This document shows positions 1 through 64,000 of a stretch of 64,000 nucleotides of DNA, in pieces. The stretch is from Nitrosomonas oligotropha. Lineage in GTDB: Bacteria > Pseudomonadota > Gammaproteobacteria > Burkholderiales > Nitrosomonadaceae. The stretch covers positions 1 through 64,000 of the forward strand of contig NZ_FNOE01000013.1 of the NCBI RefSeq assembly GCF_900106555.1. Direction: 5' to 3'. The notes beneath the pieces are model-generated. The model had not been told where the DNA came from. It did not search any database and saw only the letters and a list, made by a program, of their open reading frames with translations. The position numbers and the translations under genes were made by a program. Numbering within the stretch: position 1 is the first letter of the stretch; every line of letters starts with the position of its first letter.

Positions 1-212
1 AGGCCGTACTGCAACGTCTTGAACCGTTGGTTGGTACTATTACGCGGGACAAATTCCTGTAGCCTGGCTCGTTTCAGTACGTCATAAATCGTTGGACGGC
101 TGACCTGGAAGCGTTCCGCAAAATGCGCTACCTTCCACAGCCGGGTTTGATATAGCTGCCAAATCTCCTGGCGATCCAATAATATTAAGCGAGTGCGTTT
201 GTGTATCTTCAT
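1..212 (-). CDS. Transposase N-terminus (HTH, IS481-like), cut by window edge
   Basis: The minus-strand frame opens with ATG at 212 (MKIHKRTRLIL...) and runs off the left edge, so only about 70 residues are visible. It contains a helix-turn-helix segment (residues about 28-50, ending in VSRPTIYDVLKRAR) typical of the N-terminus of IS481/IS3-type DDE transposases, followed by a STNQRFK stretch that I associate with the same proteins. The DDE catalytic part is outside the window. The Shine-Dalgarno AGGAG lies at 223-227, inside the loop of a hairpin described separately. It could also be a DNA-binding regulator, but the MKIHKRTRL opening favours a transposase. Confidence 0.65.
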   Translation of the reverse strand, partial: MKIHKRTRLILLDRQEIWQLYQTRLWKVAHFAERFQVSRPTIYDVLKRARLQEFVPRNSTNQRFKTLQYG

Positions 213-214
213 CT

Positions 215-236
215 ACAGTATTCTCCTGAATACTGT
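215..236 (-). promoter_or_regulatory. Perfect hairpin with the transposase ribosome-binding site in its loop
   Basis: A 9-bp perfect inverted repeat (ACAGTATTC / GAATACTGT) has a 4-nt loop, and the AGGAG of the transposase gene spans this loop and the stem edge. The start codon follows 2 nt after the stem. In the transcript this hairpin would be close enough to hinder ribosome binding. Alternatively it is a binding site for the transposase or part of the element's end. Confidence 0.5.
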
Positions 237-280
237 AAACAACGCCAGGAATTCTTACACCTAAGAGAATCCTGAATTTA

Positions 281-306
281 AGCCCCGCCACTGAGCGGGG
301 CTTTTT
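281..306 (+). terminator. Rho-independent terminator
   Basis: An 8-bp GC-rich stem (281-288 with 295-302) has a 6-nt loop and is followed on the plus strand by a run of T at 302-306. No plus-strand gene ends just upstream in the window, so it may belong to a gene displaced by the insertion sequence. Read on the minus strand it lies 33 bp after nikR but has only a weak T-tract. Confidence 0.7.
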
Positions 307-334
307 ATTGTCCGGCGCGCAATCGATGTTATTT

Positions 335-796
335 TTAAGTCATCGGACTGCTATGCGTATGCGAAGTGACGGAATGGGAATGCGGCTCTTGTTTCTGCTC
401 GAGCGGAACGATATGCAGCTTGCCATGCCGTACTCCGTTGGTGGCGATCACCTGGTGTGCAAAAAGCCTGACATCTTGAATGGTGCCACGCAGAATCGCA
501 ACCTCAAGGCAATTATCGTGATCCATATGCACATGCATGCTCGACAGCGTTAAATCATGATGATGGTGGTATGCGGAGGTTACTTGACTGGCTAAATCTC
601 TTTCATGGTGATTATAAATGTAGCTGAGTGTGGCAATGCAATAGCCTTTGTTGTCTTTTTCCAAGCGGGTGGATTCAAGGTAATCTCGCACCAGGTCGCG
701 GATTGCTTCCGACCGATTATCATAACCGCGTGCTTGGGATACCTTATCAAATTGCTTAAACAATTGATCATCCATTGAAATAGTAAACCGTTCCAT
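335..796 (-). CDS. nikR: Nickel-responsive transcriptional regulator NikR
   Basis: NikR is a ribbon-helix-helix repressor that binds DNA when loaded with Ni(II) and controls nickel uptake genes. The 153-residue protein has the N-terminal ribbon-helix-helix (MERFTISMDDQL..., residues 1-45) and a C-terminal ACT-like metal domain. The square-planar nickel ligands of E. coli NikR (H76, H87, H89, C95) are matched by H77 in an HHHH run, H88 and H90 in HVH, and C96. The His-rich tail (HSHSVTSHTH) is extra. The ATG at 796 was chosen because AAGGA sits 6 nt upstream; a GTG at 817 lacks this. The gene follows the TonB receptor gene by 54 bp on the same strand, so the two probably form a nickel-controlled operon. 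Confidence 0.93.
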   Translation of the reverse strand: MERFTISMDDQLFKQFDKVSQARGYDNRSEAIRDLVRDYLESTRLEKDNKGYCIATLSYIYNHHERDLASQVTSAYHHHHDLTLSSMHVHMDHDNCLEVAILRGTIQDVRLFAHQVIATNGVRHGKLHIVPLEQKQEPHSHSVTSHTHSSPMT

Positions 797-850
797 AACA
801 TTTCCTTGAATTTTCACCGGCCAGAGTCTATGACGGCCAGATTCCGGTAA

Positions 851-2929
851 TTAAAAGTTTGCCACCAGATTAACACGAATTGAACGGCTTTCTATGGGAT
901 GAAAGTGTAAGTCCTTCACACCGGCGGCAGGTTCACCCGGTAGCCTTGATGCATAATAATAATCGATTGCATGGGCTTTGGAATTCAACAGATTAAATCC
1001 TTGCACGGCTACTTGCACATTTTTGCCGATTTTGTAGCCGATCTGCCCATTCAACGTAATTGTATGATTCGATTGCACGCTGTTATCTTCAATCAACGAG
1101 CGCTTGCCAAAATACCGCCACTGCATGTTACCAAACAACCGCCCGATGTTGTCCACCGATACCGCCAGCTTGCCGGCGCCTCTGATCGCCCCCGGTATAT
1201 GGTCGCCACTCGGGTCGGGATCACTAAAATGTGCACGCGCCAGAGCATAATCCAGGTCGATCGTTAGCCAATCGGACGGCATATAAAACGCTGAGATTTC
1301 AAACCCCTCCCGCCGACTTGGGCGACTGGCTTCGGTAGTGCCGGCATCGCCGACAAATAATAACTCCGAATCCAGATCCAAGCGAAATACAGCCAAAGAT
1401 GCTTGCAATCCGGGAATAATCCCGGTACGCACACCGGCTTCATAGCCTGTCGAACGCACCAGCGGGTTGACCCTATTCACCGGATCGCCGGATTTGGGAT
1501 CAACGGTAGCCGTCGTGCCGCGTGCGTCGTTGCTATGAAACCCGCTACCGTAATTAACATAGAATTCGGTTTGCGCCCACGGTCCAAAAATCAGGCTGAG
1601 TTTTGGATTGGTCATGCTGTCATAGCGTTTGCCCGAATTAACATTGAGGCTGCTGTCGACATCGAACCAGTAGTAATCCGAACGTACACCGGCCACGGTA
1701 CGGAATTTCTCCAACCATTGAATACTGTTTTGATAGTATATGCCTACACTATTTTCATTTATATGATCTCTTCGAGTAGTTGATAATGTCTGACGCTGCT
1801 TCGTACTGAGCAATCCATTGTCGATCACGTCATTTTGCAACTGCACTCCGGCTGTATTTTCGATTTCGAGCCCGCCGATTTTGTTGATCCAGAGATGATT
1901 GATATTCAGCGCAGACTGGAAGCGCTTATCGATTTGAGAGAATTGATCACCGTTGACGGGATCATCGAGAAAATAGGTAAAATTTGAAAATAGCGCCAGA
2001 TTACTGTGTACGGTATAGAGATTTAATTGCGTGGTACCCAACCGGCTCACATGTTGCAATGCACCCGAAAGGCTGAAGCGATGCGATTCACCGCCATCAC
2101 TGGGATCGATCGCCCCCAGCCTTGGAACGTAGCCATTCACAACGCCCCGGAGCGGAATCTGATCAGTGGAATTCCATTTTCCGCCATATCCCATTGCCGT
2201 CACATTAAACTTGGTCGGGCCACTATCCTGACTATAGCGCAACACTGCATTAAATTTTTTGAAATCTTCATTCTTAATCCAGGGACCGTCTTTGGTCAGC
2301 AGCTCCAGGGCATATAAAACATGACCTTTGCCGGTCTCATGCGATTTTGCTATCAATCCGCGCATAAATCCTTGCTGACCCAAGCCGTAGCTGGCGATGC
2401 CTTTCGGCAACTTGTCAACGTAGCTCATGCTGACTGCACCGGCTGAGGAAAAATCGCCTTGATTGGCATAATAAGGTCCTTTTACGTACTGCACATTACC
2501 ACTCAATTCTGGAATGATGAAATTGGTATCCGACCAGCCCTGTCCATGCCCATGCGAGCGCTGATTGACCAGCATGCCGTCCACGGTAATGCGTAAGTCT
2601 GTGCCATGATCGAGATTAAATCCACGTAAGAAATATTGATTGGCTTTGCCTTCACCGCTATGCTGCGTAACGATCAAGCCGGGCACGGTTTCCAGCAATT
2701 CTCCCGGGCGATAAACGGTACGCGAATCGAGTTGCTGCTTTAGGACTGTACCCTCACTGGCGGAATTCGCAGTGCCGATCAACTCGCGCAAATTAGCACG
2801 TATAATCATTTCCTTAAGTGTCGGAACGCCTGCTGCATCGATTGAGAAAGGCATCCATGCCAATAACAAAATACTGTTACGGAAACTCTGCCGTTTCAAT
2901 GTAAAAATTAGTTTTGTTCTCTTCTCCAC
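851..2929 (-). CDS. TonB-dependent outer-membrane receptor, probably for nickel or another metal
   Basis: This is an energy-dependent outer-membrane importer driven by TonB. The 692-residue protein has an N-terminal hydrophobic signal segment, a plug domain (about residues 60-175, with LRGFNLDHGTD and ITVDGMLVNQ motifs and an SHGHGQGW His cluster) and a long beta-barrel ending in the usual aromatic residue (VNLVANF). The GTG at 2929 is preferred because GAGGA lies 7 nt upstream; a GTG at 2965 has no ribosome-binding site. It lies directly upstream of nikR and faces a metal ABC transporter, so its substrate is probably a nickel chelate. Zinc is the main alternative. The assignment to the receptor family is firm; the substrate is inference. 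Confidence 0.85.
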   Translation of the reverse strand: MEKRTKLIFTLKRQSFRNSILLLAWMPFSIDAAGVPTLKEMIIRANLRELIGTANSASEGTVLKQQLDSRTVYRPGELLETVPGLIVTQHSGEGKANQYFLRGFNLDHGTDLRITVDGMLVNQRSHGHGQGWSDTNFIIPELSGNVQYVKGPYYANQGDFSSAGAVSMSYVDKLPKGIASYGLGQQGFMRGLIAKSHETGKGHVLYALELLTKDGPWIKNEDFKKFNAVLRYSQDSGPTKFNVTAMGYGGKWNSTDQIPLRGVVNGYVPRLGAIDPSDGGESHRFSLSGALQHVSRLGTTQLNLYTVHSNLALFSNFTYFLDDPVNGDQFSQIDKRFQSALNINHLWINKIGGLEIENTAGVQLQNDVIDNGLLSTKQRQTLSTTRRDHINENSVGIYYQNSIQWLEKFRTVAGVRSDYYWFDVDSSLNVNSGKRYDSMTNPKLSLIFGPWAQTEFYVNYGSGFHSNDARGTTATVDPKSGDPVNRVNPLVRSTGYEAGVRTGIIPGLQASLAVFRLDLDSELLFVGDAGTTEASRPSRREGFEISAFYMPSDWLTIDLDYALARAHFSDPDPSGDHIPGAIRGAGKLAVSVDNIGRLFGNMQWRYFGKRSLIEDNSVQSNHTITLNGQIGYKIGKNVQVAVQGFNLLNSKAHAIDYYYASRLPGEPAAGVKDLHFHPIESRSIRVNLVANF

Positions 2930-3005
2930 ACATTTTTCCTCGAAAAACTGCTCGTTTTCATGCACTAATGTGATATATCTATAAACTGGCTCAGGATCTA
3001 AGAAT

Positions 3006-3032
3006 GTATGATAAATTGATTTTTTTTCATAT
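3006..3032. promoter_or_regulatory. Candidate NikR operator between divergent metal-uptake genes
   Basis: GTATGA at 3006-3011 and TCATAT at 3027-3032 are separated by 15 bases. The E. coli NikR operator is GTATGA-N16-TCATAC, so the half-sites match at 11 of 12 positions but the spacing is one base short. The site lies 77 bp upstream of the TonB-receptor start and 39 bp upstream of the ABC-transporter start, so it could control both. Confidence 0.45.
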
Positions 3033-3070
3033 TATCTTGCTATAGCGTAAGTACAAAGGAAAATTTCACA

Positions 3071-4039
3071 ATGAAAAAATTAATGGATCGAATCGCCAGA
3101 CTGCTTCTATACGGGTTCGCGCTGATGCTTTCACATTCGGCGCCAGTATTTGCGGTTGATGGAAAATTGAATATCGTGACCACCGTTTCACCGATTACGA
3201 ATATTGTGCAGAATATTGGCGGAAGCCATGTCAAAGTAACCGGAATCGTTCCGGACGGAACCGATTCTCACACTTTTGAACCCCTCCCTTCCGATGTAAA
3301 AACACTGCAAGCAGCCAGCATCATTATTGTGAATGGTCTTGATCTGGAGTCGCCAACACTGAATCTGGCCAATAAAGTAAAAAATCCTGCCACACTCATT
3401 CTCCAATTAGGTAACCGGGCATTGACCGAAGCGGAATGGCAGTACGATTTCAGTTTTCCGCGTGAACAAGGGCATCCGAATCCGCATTTATGGCTCAATA
3501 TTGCATTAGTGATGCGCTACGCGGAAATCGTCAAGGATCAATTGATCGCGATGGATCCAGTCAATACGGCAAGCTATCAGCAAAACGCAGCAATCTATCT
3601 GGCCAAACTGCAAAAACTCGATCAGGCGATTTTCAAGTGTGTTGAGAGCATTCCGGAAAACAACCGTAAACTCGTCACCTATCATGATTCTTTTGCTTAT
3701 TTTGCGCCACGCTACGGCATGACCGTAATCGCGGCCATACAACCTTCCGATTTTTCAGAACCGGGCCCGCAGGAAGTCATCAGCATCATTAAGCAAATCA
3801 GAGAATCCGGCGTACCCGCGATCTTCGGTTCGGAAGTTTTTCCCAGCAAGGTGATGGCGCAAATCGCACGTGAATCAAAAGCCAAATTTGTCGATCAATT
3901 GTCCGACGACGCATTGCCTGCCGCGCCTAACCATTCGTTTATTGGCATGATGGTCCATAATATGACCATCATGACCGAAGCGCTTGGCGGAAACCCAACA
4001 TGCGTGGCTAACATCGATGCCAGCAACATTCCCTTCTGA
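3071..4039 (+). CDS. Metal ABC transporter, periplasmic substrate-binding protein (cluster A-I, ZnuA-like)
   Basis: This protein captures a divalent metal in the periplasm and delivers it to the permease encoded downstream. Its 322 residues start with a signal peptide (cleavage probably near VFA-VDG, residue 28). The metal ligands of the family are visible: H67 in DSHTFEP, H139 in NPHLWL and H205 in TYHDSFAYF, with an acidic residue in VDQLSDDALP. Three histidines fit the zinc-type (ZnuA) site better than the manganese type, which has Glu at the third position. The charged His-rich loop of classical ZnuA is absent. Location opposite nikR and the TonB receptor suggests nickel as a possible substrate. 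It is the first gene of a three-gene operon. Confidence 0.87.
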   Translation: MKKLMDRIARLLLYGFALMLSHSAPVFAVDGKLNIVTTVSPITNIVQNIGGSHVKVTGIVPDGTDSHTFEPLPSDVKTLQAASIIIVNGLDLESPTLNLANKVKNPATLILQLGNRALTEAEWQYDFSFPREQGHPNPHLWLNIALVMRYAEIVKDQLIAMDPVNTASYQQNAAIYLAKLQKLDQAIFKCVESIPENNRKLVTYHDSFAYFAPRYGMTVIAAIQPSDFSEPGPQEVISIIKQIRESGVPAIFGSEVFPSKVMAQIARESKAKFVDQLSDDALPAAPNHSFIGMMVHNMTIMTEALGGNPTCVANIDASNIPF

Positions 4040-4838
4040 TCCGCAAGTACACCATGCGGTCAAATTAACCGGCGTCACCGCTGGCTATGAGCACAATATC
4101 GTATTCGATAACCTTTCGCTGGAAATCGCCGCAGGTCAATTTGTCGGCATCGTCGGTCCCACAGCCAGCGGTAAAACCACGCTGCTTAAAATTATTTTGG
4201 GCTTGCATTCAGCGCACGCGGGCAAAGTACAATTGCATGACAGCACACCTGCAAATAAAGTAAAGCCGGGCGCCATCGGCTATGTGCCGCAACTGGGCAG
4301 TGTCGACTGGAATTTCCCGGTAACCGTCGCAGAAGTAATTACGATGGGGTTATACACCAATGGCCGTATTTGGCCCTGGCTCAGTGGGCAGGAACACGCA
4401 CGCGTGCGCGATCTTGCACATCGATTGAACATCGACAATTGTTTACAGCATCATATTAGCGATATATCGGGCGGCCAGCGGCAGCGTGCATTTCTGGCGC
4501 GCGCGTTGATCAACAATCCCAAACTGCTGATACTCGATGAACCGACTTCCGGCGTGGATATCAAGACGCAACATGAGGTATTGCATTTATTGAGCGACAT
4601 CAACCGGGAAGGCATCAGCATCATTCTGACGACGCATGACCTGAACGCAGTGGCCTCTCACCTGCCATGGATTATCTGTTTTAACCGGGGAATTGTGGCG
4701 CAAGGCCGCCCGCGCGACATTTTCACGAATGAAATCATGACCCGGACTTACGGCGGTGATATTGTCATCGTAAAGTACCAAGGTCACTTACTCATCGCCA
4801 ACAGCACACCGCTCAATTTCAACGGCGATAATCAGTAA
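4017..4838 (+). CDS. Metal ABC transporter ATP-binding protein
   Basis: This is the cytoplasmic ATPase that powers the metal importer. All nucleotide-binding motifs are present: Walker A GPTASGKTT, a Q-loop in YVPQ, signature SGGQRQR, Walker B LLILDEP and the switch histidine in TTHD. The length (273 residues) is normal for ZnuC/MntB-type ATPases. The start is uncertain: ATG at 4017 is used here, but an in-frame TTG at 3984 would overlap the preceding gene more. Either way the gene overlaps the binding-protein gene, which suggests translational coupling. Its stop overlaps the permease start by one base. Confidence 0.9.
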   Translation: MPATFPSDPQVHHAVKLTGVTAGYEHNIVFDNLSLEIAAGQFVGIVGPTASGKTTLLKIILGLHSAHAGKVQLHDSTPANKVKPGAIGYVPQLGSVDWNFPVTVAEVITMGLYTNGRIWPWLSGQEHARVRDLAHRLNIDNCLQHHISDISGGQRQRAFLARALINNPKLLILDEPTSGVDIKTQHEVLHLLSDINREGISIILTTHDLNAVASHLPWIICFNRGIVAQGRPRDIFTNEIMTRTYGGDIVIVKYQGHLLIANSTPLNFNGDNQ

Positions 4839-5674
4839 TGGAGTTTCTGCTTGAACCGCTTGAGTATGAATTTTTTCGTCATGCCTTGCTCGCGGCCTTC
4901 ATGATCGGCGCATCCAGTGGACTGATCGGCGTTTATGTCGTGCTGCGCGGCATGAGCTATGTCGGTCATGGACTATCGCATGCGGCAATTGGCGGCGCAA
5001 TCGTTGGTATCACCCTGAATTTGAATTTTTATACGGGTGCATGTGCAATGGGGCTGCTCGCGGCGCTGATCATCAACAAAATTACAAAAAATAATAAAAT
5101 CAAACTCGATGCCGCTATCGGTATAGTCACAACCGCCATGTTTGCGCTTGGTGTGGCGATTGTCAGCAAAATGCGTAATTTCAAGCAGAACTTCGAAGCG
5201 GTATTATTCGGCAACATCCTCGGCATCACCGGTGAAGATTTAATGATCATTGGATTGGTTACTTGTATCACACTGATTACAATGTTCTTTAGCTACCGCG
5301 CACTACTCTTCTCCACATTTGATAGCGAAGCGGCGCAGGTATCCGGTATCAAAACGGCGCCGGTCCAATTGCTATTTTCCTTGTTACTGACACTTTCCGT
5401 GATTGCATCCTTGAATGTAGTTGGCGTCACCATGGTTGCTGCCACACTCATTGCACCTGCGGTCACGGCGAGAATGTTGACCGATAGCTTTAGCAAAATG
5501 ATCATTTATTCCATGTTCTTGGGTGCGATAACCGGCGTAACCGGCATGTATCTCAGCTATATTCTTAACGTGCCTTCCGGCACAACCATCGTGTTATTCA
5601 GCGCACTGGTATTCAGCCTGTCGTTATTGATAAAACCGGCGCGCAGCCTCAAAAAACGATTATCGCTTCCCTAA
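4838..5674 (+). CDS. Metal ABC transporter permease (ZnuB/MntC type)
   Basis: This is the integral inner-membrane channel of the metal importer. The 278 residues are almost wholly hydrophobic, with about eight or nine membrane segments, and carry family features such as SGLIGVYVVLRGMSYVGHGLSHAAIGG near the N-terminus (split here at residues about 25-52) and SLNVVGVTMVAATLIAPA near residue 190. The start codon overlaps the ATPase stop (TAATG), so the two proteins are made together. Assignment to the family is secure; the metal transported is not shown by the sequence. Confidence 0.9.
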   Translation: MEFLLEPLEYEFFRHALLAAFMIGASSGLIGVYVVLRGMSYVGHGLSHAAIGGAIVGITLNLNFYTGACAMGLLAALIINKITKNNKIKLDAAIGIVTTAMFALGVAIVSKMRNFKQNFEAVLFGNILGITGEDLMIIGLVTCITLITMFFSYRALLFSTFDSEAAQVSGIKTAPVQLLFSLLLTLSVIASLNVVGVTMVAATLIAPAVTARMLTDSFSKMIIYSMFLGAITGVTGMYLSYILNVPSGTTIVLFSALVFSLSLLIKPARSLKKRLSLP

Positions 5675-5802
5675 CGCCCAGCGTCTTTCCAGCAGCTCCG
5701 CTCAAAGAATCGAGAGTTATGTCGCTATATAGTTCACTTTTATTTGCGGCATGTTCGATTCAACCAACACCGGCCCATTCGGGTAACAAGGAGCGCAAGA
5801 AT

Positions 5803-7083
5803 ATGGAAGGATTGATTGTTGAACCATCCAGGACTTATCAAAAACTTCTCTCAACCGCGATTGAATCAGGCGGACTCGGAACCCGGCAGGTTTCAACCGG
5901 CAACGAAGCATTGATTCTGCTCAAACAACAATCTTTTGATCTGGTATTTATCGCGACCCATCTGCAGGATATGGATGGCCCAATGTTTTCGTCGCAACTC
6001 CGCGCCGATTCCCGTACCCGGCAAATTCCGCTGGTGATGATTACCGCAAACGACAATAAGGAATTTCAGGACGAAGCATTTTCAGCCGGGGTAACAGAAA
6101 TATTTTCCAAGCACGAACTGGATAAAATCACCAGCTACACCGTGCAGTTCTCGAGAAAACGATGCAACAAGGCCATGAGCGGTCGTATTTTGTATCTTGA
6201 AGACAGCACATCCATGGCAAGCGCGGTGACTACATTGCTCACCGAATGCGGTTATACGGTAGATCATTTCAGTAGTGGTGAAAAAGGATTGCTGGCGTTG
6301 CAAGACAATGATTATGATCTGGTGTTAGCCGACACTTTATTGAAAGGAAAGCTCAATGGCCACGGTATTGTCAAAGCGATCCGCAATCTTGAGAATGATA
6401 AAAAGGATGTGCCGCTACTGGTTTTCTCGGTTCTGGACGATGTTACGCGTAAAGTTGAGCTGCTGCGTTCCGGTGTGAATGACTACGTCAGTAAGCCACT
6501 CATCCAGGAAGAATTGCTGGCGCGAATCAACACGCTGATCAGCCATAAGAAACTGCTCAATAAAGCAATCACTCAGCAGAACCGGATGCACGAGCTGGCG
6601 ATGAAAGATCCGCTCACCGGTTTATACAATCGCCATTTTCTGCTGGAGACGGCGCCGTCAAAATTGCGTGAAGCCGCCCGGCACAGCATTCCATGCAGCT
6701 TGATCGTGGCCGACATCGACCGGTTCAAAACCATCAATGATAACTTCGGTCTCGCTAGCGGGGATAAAGTATTAAAAGAAGTTGCTGCGACACTCACCGG
6801 ATCCATTCGCAGAGAAGATATCGCGTCACGTTATGGTGAGGAAGAATTCGCCTTGCTGCTGCCACATTGTGATCTTGCTGGTGCGGCAATGATCGCCGAA
6901 AAAATACGCCAATCCATCGAGCACCTGCAACCTTCTGGCATCCATGTCACTGCAAGTCTGGGCGTTGCCGAACTGCAGTTCAAAACATCCGATGGCTTCT
7001 CCGATCTATTGAAAGCCGCAACGGAAGCGGTCGATCGTGCTAAATCAAACGGATGCAATCAAGTTTCCGTACATCATCCATAA
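5803..7083 (+). CDS. Response regulator with two receiver domains and a variant GGDEF domain
   Basis: This is a predicted diguanylate cyclase of the PleD type (receiver-receiver-GGDEF), 426 residues. The first receiver (residues 1-115) is degenerate: the phospho-accepting Asp is Ala51 in DLVFIATHL and the N-terminal acidic pair is replaced by EP. The second receiver (128-245) keeps the acidic residues (YLEDS), the Asp in DLVLADT and the Lys in SKPL. The cyclase motif reads YGEEEF where the family has GG(D/E)EF, so the second Gly is Glu. An inhibitory RxxD site (RRED) lies five residues before it. ATG 5803 is chosen because AAGGAG lies 9 nt upstream; an upstream ATG at 5719 has no such site. 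Activity is uncertain because of the altered motif. Confidence 0.85.
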   Translation: MEGLIVEPSRTYQKLLSTAIESGGLGTRQVSTGNEALILLKQQSFDLVFIATHLQDMDGPMFSSQLRADSRTRQIPLVMITANDNKEFQDEAFSAGVTEIFSKHELDKITSYTVQFSRKRCNKAMSGRILYLEDSTSMASAVTTLLTECGYTVDHFSSGEKGLLALQDNDYDLVLADTLLKGKLNGHGIVKAIRNLENDKKDVPLLVFSVLDDVTRKVELLRSGVNDYVSKPLIQEELLARINTLISHKKLLNKAITQQNRMHELAMKDPLTGLYNRHFLLETAPSKLREAARHSIPCSLIVADIDRFKTINDNFGLASGDKVLKEVAATLTGSIRREDIASRYGEEEFALLLPHCDLAGAAMIAEKIRQSIEHLQPSGIHVTASLGVAELQFKTSDGFSDLLKAATEAVDRAKSNGCNQVSVHHP

Positions 7084-7108
7084 ACAATCGCAAGTATCAA
7101 TCGAACCG

Positions 7109-8866
7109 CTATGCGGAATTTCGCTTTAGTATGGCGGCTTCGTGGCTCTCAATATAGCGTTGATGTTTCTTTTCCTTGATGGCGCCGACATGCACCAAAA
7201 TTAGCGCGTCCACACAGTTGGAAAATTGCGGATCGATATTAAAACCGAGGAACTCGCAACCGCCCGGCTCGCATAATTCCACGTACTGCTTATACAGAAC
7301 CGGCACTTTAACCCCGGCCGCATCCAACTTTTCTTTCAACAGTGCATACGCTTGCTTGTATCCCGTTTCATCGGTAGCTTTGCCAAACCTTGCGAAATCC
7401 GCTGCTGCATTGAATTGAAACGGAAGCCTGGGCGCGGCCAACTGATTGTCATTGCCGCACAGTTGCTGATAGAAATTTGCAATCGTCTGCTGAGCCGCTT
7501 CCGGTAGCGCAGTGCTCATCGACACCGGTCCGGTCATATAGCGAATTTCCGGGTGCTTATACAGATAAGCGCCAATGCCGTACCACAAATAATCCAGGCT
7601 GCGTTTGTTCTGGTAGCGCGGTTGAATGAAACTGCGCCCAAGTTCTATCGAATGTTCCAGATACGGCAGAAATGCCGGGGTGAATTTGAACAAGCTATGC
7701 GTGTACAACCCATCCGCACCGCGTGCTTTGAGAATTTTTGCCGCTTCACCGATACGATACGAACCGATAATCTCCAGTTCGTCTTCGTCCCACAATATCA
7801 AATGACGGTAATAACGGTCATAGCTGTCGATATCTAGTGTGTTGCCGGTGCCTTCCTGCACCTGACGGAAAGATAATTCGCGTAAACGGCCGATTTCACG
7901 CATCACGCTGGAATTCGGCATGTAGTCAAACAGATAAATATGCTTGCCATCCTGGGTTTTCCCGATGAGTTGGGAGGCTTTTAACTCCTTGCGGATTAAC
8001 TTGGTGCGAACGGGGTGAATTATGTTTTCAATCGGTTTGAACAGCTCTTTCTTCTTCCTTTCGCCCAGTAAATAAACCTGCTTGCGCATCAGTTTCGCCA
8101 CAGCCTTTTTAGACAAATCCATTGCCGCAATCGATTCCCATGGAATCGGCTTGCCGATACGGAACGAAACCTCACCGCCTTGCTTATTGAACATTTCATT
8201 GACCAGCATCATCGTGCCAAGCGGTCTGTAGATACTGGATAGACCGTAAAACATCGCGGAATTTTTACCACCGATATGAACCGGTACAATCGGCGCTTTG
8301 GTTTTCTTGGCCAGCGAAATAAAACCGGATTTCCACTTGCCGTCACGCACGCCCAGCGGGGAAATACGCGATACTTCACCGGTGGGAAACACAATCACCG
8401 CTTGTTCAGCTTCCAATGCCTCGATAATCTGATTCATGTTGTCACGGTGCTGCGCAACTTTGGAAAAATTATCCACCGGCAAAAACAGACTTTTCAGTGG
8501 ATCAATACAATCCAGCAAGCTCGTCGCCACAATCTTCACATCGGCGCGAATCTCCGACACCAGCTTCAACAGCGCCAAACCATCCAAGGAGCCGAGCGGA
8601 TGATTGGCTACAATCAACACCCGCCGCTGATCGGGAATACGCGCCCGGTCTTTACTGGAAACCTGAAACGAAAAATTGAAATGCTCCAGCACCGCATCGT
8701 TAAATTCCAATCCCTCCAAATGCCGATGCGTCTCGATGAAACGATTGATCTCATCCTGATGCAGTAACTTCTTCAAAAACGAAGAAGCCGCTTTCATCAG
8801 CGGCTTGTCGCTTTGCGTATCCGTGCCTGGAAAATAATCTTTCAACATCGCATCGACATCCAACAT
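7109..8866 (-). CDS. olsF: Bifunctional acyltransferase, OlsF-like (ornithine lipid synthesis)
   Basis: The 585-residue protein joins two acyltransferase modules. Residues about 60-270 form a glycerolipid-type (PlsC-like) acyltransferase with the motif ANHPLGSLDG and a downstream FPTGEVSR block. Residues about 300-560 resemble the OlsB/hemolysin-type GNAT N-acyltransferase (RELSFRQVQEGTG, RIGEA, GRSFIQPRYQ). This order is that of OlsF, which N-acylates ornithine and then O-acylates lyso-ornithine lipid, making a phosphorus-free membrane lipid in one polypeptide. GGAG lies 8 nt before the ATG. No other lipid gene is adjacent. The fusion is seen directly; the substrate (ornithine or another amino acid) is inferred from the family. 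Confidence 0.75.
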   Translation of the reverse strand: MLDVDAMLKDYFPGTDTQSDKPLMKAASSFLKKLLHQDEINRFIETHRHLEGLEFNDAVLEHFNFSFQVSSKDRARIPDQRRVLIVANHPLGSLDGLALLKLVSEIRADVKIVATSLLDCIDPLKSLFLPVDNFSKVAQHRDNMNQIIEALEAEQAVIVFPTGEVSRISPLGVRDGKWKSGFISLAKKTKAPIVPVHIGGKNSAMFYGLSSIYRPLGTMMLVNEMFNKQGGEVSFRIGKPIPWESIAAMDLSKKAVAKLMRKQVYLLGERKKKELFKPIENIIHPVRTKLIRKELKASQLIGKTQDGKHIYLFDYMPNSSVMREIGRLRELSFRQVQEGTGNTLDIDSYDRYYRHLILWDEDELEIIGSYRIGEAAKILKARGADGLYTHSLFKFTPAFLPYLEHSIELGRSFIQPRYQNKRSLDYLWYGIGAYLYKHPEIRYMTGPVSMSTALPEAAQQTIANFYQQLCGNDNQLAAPRLPFQFNAAADFARFGKATDETGYKQAYALLKEKLDAAGVKVPVLYKQYVELCEPGGCEFLGFNIDPQFSNCVDALILVHVGAIKEKKHQRYIESHEAAILKRNSA

Positions 8867-8987
8867 AAAACCGACTCCATTACGGGAATTGTATGCTGAT
8901 GAAGATATAGGATTAATGTGACAAGAAAATGACAGTTAGCCTAAGATTCTCTAACAAATCATTCCAGTGAAATATTGACGTTAAAAG

Positions 8988-9386
8988 TCACAAAACCGAC
9001 GCATCTTTCAGCCTCAGATTGTCAACATATGGGACAAAATCACGATCTGAGAAAAGCAAAGGTGTTTTGGTTTCGATGCAGTACGTGGCGATGAGGCAAT
9101 CGATGGTTTTTCTGATGGTAATGCCTTGCTTTCTGAGCGTGCGATAGTTTTGGGCCGATTTAATTGCCAAATCACTATTGCAAATTTGCACGAGTTCAAG
9201 CTCTGTCAGTAGTGATTTTGCTATTTGGTAATCTTTGTCGCTTCTAAATCCTTGCAGCACTTCAGCCAGAATTAAATCTCCAACGATGATCACCGTGCTG
9301 GACAGATAATGATCGAGTTTTTCGGTCTGACTGCTAATTTTGCCGTTGAAAAAATCCACCCATACACCGGTGTCGACCAATACCAT
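8988..9386 (-). CDS. vapC: VapC-type PIN-domain ribonuclease toxin
   Basis: VapC toxins are small Mg-dependent RNases of the PIN fold that cut tRNA or rRNA when not bound by their antitoxin. The 132-residue protein has the acidic PIN residues in order: Asp in LVDTGVWVDFF, Glu in ILAEVLQGF, Asp in TIDCLIATYC and Asp in LLFSDRDF. Its ATG at 9386 overlaps the antitoxin stop by one base (TGATG), the usual tight coupling of such pairs. An in-frame TTG lies one codon upstream. Confidence 0.9.
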   Translation of the reverse strand: MVLVDTGVWVDFFNGKISSQTEKLDHYLSSTVIIVGDLILAEVLQGFRSDKDYQIAKSLLTELELVQICNSDLAIKSAQNYRTLRKQGITIRKTIDCLIATYCIETKTPLLFSDRDFVPYVDNLRLKDASVL

Positions 9387-9577
9387 CAATCAGTTCTCAT
9401 CTCATCGAGATTACCATCCCATTCCAGTTTACCCCGATGCCGCTTGATCTCTTCTTGTTTTTTTATTCTTATCAAAGTTAACAGGCCGAGTTCTACGGCT
9501 TCTTTTTTGGTCTTTGCGCCGGTCAGCTTGATGACTTCATTCATCAGTTCGTCGTCAATAACAATATTGGTTCTCAT
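9386..9577 (-). CDS. vapB: VapB-type antitoxin
   Basis: This 63-residue protein starts MRTNIVIDDELMNEV, typical of ribbon-helix-helix VapB antitoxins of the VapB/YgfY-like type, and has a charged C-terminal tail (RHRGKLEWDGNLDEMR) that would wrap the toxin. GGAGG lies 4 nt upstream of the ATG at 9577 (another ATG immediately precedes it). The pair probably represses its own promoter in the AT-rich stretch 9590-9640. Confidence 0.88.
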   Translation of the reverse strand: MRTNIVIDDELMNEVIKLTGAKTKKEAVELGLLTLIRIKKQEEIKRHRGKLEWDGNLDEMRTD

Positions 9578-9649
9578 CATACCTCCATGTGTATGGTTGC
9601 ACTCTATTTTACACATAGAATATAGAATACGCATAGGGTTCACTCGTTG

Positions 9650-10414
9650 CTATTGGCTGGATAGCTCGCTTATCGCTGTATCGAACCAATGCCTGATGTT
9701 TTGAGCCAACCACTCCGGTTCATCCAGCGGCAAATCATGCCCGGCGGATTCATGTTCAATATAGTCAGCACCCCAAGTTTGCGCCAGCTTACGGCTACAG
9801 CGGTAATCGACCAACCGGTCTGCTCGACTGGCGACGACCAATAGCGGTTGCTGCGGTTTTGTGGTGACTAAAAATTTCATGGCAGCGAGGAATTGGTTTC
9901 TGGCACTGGCGGGCGTTACCGGGTTTTGCCGTTGCCATTGCTGCCAGGATTCGAGCAATTTTTTATCGTGTTGATGACGGTTGGAAGTCAATCGCAGAAT
10001 GCCCGATTCTCTTTGCGCAGCAGAATGAAGAATCAGCGGCAGAACATGCGGATAAGCTGTCCAGCGTAAACGGTGGTAAAACGGTGATAGTGGTCTCGCA
10101 CTGGTATTGATCAACACTGCGGCTTCAATTTCGGCGGGATAGCGCGTCATCCAATCGATGGCCATCATGCCGCCCATCGACAAAGCAATCAGCCGGATTG
10201 GTTGAGTTGAATTGATTTGCTGGTGCAACGCGCCGGTCATAGCGGCGATGGTGTCCGGGCTAATTTCATGATTACGCAAGCCATTGCCGGGAATATCCGG
10301 TGTGCTGATCAGCGCAGCAGGAAATTGTTGTTGCAGTTGATCGGTAAATTTTCCCCAATGCCGCGCTTCGCGCCATAAGCCGCGCAGCAACACGAAATGC
10401 GGCGGATGGTTCAT
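9650..10414 (-). CDS. Alpha/beta-fold hydrolase
   Basis: This 254-residue protein is a small alpha/beta hydrolase. The nucleophile Ser lies in ALSMGGMM, the acid is probably Asp in ASRADRLVD, and the His is in SAGHDLPLDEP, giving a complete catalytic triad. The opening FVLLRGLWREARHWG carries the oxyanion-hole region. Its ATG overlaps the stop of the upstream peptidase by four bases (ATGA), so the two are one operon. The substrate is unknown; it could be an esterase or lipase-like enzyme. Confidence 0.8.
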   Translation of the reverse strand: MNHPPHFVLLRGLWREARHWGKFTDQLQQQFPAALISTPDIPGNGLRNHEISPDTIAAMTGALHQQINSTQPIRLIALSMGGMMAIDWMTRYPAEIEAAVLINTSARPLSPFYHRLRWTAYPHVLPLILHSAAQRESGILRLTSNRHQHDKKLLESWQQWQRQNPVTPASARNQFLAAMKFLVTTKPQQPLLVVASRADRLVDYRCSRKLAQTWGADYIEHESAGHDLPLDEPEWLAQNIRHWFDTAISELSSQ

Positions 10415-11439
10415 GGATACCACAGCGCCAGCGCCTGTTGTTCCAGTTTTTCCGCGTCACTTTGATTGATCCAATTTTGGTATGACAGCGTGGCGTGCAG
10501 CAAAAATTCCATCAGGATCAAATGGCTTCTCAGCACACGATTCAGACGGTGCGGTTTGATCGGGTGATACAGGCCAAGCAATTGACGCAGCTGCAGCGGA
10601 TTCTTGCGGATCCAGCGCCACGATCCCATTTCCAGCGTCAATGGCAGAAAAACATTGTTCTGTTTCAATGACTCTAAATACAAAAAATCCCACAAGTCGC
10701 CATGCACCAGATAGTGCTGCGATTGCGGTTCAAATAAATAGTCCTGGTGCGGATAGGTTTGCATGAACAGGTTGCGCAAATAGCAGACTTCCTTCAAATG
10801 TTTGATCGGCTCGCAGCGGCTGCGGGCATAAGGAAACCAGATCTGATTGCGGAAACCGAAACCGGAATGGCAGTCGAGCACGAGGCTGAATGGCGCGGGC
10901 AAGACTTCCTGCGTGATGAAATCGCACAGTGCTTGCGCTTCGGGTTGCATGGGTTCATTGGTTTTTCCGCGATACCACGGCAAAGCGGATGAAATCCGGT
11001 GCCCACCAGCGAGCAGGATGGTTTTTTCCTGACTATCGACCGGCGCGTTGCGCATCAAATCGACACCCTGCCCGTTCGCGCGGGTTTTATTCAGCATGCC
11101 GGCCGGATTGACGAGGGGTAGAAAATGAATGCGCACGCGTTGCAAAATCTCGGCCAAAACCCGGTCCCACTTCAAGCGCTCCAGCAAACCTTCCAGGAAC
11201 GCGATGACAACTTGCGTGCCGATACGCTCTAAGCCATGAATCCCGCCGACATACGCCACGCATGGCACATCCGGCGCACGATTACCGAGCGTCAACGCAT
11301 ACACCGGCAACTCAGCAGCACCATACGGCACTTGGCACAGCACTTGGTGGTGCAGATACGCCGCATTGCCTTCTTGCAGAATGGTTTCAATCTGTTCGAG
11401 TTCCGGAAATGGTTGTTGAATCCTGGATGGCGCGCGCAT
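10411..11439 (-). CDS. M14-family zinc carboxypeptidase-like protein
   Basis: This 342-residue protein has the zinc site of M14 peptidases: H and E in GGIHGLERIG, the third ligand His in LDCHSGFGF and the catalytic Glu in LTLEMGSW. The region LPLVNPAGM is also typical. There is no clear signal peptide, so it is probably cytoplasmic. It is the first gene of a two-gene operon with an alpha/beta hydrolase; the pairing suggests joint breakdown of a peptide or ester-linked compound, but this is inference. Confidence 0.82.
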   Translation of the reverse strand: MRAPSRIQQPFPELEQIETILQEGNAAYLHHQVLCQVPYGAAELPVYALTLGNRAPDVPCVAYVGGIHGLERIGTQVVIAFLEGLLERLKWDRVLAEILQRVRIHFLPLVNPAGMLNKTRANGQGVDLMRNAPVDSQEKTILLAGGHRISSALPWYRGKTNEPMQPEAQALCDFITQEVLPAPFSLVLDCHSGFGFRNQIWFPYARSRCEPIKHLKEVCYLRNLFMQTYPHQDYLFEPQSQHYLVHGDLWDFLYLESLKQNNVFLPLTLEMGSWRWIRKNPLQLRQLLGLYHPIKPHRLNRVLRSHLILMEFLLHATLSYQNWINQSDAEKLEQQALALWYP

Positions 11440-11651
11440 TGTTGATTAAGAAAGTGTTGCCGGAGTCCCGGTTGCGATAAAAAGCCCATGTTACTCGAAT
11501 CATTTCATTTGCAGCAAAGAATCACTGCAAAAACGGCCCTCTTTCTCTTTTTTCACAAAGATTTCATCAATATTTAACAAATGCTTCAAAGAAGCTTAAC
11601 AAAATCGCTTTATGCTGCACTGCCATCACCAATCCATTTAAAAAGGCATTT

Positions 11652-12461
11652 ATGATTAAGAATAAAGCCCCCATCAAGGTACGCAGTGTTTGGATTTCGG
11701 ATGTGCATCTCGGGTTTCGCGGTTGCCAGGCGGAAGCATTGCTGCATTTTCTGCACTCGGTTGAAACCGATTATCTCTTCCTGGTCGGTGATATCGTTGA
11801 TTTCTGGAGCATTAAAAAGAGCCCCTACTGGCCGCAACATCACACTAATGTGATCCGCTCCATCCTGGGTAAAGCCAAGCACGGCACCAAAGTGATTTAT
11901 GTGCCGGGCAATCACGATGAAGCGTTGCGCGATTGTATCGGTCACGTCTTCGGCAACGTCGAGATTCACCAGGATTACGTGCATACCACCACGGATGGTA
12001 AGAAACTGCTGGTCATGCACGGCGACGAGTTCGACATGATCGTTAAAAACAGCCGCTGGCTCGCTAAACTGGGCAATATCGCCTACGATACCCTACTGGA
12101 TATGAATCACTACATCAATCGGTTGCGCAAATTCTTCGGTTATTCCTACTGGTCGCTCGCAGCCTACTTGAAGCTGAAAGTGAAGAACGCGGTCAGTTAT
12201 ATCAGCAGTTTTGAAGACGCACTGGCGCATTTGGCCAAGGATCGCGGTGTCGATGGTGTTGTATGCGGTCATATCCATCACGCGGAACTGCGGGAAATCA
12301 ATTCAGTGCTGTATTGCAACGACGGCGATTGGGTGGAAAGCTGTTCTACCCTGTTGGAGCATCTCGATGGTTCGCTGGAACTGGTTTTTTGGGCTGAGCG
12401 GTTTGAGCAGCACAAAAATCTCGTGCACGCAGAATTGCTGGCCAGTAAAAGAGCAGCTTGA
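11652..12461 (+). CDS. LpxH-like metallophosphoesterase
   Basis: This 269-residue calcineurin-type phosphoesterase resembles UDP-2,3-diacylglucosamine diphosphatases. It carries the full metal motif series: SDVHLG near residue 17, GDIVDFW, PGNHDE, MHGDEFD and CGHIHHA. It probably belongs to the LpxH2-type branch rather than the core lipid A enzyme, because the gene sits with a patatin-like lipase rather than lipid A genes. Its stop codon overlaps the start of the patatin gene (TTGA), so the two are coupled. Confidence 0.8.
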   Translation: MIKNKAPIKVRSVWISDVHLGFRGCQAEALLHFLHSVETDYLFLVGDIVDFWSIKKSPYWPQHHTNVIRSILGKAKHGTKVIYVPGNHDEALRDCIGHVFGNVEIHQDYVHTTTDGKKLLVMHGDEFDMIVKNSRWLAKLGNIAYDTLLDMNHYINRLRKFFGYSYWSLAAYLKLKVKNAVSYISSFEDALAHLAKDRGVDGVVCGHIHHAELREINSVLYCNDGDWVESCSTLLEHLDGSLELVFWAERFEQHKNLVHAELLASKRAA

Positions 12462-13393
12462 TTCATTTGAAACACTCACTGCCAATTAAAACCATTCTAA
12501 GCCTGGACGGCGGCGGCAGCCATTTGCTGATTCAGTTAAGCGTATTGGCCTGCCTGGAAGAAGATACCGGCGTTGCCACGTACGATTTGTTCGATCTAAT
12601 TGCCGGTTCTTCTTCAGGCGGATTGATCACCTGCTTGATCCTAGGACGGCAATTGAGCGCAAAGCGCATAATCGAAAAAGTTGTGCAAGAAAAATTGCTG
12701 GAAAAAATAATGTCGGAACACCGGTTCGGCCGTTTATTGAACAAATTGCAAGTTCGCCCGAAGTATCAAGGCATTCCGAAAAAACTGACGTTGCAACAGG
12801 AACTGGGTGATTTGAAACTATCGTCGCTCAGCAAACAGATTTTTATTCCCTGCTTCAATCTCAATCAGGATCAGCTGGAAATTTTCACCAATGACAGCGA
12901 GCCGGATTTTTTACTCAGCGAAATCGCTGATGCCTGCACGGCCGCGCCATCGTATTACCCGCCGGTGCAAATGCAGGATGGCGGCTGGCGCATCGATGGC
13001 GGTGTCGGCATGAATAATCCCGGATTCAATGCTTATCTCTACGCGCAACGCTGTTGGCGTCAGCATCATATCAAACTGCTTTCGATCGGCTCCGGCTGGC
13101 GCAGTTTTGCAATCAACGGTACGAAAGCTTGCGGATACGGTGGCGTGCAATGGTCAGCGCAAGGCATTGCATCGATCATACTCCGAGAAAAGATGAAGAC
13201 CAATGTGAAAACAACCGCGGAAATATTAGGCGATCAAGTGCTATACATCAATCACCACTTGAAAGATTATGACATGCCGGATCACATGGATTCCGCCAAT
13301 AACGCGGTCGTACAGCAAAAAGCGCTGGATATAGGCAAACGCTGGTACGCCCTGCAGCGCGAACAAATTCAGCAATGGCTGCAACCCGCGTAG
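12458..13393 (+). CDS. Patatin-like phospholipase
   Basis: Patatin enzymes are Ser-Asp dyad lipid acyl hydrolases. The 311-residue protein has the oxyanion motif SLDGGGSHLL (residues about 15-24), the nucleophile elbow GSSSGG and the catalytic Asp in DGGVGMNNP. The start is a TTG that overlaps the stop of the phosphoesterase gene. There is no signal peptide, so it is likely cytoplasmic and may act on membrane lipids or lipid intermediates. Confidence 0.87.
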   Translation: MIHLKHSLPIKTILSLDGGGSHLLIQLSVLACLEEDTGVATYDLFDLIAGSSSGGLITCLILGRQLSAKRIIEKVVQEKLLEKIMSEHRFGRLLNKLQVRPKYQGIPKKLTLQQELGDLKLSSLSKQIFIPCFNLNQDQLEIFTNDSEPDFLLSEIADACTAAPSYYPPVQMQDGGWRIDGGVGMNNPGFNAYLYAQRCWRQHHIKLLSIGSGWRSFAINGTKACGYGGVQWSAQGIASIILREKMKTNVKTTAEILGDQVLYINHHLKDYDMPDHMDSANNAVVQQKALDIGKRWYALQREQIQQWLQPA

Positions 13394-13688
13394 CCACAGC
13401 AACCTTATCCAGCCAGCTGCAAAATTCTTTGTCCGGCAGATTGAGAAAGCCAAGATAACAGTTGATCAAAAGCGCTGTTGCTTCTTCACATCCGCGTTAA
13501 CTTTACGCTTCGCAAAATTATCTCATAATCCAAATTAACTAATCACTCAAATTAATTAATTTTAAAAGTGATTTTTCTCACAGTAACTGATATTTAATTT
13601 AGGGTATACTGCCGCGGCATTTTAATGAATGCAATAGTTTATCCTAATGAGACAAATAGTTACTACCACCTTTCAGGGAGAAAGCACG
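13394..13688 (+). promoter_or_regulatory. AT-rich leader of the Ig-repeat gene
   Basis: This 295-bp gap is AT-rich in its second half. A TATACT hexamer at 13603-13608 could be a -10 element for the large gene that follows; no convincing -35 was seen. I saw no small gene and no strong hairpin. Confidence 0.3.
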
Positions 13689-16600
13689 ATGGCTGCTAAT
13701 TCGGCGAATCAGAAAGCAAATTCATTTGAGCAAAATTCCAAAGCTCAGAATGACAGTTTCACGGATTTAAACAACAACCGTGACAGCTTCATACTTAATG
13801 TGCTGGCAAATGATCAAGGTGGCTTATTAAAAGTATTATGGTCTCTGGACGAAGGCAGCGGTACCTGGAACGAACCCAGCGATTTGTTGACCCGTGATAA
13901 TTACGACGCGATTAACTATAGCGAGCTAGGCGCGCAGATTTCGATCACCAAATTTGGTACCGTTTCTTACGTTATTACACCGGAATTGCAAGCAAAACTT
14001 AAAGATCTATCAACCGGCGAGAGCTTAACCGATACCTTTATCTACGCCATGAAGGTCGGTCAAGGCAATAGCCCGCTGAGCTGGGCTAAGGCAACAGTGA
14101 CACTCAACGGACTGAATCATGCGCCGGAACTGACCGGAACGACTGCCATTCTGCCGAATGGAACGGAAAACACCGGCTATGAAATCCTAACAAGCGATTT
14201 GCTGAAGGGTTTCACTGATGCCGATAAGGATGAAATAACAATCAAGAATCTGTTGGTTACTCATGGTACGCTGACAGAAACCGCAACCGGCTGGATCTTC
14301 ACCCCGGAAAGCAATTTTTCCGGCGATGTCGAATTAAGCTATGACATTGTGGATGGTCATGGCGGAAGCCTGGGCGCGACGCTCAAATTCACACTTGAAC
14401 CTGCATTTCTGGACACGGATCCACCCGCTCTATTATTTTCCGAACCTGCTGATGACTCTGCGGCAGTTCCTGTTAATGATAATATTGTTTTACATTTCAA
14501 CGAAGTAGTCGTACCGGGATCCGGTAATATCATTGTTACTAACGGCACGGATACTCGCCTCATTGCTGTCGATGATAGCAACCAGGTGATATTTAGCGGC
14601 AGCAAGGTCACCATTAATCCCAGTGCCAACCTGGTGCCCAACACCGCTTACCATGTCGAAATGGCCAGTGGCGTACTAGCCGATCTATCCGGAAACCCTT
14701 ACACTGGAATGAGTGACTCATCAACGCTCAACTTTACAACAATTGCCGATACCGTTCCACCGGCTCTAAATTGGAGTTGGCCATTTGACGGGCAGCTATT
14801 CAAGGCCAATGACAATATCACCTTGGTTTTCAATGAAGAAATCATGGCAGGGACCGGCAACATCATCATCAGCAACGGAACTGATACCCGAAGCATCGCA
14901 ATTGACGATGCCGGCCAAGTAGCTATCAATAACTTCACCGGACTCGGCACCGCCAATGGCGGCATGATCACCATCAATCCTACAGAAGATCTGATTCTTA
15001 ATTCTACCTATAGCATCCAGATTGCCGCTGGTGTGGTTACCGATACATCAGGTAATGCTTGGGAAGGAATCAGTGATGCGCTGAGCTTTAATACGGTGGG
15101 GTCTGGTCCACTTTTATCTTGGAGCAATCCGTGGGACGATTTCACCGATTTTCAAGTGGACAGCAATATCGAGTTATCCTTCGATGAGGCAATTAAACCG
15201 GGTACCGGCAATGTTATCATCAGCAACGGCTCGGATACGCGCACCATCTCGATCAATGACAGCAGCCAAGTAATATTTGATGGTTTTGCGAATGTAATCA
15301 TTAATCCAACAACCAATCTGGTTCCCAATACCCATTACAGTATCAAGATCGATAGCGGTGCCATCACCGACCTGGAGGATAACCCTTACACTGGAATCAG
15401 CAACGATACGACACTTGATTTCTCTACAGTCACGACCGAGCCTCAGCTGAATGGCAGCTATCCTAGTGATGATTCCACCGGTTTCCAAGTAGATAAAAAT
15501 ATTGAACTCTTTTTTAATGAGCAGGTTAAGTCTGGCAGTGGCGGCAATATCATTATCAACAATGGTTCCGATACACGCACCATCGCTATTAATGATGCCA
15601 GTCAAGTCAGCTTTGATAATTCCAATAGAGTTGCCATTAATCCAACTGCCGATCTGACCCCCAATACTCATTACAGTATCAAGATCGATAGCGGCGCCAT
15701 CACCGACCTGGAGGGTAACCCTTACACTGGAATCAGTGACGACACATCGCTTGATTTTTCTACAGTCACAGGCGAGCCTCGATTAACCGGAAGTAATCCT
15801 TGGGATGATTCCACCGGGTTCCAAGTGGATAAAAATATTGAACTCTATTTTAATGAACAGGTTAAGTCTGGCGGTAGCGGCAATATCAATATCAGCAATG
15901 GTTCCGATACACGTACAATCGCTATTAGTGATGCCAGCCAAGTCACTTTTGACGGTTATAGTGGTGTAATCATCAATCCAACAACCGATCTGGTCCCCAA
16001 CACCCATTACAGCATCAAGATCGACAACGGCGCCATTACCGATTTGGATGGCAATGCTTATGCCGGTATCAGTGATGAAACCACACTCGATTTTTCGACA
16101 ATTACGAGCGAACCTCGTCTATCTGGTAGCAATCCTGGAGACAATTCCACCGATTTTCCAGTTGACAGTAACATTCAGTTATCCTTCAATGAAGAGGTTA
16201 AAGTCGGTAGCGGCGGCAATATCGTTCTTAGTAATGGCTCCGATACACGCACCATTGCGATTAATGATGCCAGCCAAGTCACTTTTAGCGGAAGTAAGAT
16301 GATAACCATCGATCCGACTGCCGATCTGATTCCCAACACTAACTACAGCATCAAAATCGACAACGGCGCCATCATCGATCTGACCGGTAATCCTTACGCC
16401 GGAATCAGCGACGACACCACGCTCAACTTCTCCACCGTCACCACCGAACCACGTTTATCCTGGAGCAATCCTTGGGATGGGTTCACGGATTTCCAGGTTG
16501 ACCAGAATATCGCTTTGTCCTTCAATCAGGCAATTAAGAGTAGTGGCAGTGGTAACATCATTATCAGCAACGGTTCCGATACACGTACCATCTCGATCAG

Positions 16601-17873
16601 TGACAGCAGCCAAGTTGCATTCGATGGTTACAATAGCGTAATTATCAATCCAACTACCGATCTGATCCCCAATACGCATTACAGCATCAAGATCGACAAC
16701 GGCGCTATCACCGATCTGGATGGTAACCCTTACGCCGGAATCAGCGACGAGACCACGCTCGATTTCTCCACAACCACGAGCGAACCTCGGCTAACCGGAA
16801 GTAATCCTTGGGATGATTCCACCGGTTTCCAAGTGGATAGAAATATTGAACTCTATTTTAATGAGCAGGTTAAGTCCGGCAGCAACGGCAATATCATCAT
16901 CAGCAATGGTTCCGATACACGCACCATCGCCATCAATGATGCCAGTCAGGTCAGTTTTGATAATTCCAATAGAGTCGTCATTAATCCGCTAGCCGATCTG
17001 ATTCCCGACACGCATTACAATATCAAGATCGATAGCGGCGCGATCACCGATTTGACCGATCATGCCTACGCCGGTATCAGCGATGACACCGCGCTTGATT
17101 TCACCACCATCACGGGCGAACCTCGTCTCGATGGCAGCATTCCTGGTGACGATTCCATCGATTTCCAAATTGATCGGAATATCGAACTCTATTTCAATGA
17201 ACCGGTTAAGCCTGGCAGCAGCGGCAATATCATCATCAGTAACGGTTCCGATACACGCACCATTTCGATCAATGACCGCAGCCAAGTCACATTCGATGGT
17301 TACACGGCTGTCATCATCAATCCAGCAACTGATTTGGTCCCTAACACTGACTACAGCATTAGAATCGATAGTGGCGCCATTACCGACTTAATCGGCAATC
17401 CTTATGGTGGTATCAGTGACGATACGTCGCTTAACTTTACGACGATACCTAGCAACCCTCTGTTGACTAGCAGTTCACCGGTGGATAATGCCAGCGATGT
17501 TGCAGTGGGTGACAACATCGCCCTCTATTTCAACGAGGCGATAAAACCGGCAATCGGTCACATTGTGATCAGCAGTGATTCAGATACACGGACGATTTCA
17601 ATCAATGATTCCAGTCAGGTTACTTTCAGCAGCAGTAAATTCGGCGGCAATCAAATCATTATTGATTCGGCAGCCGATTTGGTTCCCAATACGACTTACC
17701 ATATTGAAATTGATGCCAGCGCGATCACCGATACCGCCGGAAATAATTACGCGGGAATCAGTGATGACACTACACTCAATTTCACGACAGCTGATAGTGC
17801 TGGATTTTCTCTGGCGACACCGTTAGTTGTCGGCGTATCAAGTTTTGACGAACAGTTTTTTCCAGTTCTCTAA
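13689..17873 (+). CDS. Large secreted or surface protein with ten bacterial Ig-like repeats
   Basis: This 1394-residue protein has an N-terminal part (1-240) with VCBS/cadherin-like segments (ILNVLANDQGG, LTGTTAILPNG, GFTDADKDEITIKN) and then ten tandem Ig-like units of about 105-115 residues, each with xPDDxSxxFxVDxNIxLxFNE, NGSDTRTIxI and LxPNTHYSIxIDxGAITD. These resemble the SbsA-type Ig domain (Big_5). There is no Sec signal peptide and the C-terminus (SSFDEQFFPVL) resembles an uncleaved type I secretion tail, so export by a type I system is likely; none is encoded here. ATG 13689 has GGGAG 8 nt upstream. Probable role: adhesion or biofilm matrix. Acidic, Asn/Asp/Ser/Thr-rich composition fits an extracellular protein. 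Confidence 0.8.
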   Translation: MAANSANQKANSFEQNSKAQNDSFTDLNNNRDSFILNVLANDQGGLLKVLWSLDEGSGTWNEPSDLLTRDNYDAINYSELGAQISITKFGTVSYVITPELQAKLKDLSTGESLTDTFIYAMKVGQGNSPLSWAKATVTLNGLNHAPELTGTTAILPNGTENTGYEILTSDLLKGFTDADKDEITIKNLLVTHGTLTETATGWIFTPESNFSGDVELSYDIVDGHGGSLGATLKFTLEPAFLDTDPPALLFSEPADDSAAVPVNDNIVLHFNEVVVPGSGNIIVTNGTDTRLIAVDDSNQVIFSGSKVTINPSANLVPNTAYHVEMASGVLADLSGNPYTGMSDSSTLNFTTIADTVPPALNWSWPFDGQLFKANDNITLVFNEEIMAGTGNIIISNGTDTRSIAIDDAGQVAINNFTGLGTANGGMITINPTEDLILNSTYSIQIAAGVVTDTSGNAWEGISDALSFNTVGSGPLLSWSNPWDDFTDFQVDSNIELSFDEAIKPGTGNVIISNGSDTRTISINDSSQVIFDGFANVIINPTTNLVPNTHYSIKIDSGAITDLEDNPYTGISNDTTLDFSTVTTEPQLNGSYPSDDSTGFQVDKNIELFFNEQVKSGSGGNIIINNGSDTRTIAINDASQVSFDNSNRVAINPTADLTPNTHYSIKIDSGAITDLEGNPYTGISDDTSLDFSTVTGEPRLTGSNPWDDSTGFQVDKNIELYFNEQVKSGGSGNINISNGSDTRTIAISDASQVTFDGYSGVIINPTTDLVPNTHYSIKIDNGAITDLDGNAYAGISDETTLDFSTITSEPRLSGSNPGDNSTDFPVDSNIQLSFNEEVKVGSGGNIVLSNGSDTRTIAINDASQVTFSGSKMITIDPTADLIPNTNYSIKIDNGAIIDLTGNPYAGISDDTTLNFSTVTTEPRLSWSNPWDGFTDFQVDQNIALSFNQAIKSSGSGNIIISNGSDTRTISISDSSQVAFDGYNSVIINPTTDLIPNTHYSIKIDNGAITDLDGNPYAGISDETTLDFSTTTSEPRLTGSNPWDDSTGFQVDRNIELYFNEQVKSGSNGNIIISNGSDTRTIAINDASQVSFDNSNRVVINPLADLIPDTHYNIKIDSGAITDLTDHAYAGISDDTALDFTTITGEPRLDGSIPGDDSIDFQIDRNIELYFNEPVKPGSSGNIIISNGSDTRTISINDRSQVTFDGYTAVIINPATDLVPNTDYSIRIDSGAITDLIGNPYGGISDDTSLNFTTIPSNPLLTSSSPVDNASDVAVGDNIALYFNEAIKPAIGHIVISSDSDTRTISINDSSQVTFSSSKFGGNQIIIDSAADLVPNTTYHIEIDASAITDTAGNNYAGISDDTTLNFTTADSAGFSLATPLVVGVSSFDEQFFPVL
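14418..17792 (+). repeat. Tandem ~330-bp repeats inside the Ig-like gene
   Basis: Ten coding repeats follow each other without spacers. Units 3 to 9 are very alike at DNA level (for example the segments encoding NGSDTRTI and PNTHYSIKID recur nearly unchanged), while the first two and the last are more diverged. Such arrays change copy number by recombination. Confidence 0.85.
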
Positions 17874-17887
17874 TACCTAAGCTGTAT

Positions 17888-17930
17888 CGTTCAAGCAGCG
17901 CCATCGTAATTAGGTGGCGCTGCTTGAACG
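17888..17930 (+). terminator. 16-bp perfect hairpin after the Ig-repeat gene
   Basis: CGTTCAAGCAGCGCCA (17888-17903) pairs perfectly with 17915-17930 around an 11-nt loop. It starts 15 bp after the stop codon. There is no T-run after it on the plus strand, so it may act as a transcript stabiliser, a weak terminator or a protein site rather than a classical terminator. Confidence 0.5.
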
Positions 17931-17976
17931 TCAAAGAAATCACCGCGACCATGCTTTTTTGACTCAAAATTTCTCC

Positions 17977-19248
17977 ATGCGACAAATTTCCGAAGCCCTG
18001 CAACGTGCTGTCCGCCATCAGCAATCCGGACAGTTTTCCGAAGCGGAAGCGGTTTGCCGCCAAATTCTTGCCGCACTGCCGGATCAGCCCGATACACTAC
18101 ATCTGCTCGCGATTATTTATGCCCAAACCAAGCGGTATGCGCAAGCGAACGATAATTTCCGCACAGCGATCACCCTAGCGCCCGCGCGCGCCGATTTTAT
18201 CGGCAATTATGCCAATGCGTTATGGGAACAAGGTTCGATCGAAGAAGCCATCAGTTATTGCGAGCGCTCGCTCGCCATCAATGCCAATCAAGCCGAAGTG
18301 CTCAATGTATTGGGTAATGCGTTGATGGTGCAAAACCGCCATGAGAAAGCAGTAGAGCGTTTCCGCCAGGCGCTCCAATTGCGTCCGCAGTATCCGCATG
18401 CGCTCAATAACCTGGGCAATGCGCTGCAAAAAATGAACCAAGCCGCGGAAGCAATTCCCTGCTATCAGCAAGCAATCGAATTGCAGAGTGATTATTCGGA
18501 GGCCTGCAATAATTTGGGACAGGCTTTAAAGAACCTGGGAAGAATTGATGAAGCCAGAGTCCAATTTCATAAAGCATTACAGCTTACCCCCAACTTCAAT
18601 CAGGCGCGCAACAATCTTGCGGAAGTCGATTCCTGCTGGCTGGAACCGCTAGAAGGAAAGAAATTATTCCTACGCCGTTACGAAGCACAAGACGCTGCTT
18701 ACTTGCGGTACTGCCACCAAAATAATGACTTCATGACGTTGTACAATCAATACATTCCGCGCCATCAACCGGCCGATGAATTAGCCGAAAAATTGCGTCA
18801 GACGCAAGCGTTGCATCCTTGCCAGACAAAATCCGCCGACTGGGTCATTTTCCGCAAAAACACCGGTCAACCGGCCGGTATCGCCAATCTCGTCGACATC
18901 AATTTATCGCATCGCCGGGCGGAGTTTTTGATCGGATTGCCGGACTCTGAAGATCGCACCCGCGGCATTGCGCTTGAAGCGACCTTACTGGTTCTGGACT
19001 ATGTATTCAACCGAGTGAAATTAAACAAACTGATCGCCCATGTTTATGCGCACAATGCCTTTTCCCAGAAAAATGCTTTGGCGCTCGGATTTACGCAAGA
19101 AAGCTATTTACGTGAACATCTGGTGGATCCGCATGGCAATCTTCTGGATGTATATGGCAATGGCATGACTATGCGCGATTTCCATTCTAATCCCAGAATT
19201 TCCAAACTTTCACTACGAATACTTGGCCGCGATATCACCGTCGTATAA
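17977..19248 (+). CDS. TPR-repeat protein fused to a GNAT acetyltransferase
   Basis: The 423-residue protein has five or six tetratricopeptide repeats (residues about 5-215, e.g. AEVLNVLGNALMVQNRHEKA, PHALNNLGNALQKMNQ) followed by a RimJ/RimL-type GNAT acetyltransferase domain (about 225-405, with a degenerate acetyl-CoA loop EDRTRGIALEA and HVYAHNAFSQKNALALGF). TPRs bind a protein partner; the enzyme domain would acetylate it. The ATG at 17977 is used because an upstream GTG (17914) lies inside a strong hairpin. Its position after the large repeat protein suggests it could modify or handle that protein, which is inference only. Confidence 0.8.
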   Translation: MRQISEALQRAVRHQQSGQFSEAEAVCRQILAALPDQPDTLHLLAIIYAQTKRYAQANDNFRTAITLAPARADFIGNYANALWEQGSIEEAISYCERSLAINANQAEVLNVLGNALMVQNRHEKAVERFRQALQLRPQYPHALNNLGNALQKMNQAAEAIPCYQQAIELQSDYSEACNNLGQALKNLGRIDEARVQFHKALQLTPNFNQARNNLAEVDSCWLEPLEGKKLFLRRYEAQDAAYLRYCHQNNDFMTLYNQYIPRHQPADELAEKLRQTQALHPCQTKSADWVIFRKNTGQPAGIANLVDINLSHRRAEFLIGLPDSEDRTRGIALEATLLVLDYVFNRVKLNKLIAHVYAHNAFSQKNALALGFTQESYLREHLVDPHGNLLDVYGNGMTMRDFHSNPRISKLSLRILGRDITVV

Positions 19249-19425
19249 GCAGCGATTGTCTGCAATTTTCTAAGTTTTCCGGCCCTTCAGCACGCCCGAT
19301 GTAATCCACCAAACTGTCATTTTTCTGTCATGACAGCTTGCTACACTCTGCCCGATTTAATAAAACCCTGACACATCCAGGTTTCAAATCACCATCGCAG
19401 ATATCCATTAAGGAACTGGAGCACC

Positions 19426-20469
19426 ATGAAAATTTTTTACGGCATCCAAGGAACAGGAAATGGCCATATCACGCGTGGCCGTATCATGGCGCGTGAGTTG
19501 CAAGCAGCGAATCTCGAAGTCAATTATTTGTTCACTGGCAGGCCGCAGGACAAGTTTTTCGCTATGGAAGTTTTCAACGGCCATCAGTGGCGCGAAGGAC
19601 TGACATTCGCTACCAACAAAGGCAAAATCAATCACCTGAAAACCGTATTGCAATCCAAACCGCTCAATTTTCTCAAGGATATCCGGCAGCTGGATTTGAG
19701 TGCTTACGATCTGGTCATTTGCGATTTTGAGCCGATAACCGCTTGGGCAGCGCGCAGGCAAAACAAAAAAACCGTCGGTATCTGTCATCAATACGCTTTC
19801 CAACATGACATACCGCGCGCAGGCAATGATCCGGTTTCCGAAATCGTACTGAAAAAATTCGCGCCGGTGGATTTAAGCATCGGCTTGCATTGGCACCATT
19901 TCGATCAGCCCATTCTACCGCCGGTGATTGAGACGCCTTTTATTCCCGAGCGGATTCAAAAAAACAAAATTGTCGTTTATCTGCCGTTTGAAGATCAGCA
20001 GCACATCATCCAACTGTTCGCACGCTTCAAAAATTTCGAGTTCTTCATCTATTCTCCGGAAGCATCGCCTTCGCATCATGCGCATATCCATTGCAAACCC
20101 TTATCGTTGACCGGATTTCAGCAGGATTTGTCGGATTGCGCGGGCATCATCTGCAATGCCGGCTTTGAATTGGCCAGCGAAGCGTTGCAATTAGGCAAAA
20201 AAATCCTGGTAAAACCCGTGCATGCACAGATGGAACAAGCTTCTAATGCAGCAGCGCTCAGCCTGCTGGGTTATGGGCAGATGATGCAAACCGTCGATGC
20301 CAGACGTATTGAACCATGGCTCTATGAAACCAAAGCGATCCGTGTCACTTACCCAAACACGGCCAAACATCTGGTGCAATGGATCAAGGACGGTATGCCG
20401 CCCGTTGAACAGTCATGGTGCAATCAAATCTGGTCGGAGGTCAATATCACCCCGGTTGAATTATCGTGA
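19426..20469 (+). CDS. Glycosyltransferase of the MurG-like GT-B type (MJ1255/VC2487 family)
   Basis: The 347-residue protein begins MKIFYGIQGTGNGHITRG, the glycine-rich N-terminal loop of GT-B enzymes, and has the donor-binding region ICNAGFELASEALQLGKK near residue 240. These are marks of the conserved glycosyltransferase family TIGR00661. It has no signal peptide. The stop codon overlaps the next gene's GTG start (GTGA), linking it to a diacylglycerol-kinase-like gene; together they suggest glycolipid synthesis. The acceptor is unknown. Confidence 0.8.
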   Translation: MKIFYGIQGTGNGHITRGRIMARELQAANLEVNYLFTGRPQDKFFAMEVFNGHQWREGLTFATNKGKINHLKTVLQSKPLNFLKDIRQLDLSAYDLVICDFEPITAWAARRQNKKTVGICHQYAFQHDIPRAGNDPVSEIVLKKFAPVDLSIGLHWHHFDQPILPPVIETPFIPERIQKNKIVVYLPFEDQQHIIQLFARFKNFEFFIYSPEASPSHHAHIHCKPLSLTGFQQDLSDCAGIICNAGFELASEALQLGKKILVKPVHAQMEQASNAAALSLLGYGQMMQTVDARRIEPWLYETKAIRVTYPNTAKHLVQWIKDGMPPVEQSWCNQIWSEVNITPVELS

Positions 20470-21512
20470 ATTTAAACAGACACGCTGGAATTAACCCGCA
20501 CATTTCATCCATGAACGACAGTCATTTGTTTCAACCCAATCCGCTGCTCCTTAAAATACCCGCGCCGGAAAAAATCCTGATCATTTTTAATCCGATATCC
20601 AGCGCTGGCAATACGGAATCGCTCGCGCATCAAATGGCAGCAGCGCTCTCTCAACAAGGCAAGCATGCTGAAATCTGTCCCTCCGAGAAAAAAATGAAGG
20701 GCTATACCCGCATCGTGGATAACATCGCGGCCAGTGATCTGGTCGTGGTGGTGGGCGGTGACGGCACCATCCGGAAGTTATTGGACCCGCTTAATAAAAC
20801 AACCACACCGGTGTATGCCATACCGGGCGGAAACGAGTCGCTGTTTGCACGTTCCTACGCCATGAGCACCGCAGCGGATGATTTGCTCCAGGCCATCGCT
20901 TCCGGAGTTTGCTTGCAGCAGTTTTATGGTTTGATCAGCGGCAAGGGCATTCGCGGCGAGAAACCTTTTTTTCATATGGCTTCGATGGGATTGGATTCTT
21001 TAACGGTCAAAAACATCGGCAAACGAAAAGGCCCTCTCAATGATTCGATTTACCTTTGGCATGGACTGAAAGCGCTGTGTTCACTGCATCACCCTACTGT
21101 CTCGGTGAGTGTCGATGGCGAGCAAGTCATCGACCATGGTTCCGGGTATGTCATCGTGGCCAACAATTCGGCGTATGCGAAAAACCTGCAACTTGTGCCG
21201 AGCGCCGATCCATCCAAAAATGAATTGGTCGCCGGTTTTCTGCCGGGTGCCCGGCCGCAGCATGAATTGGTCAAAGCCATGCGCATTCTGCAACAAAAAC
21301 CCGCAAACCTTCCCATGCAGTATTTCAGCGGTAAGCAAATCGCTTGCACGTTGCACGACAAGGCCTATCCACTTCAGGTCGACGGCGATTATTTCCGCAA
21401 TCGCGATATCGAAGCCGAAAGCACCATTGAATTCAGCGTCAGTCAGCGACCCATCCGGGTATTAATTCCGCCAGCTCTTAATACAACCGCATTGCACGTC
21501 AGCAACGACTGA
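20466..21512 (+). CDS. Diacylglycerol/sphingosine kinase family protein (YegS-like)
   Basis: The 348-residue protein has the DAGK catalytic region: IIFNPISSAGNTE, the nucleotide-binding GGDGTIRKLL and IPGGNESLFARSY. Such enzymes phosphorylate diacylglycerol or related lipids using ATP. A GTG at 20466 overlaps the glycosyltransferase stop; an internal ATG at 20511 is possible because the conserved domain begins only at about residue 35. The neighbour suggests a lipid-sugar pathway. Confidence 0.82.
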   Translation: MNLNRHAGINPHISSMNDSHLFQPNPLLLKIPAPEKILIIFNPISSAGNTESLAHQMAAALSQQGKHAEICPSEKKMKGYTRIVDNIAASDLVVVVGGDGTIRKLLDPLNKTTTPVYAIPGGNESLFARSYAMSTAADDLLQAIASGVCLQQFYGLISGKGIRGEKPFFHMASMGLDSLTVKNIGKRKGPLNDSIYLWHGLKALCSLHHPTVSVSVDGEQVIDHGSGYVIVANNSAYAKNLQLVPSADPSKNELVAGFLPGARPQHELVKAMRILQQKPANLPMQYFSGKQIACTLHDKAYPLQVDGDYFRNRDIEAESTIEFSVSQRPIRVLIPPALNTTALHVSND

Positions 21513-21873
21513 TACCCCACCCCATTGGTTTTACCACCACAGATTCTTAATTGATTGTTCTCCAATGAGAATCCCGGATTCACGGGATTCTCATCATACC
21601 GTGCAAGCACTACCAGCAATACCACAAGCTGGATTCAATAATTCCCCTCGTTGCTGAAGCCTTTGGCATTGCTTGCACGGCTTTGATGCACACTATCGAT
21701 AAAACAGCTGGAATGGTTTCTATGTCGGGATAGATATGATATGGTATCGCATTTAAGGTTGAAACAATCTAAGATACAGAATGTTAGTCAATAGAGTTAA
21801 TCATACACTCGAAATTAAACCAGACCATCGGTCAAGCCAAAACAGTACCGGCAACGCAATCCTTCTCATTTGA
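21513..21873 (+). other. Intergenic region upstream of the channel operon
   Basis: This 361-bp gap has one strong hairpin (21565-21594, listed separately) and then about 270 bp without a gene, rich in A/T towards its right end, which should hold the promoter of the binding-protein/channel operon. I found no confident -35/-10 pair and no recognisable operator. Confidence 0.5.
21565..21594 (+). terminator. 12-bp hairpin, possible terminator
   Basis: ATGAGAATCCCG (21565-21576) pairs perfectly with 21583-21594, loop of six. It lies 52 bp after the lipid-kinase gene. A T-run is missing, so termination would be weak or Rho-dependent. Confidence 0.5.
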
Positions 21874-23031
21874 ATGACCAGCATGTTTAAACCCATCCCG
21901 ATAAAGAAAATAACCCTTTTCTATACAAAGTGTTGTGCCTATATCGTTGTGCTTTGCTGGTGCAGTCTTGCACATGCCGAACCCATACAACTCGGCATGA
22001 GCACTTCGCTCAGCGGCCCCAATCAGTTATTGGGACGCGCCATGTACCTGGGTATGAATGCTTTGTTCGAGGAAATCAATCAGCAAGGCGGTATTCGCGG
22101 CCGCATGATCAATCTGACCGTACTCGATGACGGTTATGAGCCGGATAGTGTCAAGGTGAACACGATGCAGTTGATTGATCAGCATAAAGTCATCGCGATT
22201 GTCGGTAACGCCGGTACGCCGACGGCGGCGATTGCCGCACCCCTTGCCAACGCACGCGGCGTAGTATTTTACGGCGCTTTCACCGGCGCCGATCTATTAC
22301 GCAAGATTCCGCCGGATCCTTATATATTCAACTTCCGCGCCAGCTACCGGCAAGAAATGGAGTTGATCGTGCAGGATATTCTGGAGCGCGGTATTTCTCC
22401 GTACCGCATTGCACTCTTTTTGCAGGATGACACGCTGGGACAGACCGGCTTCGACATCACCAAAGCGGTCTTGGAAAAATCGGGTTTCAAGCATACCGAC
22501 CGGCTGCTGGTCACGTACTACCCGCGCAATTCTTTAGCGATACAAAGCGCAATCAAAGCAATGATTCAAGCAACACCGAAGCCCGAAGCGATCATCATCG
22601 TGGGCGCATACCAACCCGCCGCGCAGTTTATCCGCTTTTCTCACCGCATTTTTCCCAATGCGCGGTTTTATAACTTATCCTTTTCCGCCGCTTCGCTATT
22701 GGCCGATGCCCTACCCGGCATCCATGGGCGAATCTATATGACCCAGGTGGTGCCGCCCGCGGAAACCGGCTCCGAGGAACAAGACTTCATCTGGCGCGAA
22801 GGTTATCTTGCGGCACAGGTTCTGGTGAAAGCGCTGCAAAGCATCCCCGGTGAAATCAGCGGCGACACCCTGAAACAAGCATTGGAGGCGTTAGGATCGG
22901 TGAATTTGGAAGGTTTTGGCACAGTCACCCTAAATCCCGGCGATCATCAGGCAAGCGATCATGTTTGGCTGACGCATCTGGATAAAACCCGTCAATGGAA
23001 TAGCGTGAAAACCACTGGAGAAAATAATTGA
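21874..23031 (+). CDS. Periplasmic type-1 ligand-binding protein (Leu/Ile/Val-binding type)
   Basis: The 385-residue protein has a signal peptide ending near AHA-EPIQLG (residue about 36) and a type-1 periplasmic-binding fold (LGMSTSLSGPNQLLGRAMYLGM, then INLTVLDDGYEPDSVKVN and VIAIVGNAGTPTAAIAAPL). These proteins bind amino acids or similar small ligands. No branched-chain amino-acid ABC permease or ATPase is present; instead the next gene, overlapping by four bases, encodes a Cache/ligand-gated channel. I infer that this protein presents a ligand to that channel rather than to a transporter. The related receptor domains of animal glutamate receptors share the same fold. Confidence 0.88.
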   Translation: MTSMFKPIPIKKITLFYTKCCAYIVVLCWCSLAHAEPIQLGMSTSLSGPNQLLGRAMYLGMNALFEEINQQGGIRGRMINLTVLDDGYEPDSVKVNTMQLIDQHKVIAIVGNAGTPTAAIAAPLANARGVVFYGAFTGADLLRKIPPDPYIFNFRASYRQEMELIVQDILERGISPYRIALFLQDDTLGQTGFDITKAVLEKSGFKHTDRLLVTYYPRNSLAIQSAIKAMIQATPKPEAIIIVGAYQPAAQFIRFSHRIFPNARFYNLSFSAASLLADALPGIHGRIYMTQVVPPAETGSEEQDFIWREGYLAAQVLVKALQSIPGEISGDTLKQALEALGSVNLEGFGTVTLNPGDHQASDHVWLTHLDKTRQWNSVKTTGENN

Positions 23032-25214
23032 AGGGAACCCAGCAACTTGAATCGCCGGAACAAGCGAAGTGGACATTCATTTCCTGGATCAAGGGAATTC
23101 TCGGTATTTGCATGGTCATCTTCCTATGCATTTTTATTGCGTCAACCAATGGTATGGTGCAGAAATACCGCACCACCATGCAGCTATCGCAACAACATGC
23201 ACTGGCCACCACGCAAACCATTGCCGATTCGATTAACGATCAATTAGCCGCGTTGGCTTCCGCCGCCAATGAACTTGCGGAAAACTTGCGGGAAATTTCT
23301 TGGAGCCAGGAAACAATTAATACCGCATTGAATGAAGCGGCGCTCAATCATTTTGGTTTCAATGCATTGGGTGTAGCTTTCGATTTATACCAAGCTGACC
23401 CCCAACTGCGTTTGTTTGCACCCTTTATCCGCCAGCAAGGCACGGCCTATCAACTGGACCGGATCGATCAGTATTATGACTATACCGGTCATGCGGCGTA
23501 TAGCGCGAAAAACGGCAACAGCAAGAACAGTGACTGGTATCTGCAAGGCACCGGCGGAAGAAGCGGTTGGCTGGCGCCCTACTTTGATATGGCCTATCAG
23601 CAGCATACGCTGAAGTATGTCGTGCCGTTGCAAAAAAATACCGAAGCCAGAAAAGTGGCTGGCGTGGTATTTTTGGATATCGATCTGGATTGGGTCAGGC
23701 AGCAAGTCGAGAACCACGATGTAGGCGATAATGGTTATGCGATCGTCGTCAATGAATTCGACCAAATTATCTATCATGGACTCAAAGGTTCCAAGAAAAT
23801 CGTCAGTGACTTGAATCAAGCCATTACGCCGACTTACTTTGCCGAATTCACTGCGGGAAAATTAGGGACTAATGAGCTCACCGATCGCTCCGCCTGGTTC
23901 AACCGCTATCCCATCGGCGAAACCGGGTGGTATGTGTTAACCGTGATGAATGCGGAAATCGGCAAGACGCACTTGTTTGAGAACGATAGTGACGAAGATA
24001 CCCGAGTAATTCACGAATCCGATTTGATCAGCTGGATCGTCAATGCTGTCGTGTTGTGCCTCCTGATTTATATCTGGATTGCGTTCATCAAACAGCAGCA
24101 ATCGGTTGCGCAATTGTTACGGCATGCATTTATCACGTCATTACTGCTGACCGTGGGCATCGTGTCGATCTGGATCACGGAATATTACACGCCCTCAGTG
24201 ACCCGCAATCAATTGCTGACACTATCGAATCGCGCGATCGTCGAGCAATTTCAGAACGACTTTGCCGTCGCTGCTCTGCAGGAATCAAAAACACCGCCCT
24301 TTTTTGTTCCAACGGGCTTGTTCATTCAGTCGATTGAATTTCAGAACGCGACCAACGTGGCGATAACCGGCTATATATGGCAGCGCTTTCCCAGGCATTT
24401 TGAAGAAGATATCGAACATGGCGTCATTTTTCCCGAAGCCATAGAAACATCCATAACCGAAGCGTATGAACACGAGGAAGGCGATGAAATCGTCAAAGGT
24501 TGGTATTTTGAAGCCACATTGCGAGAAACCTTCGATTACAAAATATATCCTTTCGACCGGCAACTTCTCTGGGTACGTCTCTGGCATACCAGTTTTTCCA
24601 AGAATGTCATTCTCGTGCCGGATTTTAAATCCTTCGACAGTCTGAATCCCAATACTTTGCCCGGTGTTGAACAGGATTTTGTTTTGTCCGAATGGAATCC
24701 ATCGCGGGCTTTCTTCGGAATCAAGGTGAATAAATACAACAGCAATTTTGGCGATCGTCAGTTCACCAGCCACGACAAGATGCCGGAACTGTATTTCAAC
24801 CTGGAAATCTCGCGCAATATTTTAAATCCATTCATTGCGCATTTATTTCCTCTGGCTGTGGTGCTGTTGATGCTATACGGACTCGTTCTAACCATCTCCA
24901 AACAGGAAGCGAAACTGACACTCACCGGTTTCAATGTATCGACCATCGTCGCCGCGTGCTCGGCGCTTTTTTTCATCTTATTGATTATGCATGTGCAGCT
25001 AAGAGACGAACTGGCGGTAAATACCATTGTATATTTGGAATATTTCTATCTTGTCTCCTACATTACAATTTTGATGGTAACCGTCAATGCCGTGCTGATT
25101 TCATATGATCCGCCGCTCGGGATATTGGCATTTAAGGATAATTTCATTCCAAAACTTATTTATTGGCCGATCTTGCTGACTTGGATTTTTACCATTACCG
25201 CCATTCTATTTTAA
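23028..25214 (+). CDS. Cache-domain fused to a pentameric ligand-gated ion channel (pLGIC)
   Basis: The 728-residue membrane protein has, in order: a TM helix (about 20-42), a periplasmic double-Cache sensor (about 43-320), two TM helices (334-355 and 366-388), a beta-sandwich ligand domain (390-598) and four C-terminal TM helices (M1 601-624, M2 630-654, M3 669-692, M4 708-728). The Pro-loop YPFDRQ (507-512) matches the family's FPFDxQ motif and lacks the animal Cys pair. ISR before M1 with a Pro in M1, VSTIVA in M2 and VTVNAVL in M3 match my memory of GLIC (ISR, VSTLIA, VTVQHYL). The start is TTG overlapping the binding-protein stop, with GGAG 7 nt upstream. It likely opens an ion pore in response to a ligand. 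The channel assignment is strong; ligand and ion selectivity are unknown. Confidence 0.85.
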   Translation: MKGTQQLESPEQAKWTFISWIKGILGICMVIFLCIFIASTNGMVQKYRTTMQLSQQHALATTQTIADSINDQLAALASAANELAENLREISWSQETINTALNEAALNHFGFNALGVAFDLYQADPQLRLFAPFIRQQGTAYQLDRIDQYYDYTGHAAYSAKNGNSKNSDWYLQGTGGRSGWLAPYFDMAYQQHTLKYVVPLQKNTEARKVAGVVFLDIDLDWVRQQVENHDVGDNGYAIVVNEFDQIIYHGLKGSKKIVSDLNQAITPTYFAEFTAGKLGTNELTDRSAWFNRYPIGETGWYVLTVMNAEIGKTHLFENDSDEDTRVIHESDLISWIVNAVVLCLLIYIWIAFIKQQQSVAQLLRHAFITSLLLTVGIVSIWITEYYTPSVTRNQLLTLSNRAIVEQFQNDFAVAALQESKTPPFFVPTGLFIQSIEFQNATNVAITGYIWQRFPRHFEEDIEHGVIFPEAIETSITEAYEHEEGDEIVKGWYFEATLRETFDYKIYPFDRQLLWVRLWHTSFSKNVILVPDFKSFDSLNPNTLPGVEQDFVLSEWNPSRAFFGIKVNKYNSNFGDRQFTSHDKMPELYFNLEISRNILNPFIAHLFPLAVVLLMLYGLVLTISKQEAKLTLTGFNVSTIVAACSALFFILLIMHVQLRDELAVNTIVYLEYFYLVSYITILMVTVNAVLISYDPPLGILAFKDNFIPKLIYWPILLTWIFTITAILF

Positions 25215-25250
25215 CCGCTTGCCTTCAGTGCCACGATACCAGGAGCAACC

Positions 25251-26264
25251 ATGGAAGATAATCAATCGCCCGATCCTTATAAACAAACGAGTCTGAGGTA
25301 TCAGCTCTACCGGGAAGCACGGGCCATGGCCGAATACGCGCTTGCCAACGGCAAAACGGTACCGGATAAAGTGATACGTACCATCGATACATTTACTGTG
25401 CAGAGCGATACCAGTTTGAATGACCGGATTCATGTCCGGGCCGATCTGGATATTGGTGAATTGCTTGCCGCACACTGCGCATTGGCCAGAATAGTGGAGC
25501 CCGCCAAACCGAATACCATTCTGTTGCTGGATATCGAACAAGGGGTTACCGGGTTCATGAAATTTCTCGGCCCGGTTTCATTGATCCGCCAGATGATGAT
25601 CGCGGCTATCATATCGCTGATGTTATTCATCGGACTGACATTGACCGAAGAAGTAAGCCACGACAGCGGCAATATTATGTTGCAAGATGGCTTGGAATTG
25701 TTACTTAATCTAATGTTCTATCTGGCCGCAGCCGGATTAGGCGCTTCGTTTGCCGCACTGTATAAAGCCAATACGTTTATCGCTAACGGGACCTTTGATC
25801 CCACCTATCATGCTTCCTACTGGATTCGTTTCTTTCTTGGCCTGATTGCCGGCTTAATTCTCGCCATCATGGTTTCCGAGGCGTACTTTAGCAAACACTT
25901 GAGTGAAACGCCTTTCCTGGAAAAGGGTATTATCCGGCCATTACTGGCCATGCTCGGTGGATTCTCCGCCGATCTTACACACACGGTTTTAAGCCGCTTG
26001 GTTGAAACCATCCGGTCGCTGTTCACCGGCAGCCCGAAAGATCAGATTGCCAATAAGAAGAAAGCCATGCAGGTTGATTTCGCCGCGCAACAAAACCAGC
26101 AACACATCAATATGGCTTCCAATCTGATTGATCTCCAGCAGGTGATCAACAGCGGTGCGACACCGGAAGAAATCAATCAGAAAATTGATCAAATATTAAA
26201 AGATGCGCTGCCTAATTCGGATATCCGGCTAAAATCCTCCGGAAAACAGGATGATGACAGTTAA
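25251..26264 (+). CDS. Membrane protein of unknown function in the channel operon
   Basis: I do not recognise this 337-residue protein. It has a soluble N-terminal part (1-110), three clear membrane helices (about 115-132, 148-171, 191-209), a fourth possible one (227-248) and a charged C-terminal tail (250-337) with a probable coiled coil (NMASNLIDLQQVINSGATPEEINQ split at 285-310). AGGAG lies 5 nt before the ATG. It follows the channel gene by 36 bp on the same strand, so it is probably an accessory or signalling subunit of that system. Confidence 0.75.
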   Translation: MEDNQSPDPYKQTSLRYQLYREARAMAEYALANGKTVPDKVIRTIDTFTVQSDTSLNDRIHVRADLDIGELLAAHCALARIVEPAKPNTILLLDIEQGVTGFMKFLGPVSLIRQMMIAAIISLMLFIGLTLTEEVSHDSGNIMLQDGLELLLNLMFYLAAAGLGASFAALYKANTFIANGTFDPTYHASYWIRFFLGLIAGLILAIMVSEAYFSKHLSETPFLEKGIIRPLLAMLGGFSADLTHTVLSRLVETIRSLFTGSPKDQIANKKKAMQVDFAAQQNQQHINMASNLIDLQQVINSGATPEEINQKIDQILKDALPNSDIRLKSSGKQDDDS

Positions 26265-26290
26265 ATCCACCGGTTTTCCTGCGCTAGTGC

Positions 26291-28120
26291 TTATGGCTGG
26301 TGCGCATAAGCATGAATTGCCTGCTTTAATTGCAGGATTTCTGGTTGATTCAAGGTTTCGGTTTTGAGCAGCGCTTCCGCGGTTTGATCCAGTAAGGCGC
26401 GGTTATTTTGCAGAATATTGATGGCTCGCTCCAAAGCCTGATCGACCAGGACGCGCACGGCAATATCGATTTTATTCGCGGTTTCCTCGCTGTAAGTGCG
26501 GCTTTGCGGCAATACCATATTGGGTTGCAAGAAAGCTGATTGCTCACGGTCGTATGCCACATTACCCAGTGCTTCGCTCATGCCATAACGGAGCACCATG
26601 GCACGCGCGATATCGGTGGCGCGCACCAGATCATCCGCAGCACCCGTGGAAACCTCATGAAACACCACTTGTTCGGCCGCTCTACCGCCCAGCAGCACCG
26701 CCATTTTGTTCAGCAGTTCCACGCGAGTCATGAGATAGCGGTCTTCCGTAGGGCGTTGAATGGTGTAACCCAGAGCACCGACACCGCGCGGAATAATCGA
26801 TATCTTATGCACGTCATCGCTGCCCGGTAACGCGAGCGCTACCATGGCGTGACCAAGTTCATGAAAAGCGACGACACGCCGTTCGTTCGGATTGAGCAGG
26901 CGGTTACGTTTCTCCAATCCGGCCACGATACGTTCAATGGCGTTGTTGAAGTCGTCCATCGTCACCGATACGGCTGCGCGGCGTGTCGCGAGTAATGTTG
27001 CTTCATTGATCAAATTCGCCAGATCCGCGCCGGTAAACCCGGGAGTCAATGCAGCAATTTGCTCAATTTTGACATCGGTATTCAGTTTCACTTTTTTCGC
27101 ATGCACGGCAAGAATCTGTTCACGCCCGGTTTTGTCGGGCCGGTCCACGAGTACTTGACGGTCAAACCGTCCGGCGCGCAACAATGCCGGATCGAGGATC
27201 TCCGGACGGTTGGTTGCAGCCAGCAGCACGATGCCGCTGCTAGGGTCAAAACCATCCAATTCCGCCAGGAGTTGATTCAGTGTTTGTTCCTTTTCATCGT
27301 GCCCGCCGCCCATACCGCCATAAGCACTGCGGGCACGCCCCAATGAATCCAATTCATCGATAAAAATGATTGCTGGCGCCATTTGCCGCGCTTGTTCAAA
27401 TAGATCGCGCACCCGCGCCGCGCCGACACCGACAAACATTTCCACGAATTCCGAACCGGAAATGGAAAAGAACGGCACGCCCGCTTCACCGGCCACGGCG
27501 CGCGCAAGCAATGTTTTTCCAGTGCCGGGCGGTCCCACCAGCAAAATACCTTTCGGTGCGCGCCCGCCCAAACGGCCATAATCCACGGGATTTTTCAAGA
27601 AATTGATAATTTCCACCAATTCTTCTTTGGCTTCATCCACACCTGCTACATCGTCAAAGGTGACTTTGGTTTCTTTTTCGACAAAAACTTTGGCGCGGCT
27701 TTTACCAATCGACATCAATCCGCTTCCCATACCGCCACCCATGCGGCGAATCACAAACAACCAAATGCCGACAAAGATCGCCGTTGGCACGATCCACGAT
27801 AGCAAATCGCGCAGCCAAGTGCTTTGCACCACTCCGGTATACACCACGTTGTGCTTATCCAGTATTTCCGCCAATTCCGGCTCTACCCGTGTAGTCACAA
27901 AATCTTTGACTCCATCGGCATTTTTTTCTTTCAGTGTGCCAAAAATCTGATTTTGTGTTATCGCAATCTCAGCCACTCTGCCCTGCTCAAGCAGACGATG
28001 AAATTCACTATACGGAATGGGTTTTATTTGGGTGTATTGAGAATAGAGATTTTGAATCAGCAGCAAACTTAACAATGCCACAATGACAAACCAGAAGTTA
28101 ACATGTGTTTTTTTGTCCAT
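26291..28120 (-). CDS. ftsH: ATP-dependent zinc metalloprotease FtsH (probable paralogue)
   Basis: FtsH is a membrane-anchored AAA+ protease for quality control. The 609-residue protein has two N-terminal TM helices (about 8-27 and 107-125), the AAA module with Walker A GPPGTGKT, Walker B FIDELD and the pore region, and the zinc motif HELGH. Main FtsH proteins in betaproteobacteria usually sit beside rlmE and folP; neither is here, so this is probably a second copy. It is convergent with the channel operon (26 bp between stops). Confidence 0.92.
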
Positions 28121-28240
28121 TGTTCAACCTCGATTTATGGATACGAAGAATTATTGATAGCGCCATTAGAAACGAAACGCCGTCATAAGATACCGCAAAC
28201 CGGCATAAGTTTCAGCAAACTACAGGGGATACTACGCGAG

Positions 28241-29578
28241 TTAGAAGCGCCAATCCATTTGCAGGCCGCCGATATTGATTTGCTCGGAATATTGTCCGGC
28301 GAGAACATCGGCTGTTGCACCTCGATGATTAATGCCGGCGTCGTTCATGAATAAGTGCCCGTATGCCGCGTGGATATTGACATTCTTCATGACGGCATAA
28401 GTCAATCCCGCAGTCAGCCAATAGCGGCTTGCATCAGGAATGCGCGGCGAACGATATCGGGCATTGGGAACCGGTGTTTGATCATAGGCAAAGCCCATCC
28501 GCACGGTCCATTTATTACTTTCGGAAAAATAATTGACGCCGAAAGCATAACGCCAGGTATCGTTCCATTTCAGGTTTTGCACATCATCCGATTGCGCCGA
28601 TGCAAAATTGATCCGCAGCTCCTGTATCAAACTCCAGTGCGTCCACAACGCATCCGCGGAAACCGCCCAGCGCGGATTGAGGCGGTGCGACAAACCGAAC
28701 AATACCGAATCCGGCAGCGTAACCGGCGTGCTTGTGCTGGTATCGACGAGAATGTTGCCTTGCGTCAACCCGATGGCCCTATCCGGAACGGAAAAATTTG
28801 CATGACCATTAACATCGTGCGCAATTCTGGAGCGGTAGCTGACACCGAAGCGCGTATCTTGATTCGGCGCATAAAAAGCACCGAAGTTATAGCCGAATCC
28901 AACACTGTCGCCTTTCAAGGACACATGGCCATCCGCGGATTGCGGCAAAATGCCTTGACGAGCGCACGGTGTTGGTCCCAATGTCAGGAAACAAGCGGGA
29001 CCAAGATCAATGGCGTTGGTCAACCGGGATTGCAAATATTGGACATTGAAACCCGCGCCCAGTGAGAATTTCTCGGTGACTTTGAAGGAAAGCGATGGAT
29101 TAAAGTTTAAGGTCAGAATCTCCGAATCAAGCGCTTGATAGCGCCCTTTCCAATCCGCATCATAGCTATTGCGCGTACCAAAAGGGGTATTGAATCCGAA
29201 ACCGAAGGCCACCCGGTTTGTCAGTTCCTGCACATAATAAACATTCGGTACAAAAGCCAGATTAGGTGAATCGCCGCCATTACCGCCTTTCAGCGGCGCG
29301 CCTCCCAAAAATGGATTGAGATGTGAAGCGTCATTGTGAAAAACTGCGGAAGGTGCAATGACATATCCTGCTGTCGAAACCAGCCTACCGCGCACCTGAC
29401 TCATTGCAGCCGGATTAAAAAACACCATACTGCCGTCGTCAGTGTTAGTGGGCGCACCCGAAAACGCTTGCCCCAGCTCCTTGACACTTTGCTCCATCAC
29501 GGCAATGCCTGCACCGCGTATTGAAGTGGAGACAATCAAAAAAACCAAACCCGCAAACCAGAAAACACTTCGTTCCAA
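28241..29578 (-). CDS. FadL/OmpP1-family outer-membrane transporter
   Basis: The 445-residue protein has a signal peptide (cleaved near IRGAG) and the FadL hallmark start after it: AGIAVMEQSVKELGQAFSGAP...DDGSMVFFNPAAMS, followed by a long beta-barrel with repeated aromatic strands ending QMDWRF. FadL proteins bring long-chain fatty acids or other hydrophobic compounds across the outer membrane. The gene stands alone on its strand, so substrate cannot be inferred. Confidence 0.88.
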   Translation of the reverse strand: MERSVFWFAGLVFLIVSTSIRGAGIAVMEQSVKELGQAFSGAPTNTDDGSMVFFNPAAMSQVRGRLVSTAGYVIAPSAVFHNDASHLNPFLGGAPLKGGNGGDSPNLAFVPNVYYVQELTNRVAFGFGFNTPFGTRNSYDADWKGRYQALDSEILTLNFNPSLSFKVTEKFSLGAGFNVQYLQSRLTNAIDLGPACFLTLGPTPCARQGILPQSADGHVSLKGDSVGFGYNFGAFYAPNQDTRFGVSYRSRIAHDVNGHANFSVPDRAIGLTQGNILVDTSTSTPVTLPDSVLFGLSHRLNPRWAVSADALWTHWSLIQELRINFASAQSDDVQNLKWNDTWRYAFGVNYFSESNKWTVRMGFAYDQTPVPNARYRSPRIPDASRYWLTAGLTYAVMKNVNIHAAYGHLFMNDAGINHRGATADVLAGQYSEQINIGGLQMDWRF

Positions 29579-29935
29579 GGAACAATTAGTTATAGATAGC
29601 GTTTTAATAGATTAATCTCCATAATTTTCTTGATCGATTGAAAATTCACTGTTTTAATCCGGATGATCCTTACCGCTGTAAAGGTTTTCTTTACTTACAT
29701 AAAATTCAAAGTATAATTTTCTGATTCTCAATAAGAATATTCTTACGCGTGTAGAAATGAGTGTTTTTCATTCACAATCCAGGCCGCATTATGTCATTGA
29801 AATAAAATGCTTACAAATCCTCAGCAATCTAGTTGTTTATTTTGAATTATGGTTATCCCGGCAATTCGCAAATAGTTCTAAATTCTTTGAAAAGTCATCC
29901 GACAAATTGCGTACAATTTTCAGCATTTGTCCGCA
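29579..29935. promoter_or_regulatory. Divergent intergenic region with a 14-bp palindrome
   Basis: This 357-bp AT-rich gap separates the fadL-like gene and the GGDEF/EAL gene. A perfect palindrome, TAAGAATATTCTTA, lies at 29732-29745, about 155 bp from the fadL start and 190 bp from the GGDEF/EAL start. It could bind a dimeric regulator. No small gene was seen. Confidence 0.4.
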
Positions 29936-32470
29936 ATGAAAAATGACTACCGGGCATCAGAGCTTAATCACCGTACTGTAGATTCCTCCTTGCAGCAAAA
30001 CAATCATTCCACGGCATTATTGGCCGAGCAAGTAAAATTGCTTTATCAACAAGCCCCCAAGGCACTGGTTGTCACACTGATCACCTCCGCCGCGCTCGCT
30101 TTTATTTTCTGGAATCATGTTGCCAAGACTTGGCTGTTGGGATGGTTAGTCGCAATTTATTTACTGACTTTCGTCAGATTTCTGCTGGTCAAATCCTATT
30201 TCCGTAAAGAGCCATCAACTGCCGAATCCGCTCGCTGGGGCCGGCAATTTCTAATCGGTACGTTATTTTCCGGCATACTTTGGGGCTCCGCGGGCAGCAT
30301 TTTCTTTGTCAGCGGCAGCGCCACACACCAATTATTTCTCGCGTACTTATTGGGCGGCATGGTTGCGGGTGCGATGGCTAGCTTGTCGTCTTACCGGGGC
30401 GCATTCCTGGCCTTCTCAATTCCCGTCGTCATTCCTTTTACTTATGAGGTGATGACGCACGACAGCGATGTACAACTCGCGATCGCCTTTACCTACCTCA
30501 TTTTTGTTTTTGCAATGGGTAGTATTTCCCATCGCTTGTATCAAACTGTCGCGGAATCACTCAAATTCGGCTTCGATAATTTCGATTTGCTCAAACGGCT
30601 GATACAAGCGAAAGATCATCAAGAAGCGATCAATCAGGCATTGCAAATCGAAATCGCCGAAAAAGACCGTTCGCAACAAGCATTGAAAAGCGTTACGGAG
30701 CAACTGGAGCAACGTGTCGCAGAACGCACCCATGCACTCGCTTTGGCCAACGCTGTGTTGCATCAGGAAAAAGAATTGTTTCAGGTCACTTTGGCCAGCA
30801 TCGGCGATGCGGTCATCACGACCGATGCCGGCGGTAACGTCACCTACCTGAATCCAATCGCAGAGATATTTACAGGCTGGAGCAACCAGGATTCCAATGG
30901 CCTGCCGTTGCAGCAGGTATTTAACATTCTTGATAGCGTTAACCGGTCGGCTGTTGCCGACCCGCTGGTATGTCATAACGGGACATCTGGAAATGCGCAA
31001 AAACACCATGAGTGTTTGTTAATCCGCAAGGATAAACAAGAATGGATTATCGATTACGCCGTGGCGCCAATTCAGAATGAGCAACAGCATGTGATTGGAA
31101 CTGTTTTGACTTTCCGCGATGTCACAGAACAACGTAAGCTGACGCAAAAACTTGCCTATCAGGCAGCGCATGATTCACTGACCGGCTTGTTGAACCGTAA
31201 GGAATTTGAAACCCGTCTCGGCAAAATCCTGGCGGCCACCCGCAAGAACGATTCACACGCATTGCTGTATCTCGATCTAGATCAATTCAAAATTATCAAT
31301 GATACCTGCGGACATAGCGCCGGCGATGAATTGCTGCGCCAAGTCACCGCATTGTTGCATGCCAAGCTGCGTACACGCGATACGCTAGCGCGTCTTGGCG
31401 GTGATGAATTCGGTGTCATCCTGGAGCACTGCCCGCAGAACGAGGCGCTGCAGGTTGCGCAAGCATTGCGAGAATTGGTGCAAAACTTTCGTTTTCAATG
31501 GCAAGGCAATACTTTCAGTATCGGAGTCAGTATTGGATTATTTCCCATCACGCATGCCAACGAAGGCCTCGCTTATGCATTAAATGCGGCCGATAGCGCC
31601 TGTTATGCGGCCAAAGAACAAGGACGTAATCGAGTACATATATATCAAGCCGATACAGCGCAGCAAAAATCCGGCGAAGTGCAATGGCTGCCCCGCATTC
31701 AGCAAGCCATGATCGACCAGCGGTTGTGCTTATATTTCCAGCCGATTCAGTCTATTTCGAGCAACAATGGTAAAGAGAAACACGGTGAAATCCTGTTGCG
31801 CTTGGAAGATGAACACGGCCGTCTCGTCATGCCGGGGGCATTCTTACCGGCTGCTGAACGGCATGATCATATGCTGGTCATCGATCGTTGGGTGATGGAA
31901 CATTCGTTTAAATTAATCAAGGCACATGCACACCACCAATCCAACGTCATCTATACTATCAATTTATCTGCACAAGTACTTGAGAATGCAGATTTTCTTG
32001 ATTTCGCTGTGAATACCATCAAAGCCAGTAAGCTAAACCCAGCTTGTATTTGCTTTGAAATCACAGAACATGTCGCGCTGACTGAAACGAACCACGCAGT
32101 GCGTTTTGTGACTACGTTAAAAGAACTCGGATGCCGTTTTTCGATGGATAATTTCAGCGGTGGCTTGTCATCACTCGGGTATTTAAAAAATATTCCGCTC
32201 GATTATCTGAAAATCGATGGCCGGTTGATCAAGAACATGCTTTCCGATCCGGTCGATCAAGCTATGGTTGAATCGATCAACCATATTGGTCACGTGATGC
32301 GGCTTAAAACCATCGCCGAGTGGGTCGAAAACGATCAGACTTTACAACTGCTGGAAAATATGGGCATCGACTATGCGCAAGGTTACTGGATCGCTGAACC
32401 TTACCCCATTGACGCCAAGTCATTAAAATTCCCGGCTAACGATAAAATCAACCATAAGCTTGATCGCTAG
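29936..32470 (+). CDS. Membrane PAS-GGDEF-EAL protein with a degenerate EAL domain
   Basis: The 844-residue protein has an N-terminal membrane sensor of about six TM helices (45-200), a coiled coil (about 225-275), a PAS domain (280-400), a GGDEF domain (about 410-575) with intact RLGGDEF and an inhibitory RxxD site (RTRD), and an EAL domain (580-835). In the EAL domain the signature is EILLRL and the DDFGTG loop is DNFSGG, so the second metal-binding Asp is Asn. The cyclase is probably active and the phosphodiesterase probably weak or only a sensor. The ATG at 29936 is used. It controls c-di-GMP levels at the inner membrane. Confidence 0.87.
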   Translation: MKNDYRASELNHRTVDSSLQQNNHSTALLAEQVKLLYQQAPKALVVTLITSAALAFIFWNHVAKTWLLGWLVAIYLLTFVRFLLVKSYFRKEPSTAESARWGRQFLIGTLFSGILWGSAGSIFFVSGSATHQLFLAYLLGGMVAGAMASLSSYRGAFLAFSIPVVIPFTYEVMTHDSDVQLAIAFTYLIFVFAMGSISHRLYQTVAESLKFGFDNFDLLKRLIQAKDHQEAINQALQIEIAEKDRSQQALKSVTEQLEQRVAERTHALALANAVLHQEKELFQVTLASIGDAVITTDAGGNVTYLNPIAEIFTGWSNQDSNGLPLQQVFNILDSVNRSAVADPLVCHNGTSGNAQKHHECLLIRKDKQEWIIDYAVAPIQNEQQHVIGTVLTFRDVTEQRKLTQKLAYQAAHDSLTGLLNRKEFETRLGKILAATRKNDSHALLYLDLDQFKIINDTCGHSAGDELLRQVTALLHAKLRTRDTLARLGGDEFGVILEHCPQNEALQVAQALRELVQNFRFQWQGNTFSIGVSIGLFPITHANEGLAYALNAADSACYAAKEQGRNRVHIYQADTAQQKSGEVQWLPRIQQAMIDQRLCLYFQPIQSISSNNGKEKHGEILLRLEDEHGRLVMPGAFLPAAERHDHMLVIDRWVMEHSFKLIKAHAHHQSNVIYTINLSAQVLENADFLDFAVNTIKASKLNPACICFEITEHVALTETNHAVRFVTTLKELGCRFSMDNFSGGLSSLGYLKNIPLDYLKIDGRLIKNMLSDPVDQAMVESINHIGHVMRLKTIAEWVENDQTLQLLENMGIDYAQGYWIAEPYPIDAKSLKFPANDKINHKLDR

Positions 32471-32636
32471 AATTGTTTGTTAGGTAGTTAAACGCAGAAG
32501 AAATTGGGAAACAGCACGAAGATTCACAACAGAACGATCAAACGCAGATCGGCAAGTGAGAAATCATAAGGTAAATCGTGCATTAACCTGGAAATATCAA
32601 GTTAGTACATTGATTTACCTTAGATTCTTACTTAAT

Positions 32637-33434
32637 TTATTTAGTCGAAGAAATAACGCGCCCATTCAGATTCTGCGGTGATCTCGCATTATCTGTATAG
32701 AATCCCTTGAGCTGTGAAAGCTGTGCCGCAGATATCGAAATGCTATCCAATAAAAGATACCACTGCACGCCTTCGCTACAAGGCGGTGTTGTTAAAGAGC
32801 CAGCGAATGCTACGTAATCAAACGATTGATGACGCATTGGCGGCAATAACGTTGTAGGATCAATTTGAATGCCGGTGGCGTTGGCATTTTGATCACCCCC
32901 CGTAGCGGGCATATTGTTTAAAATAGTCTGCAATGTCGCATTCTCTTCTCCCACGGTTACCGCAACACCCAGAACGATGAGCCGCCCGTCCGGACCGACA
33001 TGAACAAAATGTAATTCCGCCGGAAACTTCACGCCACCAACTGCATGTTCGCTGGGCTCATGAAAGTGAAACTGAACCAGCGGATACGATTCTTCTCCGA
33101 TTTTCAGCTCACCTTTATAGTGCGTCGAGGTATTGACCTGAACCGCGTGGCCGGTATTGAAGAATACCGGAGTGTCCACATCGTACCAAACCTCCAGATC
33201 ATTCAATTTACGGGCATTATCAATTCTCGCATCGGCTAAATCGACCGGCGATTGGTGTGAGCCGATACTGCATTCCGCATACGGATAATTCAATGGCACT
33301 ACGGTTTGTGACGGATCCTGGATCGCTCCCCAGGTTGCCTGTTCCTCATGCGTCCAGTGTGGAGCGGAAACTGCGGCTGCGGTATAACATGCAAAAATTG
33401 CTGAAGCCAGATTTCTCAATACTTTTCTGTTCAT
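32637..33434 (-). CDS. Periplasmic alpha-type carbonic anhydrase
   Basis: This enzyme interconverts CO2 and bicarbonate. The 265-residue protein has a signal peptide and the three zinc histidines of alpha carbonic anhydrases: H123 and H125 in QFHFHEPSEH and H142 in AELHFVH. GSLTTPPCSEGVQW is the family's C-terminal signature. A Cys pair (C55 and the Cys of PPCSEG) can form the usual disulfide of exported forms. A periplasmic enzyme would help an autotroph supply inorganic carbon or buffer acid. A small secreted protein is encoded 32 bp upstream on the same strand. Confidence 0.93.
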   Translation of the reverse strand: MNRKVLRNLASAIFACYTAAAVSAPHWTHEEQATWGAIQDPSQTVVPLNYPYAECSIGSHQSPVDLADARIDNARKLNDLEVWYDVDTPVFFNTGHAVQVNTSTHYKGELKIGEESYPLVQFHFHEPSEHAVGGVKFPAELHFVHVGPDGRLIVLGVAVTVGEENATLQTILNNMPATGGDQNANATGIQIDPTTLLPPMRHQSFDYVAFAGSLTTPPCSEGVQWYLLLDSISISAAQLSQLKGFYTDNARSPQNLNGRVISSTK

Positions 33435-33466
33435 TGGTTATCTCCAATTTGCAAATCGTCATTCGA

Positions 33467-33688
33467 TTAACATGTATGTTTTTTGCAATAATCCACCATC
33501 GACGGTTTCTTATCCTTCTCGGAATCCTTTGCCGATTGAGAATTTTCCTTTGTGGTCGATGAACTCGATTGTGAAGTTTGTGTTTGTTGGCTGGAATCAG
33601 CAGATGACTTTGCGTTGTTCGATCCGGATTCAGCAAAACACGAAACACTTAAACTCATTGCGATAGCCAAAAATATTTTTATCAGCAT
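33467..33688 (-). CDS. Small secreted Ser/Thr/Lys-rich protein
   Basis: The 73-residue protein has a signal peptide (MLIKIFLAIAMSLSVSCFAES) split at residue 19 or so, followed by a low-complexity stretch of Ser, Thr, Gln and Lys and a Cys-containing end (YCKKHTC). GAGGG lies 4 nt before the ATG. It may be an exported linker or matrix peptide. It lies just upstream of the carbonic anhydrase gene on the same strand and is probably cotranscribed. I know no family for it. Confidence 0.6.
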   Translation of the reverse strand: MLIKIFLAIAMSLSVSCFAESGSNNAKSSADSSQQTQTSQSSSSTTKENSQSAKDSEKDKKPSMVDYCKKHTC

Positions 33689-33946
33689 AATTCCCTCGTT
33701 TATAAAGAAGTTTGATTACCCTTTTAATTGCAGGAGCAGGCACGATATCATGATAAATGTAAAAAAAATGTCAAGAAAAATTACGTATTTTGTGAAAAAT
33801 ATGTGAATTAAAACAAATGTTAGCAGTAATGTTATTACAATTTAGATTAAGAATTCCGCCGCGATTGGAGCGCAACCGGATTGATGAGCGAAGGAGGCTG
33901 AAGATAAAAATCTGACGATAACTTTTTCTTTAATGATAAAAAACCG
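33689..33946. other. AT-rich intergenic region
   Basis: About 258 bp with no gene. It is AT-rich near 33760-33840 and should hold the promoter of the small secreted protein/carbonic anhydrase unit. No strong repeat was seen. Confidence 0.3.
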
Positions 33947-34468
33947 TTAACAACGCATAGCTTTCTTTTCAAGATATTCAATGGTCAATCCGGCAATTTT
34001 AGGCACGCCAAGATAAGCCGGATAAGCCTCAACCCGGCCGGTGCAGTGATATCCCCTGCGCTGATAAAATCCAATTAATTCAGTACGTTGTGATATCACG
34101 AACATGACAAATTGATGTATATTCATGACGGTGCTGGCAAAGGTTTCCGCTTGTTCGAGCATGTATTTTCCGAGTCCCTGCCCTTGCAGATCAGGATGAA
34201 CTGAAAAAAAACCGATGTATGCGTATTCCTTTTCTGGAGCGACATAAATGCACGACGCTAGCATGGAAGGCAGGTTAACAACGAAAAAATGCGTACTGGA
34301 ATTTTGCATGGCGGCTTCAATTTCCTGCCGGTTAGTTCTATCGCCGTGAATAATTGCCGCTTCCGTGGTCCAACCGGCGTTTCCGCGATACGTCAAGTTG
34401 ATCAGATCGCTGATTGCCTGCGCTTGATTGACATTGGCTTTTTCAAAACGAAAAGCGGAGAAATCCAT
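33947..34468 (-). CDS. GNAT-family N-acetyltransferase
   Basis: The 173-residue protein has the GNAT acetyl-CoA motif VHPDLQGQGLGKYML and a following helix with YQRRGYHCTGR, typical of GCN5-type acetyltransferases. The substrate cannot be told from the sequence. It is transcribed away from the SirB2-like gene's stop side by 39 bp and may be in the same transcript. Confidence 0.82.
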   Translation of the reverse strand: MDFSAFRFEKANVNQAQAISDLINLTYRGNAGWTTEAAIIHGDRTNRQEIEAAMQNSSTHFFVVNLPSMLASCIYVAPEKEYAYIGFFSVHPDLQGQGLGKYMLEQAETFASTVMNIHQFVMFVISQRTELIGFYQRRGYHCTGRVEAYPAYLGVPKIAGLTIEYLEKKAMRC

Positions 34469-34507
34469 TCGTTGTCAGTAAATTTTACGGAGATGCGCCG
34501 CCGGATT

Positions 34508-34891
34508 CTAGCCGAGACCTAATACCGGGCTTTTTGTGATTGCAACCAGCACAATGTAAATGAATACACACTGCGCCGCCGCCCAGGCGATGATTTTTGT
34601 CCGCCGGGTTTTGCCGAAGCGCATCGCCACCATACCCAGAGCGATATACAACAGTAAACCAGCAACCTTGGCGGTTAACCAGGAATCCTGCAGCGGATTC
34701 TGCTGGATGGTCATCGCCAGAAAAACCGCGCTGGTCAGCAGAACGGTATCGATGATATGCGGCAGAATCTTGATCCAACGTTGGCGTAAATTGGTTGAGT
34801 CTTGGATCAACCAGACACCACGCAGGAGAAACAGTGAGTAACTGAGTATCACGCTACTGACATGAATCATTTTCAACAATGCGTAACTCAC
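34508..34891 (-). CDS. SirB2-family membrane protein
   Basis: This 127-residue protein has four predicted TM helices and resembles SirB2 (VSSVILSYSLFLLRGVW, LTAKVAGLLLYIALGMVA), a conserved family of unknown function. The GTG at 34891 is used because GGGAG lies 6 nt upstream; a TTG at 34897 overlapping the previous stop is the alternative. It is coupled with the membrane protein gene upstream. Confidence 0.75.
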   Translation of the reverse strand: MSYALLKMIHVSSVILSYSLFLLRGVWLIQDSTNLRQRWIKILPHIIDTVLLTSAVFLAMTIQQNPLQDSWLTAKVAGLLLYIALGMVAMRFGKTRRTKIIAWAAAQCVFIYIVLVAITKSPVLGLG

Positions 34892-34893
34892 AT

Positions 34894-35379
34894 TCAACTC
34901 CCGGCTATCAGCCAGCCATGACTACCCGCCACGGCGCCGGCGATGGTAATTAAACTGAGTATCAATAAGAACAAATGTTTGCGCTGAATTCTGGCAAATG
35001 TTTCCGGTGTAACGTCTTGCTGCACCGGGGCCGCGCCTTGCCTGCGACGTCCGCGCGGCTCCATGACGAATAACATCACGCTAAACAGCAGCCAGATCGC
35101 TACCATCATGTGCATCCACCAGTATTGCCACTGCATGAAACGTTGCCAAGCATCGAGCACATAAACCATGTAGAAACCGCTCAATCCAACGATCAATGTG
35201 GAAAAACGCGCTTGCGCGGCAAACCGCTGCCGGAAACGGGAAAAAAATGCCATTGCATCCGTGGGCGACTGCATGCGCGCCAAAGTTGGCAACAACACAA
35301 ACGTCACCATTGCAACCCCGCCTATCCAAAGCACGATGCCCAGTACGTGCAAAACTCGGGCTAAAACTAAATCATCCAT
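34894..35379 (-). CDS. CopD-like integral membrane protein
   Basis: The 161-residue protein has four TM helices, with RVLHVLGIVLWIGGVAMV at the start, a pattern typical of the CopD/heme-transporter-like superfamily where the conserved His in the first helix may bind a metal or heme. WWMHMMVAIWLLFSVM carries a second His. ATG 35379 is preferred over an upstream start at 35406. Its role is unknown; it may work with SirB2. Confidence 0.7.
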   Translation of the reverse strand: MDDLVLARVLHVLGIVLWIGGVAMVTFVLLPTLARMQSPTDAMAFFSRFRQRFAAQARFSTLIVGLSGFYMVYVLDAWQRFMQWQYWWMHMMVAIWLLFSVMLFVMEPRGRRRQGAAPVQQDVTPETFARIQRKHLFLLILSLITIAGAVAGSHGWLIAGS

Positions 35380-35520
35380 TCGATTTTTCTTACCGCTTAA
35401 AAACAAACTTGGAAATCATAGTCAATACTCAGTCGTGTATTACGCATGCACTTTATGTGCGGCGTTTCGTAACACACACAGATCGCGTTAATTCGTCACA
35501 ATCATTCAGCCGGGAATCGG

Positions 35521-35871
35521 TCATTCAGTCTCCGAGGCCCAAATTTCGGCTTCCTCGTAATCGTGAAAAGTTGTTACATTGGCGTGAATGAATAAATTAA
35601 AAACCCATGCGCCCCACGTTTGCCATTCATCGTCGGTCACAACCGCCACCCGGTTGAATTCACTGCCGTGATCGCGCATGAATTTAACTTCTTCCCAGGC
35701 TACATCAACGGTGTAATCCAGCATGTCGCGCCAATCAAACAGAAGATTGGTTTTACCGTCAGAATGGGATTGATACAGCACTTGTTGTTCAAATTCATTG
35801 TAGTCGGCTAATGTAAACTCCCCAATAACCGCAACAATTATGAGATTGTCTTTCTTTTGAATAGTTATCAT
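35521..35871 (-). CDS. STAS/SpoIIAA-like domain protein
   Basis: The 116-residue protein resembles the SpoIIAA-like (DUF3478) family, which has a STAS fold and may bind lipids or membrane proteins (MITIQKKDNLIIVAVIGEF, WRDMLDYTVDVAWEEVKF). No partner kinase or phosphatase is adjacent, so its pathway is unknown. Confidence 0.7.
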   Translation of the reverse strand: MITIQKKDNLIIVAVIGEFTLADYNEFEQQVLYQSHSDGKTNLLFDWRDMLDYTVDVAWEEVKFMRDHGSEFNRVAVVTDDEWQTWGAWVFNLFIHANVTTFHDYEEAEIWASETE

Positions 35872-35957
35872 GACTCCCTCCTCAACAAATAATTAGCTCA
35901 TCATAGGGAATTAAACAGGATGGTGCAAATTTTGCCGCTCCCCGCATCAAAGCAAAA

Positions 35958-36818
35958 TCACTTTGGCGCCACAGCGGGAGCTTGTTTAATACTTAGAATG
36001 CCGCTTAATGTACCACCCAGAACAATCAATCCCATCCCAAGCCAGGCCACGGGAGGCAATACTTCATTCCACAACAGAATCCCCCAAAGACTGGCAAATA
36101 ATACCGTGCTATAGCCCAATGAAGTCACAACCATCGTCGCACCTTGATGATAGGCACGCGTCATCGCCAGTTGCGCCAATGTTGCCGTCACACCGGTGCC
36201 CAGCAGCAGCAATAAACCATCCCAGTTAACCGGACTGAATGCCGTAAACAGTAGCCACACCCCGGTTCCTAATGTGCTAATTAATGTGAAATAAAATACC
36301 ACTTGCCATTCAGACTCGCCCAATTCACCGAGTTGTTTGACATTGATATAGGCGATTGCAGCAAAAAAACCCGAAGCCATCCCCAGCAAACCGGCAACCC
36401 AATGATCCTCGGGCAACGAAGGGCGCAGCAACAGAACTACGCCAATAAAACCGACCAGAACTGTGCAGACTAACGGCCAACGAATATGTTCTTTCAAAAT
36501 CAACGTGGAAAACAATGCCAAGAAAAGCGGCCAGGTATAATTCAGTGAAATAGCGGTCGCCAAGGGTAATTGCGTTATACAGTAAAAAAACATCAATAAA
36601 CTGATCAAGCCGGATATTCCGCGCCAGCAGTGAACCCGCCAATGCGGCGTTGTCACCGGAAGGCGATAATAGCGGATGACCAGGTAAGTCATCCAGACGC
36701 CAAACAGCGAACGGTAAAACACCAATTCCGTACTGGAAAAATACGCCGCACCGAGTTTAACCAATACGCCCATGCAGGCAAACAAAAAGCCTGCAACTAG
36801 CATCCACAATGAACGCAC
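35958..36818 (-). CDS. EamA/DMT-family membrane transporter
   Basis: The 286-residue protein has about ten TM helices arranged as two EamA halves, the typical drug/metabolite exporter fold (LVFYRSLFGVWMTYLV in the first half, TAISLNYTWPLFLALFSTLILKEHI and SLGYSTVLFASLWGILLWNEVL in the two conserved loops). Such proteins export amino acids, nucleobases or drugs. The substrate is unknown. It lies 42 bp downstream of the Rieske oxygenase gene, so the two may be cotranscribed. Confidence 0.87.
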   Translation of the reverse strand: MRSLWMLVAGFLFACMGVLVKLGAAYFSSTELVFYRSLFGVWMTYLVIRYYRLPVTTPHWRVHCWRGISGLISLLMFFYCITQLPLATAISLNYTWPLFLALFSTLILKEHIRWPLVCTVLVGFIGVVLLLRPSLPEDHWVAGLLGMASGFFAAIAYINVKQLGELGESEWQVVFYFTLISTLGTGVWLLFTAFSPVNWDGLLLLLGTGVTATLAQLAMTRAYHQGATMVVTSLGYSTVLFASLWGILLWNEVLPPVAWLGMGLIVLGGTLSGILSIKQAPAVAPK

Positions 36819-36860
36819 TTGTCGGTTATCCTAAAAAATACAGCAATTGCGGTTATTGAA

Positions 36861-37970
36861 TCAGCGGATATGCGGTCCGATTTCTCGTTGCAGGAATTGA
36901 TGGAAGTGCTTCATTCCTTCTTCCATGGGAATTTGATAAGGCCCTATTTCATTCAAACCTTGTTCAAATAAAGCACGCCGCCCAGCGGTCATCAGCTTGC
37001 AGATCTCATCATCTTCGAGCGCGGTTTCTTTGTATGCGGCTTGTTCGGCTTCCACGAAATCACGTTCAAATAGCGCAATCTCTTCCGGATAGTAAAATTC
37101 AACCACATTCATACAGCTCTCCACCCCAGTTGGCAGAATCGTGCTGATAACCAGCGTATGCGGATACCACTCGAGCATGATATTGGGATAATACAACAAC
37201 CAGATCGATCCATGCGGCGGCATTTTCCCTTCCGATTGCTGTAACACTTGTTCGTGCCATTTGGCATACACCGTACTGCCCGGTTTTTGCAAACACCCAC
37301 TATCGATTGCCACAGTCTGCACGCTATACCAATCGCCAAACTCCCAATCGAGTTTTCCAGTATCGACAAAATGGCTTAATCCCGGGTGAAATGGATCGAC
37401 GTGATAATCTTCCAAATACACTTCGATAAATGTTTTCCAATTACAGTGATAGTGATCAATCTGCACGCGATCAAAGACATAGCCGGAAAAATCAAAATCC
37501 TGCAACACACTCAGATTGCCCATATCGCGCGAAACATTACGTTCACCGTTAAACAACAAACCATTCCAACTTTGCAAGGCGGTCTTGCTCAGATTCAGGC
37601 AAGGATTCTGCTCAAAATGCGGCGCGCCCAGCAATCTGCCATTCAATGCATAGGTCCAGCGATGTACCGGACACACGATGCTTTTGGTATTACTTTTACC
37701 CGTTAATAAAATCGCTTGACGGTGACGGCAAACATTCGATAACAATTCAATGCCTTGTTCGTTATGCACCAACACTTTGGCATTATTCATCCATTCCGGT
37801 ACATAATAATCGCCTACATTGGGGACCATTACTTCATGACCTACGTAACCCGGTCCGCGATCAAACAAAATACGTTTCTCGAGCTCAAGAATCTTGGGAT
37901 CCAAGTACCAGTTGACGGGAAGCTGCACTGACATGTCCGCCAGTTGCGAAATCTCAGCCATGTTAGACAT
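36861..37970 (-). CDS. Rieske-type non-heme iron oxygenase
   Basis: The 369-residue protein is an alpha subunit of the ring-hydroxylating type. The 2Fe-2S ligands are C81 and H83 (CRHRQA) and C100 and H103 (CPVHRW); the mononuclear iron site has H190 and H195 (EDYHVDPFHPGL). AAGG lies about 7 nt upstream of the ATG. No ferredoxin or reductase gene is adjacent. It could oxidise an aromatic or aliphatic substrate, or belong to one of the housekeeping Rieske oxygenases; the substrate is unknown. Confidence 0.87.
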   Translation of the reverse strand: MSNMAEISQLADMSVQLPVNWYLDPKILELEKRILFDRGPGYVGHEVMVPNVGDYYVPEWMNNAKVLVHNEQGIELLSNVCRHRQAILLTGKSNTKSIVCPVHRWTYALNGRLLGAPHFEQNPCLNLSKTALQSWNGLLFNGERNVSRDMGNLSVLQDFDFSGYVFDRVQIDHYHCNWKTFIEVYLEDYHVDPFHPGLSHFVDTGKLDWEFGDWYSVQTVAIDSGCLQKPGSTVYAKWHEQVLQQSEGKMPPHGSIWLLYYPNIMLEWYPHTLVISTILPTGVESCMNVVEFYYPEEIALFERDFVEAEQAAYKETALEDDEICKLMTAGRRALFEQGLNEIGPYQIPMEEGMKHFHQFLQREIGPHIR

Positions 37971-38189
37971 AGAAATACCTTATATCCCCCAGAAAAAATA
38001 GCGGCGAAAATACACGAAAAGACAAAAATTTAAAACCTATTTAAGCAAGTCAGGAACGAAAAACCGAATGCATGGCTATAATAGCAATCTTGATAGTAAA
38101 ATATCAGCATCCATCGATACGTTACGCGGACAAAAAAAGTAAATTGTACAAGATTGAATTATTTAATTAATCAAAAAGAGAGCATCTTA

Positions 38190-39611
38190 ATGAAATCTAA
38201 ACAGCAATTAAGAAAAAAATCATGGATACCCGTATTATCCACAGTATTTGTTGTTGGTCTAGCTGCCTGCGACAACGACGGTGAAAAAGCACTTGATACC
38301 TCATCCTCTTCGTCATCATCGTCAGCAACGGCTGTCAAAAGAACCATGCCGACAGGCCCTGCAACCGGTATTTTAGTTGACTCCCCCGTATCCGGTGTAA
38401 CGTTCGCGGCAACTTCTGGTAAATCTGGCACCACCGACGAGAAAGGTAGTTTTAATTTCAATCATGGTGACAAAATCGAATTCAAACTGGGCGGTTTGAC
38501 ATTGGGTAATATTCCCGGTTCACAGATTGTGACACCGATTGAATTGGCCGGTGACAACGCTAATAAATTACAAAATCTGCTGGTTTTACTGCAATCATTA
38601 GATTCCGATAGCGATCTTTCCAACGGTATTTCCATTTCGCGCGAAACGGCTAACGCTGTTAAAGGATCGATTAATCTGGATAGCAGTCCGGAAACATTCG
38701 CTGATTCCGCCGGGTTAAAAGATATTATGGAAGCCAGCGGTATTTCGGGTGAAGTGAAAACACCCGAAGCCGCACGCACGCACTTTCTTTCCCAGGGTGT
38801 CGCACTACTCAGCGCGCAAGTCTGGGTCAGTTATACCAACCAAACTGCCAGTGTGTTGCGGGTGGCTGCCGATAGCAGCGGAGAATACTTGCAAGGCGAC
38901 GCAAGACCGGACGATTCCTGTGATGAAAACCGGGTGTGCGGCGGGAAAACCGTGTTCCAGGCTGGTGTTGAATATGGCGTAGCCAAAGCGGCTGATTTTG
39001 ACAACCGCGGCTTCAAGCTAGTGAGTACCCCCAGCGTGGATACCAATCTGAAAGCCGGTTTCTCCAACCCAGGTCCGACGCGGCGAGTACGCACCGATGG
39101 TTCCGAATTGATTAATTCGGATATTGTCGCGGTGCAAAGAGCACGCGAACAAGGCAGTGTATTCGGTGAACTTTTCCATATTGCCAAACCGATACAGTTA
39201 AGCGACGAAAATGAAGTTGCGGAAAAAGAAGTCAAAGAATCCCGTTACGCAAAAATTGATAATGATGCAAACGGTATTGTCGGCGCATGGGCATATGACA
39301 GTGAAGCGATCAAAACACAGACTTTGGTTTTCTTCCCCAATGGCAAATATATGATGATCGATCCGACGGGCGCAACACAGCGTGAAGATCAAGTAAAATG
39401 CGCAAAACCCGGTATCGAATTTTCTTCTTATACCTATAACAAGGGCGGGAATAATTTCAGTTTATCCAGCTTCACCTATAACACCAATGGTTGCGCCGGT
39501 TTCTCCGATGTAGAAGGCAGCATCGGCTTCACCCTCAGTTCGGATGGCAATACCGCCAAACTGGACAAACCCGGTGAACCATCGGTCACACTGTACCGTG
39601 TTTCTAAATAA
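38190..39611 (+). CDS. Outer-membrane or periplasmic lipoprotein, repeat-linker N-terminus
   Basis: The 473-residue protein has a lipobox (VVGLAAC, about residue 28), then an acidic Ser-rich linker (DTSSSSSSSSA) and a large folded part (about 60-473). The segment ATGILVDSPVSGVTFAATS, with GSFNFNHGDKIEFKLGG, resembles carboxypeptidase-regulatory-like or adhesin-linked domains. No enzyme motif was seen. ATG 38190 is used: an upstream ATG at 38154 would put the lipobox further in. A hairpin follows the gene. Confidence 0.75.
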   Translation: MKSKQQLRKKSWIPVLSTVFVVGLAACDNDGEKALDTSSSSSSSSATAVKRTMPTGPATGILVDSPVSGVTFAATSGKSGTTDEKGSFNFNHGDKIEFKLGGLTLGNIPGSQIVTPIELAGDNANKLQNLLVLLQSLDSDSDLSNGISISRETANAVKGSINLDSSPETFADSAGLKDIMEASGISGEVKTPEAARTHFLSQGVALLSAQVWVSYTNQTASVLRVAADSSGEYLQGDARPDDSCDENRVCGGKTVFQAGVEYGVAKAADFDNRGFKLVSTPSVDTNLKAGFSNPGPTRRVRTDGSELINSDIVAVQRAREQGSVFGELFHIAKPIQLSDENEVAEKEVKESRYAKIDNDANGIVGAWAYDSEAIKTQTLVFFPNGKYMMIDPTGATQREDQVKCAKPGIEFSSYTYNKGGNNFSLSSFTYNTNGCAGFSDVEGSIGFTLSSDGNTAKLDKPGEPSVTLYRVSK

Positions 39612-39639
39612 CCAGTTGTCTGCATCTTAAACGCACAAT

Positions 39640-39671
39640 ACTCACCGGAACTTGCTCCATGCCCGGTGAGT
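39640..39671 (+). terminator. Hairpin after the lipoprotein gene
   Basis: A 9-bp perfect stem (39640-39648 with 39663-39671) has a 14-nt loop and lies 28 bp past the stop codon. The T-run after it is poor, so it is a possible but weak terminator before priA. Confidence 0.5.
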
Positions 39672-39704
39672 CGTGCTTCACCTTTGTTATAAATTCGGCT
39701 GCTC

Positions 39705-41891
39705 ATGCCCATCATCCGTGTCGCACTGAATGTTCCAGTCGACACACTGTTTGATTATCAGGCAGAAGACGCCAGTCAACACGATATCGGGCTGCGCGCC
39801 TGTGTGCCTTTCGGCAAAAAACAAGTCACCGGCATTATCCTCGCGGTTAGCGATGAAACGCAGATTCCCGTTGAGAAACTAAAATCCGCGTATTGCATCT
39901 TCAGGGAAATAAAGCCTCTACCCGCTGCATTGCTGGATTTATTTCATTTTTGCAGCCAGTATTATCATCACCCGCTGGGTATGGTGATCATGAATGGCCT
40001 GCCCGTTAAGCTGCGTAATAACAAACCGGTTAGCTTAAAAAGAAAACCGCATCAGTATCAATACAGCCTGACTTCAGCCGGTAAAAATGTTGAGTTAACG
40101 CAAATTCCTGCACGTAACCGGGTAGCGCGCCGCCTGCTCAATGAATTTCAGCAAGCTGTCACGCTGACCAACCCGCAAATCAAGCACATTTCACCCCGTG
40201 CGGAAAAATTGCTGCAAGATTGGATTCAGCTCGGCTGGATCACGTCAGAACTCTGTTCAGCCTCAACGGCGGCGCGAGTTGCAAAGACTCCCGTATTGAC
40301 TGCCGAACAAGAAATCGCGGTAAATGCCATCACTGCCGGTGGTAAGCAATTCAATACTTGGTTGCTGCATGGTGTAACCGGCAGCGGCAAAACCGAGGTG
40401 TATCTCAGAATTATCGAATCCGTGCTAGCACAAGGCCGGCAAGCACTAGTGCTGATTCCAGAAATCAGCCTGACACCCCAATTGGAAGGTGTTTTTCGCG
40501 GTCGTTTTTCTAACGTACCCTTGGTCAGTCTGCATAGCGGTCTCAACGATACCGAGCGACTAACTGGTTGGCTGCAAGCCGAGAGCGGTGAAGCCAAAAT
40601 TATCCTGGGCACACGCTTGGCTGTGTTCACACCGCTATCCGATCTTGGTGTGATTATCGTCGATGAAGAACAGGATAGCTCATTCAAACAGCAGGATGGG
40701 TTGCGCTATTCCGCGCGCGATCTGGCGATTTTCCGTGCCAGGCAAAACGCTATCCCGGTGATACTGGGCTCGGCTACGCCGTCATTGGAAAGTTATTACA
40801 ATGCACTCACAAACCGTTACCGGCACATACGCCTACTTTCCCGCGCGGTGCAAAATGCTACCCTGCCCTTGATTCAATGCATTGATACACGTATCCACAA
40901 AAACCAGGAAGGTTTATCCGATCCACTGATCCAAGCACTCAATCAGTGTCTACAGGAAAAACATCAAAGCCTCATTTTTATCAACCGGCGCGGCTATGCA
41001 CCCGTGTTGCTGTGCAAGTCCTGCGGCTGGACAGCTCCCTGCCAGCGATGTTCCAGCCGCTTGGTTGTGCACCTGCGCGATAAAAAGCTACGCTGCCACC
41101 ACTGTGGTCATCAGGAACAGTTTCCACGCGCTTGCCCTCAGTGCGGCAATCAGGATATCGCCCCTTTCGGGCAAGGCACGCAACGCGTGGAAGAAACATT
41201 GACCGCACATTTTCCGGCGGCGCGGATTTTGCGTATCGATCGCGACAGCACGCGCCGCAAACATGCGTGGCAAGAAATTCTGCATGCCGTTCATACGCAC
41301 CAGGTAGATATTCTAATCGGCACACAATTGTTGTCCAAGGGCCATGATTTCCCCAATCTATCCTTAGTGGGTATTCTGAATGCTGATGGTGCGCTCTATA
41401 GCACCGATTTTCGTGCCAGTGAACGATTATTTGCGCAACTGATGCAGGTCGCCGGGCGTGCCGGGCGCGCCAATGTGGCCGGACACGTATTGATTCAAAC
41501 CGAGTTTCCGGATCACCCGTTGTACCAAGCGTTACAACGGCACGATTACGATGCGCTGGCACAGACTCTGCTGGCAGAAAGAAAAATAGCCGGATTCCCG
41601 CCTTATGTTTATCAAGCCCTATTGCGAGCGGAAGCGCATCATATAAAAACCGTGCTGGATTTTCTTGCCCAAGCGGCACAGCTCGCCCGCCCGCCGCAAG
41701 CAGTTGAATTATTCGACCCGGTACCGGCGCACATGTCACGGTTGAAAGGCTTGGAACGTGCGCACTTACTGGTACAATCTTCCTCACGCAAACATTTGCA
41801 CACTTTTCTGACCGGTTGGTATGCAAAAATTACCACATTGCCCAGCCAAAAAGTGCGCTGGGTACTGGATGTCGACCCGTTGGAGTTTTGA
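39705..41891 (+). CDS. priA: Primosomal protein N' (replication restart helicase PriA)
   Basis: PriA reloads the replisome at stalled forks. The 728-residue protein has the N-terminal 3'-end-binding domain (RVALNVPVDTLFDYQAED), helicase Walker A GVTGSGKTEVYL, Walker B VDEEQDSS, and the zinc-binding Cys cluster (CKSCGWTAPCQRC, CHHCGH, CPQCGN). The length is normal for the family. The ATG follows the hairpin of the upstream gene by 33 bp. Confidence 0.96.
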   Translation: MPIIRVALNVPVDTLFDYQAEDASQHDIGLRACVPFGKKQVTGIILAVSDETQIPVEKLKSAYCIFREIKPLPAALLDLFHFCSQYYHHPLGMVIMNGLPVKLRNNKPVSLKRKPHQYQYSLTSAGKNVELTQIPARNRVARRLLNEFQQAVTLTNPQIKHISPRAEKLLQDWIQLGWITSELCSASTAARVAKTPVLTAEQEIAVNAITAGGKQFNTWLLHGVTGSGKTEVYLRIIESVLAQGRQALVLIPEISLTPQLEGVFRGRFSNVPLVSLHSGLNDTERLTGWLQAESGEAKIILGTRLAVFTPLSDLGVIIVDEEQDSSFKQQDGLRYSARDLAIFRARQNAIPVILGSATPSLESYYNALTNRYRHIRLLSRAVQNATLPLIQCIDTRIHKNQEGLSDPLIQALNQCLQEKHQSLIFINRRGYAPVLLCKSCGWTAPCQRCSSRLVVHLRDKKLRCHHCGHQEQFPRACPQCGNQDIAPFGQGTQRVEETLTAHFPAARILRIDRDSTRRKHAWQEILHAVHTHQVDILIGTQLLSKGHDFPNLSLVGILNADGALYSTDFRASERLFAQLMQVAGRAGRANVAGHVLIQTEFPDHPLYQALQRHDYDALAQTLLAERKIAGFPPYVYQALLRAEAHHIKTVLDFLAQAAQLARPPQAVELFDPVPAHMSRLKGLERAHLLVQSSSRKHLHTFLTGWYAKITTLPSQKVRWVLDVDPLEF

Positions 41892-41965
41892 TCTGTATCA
41901 GCGCCTATTCTTTGCAGTCAGTCAAAATGTAAAATTGCACCGAGAATAATAAGAGGAGTATCCCA

Positions 41966-42202
41966 ATGATCGACAAACACGATTTACACCATGAATTCCC
42001 GGAATATTATGACCGCATTCATGAATTAAAAACCAATAACACTCACTTCGCGCGCCTGTTTGAGGAATATCACGATCTCAACCGTGAAATCCTGAGAATC
42101 GAAGAAGGCGTTGAGAATACTACCGATGAATACTTGGAGGAATTGAAAAAGAAGCGATTGCTATATAAAGATAAGCTTTATGGAATGATTGCCAATCCCT
42201 GA
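41966..42202 (+). CDS. Small YdcH/DUF465-family protein
   Basis: The 78-residue protein is a predicted helical hairpin (HDLHHEFPEYYDRIHELKTN, FEEYHDLNREILRIEEG, EEYLEELKKKRLLYKDKL) typical of the DUF465/YdcH family, of unknown function and often found near metabolic genes. AGAGGAG lies 10 nt upstream of the ATG. The gene lies 74 bp after priA. Confidence 0.85.
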   Translation: MIDKHDLHHEFPEYYDRIHELKTNNTHFARLFEEYHDLNREILRIEEGVENTTDEYLEELKKKRLLYKDKLYGMIANP

Positions 42203-42271
42203 GAATCGTCCGGTAACATGGCATCTTCAATCCATGCAATACCACGAACAGTAACCATAAGAGCGCAACCC

Positions 42272-43267
42272 ATGAAAGCAATCTATTTCAATACCGGTGG
42301 AACAACAGATGTTCTGCAGCATGGTGAGGTAGAATCCCTCAGCCAGTGTGGTGACAAGCAAGTCTTGATCCGTATTAAAGCAGCGGGCATCAATCCGATC
42401 GATTGTAAAATCCGCACGGCGCCGCAGCGTTTCCCGGTGACTTTTCCGGTCATTCCAGGCTGCGACGGCGCCGGTATCGTTGAAAGTGTAGGCACACAGG
42501 TAAAAAATTTCCAACCCGGCGACGAAGTGTATTTTTCTCAACCTGGCTTCAACAATCGTCAGGGCACGTATGCCGAGTATGTGCTGGTTGATGCCAGCCT
42601 GCTGGCTTTGAAGCCGCGCTCATTGTCATTTGAACAAGCTGCTGCGGCACCGCTGGTTTTTATCACCGCATGGGAAGCATTGCATGATCGGGCACGTCTT
42701 ACCAAGGGTCAAACGGTCTTAATTCATGCAGGCGCCGGTGGTGTCGGTCATGCCGCTATCCAATTGGCAAAACTGGCCGGTGCCAAAGTCATCACGACAG
42801 TCAGCAGCGAGGAAAAAGCACATTTTGTACAACAGCTCGGTGCCGATTACATCATCAACTACCGGACACACAATGTAACAGCGGAAGTGTTGCAATGGAC
42901 TGACGGTAATGGCGTGGATATCGCGTTTGATACAGTCGGACCGGAGGTACTGCAAAGCTGTTTTGGCTGCGTAAAGCCCTACGGCGATGTGGTCACCATT
43001 CTGCAACCTTCACCGGAAACCGATTGGAGCGAAGCACGAAAACGCAATGTGCGATTCAGTCTGGAATTGATGCTGTCACCGGTTTTACTGGAACTGGAAG
43101 AGGCAAAACGCTATCAGGGTGAGATACTGCGGCAGTGTGCCGCATTATTTGATGAAAATAAGCTGACTGTAAAAATTGCCCGTACTTTTGCACTAGCCGA
43201 TGCCGCCGCAGCACAGCAGTATCTTGAACAAAATCAGCCCGCTGGAAAGATTATCTTGGCGTTGTGA
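42272..43267 (+). CDS. Zinc-independent alcohol dehydrogenase/quinone oxidoreductase family protein
   Basis: The 331-residue protein is a medium-chain dehydrogenase/reductase of the quinone oxidoreductase (QOR) type. MKAIYFNTGG starts the catalytic domain, and the NADPH-binding fold has HAGAGGVGHAAIQLAK. The zinc-ligand cysteines of true alcohol dehydrogenases are missing. ATG 42272 is used because this is the usual family start; an upstream frame extends to 42218. A strong terminator follows. Confidence 0.85.
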   Translation: MKAIYFNTGGTTDVLQHGEVESLSQCGDKQVLIRIKAAGINPIDCKIRTAPQRFPVTFPVIPGCDGAGIVESVGTQVKNFQPGDEVYFSQPGFNNRQGTYAEYVLVDASLLALKPRSLSFEQAAAAPLVFITAWEALHDRARLTKGQTVLIHAGAGGVGHAAIQLAKLAGAKVITTVSSEEKAHFVQQLGADYIINYRTHNVTAEVLQWTDGNGVDIAFDTVGPEVLQSCFGCVKPYGDVVTILQPSPETDWSEARKRNVRFSLELMLSPVLLELEEAKRYQGEILRQCAALFDENKLTVKIARTFALADAAAAQQYLEQNQPAGKIILAL

Positions 43268-43277
43268 ACTTTCGTTT

Positions 43278-43316
43278 AACCCGATACCGCCAACAGAACC
43301 GGCGGTATCGGGTTTT
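43278..43316 (+). terminator. Strong Rho-independent terminator
   Basis: A 14-bp perfect stem (43278-43291 with 43301-43314), 9-nt loop, followed by TTTT at 43313-43316. It lies 11 bp after the oxidoreductase stop. Confidence 0.92.
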
Positions 43317-43390
43317 ATTCAACAAACACACACTTGGAAAATGGATAGCGCCAAAGTTACTGTCGTACAAGCGTAGGAATGCGATGCCGC

Positions 43391-43846
43391 TTAAAACAAC
43401 CCCATATATAACCACCGATGGCTGAAATCATCATTGATTTTAATATTTGAATCACTGTAATCACCGGAGTAATCAAGCTGTATGTGTGGAAAATCGCAAA
43501 GCGAAAGCGCGCGTGCCATGCTATGCAGAGTAAAACTATAGCTACTCATTCCTTCCTGCCCGCTATTGCTCGCGCATCCTTGACTTGCATCCGTGCCATT
43601 CTTCAAGCAGCTGATTGCTTTTTCGCCGACGCGGATATCATTGGAAACAGTAGCAACTCGTAATGTGTTAAGAATACTCTCATCCACGATATCAAAGTAT
43701 ACGCCATGCAGATTCCCCATAGTACCACCGGCTTGTTTAACTTTGAACAATAGCGCCCCGCCAGCTACTTCTTCAACTGTCACCCATGCTATAGTTTTTG
43801 CTTGATTGGCTGCGGTACCGTTAACCAGAAAAGATATTGTCGCCAT
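43391..43846 (-). CDS. Hypothetical protein
   Basis: I do not recognise this 151-residue protein. It begins MATISFLVNGTAANQAKTIAWVTVEEV and has a beta-rich middle (GALLFKVKQAGGTMGNLHGVYFDIV) with several Cys in the C-terminal half (SCLKNG, GCASNS, LCDFPH). There is no signal peptide or TM helix. GGGAGCAATC lies just upstream of the ATG. It stands alone between two convergent units. Confidence 0.65.
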   Translation of the reverse strand: MATISFLVNGTAANQAKTIAWVTVEEVAGGALLFKVKQAGGTMGNLHGVYFDIVDESILNTLRVATVSNDIRVGEKAISCLKNGTDASQGCASNSGQEGMSSYSFTLHSMARALSLCDFPHIQLDYSGDYSDSNIKINDDFSHRWLYMGLF

Positions 43847-44055
43847 GATTGCTCCCTGAATTAAATTTGTAATTACTGCCTTATTAACTTAATCGTGTTT
43901 CGTGAACTCAGGCGTAACTTTAAATCGAGAAAGCAATCCAATTGTGAAGCGAATGTAAACTCTTTGTTAAATGTCAGTCAAAATTGTTCAAACTGACACC
44001 AGCACATTACCAATATCATGACTAAGTATTGATTAATAATAAATTAAGCGGTTTT

Positions 44056-45165
44056 CTATTCGGAGAAGAATTCCCGCGCTTTGTCCATCCACGACTTAGC
44101 ACGCGGACTATGGCGAGGGCCATCTTTCAAGCTGATTGCCTCCAATTCTTCCAACAGTTCTTTCTGCCGCGCCGTCAGTTTGACCGGAGTTTCCACAACC
44201 ACATGGCAAAGTAAATCGCCTTTTTCATGACTGCGCACACCTTTGATTCCTTTGCTGCGCAAGCGGAAGATCTTGCCGGTTTGGGTTTCAGCGGGCACTT
44301 TGATTTTGGCATGGCCTTCCAGTGTCGGCACTTCAATTTCGCCACCCAGTGCGGCCACGGTAAAACTGATTGGAATTTCACAGTGCAAATTATCGCCATC
44401 TCGGCGGAAAACGGAATGCGCCGATAAGTGAATCACAACATACAAATCGCCTGGGGGACCGCCGTTTAAGCCAGCTTCACCCTCACCGGAAATACGAATG
44501 CGATCGCCATCGTCCACACCTTCCGGAATTTTTACGTTCAGTGTCTTTTGCTGCTTGATGCGCCCTACGCCATGACAGCTTGCGCAGGCGTGAGTAATAA
44601 TTTTGCCGTTGCCTTGACACTTGGGACAGGTTTGTTGGATAGAGAAAAATCCTTGCTGCATTCTGACTTGCCCGTGGCCGTTACAAGTCGGGCAGGTTTT
44701 CGGCGAGCTACCCGGTTTCGAACCGCTGCCGTGACATGCATCGCATTCTTCCAAAGTGGGAATGCGGATTTTAGTTTCGGTTCCATGCGCCGCCTGTTCC
44801 AGGGAAATTTCCAAGTTGTAGCGTAAATCAGAACCGCGATGCACATTGGAACGTCCGCCGCGTCCGCCAAAAATATCGCCGAAAATATCGCTAAACGCAT
44901 CGCTGAAGCCCTGTGCGCCCGCGCCTCCGCCTGCATTTGCATCAACGCCGGCATGTCCGAATTGATCGTATGAAGCCCGCTTATTCGCATCCGTCAGTAC
45001 TTCATAAGCCTCTTTGGCTTCTTTGAACATCTCCTCCGATTTCACATCGCCTGCGTTGCGATCGGGGTGATACTTCATCGCCAATTTACGATAGGCTTTT
45101 TTGATTGTCGCTTCATCGGCATCGCGGCTGACACCGAGCACATGATAATAATCTCGCTTACTCAT
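44056..45165 (-). CDS. dnaJ: Chaperone DnaJ
   Basis: DnaJ stimulates the ATPase of DnaK and delivers unfolded proteins. The 369-residue protein has the J domain with the HPD motif (YHPDRNAG), a Gly/Phe-rich region, and the zinc repeats [32 protein letters not shown]. Order and length are standard. It is the last gene of the grpE-dnaK-dnaJ cluster; a hairpin lies in the 142-bp gap to dnaK. Confidence 0.97.
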
Positions 45166-45237
45166 CTTGACTTCCTGCTCGCGTGATAAGGATATATTGT
45201 TCTGATTGTTGAAATTTACACTTTATGCAAACACTAA

Positions 45238-45289
45238 AACGCAGAGCTCACACAAGCATTTACTGCGCTGCCGTGTGCGTCTCTGCGTT
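45238..45289 (-). terminator. Hairpin between dnaK and dnaJ
   Basis: On the minus strand AACGCAGAG (45289-45281) pairs with CTCTGCGTT (45246-45238), 9 bp, with an inner CACAC/GTGTG pair, followed by TTTTAGTG. It may reduce read-through so that dnaJ is made at a lower level than dnaK, or act as a processing site. Confidence 0.55.
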
Positions 45290-45307
45290 CGATTGTTTTA
45301 ACAACAA

Positions 45308-47251
45308 TTACTTTTTGTTTTTCACTTCCTCAAATTCCGCATCAACCACCTCGCCTTCCACCGGCTTCTCGCCTCGGCCGGATGATGATGAAGATCCGGC
45401 TTCAGGTTGCGCTTCTCCGCCGCCTTGTTGATCTTTCTGTTGATACATCTTTTCAGCCAGTTTATGCGCCGCTTCGGTCAACGCCTGTGTTTTGGCATCG
45501 ATCTCGTCCTTATTGTCGGCTTTCAACACGTCTTCGGCATCTTTTAGTGCAGCTTCGATCTTAGCTTTTTCATCACTGCTCAATTGATCGCCGTGTTCTT
45601 TCAACGATTTCTTCACTGAATGAATCATCGCATCGCATTGATTACGGCTGGAAATCAGTTCCAGTGCCTTATGATCTTCCTCGGCGTGCGCTTCGGCATC
45701 TTTGACCATACGGTCAATTTCATCATCCGATAACCCGGAGCTTGCCTGGATCTTGATTTTGTTTTCCTTGCCGGTCGCCTTGTCTTTAGCGGATACGTGC
45801 AAAATACCATTGGCATCAATGTCGAACGTCACTTCGATTTGTGGCAAACCACGCGGTGACGGTGGAATATCGCTCAAGTTAAATTGCCCCAGGCTTTTGT
45901 TTCCTGATGCCATCTCACGCTCGCCTTGCAGCACGTGGATCGTCACTGCGGTCTGGTTATCGTCCGCGGTGGAGAATACTTGCTGCGCCTTGGTCGGAAT
46001 CGTGGTATTTTTTTGGATCAGTTTGGTCATTACACCGCCCAGCGTTTCGATACCCAGTGACAATGGTGTCACATCCAGCAACAGGACATCCTTCACATCG
46101 CCTTTCAGAACGCCGCCTTGAATGGCCGCACCAACCGCTACCGCTTCGTCCGGATTAACATCTTTACGTGGTTCTTTACCGAAAATTTCTCTTACCTTAT
46201 CTTGCACTTTCGGCATGCGGGTTTGTCCGCCCACCAGAATGACGTCGTCGATGTCCGATGCGGATAAACCGGCATCTTTGATCGCCGTGCGGCAAGGTCC
46301 GGCGGTACGTTCGATCAAATCTTCCACTAGACTTTCCAGTTTCGCGCGGGTTATTTTGACCGCCAAATGTTTCGGTCCAGAAGCGTCCGCCGTGATATAC
46401 GGCAAATTCACTTCGGTCTGCTGGCTGGAAGACAACTCGATTTTGGTTTTTTCCGCCGCATCTTTCAGGCGTTGCAGCGCCAACATATCTTTTTTCAGAT
46501 CAATACCGGTTTCTTTCTTGAATTCATCCACCAGATACTCGATCACGCGCGAGTCAAAATCCTCACCACCGAGGAACGTATCGCCGTTGGTCGCCAGTAC
46601 TTCAAATTGATGCTCGCCTTCAATTTCGGCAATCTCTATGATGGAAATATCGAACGTACCGCCACCCAAGTCGTATACCGCGATTTTCCGGTCGCCTTCT
46701 TTTTTATCCAGACCGAAAGCCAGCGCAGCGGCGGTCGGTTCATTGATAATCCGTTTGACTTCGAGACCAGCAATCCGTCCGGCATCTTTGGTTGCCTGAC
46801 GTTGTGAATCATTGAAATAAGCCGGTACCGTGATGACTGCTTCGGTAACAGTCTCACCCAAATAATCCTCGGCGGTTTTTTTCATTTTCATCAGCACTTG
46901 CGCGGAGACTTCGGGCGGCGCGATTTTCTTGCCGCGCACTTCCACCCACGCATCATTGTTATCCGCTTTAACAATACTATACGGAACCATCTTGATATCG
47001 CGCTGCACCATATCTTCGTTAAAACGCCGTCCGATCAACCGTTTGACTGCAAACAGTGTGTTTCTAGGATTCGTGATTGCTTGACGCTTGGCGGAGGCAC
47101 CCACCAGAACTTCATTTTCTTCCGTATAGGCCACGATGGAAGGAGTTGTTCGCGTACCTTCCGAATTCTCTATGACTTTGGGCTTGCCGTTTTCCATGAC
47201 GGCTACACAAGAGTTCGTGGTACCCAGGTCGATACCGATGATTTTTGCCAT
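45308..47251 (-). CDS. dnaK: Molecular chaperone DnaK (Hsp70)
   Basis: The 647-residue protein has the actin-like ATPase domain ([43 protein letters not shown]; substrate domain from about 385) and the C-terminal lid ending in an acidic EEVKNKK tail. Length and motifs match Hsp70 proteins. It folds and protects proteins with DnaJ and GrpE. It lies 68 bp downstream of grpE. Confidence 0.98.
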
Positions 47252-47319
47252 GTTTAGATCCTTTTAAAGATTAATTCTGTCTGTCGATGGGTATAAAAAT
47301 GGAGATACTTGTAAAAAAT

Positions 47320-47913
47320 TCAAGAGTCTTTTGTTTTTGAAACGGATACAAGCGCCGGACGAATAATGCGCTCATGCAGCTTGTAGCCTTTTTGCATGAC
47401 TTGAACCACGGTATTCGGCGGTAGTTCGGAATCAATCATGCACATGGCTTGATGTTGATGCGGATCGAATTTCTCGCCTTTGGGATCAATCGCCTTGATA
47501 TTGAATTTATCGAAAACGTTGATGAGTTGTTTTTGTGTAAGCTCCATGCCGCTCTTGAAATTTTCAATAGTCGCGTTCTCAACCGCCAATGCGGCGTCCA
47601 AACTGTCCATTACCGTCAGCAATTGCGCCGAGAAATTCTCAATCGCAAATTTATGCGCATTGGAAACGTCGGTTTGCGCGCGTTTGCGGATATTTTCCGT
47701 TTCCGCCTTGGCGCGGATCCAGGCATCGTGATGCTCGGCCGCTTTGATTTCCGCTTCTTTCAGTAAATGTTCCAAATCGGGTTGCGCGTTAGTGATTTCC
47801 CCGGTTTGAATGGTTGCATCGTTAGTCGCTCCGGGGATTTTGATTTCTTCCTGGGAATCAGCCATATCTTTTGGACTCGCTTCTGTATTGTGTGAATTTT
47901 CTGGACTTTGCAT
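47320..47913 (-). CDS. grpE: Nucleotide exchange factor GrpE
   Basis: GrpE releases ADP from DnaK. The 197-residue protein has the N-terminal acidic coiled coil and the C-terminal beta domain motif MCMIDSELPPNTVVQVMQKGYKLHERIIRPALV (shortened, residues about 160-192). It is first in the grpE-dnaK-dnaJ unit, under a sigma-32 type promoter. No hrcA gene precedes it. Confidence 0.95.
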   Translation of the reverse strand: MQSPENSHNTEASPKDMADSQEEIKIPGATNDATIQTGEITNAQPDLEHLLKEAEIKAAEHHDAWIRAKAETENIRKRAQTDVSNAHKFAIENFSAQLLTVMDSLDAALAVENATIENFKSGMELTQKQLINVFDKFNIKAIDPKGEKFDPHQHQAMCMIDSELPPNTVVQVMQKGYKLHERIIRPALVSVSKTKDS

Positions 47914-47939
47914 CGTAGCTCCTCATAACTGTGAGGGCG

Positions 47940-47968
47940 ATATTGGGACAGCTCTGCCAAATTTCAAG
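47940..47968 (-). promoter_or_regulatory. Heat-shock (sigma-32) promoter of grpE
   Basis: On the minus strand the -35 reads CTTGAAA (47968-47962), identical to the consensus, and the -10 reads CCCAATAT (47947-47940) against CCCCATNT, one mismatch. The spacer is 14 bases. Transcription would start about 25 bp upstream of the grpE ATG. Confidence 0.82.
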
Positions 47969-48053
47969 CCGGAAATGAAAATTTATCTGAGAATACGTAG
48001 AGAAATGATTAATTAGTGTAACCAGATCAGTATGTTGCTCATAGACATAATTT

Positions 48054-49636
<1,583 letters not shown>

Positions 49637-49724
49637 CCAGACAAAGCCACGCTTGCCGCAAGACAGGCACGGAAAGCCAGCGGATCTCATTTGAATCTCA
49701 ACATTGTGAGATGGCCGGGTTGCC
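49637..49724 (+). ncRNA. Candidate cyclic di-GMP-I (GEMM) riboswitch
   Basis: The segment has the GEMM features in order: ACAAAGCC at 49641, a stem (GCTTGCC with GACAGGC, 49651-49667) closed by a GCAA tetraloop (GNRA type), then GGAAAGCC (49671-49678), a P2 stem ATCTCA/TGAGAT (49684-49689 with 49707-49712) and GGCCGGGTTGCC (49713-49724), much like the family's 3' core. A hairpin CTCCC...GGGAG and the CTGAAAC/GTTTCAG stem (49746-49782) follow and could be the expression platform. It lies 165 bp before a PEP-CTERM gene, and c-di-GMP often controls extracellular proteins. No covariance search was possible, so it is a candidate. Confidence 0.62.
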
Positions 49725-49888
49725 TCCCGTGAGTATGGGGAGTAGCTGAAACAGACAGTGTGACATTACACACAGGTTTCAGATCATCGCTCAAAAAGAA
49801 GCGCCGCACAGTTGTTGTTTCTTCTCAATTCTACAGACAACCGGCAGCGCCGCATAACCTTTAAATAGTATCGTTTTGGAGAAAAGAA

Positions 49889-50725
49889 ATGCAATTAAAA
49901 TCATATCATAAGAAAACAAGCACACTAGCTTCAGCCGTCATCATTTCACTTGCGGCGTTGGCAAGCAGCAATGTCTACGCAGCCGATGCCGTATCACCAA
50001 AGGACTGGGTTGGCAGCGATAATGTCGTGAGTCTGGGTGAAACCATTACAGCCAATGAAAGCGGCTTGAAAAGCGCATATACAGGCAATCCGAATCTGAA
50101 TTTCTCTGCTTGGGCGCATACCGGAGATTGGTTTGTTTTTCAAAATACCAATTTGGCAGATGTTAGCGTAACCGTTTCCGGAGCTGCTGGATTCGCTCCC
50201 GGTCTGACCGTGTGGGCAACTGGCGCGGCGAAATTTGACGGCGGTACCGAAGGCTTTGGCTCAGAAATCAGCGCCGCAGGATTTGGCACGCCACACTCAC
50301 TAAACGCTACCGGTGCAATGGGCGATGCAGGCACGCTGTGGATGGCCAACGATCAAGGCGGTAACGTTATCGAAACCCTTGGATATGCAGTATCAGGTCC
50401 GGCAGCATTCACTGCGGCCGACACAGGTTGGGGCGAAACCATTTTTACCGGCGCACATGATGTTAGCGTAACCAACACATTTGAAAATGGTGTAACCGGT
50501 AGCACTGGTGCAAACGTAGCAACACTAACATTCAATGACTTAGCCTCAGGCTGGTACGCTGTATATGTCGGCGGCACCAACCATGCCTCAGCAGGTGGCG
50601 CGTTTGAATTGACGGTTAGCGCAGTGCCGGAAGCAGAAACCTGGGCGATGTTACTCGCAGGTCTGGGTTTGGTTGGCTGGCGTTTGAGAAGATCACCAAC
50701 AGATTCATGCGAAGCCGCAGCTTAA
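49889..50725 (+). CDS. PEP-CTERM sorting-domain protein
   Basis: This 278-residue protein has a signal peptide (cleaved near VYA-ADA, residue 31) and a C-terminal PEP-CTERM anchor: VPEAETWAMLLAGLGLVGW followed by a basic tail (RLRR). Exosortase removes such anchors to deliver the protein to the extracellular matrix; no exosortase gene lies in the window. The body (35-250) is a beta-rich module with repeated VTVSG/VSVTN segments. The ATG follows GGAG by 9 nt. Expression is likely c-di-GMP controlled through the upstream RNA element. Confidence 0.88.
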   Translation: MQLKSYHKKTSTLASAVIISLAALASSNVYAADAVSPKDWVGSDNVVSLGETITANESGLKSAYTGNPNLNFSAWAHTGDWFVFQNTNLADVSVTVSGAAGFAPGLTVWATGAAKFDGGTEGFGSEISAAGFGTPHSLNATGAMGDAGTLWMANDQGGNVIETLGYAVSGPAAFTAADTGWGETIFTGAHDVSVTNTFENGVTGSTGANVATLTFNDLASGWYAVYVGGTNHASAGGAFELTVSAVPEAETWAMLLAGLGLVGWRLRRSPTDSCEAAA

Positions 50726-50947
50726 TCACCGCATGACGTATCAATAAGCAGTTACGGGGGGGTTTTACAGAATCCTCCGTTCTTACCAAAAAAATCAATC
50801 AGGTCATAACTAATAAATTTCACGCAGCTTAAGCGCAGCTCGTGATGAACACAAATTGTGAGCGCCTCAAACATGTAAATCGTTCTGATGTTCTATAACA
50901 CACCATAGCGCACATACTAAATTGCAGAGCGCATGAGGAGTAATATC

Positions 50948-53152
50948 ATGATAATCAATATAAAAAACACCATTATTACCTTAGTCCGGATAGCTTGCCT
51001 TACTATTTGCATCGTTTCAGTGTCGCGAGCTGACGGATTTGGGCCTATTCCCATGTCTCTGAAAGGCGCGCCGGTTCCCGAAGTTCCCGGCTTACTGGAT
51101 GGCCCTGATCCGATCATTATCAACAAGAACAAAGCAATCGCATTGGGCAAAGCTTTATTTTGGGATGTCAATGTGGGAAGCGACGGTATCTCTTGTGCCA
51201 CCTGCCATTATCATGCGGGCGCGGACCGCCGCACAAAGAATCAGATTGCACCAGCCGGTAGAAACAGCACACTACCCAAGGAATTCTCGCTGGCAAGCGA
51301 CGGAACGCCTCGCGGACCGAATAGCAAACTGAAAAAAACCGATTTTCCTTTTTTTCAAACCAGCGATCCGATGAGCCCTACCGGTGAGCCTATTTATATT
51401 AATAATGACGTGGTATCGTCCTCGGGCACTTTCGGCGGCGACTATCGTGATGTCGAATGGTTTCAAGAAAAAAACGATGAATGCGAACGCAACACCGATC
51501 CGGTATTCCATGCCGGTGCAAAAGGCACACGCAAGGTTGAACCGCGTAATACACCGACCGTCATCAATTCAGTTTTCAATTTTCGCAATTTTTGGGACGG
51601 TCGCGCCAACAACATTTTCAACGGCAGCAGTCCCTGGGGGGATCGCGATCCGGATGCCGGTGTCTGGGTGAAAAACAGCGACGGCACAGTCACCAAACAA
51701 CGGTTAAGACTAATCAATTCCTCGCTTGCATCTCAAGCCGTCGCTCCCCCGCTGGATAACTTCGAAATGGGTTGTCATGGCCGCACTTTCGCCGATCTGG
51801 GCCGTAAATTATTAAACCGTAAATCGCTGGAACATCAACGCGTTCACTGGAACGACAGCGTTCTCGGTCCATTGGCACACAGCACCAATAATAACTTGCA
51901 GAAAGGTTTGAATACGCGTTATTACCGGTTGGTCATGGATTCATTCAATTCCAAGTACTGGAAGCATAACGATGTTGGTCTGTTCGGTTCTCCCTCGCCT
52001 GCCTCAGCCACGCACGATCTGCCTTACCGGCAGATAGAAGCCAATTTTGCCATGTTCTTTGCGCTTGCTATTCAAATGTATGAATCGACATTGATTTCCG
52101 ATGACTCACCTTTTGATCAAAGCGCTGTTGATGAACATGGCATGCCAACTGAACTCAGCGAATCGGCGCTGCGCGGTCTGGATGTTTTTCGTGATTCACA
52201 TTGCGCACTCTGCCATATTGGCCCAAATTTCACCTCATCCGCTGTCGTAACGAATGGCATTTTGCAAAAAATCAACCCGCATGCATTCGGCAACTCCTCT
52301 TTCCGCATCAGCACCACGAATGTTGTGACCTATTTATCGCTGACCGGCGGTATGATGTTTCAGGATACCGGCTTTTCCGGAACCGGCGTCACACCCGTAG
52401 AAAACGATATCGGTTTAGGTGGCGTCGATCCCTTTGGAAATCCCTTATCGTTCGCCGATCAATACATGCAGCTTTTGGCCGGCAATAAAGCGGGGATTAT
52501 CGATCCTTATGTTGCCGATGTGCGCGCATGCGATTTTGATACGGCCATTGCGCTGGATCGCGATAAGCCGCATCCGCTGCTATTCACCCGCGCGGATGGC
52601 ATACAAAAGCAAACGCAGGATGCTACGGATTGTTTCAACCCGGCAGGCGCATTTGTCCCGACAGTTGACGCAGCTGCCGCGGAATTGAAGAAAGCCAAGA
52701 GAAAACGTTTTTTAAGTGCTGCCGCGGGTACATTTAAAATTCCAACATTAAGAAACATAGAACTAACAGGACCTTATATGCATAACGGCGGTATGGCTTC
52801 ATTGGAAGAAGTGTTGGAATTTTATATCCGGGGCGGTAATTTTGAAGTGCCGCCGAAAGAATTTGGCAAAGTTTTTTCACTGGTTGATTTGCAATTGTCA
52901 TCGGAAAGCCGTGAAGATTTGCTGAATTTTCTGAAAAGCCTGACAGATGATCGTGTACGCTATGAGAAAGCACCCTTTGACCATCCAGAACTGGCCGTTC
53001 CTCACGGTCATGCAGGAAATAATGTACTGATCACGGCCACTCATGCGCTGGGTGATAACCTCGCGGCGGATGAATATTTCACGGTACCTGCGGTAGGCGC
53101 TGAAGGACGTGGAGTCAATCCATTGCACTCATTCGAGCGCTATCTGCAATAA
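50948..53152 (+). CDS. Diheme cytochrome c peroxidase-like protein
   Basis: The 734-residue exported protein has a signal segment and two heme-binding motifs, CATCH at residues 83-87 and CALCH at 419-423. The order matches the MauG/cytochrome c peroxidase superfamily, but the protein is about twice the size of ordinary bacterial cytochrome c peroxidase, with extra segments between the hemes. FEMGCHGRTFADLGR and AGTFKIPTLRNIELTGPYMHNGG (shortened, residue about 595) are typical of the long form. GAGGAG lies 7 nt upstream of the ATG. It may reduce peroxide in the periplasm or oxidise a partner. It follows the PEP-CTERM gene by 222 bp. Confidence 0.85.
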   Translation: MIINIKNTIITLVRIACLTICIVSVSRADGFGPIPMSLKGAPVPEVPGLLDGPDPIIINKNKAIALGKALFWDVNVGSDGISCATCHYHAGADRRTKNQIAPAGRNSTLPKEFSLASDGTPRGPNSKLKKTDFPFFQTSDPMSPTGEPIYINNDVVSSSGTFGGDYRDVEWFQEKNDECERNTDPVFHAGAKGTRKVEPRNTPTVINSVFNFRNFWDGRANNIFNGSSPWGDRDPDAGVWVKNSDGTVTKQRLRLINSSLASQAVAPPLDNFEMGCHGRTFADLGRKLLNRKSLEHQRVHWNDSVLGPLAHSTNNNLQKGLNTRYYRLVMDSFNSKYWKHNDVGLFGSPSPASATHDLPYRQIEANFAMFFALAIQMYESTLISDDSPFDQSAVDEHGMPTELSESALRGLDVFRDSHCALCHIGPNFTSSAVVTNGILQKINPHAFGNSSFRISTTNVVTYLSLTGGMMFQDTGFSGTGVTPVENDIGLGGVDPFGNPLSFADQYMQLLAGNKAGIIDPYVADVRACDFDTAIALDRDKPHPLLFTRADGIQKQTQDATDCFNPAGAFVPTVDAAAAELKKAKRKRFLSAAAGTFKIPTLRNIELTGPYMHNGGMASLEEVLEFYIRGGNFEVPPKEFGKVFSLVDLQLSSESREDLLNFLKSLTDDRVRYEKAPFDHPELAVPHGHAGNNVLITATHALGDNLAADEYFTVPAVGAEGRGVNPLHSFERYLQ

Positions 53153-53177
53153 CATTTGCAGCGTTGTCCGTCCACCG

Positions 53178-53219
53178 AACAGGCTTGAGAATCCCCATCA
53201 AGGTTTTTTCAAGCCTGTT
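53178..53219. terminator. Bidirectional terminator between convergent genes
   Basis: An 11-bp stem AACAGGCTTGA/TCAAGCCTGTT (53178-53188 with 53209-53219) has a 20-nt loop that includes a T-run, and a short T-run follows. It lies between the peroxidase-like gene and the DUF3422 gene, which point towards each other. Confidence 0.7.
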
Positions 53220-53226
53220 TACCATT

Positions 53227-54561
53227 CTAGTGCAGCTTAAAAAACTTATCGTGAATGCGCCGTGTAGCCCGCCATACCGCCCAGAGTACAACCGGAATCA
53301 TCACTCCGGCAGCCAATTCAGGGTGAATCGGCAAACCCGCCGCCTTGCCGGCTTTAGCCAGATACAGCAGTAAACTGACCACATAATACGAAATCGCCGC
53401 AATCGACAAACCTTCTACAGTACTTTGCAACCGCAGCTGGAGCTCTTGACCGCGTGTCAGTTTTTCCAGCAATTGCTGATTCTGCGCTTCAGTCAAAATA
53501 TCGACACGGGTACGCAACAAAGCACTGGCGCGTGAAACGCGCGCGGAAAGATAGCTCATACGCTGCACAGTTGCTTCAACCGTCGCAATCGCCGGAGACA
53601 ACCGCCGTTGCATGAATTCGCCAATCGTCTGCGTGCCTGGTATCGCTTGCTCCCTAAGTTCGGCGATGCGTTGCGTAACCAGCTTGTTATACGCTTGTGT
53701 CGCGGCGAAGCGATACGCGTGTTGAACTGTCGCACGTTCAATCCGTGCGGCTAACGCAATCAGCGTATCGAGCAATTCCTGATCGGACGCCGCTTTATTT
53801 TCCAGCCGCGCCGTGATATCCGCCAACTGCTGTTCCGCGCTGGTCAATTCAGGAAACAGTCGTTTGGCAACCGGCAAACCACGCAACGCCATCAAGCGGT
53901 AAGTTTCGATTTCGAGCAAACGCTGCGAAACCCGCCCCGCACGTGTTTCGGAAGACCCCGCTGGCATAATCACCAGTATGCGTTCAAAGCCGCTAGGACG
54001 CAACATGAAATCCGTAACCGCCAGAGAATGCCGTTCTCTACCGATCAATGAAGCCACCACCGGATTTCCCCCCAACCATTTGCGAGCCTGCAACAGCAAT
54101 TCTTCGGGTTGGTTCAGATCGCCACAGACCATCGCCAGTTTGACCGCAGCAAACGTGCGGCCAGGTATCTCAGCCAGCCAATCTCGCGGCAACGTCACAT
54201 AGGAAAGTAATTCCGGATCGGTCGCCCCCAATTGTGCAATTTCGGGCAAATTTTGCACCACGGAATAGCGTGTAAATTCGCTGTGACGCTCCCAGCGCAC
54301 GGTAAAGCCTTGTAAGCGCAAACGCAGAAAATTACTTTGCAACTGTTCGAGCATCAGTGTTTGCTGACCGGGAAGACGGCGCAAATGCTCGCACTCTTGT
54401 TCGCGCGTGATGCCTTCGTTAATGACTACCACATACACTACCAATGCAGGCAAGCGGATACGCTGACTGGGGCGGGCATGCACCTCGTTGTGCAACAAAA
54501 CACGTTGCGGATCATTATCGGGCAACAAATCGGTTAAACCGGAATCAATACTGGAGTACAT
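53227..54561 (-). CDS. DUF3422-family membrane protein
   Basis: The 444-residue protein has the DUF3422 family start (LLHNEVHARPSQRIRLPALV) and a C-terminal membrane part of two TM helices (about 385-405 and 415-432) after a helical, coiled-coil-rich middle. The family is common in proteobacteria and of unknown function. No neighbour suggests a role. Confidence 0.85.
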   Translation of the reverse strand: MYSSIDSGLTDLLPDNDPQRVLLHNEVHARPSQRIRLPALVVYVVVINEGITREQECEHLRRLPGQQTLMLEQLQSNFLRLRLQGFTVRWERHSEFTRYSVVQNLPEIAQLGATDPELLSYVTLPRDWLAEIPGRTFAAVKLAMVCGDLNQPEELLLQARKWLGGNPVVASLIGRERHSLAVTDFMLRPSGFERILVIMPAGSSETRAGRVSQRLLEIETYRLMALRGLPVAKRLFPELTSAEQQLADITARLENKAASDQELLDTLIALAARIERATVQHAYRFAATQAYNKLVTQRIAELREQAIPGTQTIGEFMQRRLSPAIATVEATVQRMSYLSARVSRASALLRTRVDILTEAQNQQLLEKLTRGQELQLRLQSTVEGLSIAAISYYVVSLLLYLAKAGKAAGLPIHPELAAGVMIPVVLWAVWRATRRIHDKFFKLH

Positions 54562-54681
54562 GCAGGCAGAATAAGTAAAATTGTTTGAAGGTTTGAATGT
54601 ACCAAGGATCCCATGTCAGGTCAAAAGCACTGAAAAACTACACTTCATAGTCTACAATGACCGGTAACACCAGCAGATGAT

Positions 54682-56064
54682 ATGCGGCTGCATGCATTTT
54701 TAGCTGACTTCCATACTCATAAAAACATGACAAATTCCGATCACACACCCTCTTCACCGGCATCGCAACTGCAACACAGAAGCCTTGCCGCCGTATGGCA
54801 CCCCTGCACGCAAATGAAACAACACGAAACCTATCCGCTCGTTCCGGTCGTACGCGGGAAAGGCGCGTGGTTATACGATGCCGACGGTAATCGCTATTTG
54901 GATGCGATCAGTTCCTGGTGGGTTAATTTGTTCGGCCATGCCAATCCGGTCATCAATGCCGCGATCCGCGATCAATTGGAAAAGATCGAGCATGTCATGC
55001 TGGCAGGCTTTACCCATGAACCGGTTGTCATGCTATCGGAGCGGCTCAAACGCATTGCCCCCGGTTCTCTCGGACATTGTTTTTATGCCAGCGACGGCGC
55101 ATCGGCGATTGAGATCGCCTTAAAAATGAGCTTTCACTATTGGCTTTTGTCTGGGCAACCGCAAAAAAACGGTTTTATCAGCTTGCAAAACGATTATCAC
55201 GGCGAAACGCTTGGTGCGTTATCCGTCACCGATGTAGCCATTTTTCGTGAAACGTATGCGCCACTGCTCAGACCATGCACCCATGTCCCCACACCGGATT
55301 GGCGCTACGCGGAAGCGGGCGAACCGGCAGAAGCTTACGCGCTCCGTGCCGCTGCGGCATTGGAACATTATCTAGCGGAACACCATGCACAAACGGCTGC
55401 CTTGATTCTTGAACCGCTGGTGCAAGGCGCGGCGGGAATGGGTATGTACCATCCCGTTTATTTGCAACGCGCCCGGGAAATTTGCGACCGCTATCAAGTG
55501 CATTTGATCGCCGATGAAATCGCGGTCGGTTTTGGCCGCACCGGAACCCTATTTGCTTGTAACCAGGCAAATATCGCCCCGGATTTTCTATGCTTATCGA
55601 AAGGTCTGAGCGGCGGCTACCTGCCGCTCTCCGTGGTGATGACAACCGATAAGGTTTTTCAGGCTTTTTACGACGACAAAACCGCACGCGCTTTTTTGCA
55701 TTCGCATTCGCACACCGGCAACGCGTTGGCCTGCCGCGCCGCTTTAGCTGCTTTGGATATGATTGAGCAAGACCAGGTTATTACAACAAACACACGCAAG
55801 ACTGCCTATCTGAATCGCATCGCAGCCCCGTTAGCGGCACATCCCAAAGTCCGGAATTTCCGCAATTGCGGCATGATCTGGGCGTTCGAGGTCGAAACCG
55901 ATGATCCCGATTTTGCCGCACAATGCTTTGAAGCCGGATTGAAGCAACAATTGGTGTTACGCCCCTTGGGGAAAACCATTTATTTCATGCCGCCCTATAT
56001 TATTAGCGAGCAGGAAATGGATTTACTGGTCGACGGCACGTTGCACGTGCTGAATACGCTCTAA
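54682..56064 (+). CDS. bioA: Adenosylmethionine-8-amino-7-oxononanoate aminotransferase
   Basis: BioA makes 7,8-diaminononanoate in biotin synthesis using SAM as amino donor. The 460-residue protein has AVWHPCTQMKQHET, SSWWVNLFGHANP, the PLP lysine in CLSKGLSGGYLPLS and the C-terminal LRPLGKTIYFMPPY block, all BioA marks. The first ATG is used; an in-frame ATG at 54727 may be the true start, as neither has a good ribosome-binding site. No other biotin gene is adjacent. Confidence 0.93.
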   Translation: MRLHAFLADFHTHKNMTNSDHTPSSPASQLQHRSLAAVWHPCTQMKQHETYPLVPVVRGKGAWLYDADGNRYLDAISSWWVNLFGHANPVINAAIRDQLEKIEHVMLAGFTHEPVVMLSERLKRIAPGSLGHCFYASDGASAIEIALKMSFHYWLLSGQPQKNGFISLQNDYHGETLGALSVTDVAIFRETYAPLLRPCTHVPTPDWRYAEAGEPAEAYALRAAAALEHYLAEHHAQTAALILEPLVQGAAGMGMYHPVYLQRAREICDRYQVHLIADEIAVGFGRTGTLFACNQANIAPDFLCLSKGLSGGYLPLSVVMTTDKVFQAFYDDKTARAFLHSHSHTGNALACRAALAALDMIEQDQVITTNTRKTAYLNRIAAPLAAHPKVRNFRNCGMIWAFEVETDDPDFAAQCFEAGLKQQLVLRPLGKTIYFMPPYIISEQEMDLLVDGTLHVLNTL

Positions 56065-56087
56065 CTTTATAACAGCGAGTGAATGCG

Positions 56088-57485
56088 ATGAAACTGACTT
56101 TTTTGGGTGCAGCAGGTGAAGTAACCGGCTCCAGTTATCTGATCGAAACCGGATCTGTCCGCTTTCTGGTCGATTGCGGCATGTTTCAGGGCGGGCGCGA
56201 AGCCGACAAGAAAAACCGCACGGCTTTTAAATACGATCCCAAAACCATCGATTTTGTTTTGCTGACGCATGCGCATATCGATCATTCCGGTTTATTGCCG
56301 CGGCTGAGCGCGTGGGGTTTTCGCGGCCCGGTTTATTGCACCGCGGCAACGGCGGATTTATTGCAGGTGATGTTGAAGGATAGCGCTTACATTCAGGAAA
56401 AGGAAATCGAATGGCGCAATCAGTCGCGCCGCCGCGGTCAATCCGCTCAAGAGCTGGCACCGCTGTATACCGTCACGCAGGCGGAAGCGTTGTTAAAGCA
56501 ATTGCAGCGCGTCGATTACAACGCTGAGCTTAATCCGCATCCGTCGATACGCTGTTGCTTTCGTGAAGCTGGTCATATTCTCGGTTCCGCTATCATCGAA
56601 TTGTGGGTCAAAAAACAGGCTGGCAACAAGAAAATTGTGTTCTCCGGTGATCTGGGGAAACCCGGTCATCCGATTGTGCGCGATCCGGCTTTCATCCGCC
56701 AGACTGACATCCTGCTGATAGAATCCACTTATGGCAACCGCCTGCATCGCAGCATGCCGGATACCCTCGACGAGCTTGTTTATGCCATTAACAATACACT
56801 CGTGCATAAGGGCGGCAACGTCATCATTCCGGCTTTTACCGTCGGACGCACGCAGGATTTGTTGTTTTTGCTGATTGACTTGTACCGCCAGGGCAAATTG
56901 GGTGAAATGGCCATTTATGTGGATTCGCCGATGGCACGGGCAGCGACGGAAATCACGTTGAAGCATCTGGCATTGCTCGACCCGGAAGCTTCCGATGCAC
57001 TGCATTGGATGAATCAGAATGTACAAAAACCGCGCATCCATTTTGTGCAGGATATCGAAGAATCGATGCAGCTCAATCATATGAAGCACGGCGTCATCAT
57101 TATTTCCGCCAGCGGCATGTGCGACGCTGGCCGTATCAAGCATCACCTGAAATACAACCTTAACCGCGCCGAATGCAGCATCCTGATCACCGGATTCCAA
57201 GCGGAAAGAACATTGGGCAGACGGCTTGTCGACGGCGCAAAACTCGTTAAAATTTTTGGCCAGGATATTCACGTCAAAGCGGCCATTTACACCATCGGCG
57301 GACTCTCGGCACACGCCGATCAGGCCGGTCTGCTTAATTGGCTGGGCCACTTCGAAAAAGCGCCGGAAAAGATTTTTGTGGTACACGGCGAACTCAGCAA
57401 CTCCACCGCCTTAGCCGCTGCCATTCAGCAAAAACTCAATTGGACGGCCACTATCCCGGAATATTTGTCGGCTGTTACACTGTAA
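56088..57485 (+). CDS. Metallo-beta-lactamase/beta-CASP RNA-processing exonuclease family protein
   Basis: The 465-residue protein has MKLTFLGAAGEVTGSSYLIE, the zinc motif HAHIDHSG, and the beta-CASP motifs including SPMARAATEIT and VIISASGMCDAGRI, plus the end HADQAGLLNWL. Such proteins are RNA exo/endonucleases (Ysh1/CPSF73-like) in bacteria and archaea. The ATG at 56088 is used; a GTG at 56079 is also in frame. It lies 14 bp after bioA and is probably in the same transcript. Confidence 0.87.
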   Translation: MKLTFLGAAGEVTGSSYLIETGSVRFLVDCGMFQGGREADKKNRTAFKYDPKTIDFVLLTHAHIDHSGLLPRLSAWGFRGPVYCTAATADLLQVMLKDSAYIQEKEIEWRNQSRRRGQSAQELAPLYTVTQAEALLKQLQRVDYNAELNPHPSIRCCFREAGHILGSAIIELWVKKQAGNKKIVFSGDLGKPGHPIVRDPAFIRQTDILLIESTYGNRLHRSMPDTLDELVYAINNTLVHKGGNVIIPAFTVGRTQDLLFLLIDLYRQGKLGEMAIYVDSPMARAATEITLKHLALLDPEASDALHWMNQNVQKPRIHFVQDIEESMQLNHMKHGVIIISASGMCDAGRIKHHLKYNLNRAECSILITGFQAERTLGRRLVDGAKLVKIFGQDIHVKAAIYTIGGLSAHADQAGLLNWLGHFEKAPEKIFVVHGELSNSTALAAAIQQKLNWTATIPEYLSAVTL

Positions 57486-57783
57486 ATTCACTCTACCGGG
57501 TACAGTTCTGCACCGTCCCAGCGGACTCAATCCATTGAGGAAAAGAACGATACGCAGCGCGTGGTGAACACCACACACGCCCCGTCCATGAACGATTAAC
57601 CACCCAAAATGAAAGATTGTTTGCCATTCAGTCCTTAAAACAAGTCATTTTTTTAAATTTCTTGTAATCTTTTGCACGTAATATCAATGCTTAATGACAT
57701 TTGTCCCGGTTAAAGTATGGCTTGAAAATCGCGAGGCGTTATAATACCGGTTAATAACTGAGTAAACTACTAAACATTATCCT
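57486..57783 (+). promoter_or_regulatory. Promoter region of ovoA
   Basis: The 298-bp gap holds an imperfect hairpin near 57560-57585 and a TATAAT hexamer at 57740-57745, 38 bp upstream of ovoA, that could be its -10; a matching -35 is not evident. No gene or repeat was seen. Confidence 0.4.
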
Positions 57784-59898
57784 ATGCAACAAACCTTATT
57801 CCAAAGAACACCTCTGCTGGATGGTGACGATATCACCGCAAAACGCGCGGAAATCCGCGCTTATTTTCATGCTACACTGGATCGTTATGAGCAGCTTTTT
57901 GAAACGCTGCGCAGTGACGAAGCCTACTATAAAAAACCGATCTCACTGCGTCACCCGCTGATCTTTTATCTCGGCCATACCGCCACATTTTTCGTCAACA
58001 AGTTGATTCTTGCCGGATTGATCGCCGAACGCATCAATCCCCGGCTGGAATCCATTTTTGCCGTCGGTGTCGACGAAATGAGCTGGGACGATCTCGACAG
58101 CACGCACTACGATTGGCCGACCGTCGACGAAGTGCGCGCGTACCGCAAAACCATGCGCGCCATGGTCGACAAGCTGATTGCAACGATGCCGCTGGCATTG
58201 CCGATCACTTGGGAAAGCTCGTGGTGGCCGATTGTGATGGGGATTGAGCATGAACGCATCCACCTGGAAACATCGTCGGTACTGATCCGCCAGCACGCGC
58301 TGCATTTCGTGCAACCGCACCCGGATTGGCAACCCTGCCGCACATCCGGCGCAGCGCCGCAGAATGCTTTAATTAATGTTGCCGCCGGAACGGTTACGCT
58401 GCATAAAACCAGAACCAATCATCAGCACTACGGCTGGGATAACGAATACGGCTTGCACAGCGCCGAAATCGCCGCTTTTCAAGCCAGCAAATACTTGGTC
58501 AGCAATCAGGAATTCCTGGCGTTTGTCGAGGCTGGCGGTTATCGCACCGGCAGTTACTGGCCGGAAGAAGGCCGTTCGTGGCGGCAGTTCACACAAGCCG
58601 AGCATCCGACGTTTTGGGTCAAAAAAGGTAGCGACTGGTATCTGCGCTTGATGACCGAAGAAGTACCGATGCCGTGGGATTGGCCGGTTGAAGTCAATTA
58701 TCACGAAGCCAAAGCGTTCTGTAACTGGAAGGCCGAAACGACCAAGCAACCGGTACGGCTGCCGACCGAGGACGAATGGTATCGGCTGTACGATACCGCG
58801 CAATTATCCGAAGTACCGCCGGACGCAAAAGCCAGCGGCAATCTGCATCTGGATTACTATGCATCGAGCTGTCCGGTCACCGAATTCGCGCAAGGCGAGT
58901 TTTTCGACATCACCGGTAACGTCTGGCAATGGACCGAAACACCGACCTACCCGTTCGAGGGATTCGACGTGCATCCGCTGTACGACGACTTCACCACGCC
59001 GACGTTCGATAATCAGCATAATTTGATCAAAGGCGGTTCGTGGATTGCCTGTGGCAACGAATCGATCCGCAGTTCGCGCTACGCCTTCCGCCGCCATTTC
59101 TTCCAACACGCCGGTTTCCGCTATGTCGTGTCGGATGCACCGGCCACGCTGCCGAGTTCCAACTACGAAACCGATAAAATGCTGTCGGAATACGCAGAGT
59201 TTCATTACGGCGATACGTATTTTGACGTACCCAATTTCTCCAAGGCACTGGCGGAAATCGCCATCGCCGCGATGGGCAATCGGCCTAAACATACCGCGCT
59301 CGACTTGGGCTGTGCCTCCGGCCGCTCGACTTTCGAGCTGGCCACCGTGTTCGATCACGTCACCGGTATCGACTTTTCCGCGCGTTTCATCGGCCAAGGC
59401 GTACAACTCGCACAGCAAGGTATTTTGCGCTATACGCTGACCGACGAAGGCGAGCTGGTGTCGTACAAGGAACGCACGCTGACCGGCCTGGGTTTGAATC
59501 ACGTCAAACACAAAGTGGAATTTTTCCAAGGCGATGCCTGTAATCTGAAATCCATTTTTACCGGTTACGACCTGATTCTGGCCGCCAACCTGATCGACCG
59601 TTTGTACGATCCGGCCAAGTTACTCACTGGCATCCATACGCGCATTAACAGCGGCGGTTTGCTGATGATCACGTCGCCGTATACCTGGCTCACCGAACAT
59701 ACCAAGAAAGAAGCGTGGATCGGCGGGTTCAAGCGCGACGGTGAGAATTTCACCACGCTCGACGGTCTGAAAGAAATGCTCAGCCCGCATTTCCGCCTGG
59801 TTCAAGGCCCGCAAGCCGTGCCGTTCGTGATCCGCGAAACCAAACGCAAATTCCAGCACACGCTGGCGGAAGTCACCATTTGGGAGAAAATTTCTTGA
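57784..59898 (+). CDS. ovoA: 5-histidylcysteine sulfoxide synthase with methyltransferase domain (OvoA)
   Basis: OvoA makes the first step of ovothiol: it joins cysteine to histidine at C5 using iron and oxygen, and its methyltransferase domain then methylates the product. The 704-residue protein has an N-terminal DinB-like iron-binding domain (His65 in YLGHTATF, H156 and H160 in EHERIHLE), a formylglycine-enzyme-like domain (about 190-440: GWDNEYGLHSAEIAAF, SKYLVSNQEFLAFVEAGGY, GGSWIACGNES) and a C-terminal SAM methyltransferase (ALDLGCASGRST). The fusion to methyltransferase separates OvoA from EgtB. It is followed by the lyase gene ovoB with a short overlap. Confidence 0.93.
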   Translation: MQQTLFQRTPLLDGDDITAKRAEIRAYFHATLDRYEQLFETLRSDEAYYKKPISLRHPLIFYLGHTATFFVNKLILAGLIAERINPRLESIFAVGVDEMSWDDLDSTHYDWPTVDEVRAYRKTMRAMVDKLIATMPLALPITWESSWWPIVMGIEHERIHLETSSVLIRQHALHFVQPHPDWQPCRTSGAAPQNALINVAAGTVTLHKTRTNHQHYGWDNEYGLHSAEIAAFQASKYLVSNQEFLAFVEAGGYRTGSYWPEEGRSWRQFTQAEHPTFWVKKGSDWYLRLMTEEVPMPWDWPVEVNYHEAKAFCNWKAETTKQPVRLPTEDEWYRLYDTAQLSEVPPDAKASGNLHLDYYASSCPVTEFAQGEFFDITGNVWQWTETPTYPFEGFDVHPLYDDFTTPTFDNQHNLIKGGSWIACGNESIRSSRYAFRRHFFQHAGFRYVVSDAPATLPSSNYETDKMLSEYAEFHYGDTYFDVPNFSKALAEIAIAAMGNRPKHTALDLGCASGRSTFELATVFDHVTGIDFSARFIGQGVQLAQQGILRYTLTDEGELVSYKERTLTGLGLNHVKHKVEFFQGDACNLKSIFTGYDLILAANLIDRLYDPAKLLTGIHTRINSGGLLMITSPYTWLTEHTKKEAWIGGFKRDGENFTTLDGLKEMLSPHFRLVQGPQAVPFVIRETKRKFQHTLAEVTIWEKIS

Positions 59899-61064
59899 GC
59901 GATGCGTTCGATTTCGACCGGGAAATCAATCGCGAAGGAACGCACAGTGTCAAATACGATGGACGGCAAGCCATGTTCGGTAAAGCCGATGTCATCCCGG
60001 CGTGGGTGGCGGACATGGATTTCGCCGCCCCGCCTGCGGTTACGCAAGCGCTAACCGAGCGCGCACAACACCCGATCTACGGTTACACCGTATTTCCCGA
60101 TAGCCTGTATGACGCGCTGATCAGCTGGCTGCAACGGCGGCACGGCTGGACGGCACAACGCGACTGGATCGTGATGTGCCCCGGCGTGGTGCCGTCGATC
60201 AACGCCGCCGTGATGGCGTTCACGCAACCCGGCGAAGCCGTCATCGTCCAACCGCCGGTGTATTTCCCGTTCTTCTCCGCCGTCACGCAAACCGGCCGCA
60301 AGCTGATCCAAAACCCGCTGCGCATAGAAAATGGCCGTTACACCATCGACTTCGATCACCTGGAACGGTGCGCCAAGGAAGCCAAGCTGCTGTTGCTGTG
60401 CTCGCCGCACAACCCGGTCGGACGCGTGTGGTCGCCGCAAGAATTGCAGCAACTACAGCAAATCGCCACCCGCCACAACCTGATCGTGTTTTCCGACGAA
60501 ATCCACCATGATCTGATCTACCCCGGCCACCGGCATCACGTGCTGGCCGCCATCGCCAATAACAACAACAACCTGATCACCGCCGTCGCGCCGAGCAAAA
60601 CCTTCAACATCCCCGGCCTGAATTTATCCGCGCTGATCATCCCCGATAAAACCGTGCGCAACACTGTCACGCAAATCTTCAGCCAATTCCACGTCAGCGC
60701 TTCCAACCCGTTCAGCGTCGCCGCTTTCGAAGCTGCCTACCGTGATGGCGAAGCCTGGCTCACCGCATTGCTGGATTATCTGCAAGACACCCGTACCAGC
60801 ATCGAACACTTCGTCTCGGAACATTTGCCGGACATGCGCGTGATCCCAGCCGAAGGCACCTACCTGCTCTGGCTCGACTGCCGCGAATGGCACATGACCG
60901 ACGCGCAACTGAAATACTTTTTTATTCACGAAGCCGGCGTCGGCCTGAATCCGGGCGTGCAATTCGGCCAGGAAGGCAGCGGGTTTATGCGGTTGAATAT
61001 TGGGGCACCGAGACAGACGGTTTTGGGGGTGTTGGAAAGGATCAAACGAGCTAGGTACGGATAA
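59895..61064 (+). CDS. ovoB: PLP-dependent sulfoxide lyase, OvoB-like (MalY/PatB family)
   Basis: The 389-residue protein is a fold-type I PLP enzyme of the MalY/PatB type, with DVIPAWVADMDFAAPPAV near the start and the PLP lysine in APSKTFNIPGL. In the ovothiol pathway OvoB cleaves the sulfoxide made by OvoA to release 5-thiohistidine. The location directly after ovoA makes this role likely; cystathionine beta-lyase is the alternative. The TTG at 59895 overlaps the ovoA stop and has GGGAG 8 nt upstream; a TTG at 59880 is also in frame. A diverged copy of the gene's end lies at 62287. Confidence 0.88.
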   Translation: MSDAFDFDREINREGTHSVKYDGRQAMFGKADVIPAWVADMDFAAPPAVTQALTERAQHPIYGYTVFPDSLYDALISWLQRRHGWTAQRDWIVMCPGVVPSINAAVMAFTQPGEAVIVQPPVYFPFFSAVTQTGRKLIQNPLRIENGRYTIDFDHLERCAKEAKLLLLCSPHNPVGRVWSPQELQQLQQIATRHNLIVFSDEIHHDLIYPGHRHHVLAAIANNNNNLITAVAPSKTFNIPGLNLSALIIPDKTVRNTVTQIFSQFHVSASNPFSVAAFEAAYRDGEAWLTALLDYLQDTRTSIEHFVSEHLPDMRVIPAEGTYLLWLDCREWHMTDAQLKYFFIHEAGVGLNPGVQFGQEGSGFMRLNIGAPRQTVLGVLERIKRARYG

Positions 61065-61235
61065 TGTGCTCAGTAGCGAGCTTGCGAAACTAAACAAGTT
61101 TGGCATGATGATAACTAGGCAGTTAAATTTGGCAAATATATTCATAAAGAAGGAAATACAATGGACATCACCGTATTCGATTTCATTAATGACGTAATTG
61201 ATTGCGTCATTTCGAACGTCTAATTCTAGTTAGAT
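60918..61235 (+). repeat. Upstream copy of a ~315-bp duplicated block (ovoB end plus flank)
   Basis: From the codons for FFIHEAGVGLNPG to about 61235 this segment matches 62287-62597 with an offset of 1362-1369 bp. The ovoB part is gap-free and about 78 percent identical by eye; the flank keeps islands such as TTTGGCATGATGA (61099/62467), GATTTCATT (61179/62541) and TTGCG(T/A)CATTT (61202/62564). Confidence 0.8.
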
Positions 61236-61246
61236 ACCCAACTCCC

Positions 61247-62227
61247 ATGGCTCGCTCCGTTTTTTACTCTTGGCAAAGCGACTCTCCCGCAAAGGTCAAT
61301 AGATACTTGATCCGAGACTGTCTCACTCAAGCCCTTAAGAGGCTAAATCGAGATGCGGATATGGATGAGGCCATTCGTCTCGATCACGATACAGCGGACA
61401 TTCCTGGTACGCCAGACATCGCCAACACCATATTTAGCAAGATTCGCGAAACCGGTGTCTTTGTCGCGGACTTAACACTTTTGTCACAAGCATCCACAGG
61501 AAAGAAATCACCAAACCCAAACGTACTAGTTGAGCTTGGCTATGCATTTAGCGCAATCAACGACTCAAAAGTCATTTCCGTGATGAACACGGCATTTGGG
61601 CAACCGAGTGATTTGCCGTTCGACCTGTCCCACAAACGCTGGCCAATTCAATACTGCCTATTGGAATCAGAAGCAGAAGACAAAACAAAGGTCTCCGATA
61701 TAAAGAAGACTTTGACTGACCAACTCTACACCGCAATTCGGCTTGTACTAGAAGCGACGCCGCAAATGTCGTCGACTCCACCGAAACTTACTGGCGCGCC
61801 ATCGTTAAGCTACATCGAGCATATAATTCAAGACTGCGACCCTCAAGAGGAATGGGAAAAGGTATCAACTGAGATATCGTCAATCGCAGTCAACAAGCGA
61901 GATGTCAATTTGAGATTGGTCATGAACTATCTGGATGAAGGAAAACAGTGCGACGACTTCCAAGAAGACTGGGCGAATCGACATCCAGATCGCCATGCCA
62001 CTGGCTATTGGTGCGACACTTACTATGGTTCCACCCATGTCGCTAGAAACATTTTGGTTTCCGTGGATGGTGGTCGAGCTATGTTGCCGCTTCCGCGACA
62101 ACGCGGAATCGATGGAAAGATTACAGAAGTACTGCCGTTCGACTACCGAATCGCACAGATATTCGATTCTCTTGGTAGCCTCGACGAATATATGGCCCGT
62201 TCAAGACTATCACTGGCATTCTCATGA
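61247..62227 (+). CDS. TIR-like protein, possible NADase effector
   Basis: The 326-residue protein opens with ARSVFYSWQSDSPAKVNRYLI (split at residue 20 here) and has ETGVFVADLTLLS and NPNVLVELGYA (Glu96), a pattern of TIR-like/nucleoside-hydrolase folds where the Glu is the catalytic residue. Similar proteins occur in bacterial defence systems. The C-terminal half (about 165-326) has no domain I recognise, with Cys/His pairs (CDDFQEDW, YWCDTYYGS). ATG 61247 is chosen because the conserved domain begins there; an upstream start at 61202 lies in the duplicated block. The gene lies between two diverged copies of the ovoB end, so it is likely acquired. Confidence 0.65.
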   Translation: MARSVFYSWQSDSPAKVNRYLIRDCLTQALKRLNRDADMDEAIRLDHDTADIPGTPDIANTIFSKIRETGVFVADLTLLSQASTGKKSPNPNVLVELGYAFSAINDSKVISVMNTAFGQPSDLPFDLSHKRWPIQYCLLESEAEDKTKVSDIKKTLTDQLYTAIRLVLEATPQMSSTPPKLTGAPSLSYIEHIIQDCDPQEEWEKVSTEISSIAVNKRDVNLRLVMNYLDEGKQCDDFQEDWANRHPDRHATGYWCDTYYGSTHVARNILVSVDGGRAMLPLPRQRGIDGKITEVLPFDYRIAQIFDSLGSLDEYMARSRLSLAFS

Positions 62228-62232
62228 GCTCG

Positions 62233-62275
62233 TAGGTTGGAGTGAGGAACGAACCCCAACATCAGCAAAATCACC
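62233..62275 (+). repeat. Dispersed hairpin repeat, copy A
   Basis: The sequence from TAGGTTGGAGTGAGG at 62233 through CCCCAAC at 62260 forms an imperfect hairpin (GTTGG/CCAAC) and continues with CAAAATCACCAAC. It lies just after the TIR-like gene and matches copy B at 63345, suggesting a shared cassette end. Confidence 0.6.
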
Positions 62276-62286
62276 AACTATTGAGC

Positions 62287-62413
62287 TTCTTCATCCACCA
62301 AGCCGGTGTCGGCCTGAATCCCGGTGTGCAATTTGGAACTAAGGGCAGCGGTTTTATATGACTGAATATTAGGGCGCCGAGACAGATCGTTTTGCGGGTC
62401 TTGGAAAAAATCA
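62287..62413 (+). pseudogene. Decayed fragment of an ovoB-like gene
   Basis: The frame from 62287 reads FFIHQAGVGLNPGVQFG and matches ovoB from 60918, then hits TGA at 62359 in place of an Arg codon. Of the first 16 codons, eight differ by a single base and seven of those changes are at third positions, so this copy came from a functional homologue that diverged before it decayed, not from a recent duplication. Confidence 0.85.
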
Positions 62414-62597
62414 GATTGGCTATACATCAATGGTGTTACGTTCCCAAACTTGGAGAACGAAATAAATTTGGCATGATGACAAAGCTGAATGGGTCAATTA
62501 GTTGGCAGTAAAAGAAAGCGCCATAAACCGTCATATTTTAGATTTCATTTATGACGTATTATATTGCGACATTTTGAACGGGCGATTTTAATCATAG
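62287..62597 (+). repeat. Downstream copy of the duplicated block
   Basis: This is the second, more decayed copy of the segment at 60918-61235. It lies between the TIR-like gene and the zinc-ribbon/RDD gene, so each of the two accessory genes is preceded by one copy. Confidence 0.8.
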
Positions 62598-62620
62598 CAT
62601 TGGAGCAAAGGGAAAATTCG

Positions 62621-63334
62621 ATGTTTTGTACGCAATGTGGCAAGGAAATAATAGATGATGCGAAATTCTGCGGACATTGCGGAGCGCCTCTGGAAGCCAC
62701 GGATCAGAAAACGCTGCAAGAACCCAATGTAGTTTTATCCACTACCTCGCCCATGCCAATACAGGCTGCCGCTTCTGTTGCCCAAATTCGCCCGTGGGTT
62801 CGATACTGGGCGCGTATGTTCGACCTCTACTTGATCTCCATCGTCAGTGGCATAGCCATCAGCATCCTCTATCCAGACGCGTTCAGCGAGCAGACTAGTG
62901 ATCAATTTGATCAATTGTTCGGGCTTGCCGTATTTTTTGCTTGGGTGTTCATCGAATCGTTATTCCTTTCTACAACAGGTACAACGCCCGGCAAGTGGCT
63001 TTTCAAAATCCGCCTTATTCCACTTTCAGGAGAGACAGCGGATTATTCAACTGCTTTCTCAAGAAGCTTTAAGGTTTGGTGGCTCGGTTTTGGTATTGGA
63101 TTTCCACTCGTCAGCTTCATCACGCTTTTAGTGTCGTATAACAAATTGACAAAGAACGGCATAACCCGTTGGGACAGAGATAGTGGATTCACTGTTACGC
63201 ATGAGCGGATTGGCCCGCTACGGGTGATTTTTGCTATCGCTTTCTTTGTTAGCTTTTTGCTTCTTGCCGCCATCGGAAACACAATCGATATCGAACAAAT
63301 AATTCCAGTTGACTCTACTGCGTTGCATGTTTGA
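62621..63334 (+). CDS. Zinc-ribbon plus RDD-family membrane protein
   Basis: The 237-residue protein has an N-terminal zinc ribbon (C3, C6, C17, C20 in MFCTQCGKE and FCGHCGAP) and an RDD-type membrane domain (RYWARMFDLYLISI, TTGTTPGKWLFKIRLI) with three or four TM helices. RDD proteins may be transporters or sensors; the ribbon may bind metal or another protein. AGGGA lies 9 nt upstream of ATG 62621; an upstream start at 62564 is within the duplicated block. Confidence 0.78.
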   Translation: MFCTQCGKEIIDDAKFCGHCGAPLEATDQKTLQEPNVVLSTTSPMPIQAAASVAQIRPWVRYWARMFDLYLISIVSGIAISILYPDAFSEQTSDQFDQLFGLAVFFAWVFIESLFLSTTGTTPGKWLFKIRLIPLSGETADYSTAFSRSFKVWWLGFGIGFPLVSFITLLVSYNKLTKNGITRWDRDSGFTVTHERIGPLRVIFAIAFFVSFLLLAAIGNTIDIEQIIPVDSTALHV

Positions 63335-63625
63335 GCTTTGCTGTTAGGTTGGAGTGAGGTACGAACCTCAACAATAACTCAGCATCGGCGAAACCGCCAA
63401 CCGTTGGGTTTCATTTGATCCAACCCATCACCTACGGGCTAAACTCCCGTCCGGAAAACAAGACTCCGTTGCTTTTCCACTGAACACTTCTTCAAGGTTT
63501 CTCATGCAACAACTTTAAATCGTATCCGGGATTATTGACCATTACATCTTTTCCCGCAGGTTCACGATGTGTTCATCTGGATTGAGGCATAGTTCTCGCA
63601 TCAGTCTACGAAGCGAGGTGTCGTC
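63335..63625 (+). other. Intergenic repeat-bearing region
   Basis: This 290-bp gap starts with hairpin repeat copy B (63345-63372) and then CGAAACCGCCAAC (63389-63401), which recurs exactly at the window end (63988-64000). The rest, to the lipoprotein ATG, shows no gene; GAGGTGTCGTC just before 63626 is its ribosome-binding region. Confidence 0.5.
63345..63401 (+). repeat. Dispersed hairpin repeat, copy B
   Basis: TAGGTTGGAGTGAGG at 63345 with CCTCAAC to 63372 matches copy A at 62233. The two hairpin arms differ from copy A but still pair with a bulge, a sign of compensating change. It lies just after the zinc-ribbon/RDD gene. Confidence 0.6.
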
Positions 63626-63889
63626 ATGAACATCAAATGTCCGGTCTGGAAATTGAGTGTTATGGTTGGTGTTGTTGTCATCATGTCGGGTTGTGTGTCT
63701 TTCGAGGAACAACGGCGAAGCATGGTCAACTATTGCTACAAACTGGGTTTCAAATATGATTCACCGAAATTCTCAGACTGTATTGCGCAATTGGAACAAC
63801 AAATTGGTCTTTCGCAACAATGTGCCGGAGCATTTCGTTATGGTGTTCCTAATACCTGTGGTAGTTGCATGTCCCAAAGACTGCGTTGA
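63626..63889 (+). CDS. Small lipoprotein
   Basis: The 87-residue protein has a signal peptide with lipobox VIMSGC (Cys at about residue 23) and then a short body with six Cys (YCYKLG, DCIAQLE, QCAGAF, TCGSCMS) that may form disulfides. GAGGTG lies 6 nt upstream of the ATG. It is a probable envelope protein of unknown function. Confidence 0.75.
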   Translation: MNIKCPVWKLSVMVGVVVIMSGCVSFEEQRRSMVNYCYKLGFKYDSPKFSDCIAQLEQQIGLSQQCAGAFRYGVPNTCGSCMSQRLR

Positions 63890-64000
63890 ATGAGGTGTCC
63901 GGAATGCAATAAAACCATCGCGATCCTTGATCTGTGACGAACCATGGCATATTCATTCAAAGCCCGCAGGTTAGACACCAACACCAACGAAACCGCCAAC
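63890..64000 (+). other. Right edge, third repeat trace
   Basis: After the lipoprotein the sequence has no gene and ends with GGTTAGACACCAAC and CGAAACCGCCAAC, the second a 13-base exact match to 63389-63401. The accessory zone therefore continues beyond the window. Confidence 0.5.

What the first reader, a model, noticed from the sequence alone, without database searches (positions are those of the whole stretch)
21874..26264. Binding protein, Cache-pLGIC channel and membrane partner in one operon
Three genes in a row (4-base overlap, then 36 bp) encode a secreted type-1 binding protein, a Cache domain fused to a full pentameric ligand-gated channel (Pro-loop YPFDRQ, M1-M4), and an unknown membrane protein. 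There is no ABC permease or ATPase, so the binding protein probably feeds the channel. From memory, bacterial channels with extra sensor domains or linked binding proteins have been noted, but this three-part set with an internal Cache, two extra TM helices and the third protein may be undescribed. It would be a two-sensor ligand-gated ion channel.
Basis: partly seen in the sequence, partly recalled or inferred. Interest (0 to 1): 0.88.

Follow-up and report, generated by a model that had tools for sequence, protein, structure and literature searches.

The report
Ion channel with binding-protein partner
A Nitrosomonas-like bacterium carries a three-gene set in which a relative of animal nerve receptors, already fused to a second sensor domain, is paired with a soluble binding protein and an unstudied membrane protein, so it looks like an ion channel controlled by a separate binding protein.

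Summary
Fold comparison supports both domains of the channel. Cache-pLGIC fusions and PBP-pLGIC fusions or gene pairs were described in 2004 (PMC549065), so the parts are not new. New here: the SBP is the only Peripla_BP_6 match in this genome, which has no LIV-type ABC permease (PF02653); an SBP lies beside the channel in 25 of 80 related loci, from several SBP families and in three arrangements; SBP and channel diverge in parallel. The third protein is a patchy, unnamed family. It flanks such channels in Nitrosomonas and two unrelated genomes, each time with an SBP, but also occurs elsewhere. Best explanation: the SBP binds its ligand, docks on the dCache domain (as LuxP does on LuxQ) and changes channel gating; the third protein is an accessory or downstream subunit. 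Pairing is well supported; docking, ligand, ion and the third protein's role are inferred. New variant of a known kind.

The parts
21874..23031 (+). Type I solute-binding protein (Peripla_BP_6), 385 aa; the only such match in this genome
21874..21978 (+). Sec-type signal peptide of the SBP (residues 1-35, ending AHA); no lipobox seen by eye
   Evidence: read from sequence; hydropathy; cleavage site inferred
23028..25214 (+). dCache-pLGIC fusion protein, 728 aa, TTG start overlapping the SBP stop by 4 bases
23088..23144 (+). TM1 (residues 21-39)
   Evidence: hydropathy; inside a helix of the model
23172..23942 (+). dCache sensor domain (residues 49-305), predicted periplasmic
24033..24089 (+). 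TM2 (residues 336-354)
24105..24185 (+). TM3 (residues 360-386), probably the old pLGIC signal sequence kept as an internal helix (inferred: Cache-less homologues match from about here on)
   Evidence: short forms
24216..24815 (+). pLGIC extracellular beta-sandwich (residues 397-596)
24546..24563 (+). Pro-loop YPFDRQ (residues 507-512); P508 invariant, D510 nearly so, among 39 sequences
24822..24914 (+). M1 (residues 599-629)
24936..25013 (+). M2, predicted pore helix (residues 637-662)
25029..25103 (+). M3 (residues 668-692)
25143..25208 (+). M4 (residues 706-727)
25251..26264 (+). Third protein, 337 aa, family without a name: soluble N-terminal part, 3-4 TM helices, C-terminal long helix
25581..25877 (+). 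Membrane segments of the third protein (residues 111-129, 147-168, 191-209)

Best explanation
The three genes make a multi-part chemosensory ion channel. Shown: the fusion protein has a dCache domain and a complete pLGIC subunit fold, and the SBP is its recurrent gene partner in a genome without a matching ABC permease. Inferred: (1) the SBP is secreted to the periplasm and binds a small ligand, perhaps amino-acid-like or another small polar solute; (2) loaded or empty SBP docks on the dCache domain, as LuxP docks on LuxQ; (3) the dCache may also bind its own ligand, and its movement passes through TM2-TM3 to the pLGIC beta-sandwich and opens or closes the M2 pore of a homopentamer; (4) the ion flux changes membrane potential or cytoplasmic ions; (5) the third protein is an accessory or downstream membrane subunit. 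Steps 1-5 have no experiment.
For: Domains. No PF02653 permease and no other Peripla_BP_6 match in a genome listed as 100% complete. SBP of the same subfamily beside the channel in 19 of 80 loci (one, L038, seen as a 70-aa piece at a contig end), including the 15 best-scoring. In 6 more loci an SBP of another type is beside it: L055, L061, L071, L096 Peripla_BP_5/6; L087 SBP_bac_5; L106 SBP_bac_3 plus PBP_like_2. Three arrangements: upstream same strand, downstream same strand, divergent. Same-subfamily SBP next to 16 of 53 Cache-bearing channels and 0 of 15 Cache-less ones, p 0.015 (12 of 80 rows dropped); without L084 (cut contig) and L113 (Cache on a separate ORF) 0 of 13, p 0.028. This hints that the dCache is the docking part. 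SBP and channel distances correlate, r 0.88, n 17, 0 of 5000 permutations as high. Third gene: adjacent in 6 of 80 loci and in G000, G008, G022, G040, G045 and G894 (some are the same records). It is in 9 of 50 channel-bearing genomes against 1 of 397 other genomes of the phylum. In the three lineages where it is adjacent, an SBP is adjacent too.
Against: No contact, ligand, current or transcript is shown. Neighbourhood and parallel divergence could reflect joint inheritance or joint transfer. In 55 of 80 loci I found no SBP next to the channel (several contigs are cut and not every neighbour was scanned), so the channel core need not have one. The Cache/SBP contrast follows the phylogeny: one clade (support 89) plus one outlier in a quick tree. 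In 71 same-genus genomes 34 have a Peripla_BP_6 match, 25 over the cut-off, many in longer proteins; SBP-sized ones in G010, G055 and G895 have no full-length channel in those genomes, so the domain family is not tied to the channel. The third gene is missing from one full-length-channel genome, G004, and stands apart from channels in G152, G499, G536 and G539. Its family gave 653 homologues against 54 for the channel, in searches that each scored only about 8000 candidates. Weak model for the third protein (pLDDT 69.6).
Confidence: 0.5

Rival explanations
1. Ligand supply without docking: the SBP only concentrates a solute in the periplasm, which then binds the pLGIC beta-sandwich or the dCache by itself. 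This is the mechanism proposed for the PBP and Cache partners in PMC549065.
For: Proposed in PMC549065 (passages). Same gene evidence as the best explanation.
Against: Does not explain why this SBP subfamily is found beside Cache-bearing channels only (16 of 53 against 0 of 15; 0 of 13 without two doubtful rows), though that contrast is confounded by phylogeny.
Confidence: 0.25
2. The SBP and channel are a pair, but the third protein is an unrelated passenger with its own membrane role.
For: The third gene is not beside a channel in the four other contexts I looked at (L117, L133, L134, L135). G004 has the channel without it. It is also absent from 41 of 50 channel-bearing genomes.
Against: Adjacent to Cache-pLGIC plus SBP in three unrelated lineages and on either side of them. 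Enriched in channel genomes even without the four Nitrosomonas, 5 of 46 against 1 of 397, p 5e-5 (different profiles and taxon ranges). In G028 pieces of SBP and third gene remain together where the channel is gone.
Confidence: 0.35
3. The SBP is an ordinary ABC importer component that happens to sit here.
For: The closest solved relative is labelled a probable Leu/Ile/Val-binding protein (4kv7).
Against: No PF02653 permease in the genome, while the same search finds it in 12 of 14 control genomes. Its neighbour in distant phyla is the channel. Among 99 genes around 16 of these loci, no ABC permease or ATPase family is in the 25 listed of 139 families, so none has more than 2 members; MFS_1 has 4.
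Confidence: 0.05
4. The channel serves an extracellular contractile injection system (eCIS), for example as the sensor that triggers firing or release.
For: eCIS genes near 11 of 80 pLGIC loci, from archaea, Chloroflexi, Nitrospirota and proteobacteria.
Against: No match to the eCIS proteins used as queries among the ORFs of the 64-kb window. The genome has a single eCIS_core match, on another contig. In Nitrosomonas the link is with the Cache-less channels.
Confidence: 0.05

Closest known systems
MCP-N/Cache-ART-LGIC fusions (Methanosarcina, Cytophaga, Microbulbifer; PMC549065)
   Same: Extra N-terminal Cache sensor fused to a complete pLGIC. Methanosarcinaceae members are homologous here (L051, L057, L060).
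   Different: The passages that I read report no stand-alone type I SBP beside such a fusion and no third membrane gene.
PBP-I-LGIC fusions and PBP-II-LGIC gene pairs (PMC549065)
   Same: A periplasmic binding protein is tied to the pLGIC by fusion or by operon.
   Different: Here a separate type I SBP is paired with a channel that also carries a Cache. L087 shows an SBP_bac_5 version together with the third gene.
DeCLIC (pLGIC with N-terminal domain; 9ev1, 7q3h)
   Same: pLGIC with an extra periplasmic N-terminal domain; among the best fold matches.
   Different: The lobes of its N-terminal domain are compared with, among others, calcium-binding domains (PMC12664993, passages), not with dCache. 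No extra membrane helices before the pLGIC and no SBP partner (recalled).
LuxP-LuxQ
   Same: SBP partnered with a receptor whose ectodomain is a tandem-PAS fold remotely like dCache (PMC5658362, passages; that LuxP is a type I SBP is recalled). Works-like model only.
   Different: LuxQ is a histidine kinase, not a channel.
ELIC and GLIC
   Same: pLGIC core fold; GLIC also by sequence profile, E 8e-4 to 8e-3.
   Different: Single protein without a Cache or SBP partner (recalled).

Membership tests
Pentameric ligand-gated ion channel superfamily | Beta-sandwich ectodomain followed by four membrane helices | tested here: met
   Model: strands within 397-596, helices 599-629, 637-662, 668-692, 706-727. 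Foldseek DeCLIC 9ev1 E 1.8e-9, ELIC 6hjx TMt 0.62, GLIC 6zgk TMt 0.70.
Pentameric ligand-gated ion channel superfamily | Sequence relation to a proven member | tested here: met
   Profile of 23 channel halves finds GLIC-based chains at E 8e-4 to 8e-3, which is weak. No Pfam Neur_chan hit in 23 of 23.
Pentameric ligand-gated ion channel superfamily | Cys/Pro-loop with Pro and Asp | tested here: met
   YPFDRQ at 507-512; P508 invariant and D510 at least 90% conserved in 39 sequences.
Pentameric ligand-gated ion channel superfamily | Assembles as a pentamer and conducts ions | not testable with these tools
   No multimer prediction or electrophysiology.
dCache_1 | Double PAS-like extracytoplasmic domain | tested here: met
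dCache_1AA (amino-acid sensor) | Positively charged motif position before the aromatic pair, then Asp (motif shape from PMC10104139 passages; which PctB Arg it is, is recalled) | tested here: not met
   W170, Y171 and D217 are present, but the position aligned to that Arg of PctB is Ser168; in the 39 sequences it is Glu in 22, Arg in 3.
dCache_1AM (amine sensor) | AM motif incl. the PctD W155, M215, S217, R103/D133 positions | not tested
   Shared aromatic pair and Asp present; the other positions could not be aligned safely.
Type I solute-binding protein (Peripla_BP_6) | Domain match and secretion signal | tested here: met
   140.4 bits over cut-off 31.7; 4kv7 E 5.4e-62; signal read from sequence.
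ABC importer SBP (LIV-I type) | Cognate PF02653 permease in the genome | tested here: not met
   0 matches in the own genome; 12 of 14 control genomes positive.
LuxPQ-type SBP-receptor complex | SBP physically bound to the receptor ectodomain | not testable with these tools
   Only gene pairing shown.

The most novel reading that the evidence does not exclude
A binding-protein-gated ion channel: a detachable periplasmic SBP docks on the dCache crown of a homopentameric pLGIC and sets its gating, so that one channel integrates up to three ligand sites (SBP, dCache, pLGIC pocket), with an accessory membrane subunit of an unnamed family. Different SBP families have been recruited repeatedly to the same channel scaffold.
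Probability: 0.4. Interest if true: 0.82.

Novelty: new variant of a known kind. Interest (0 to 1): 0.62.

Why it matters
What bacterial relatives of nerve receptors do for the cell, and which natural ligands they sense, is largely open (my knowledge). A recurrent SBP partner with no transporter gives a direct handle: identify the SBP ligand, then ask whether SBP plus ligand gates the channel. It would also parallel animal receptors that put binding-protein-like or Cache domains on channels (PMC549065 makes this comparison for NMDA receptors and the calcium-channel alpha2-delta subunit), and would be a modular scaffold for biosensors.

Tried and rejected

Selection to keep in mind: one search kept the best 80 of 144 relatives; one search took 50 of those 80 loci; one search used 68 of 80 rows and gave the quick tree because the careful one did not finish; one search used 17 SBP-channel pairs (window plus 16; L036, L038 and L076 left out).

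Full report
WHAT IS THERE. Three + strand genes lie at 21874-23031, 23028-25214 and 25251-26264, with a TTGA overlap and a 36-bp gap. Gene 1 is a type I SBP (Peripla_BP_6 E 1.5e-40; best solved relative 4kv7 E 5.4e-62) with a Sec-like signal ending LAHA. Gene 2 has a dCache_1 domain at residues 49-305 and no other Pfam domain above its cut-off. Gene 3 matches no curated family.

THE BINDING PROTEIN HAS NO TRANSPORTER. In the window's own genome (listed as 100% complete) there is no PF02653 match, although the same search rings in 12 of 14 control genomes. The SBP is the genome's only Peripla_BP_6 match. Across 71 same-genus genomes the domain is not rare (34 with a match, 25 over the cut-off), often in longer proteins. 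SBP-sized matches lie beside the channel in G000, G008, G022, G040, G045 and G894, but also occur in G010, G055 and G895, which have no full-length channel.

THE PAIRING IS REPEATED. A scan of species genomes kept 80 loci, the best of 144. An SBP of the same subfamily is next to the channel in 19 of 80, including all 15 best-scoring loci (in L038 only a 70-aa piece at the contig end). These come from alpha-, beta- and gammaproteobacteria, Nitrospirota and a bin labelled Saprospiraceae. Gene order differs: SBP upstream (Nitrosomonas, L041-L044), downstream (L045-L047, L049, L050, L078), divergent (L048, L056, L066, L076). Six further loci have an SBP of another kind next to the channel: L055, L061, L071, L096 (Peripla_BP_5/6), L087 (SBP_bac_5, E 7e-72), L106 (SBP_bac_3 plus PBP_like_2, divergent). 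That makes 25 of 80; I did not scan every neighbour of the other 55, and many contigs end early. SBP and channel distances correlate (r 0.88, n 17, 0 of 5000 permutations as high). Of 68 rows in a quick tree, the same-subfamily SBP occurs with 16 of 53 Cache-bearing and 0 of 15 Cache-less channels (p 0.015). Two of the 15 are doubtful (L084 is cut at the contig end, L113 has its Cache on a separate ORF); without them p is 0.028. Fifteen of 16 SBP rows fall in one clade of 16 (support 89), whose only other row is L084, where the neighbour cannot be seen; the label needs 3 changes against 10.6 in shuffles. The Cache contrast is therefore not independent of descent.

THE THIRD GENE. In close relatives, 6 of 101 genomes match; five are complete and sit directly after the channel. 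G894 adds another complete set. G004 has SBP (cut at the contig end) and channel but no third gene. G028 keeps only pieces of SBP and third gene together, beside the same kinds of flanking genes, and has no channel match. Outside Nitrosomonas the gene precedes SBP-channel in L044 and precedes channel-SBP in L087. It is present in 9 of 50 channel-bearing genomes tested, in 1 of 397 other genomes of the phylum, in 0 of 77 other genomes of the order of that one, and not as a full match in 368 others of the class (three weak partial matches). Without the four Nitrosomonas the contrast is 5 of 46 against 1 of 397, p 5e-5, with different profiles and taxon ranges. Against a fixed link: no channel is beside it in L117, L133 and L134, in L135 it lies before a hybrid histidine kinase, and its family is larger than the channel's in the searches (653 against 54). 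The one genome found by the third gene alone (G152, a Mariprofundaceae bin by the name) has only a partial channel-like match (E 8e-6).

LIGAND HINTS. The dCache has the aromatic pair W170, Y171 and D217 shared by amino-acid and amine sensors (motif relation from PMC10104139 passages). It lacks the positive residue of the amino-acid motif: Ser168 here, Glu in 22 and Arg in 3 of 39 sequences. So the Cache is probably not an ordinary amino-acid sensor. Several of the closest dCache structures belong to amine receptors, but these rows are near ties and prove nothing. ELIC is activated by primary amines (PMC3119659, abstract start in the listing).

MECHANISM. The best-supported reading is an SBP-dCache-pLGIC sensor channel. 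Docking on the dCache is inferred from the LuxP-LuxQ precedent and from the Cache-only occurrence of the SBP. PMC5658362 (passages) says the dCache fold is remotely like the LuxQ tandem PAS and that PBPs can be primary chemoreceptors that associate with a membrane transducer. The rival is simple ligand supply, as PMC549065 suggested.

PRIOR ART. PMC549065 (abstract, section 6 and passages of section 8 and others) already reports Cache-pLGIC fusions, PBP-I fusions and PBP-II neighbourhoods, and proposes chemoreceptor function. A 2016 inventory (PMC4795631) shows no occurrence of Cache, PBP or operon in its main text. The listings of ten literature searches showed no title on this three-gene set in an open-access library; the third family has no name to search for, and subscription papers were not searched. 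Hence: new variant of a known kind.

CHECK. Mended: the Cache-less count and its p value, the neighbour-scan wording (MFS_1 was matched by 4), the window's eCIS statement (now a search, no match), and the same-genus SBP result, which had been left out.

Noticed in passing
L043, L044, L050, L052, L060, L080, L099, L103, L104, L109, L110; also L008, L009, L011, L021, L022: pLGIC genes repeatedly lie near extracellular contractile injection system genes (eCIS_core/DUF4157 proteins, tail sheath, Pvc16) in 11 of 80 loci, from archaea, Chloroflexi, Nitrospirota and proteobacteria, at 25 bp to 4.6 kb. 5 of the 7 Cache-less Nitrosomonas channel loci from the genome search have an eCIS_core-like gene within 300 bp (Pfam checks); some loci are the same records. 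One search for papers naming both found none, and PMC8213781 shows no 'ion channel' in its main text.
   Followed up: partly
L121:8181-9122 (G028): Remnant of the operon: short pieces of SBP and third gene beside the same kinds of flanking genes, channel gone; the stored record also has a run of N there.
   Followed up: partly
L152:1228-1785 (G152): Partial pLGIC-like match with an in-frame stop in the Mariprofundaceae genome that was found through the third gene alone.
   Followed up: no
L070, L072, L077: Two Cache-pLGIC genes in tandem, which would allow heteropentamers.
   Followed up: no
P0173: A third-family protein fused to leucine-rich repeats (589 aa).
   Followed up: no
L135:387-4924: Third gene 282 bp upstream of an 1108-aa hybrid histidine kinase with receiver and Hpt domains.
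   Followed up: no
L090:5471-7828: Chemoreceptor (HAMP, MCPsignal) upstream of a Cache-pLGIC in Marinibactrum.
   Followed up: no
window 23172-23942 (dCache): The profile's dCache part also reaches the calcium-channel alpha2-delta-1 subunit at E about 0.01, in line with PMC549065.
   Followed up: no
window 13647-17873: A 1408-aa ORF upstream; only its first 70 residues were seen and it was not examined.
   Followed up: no
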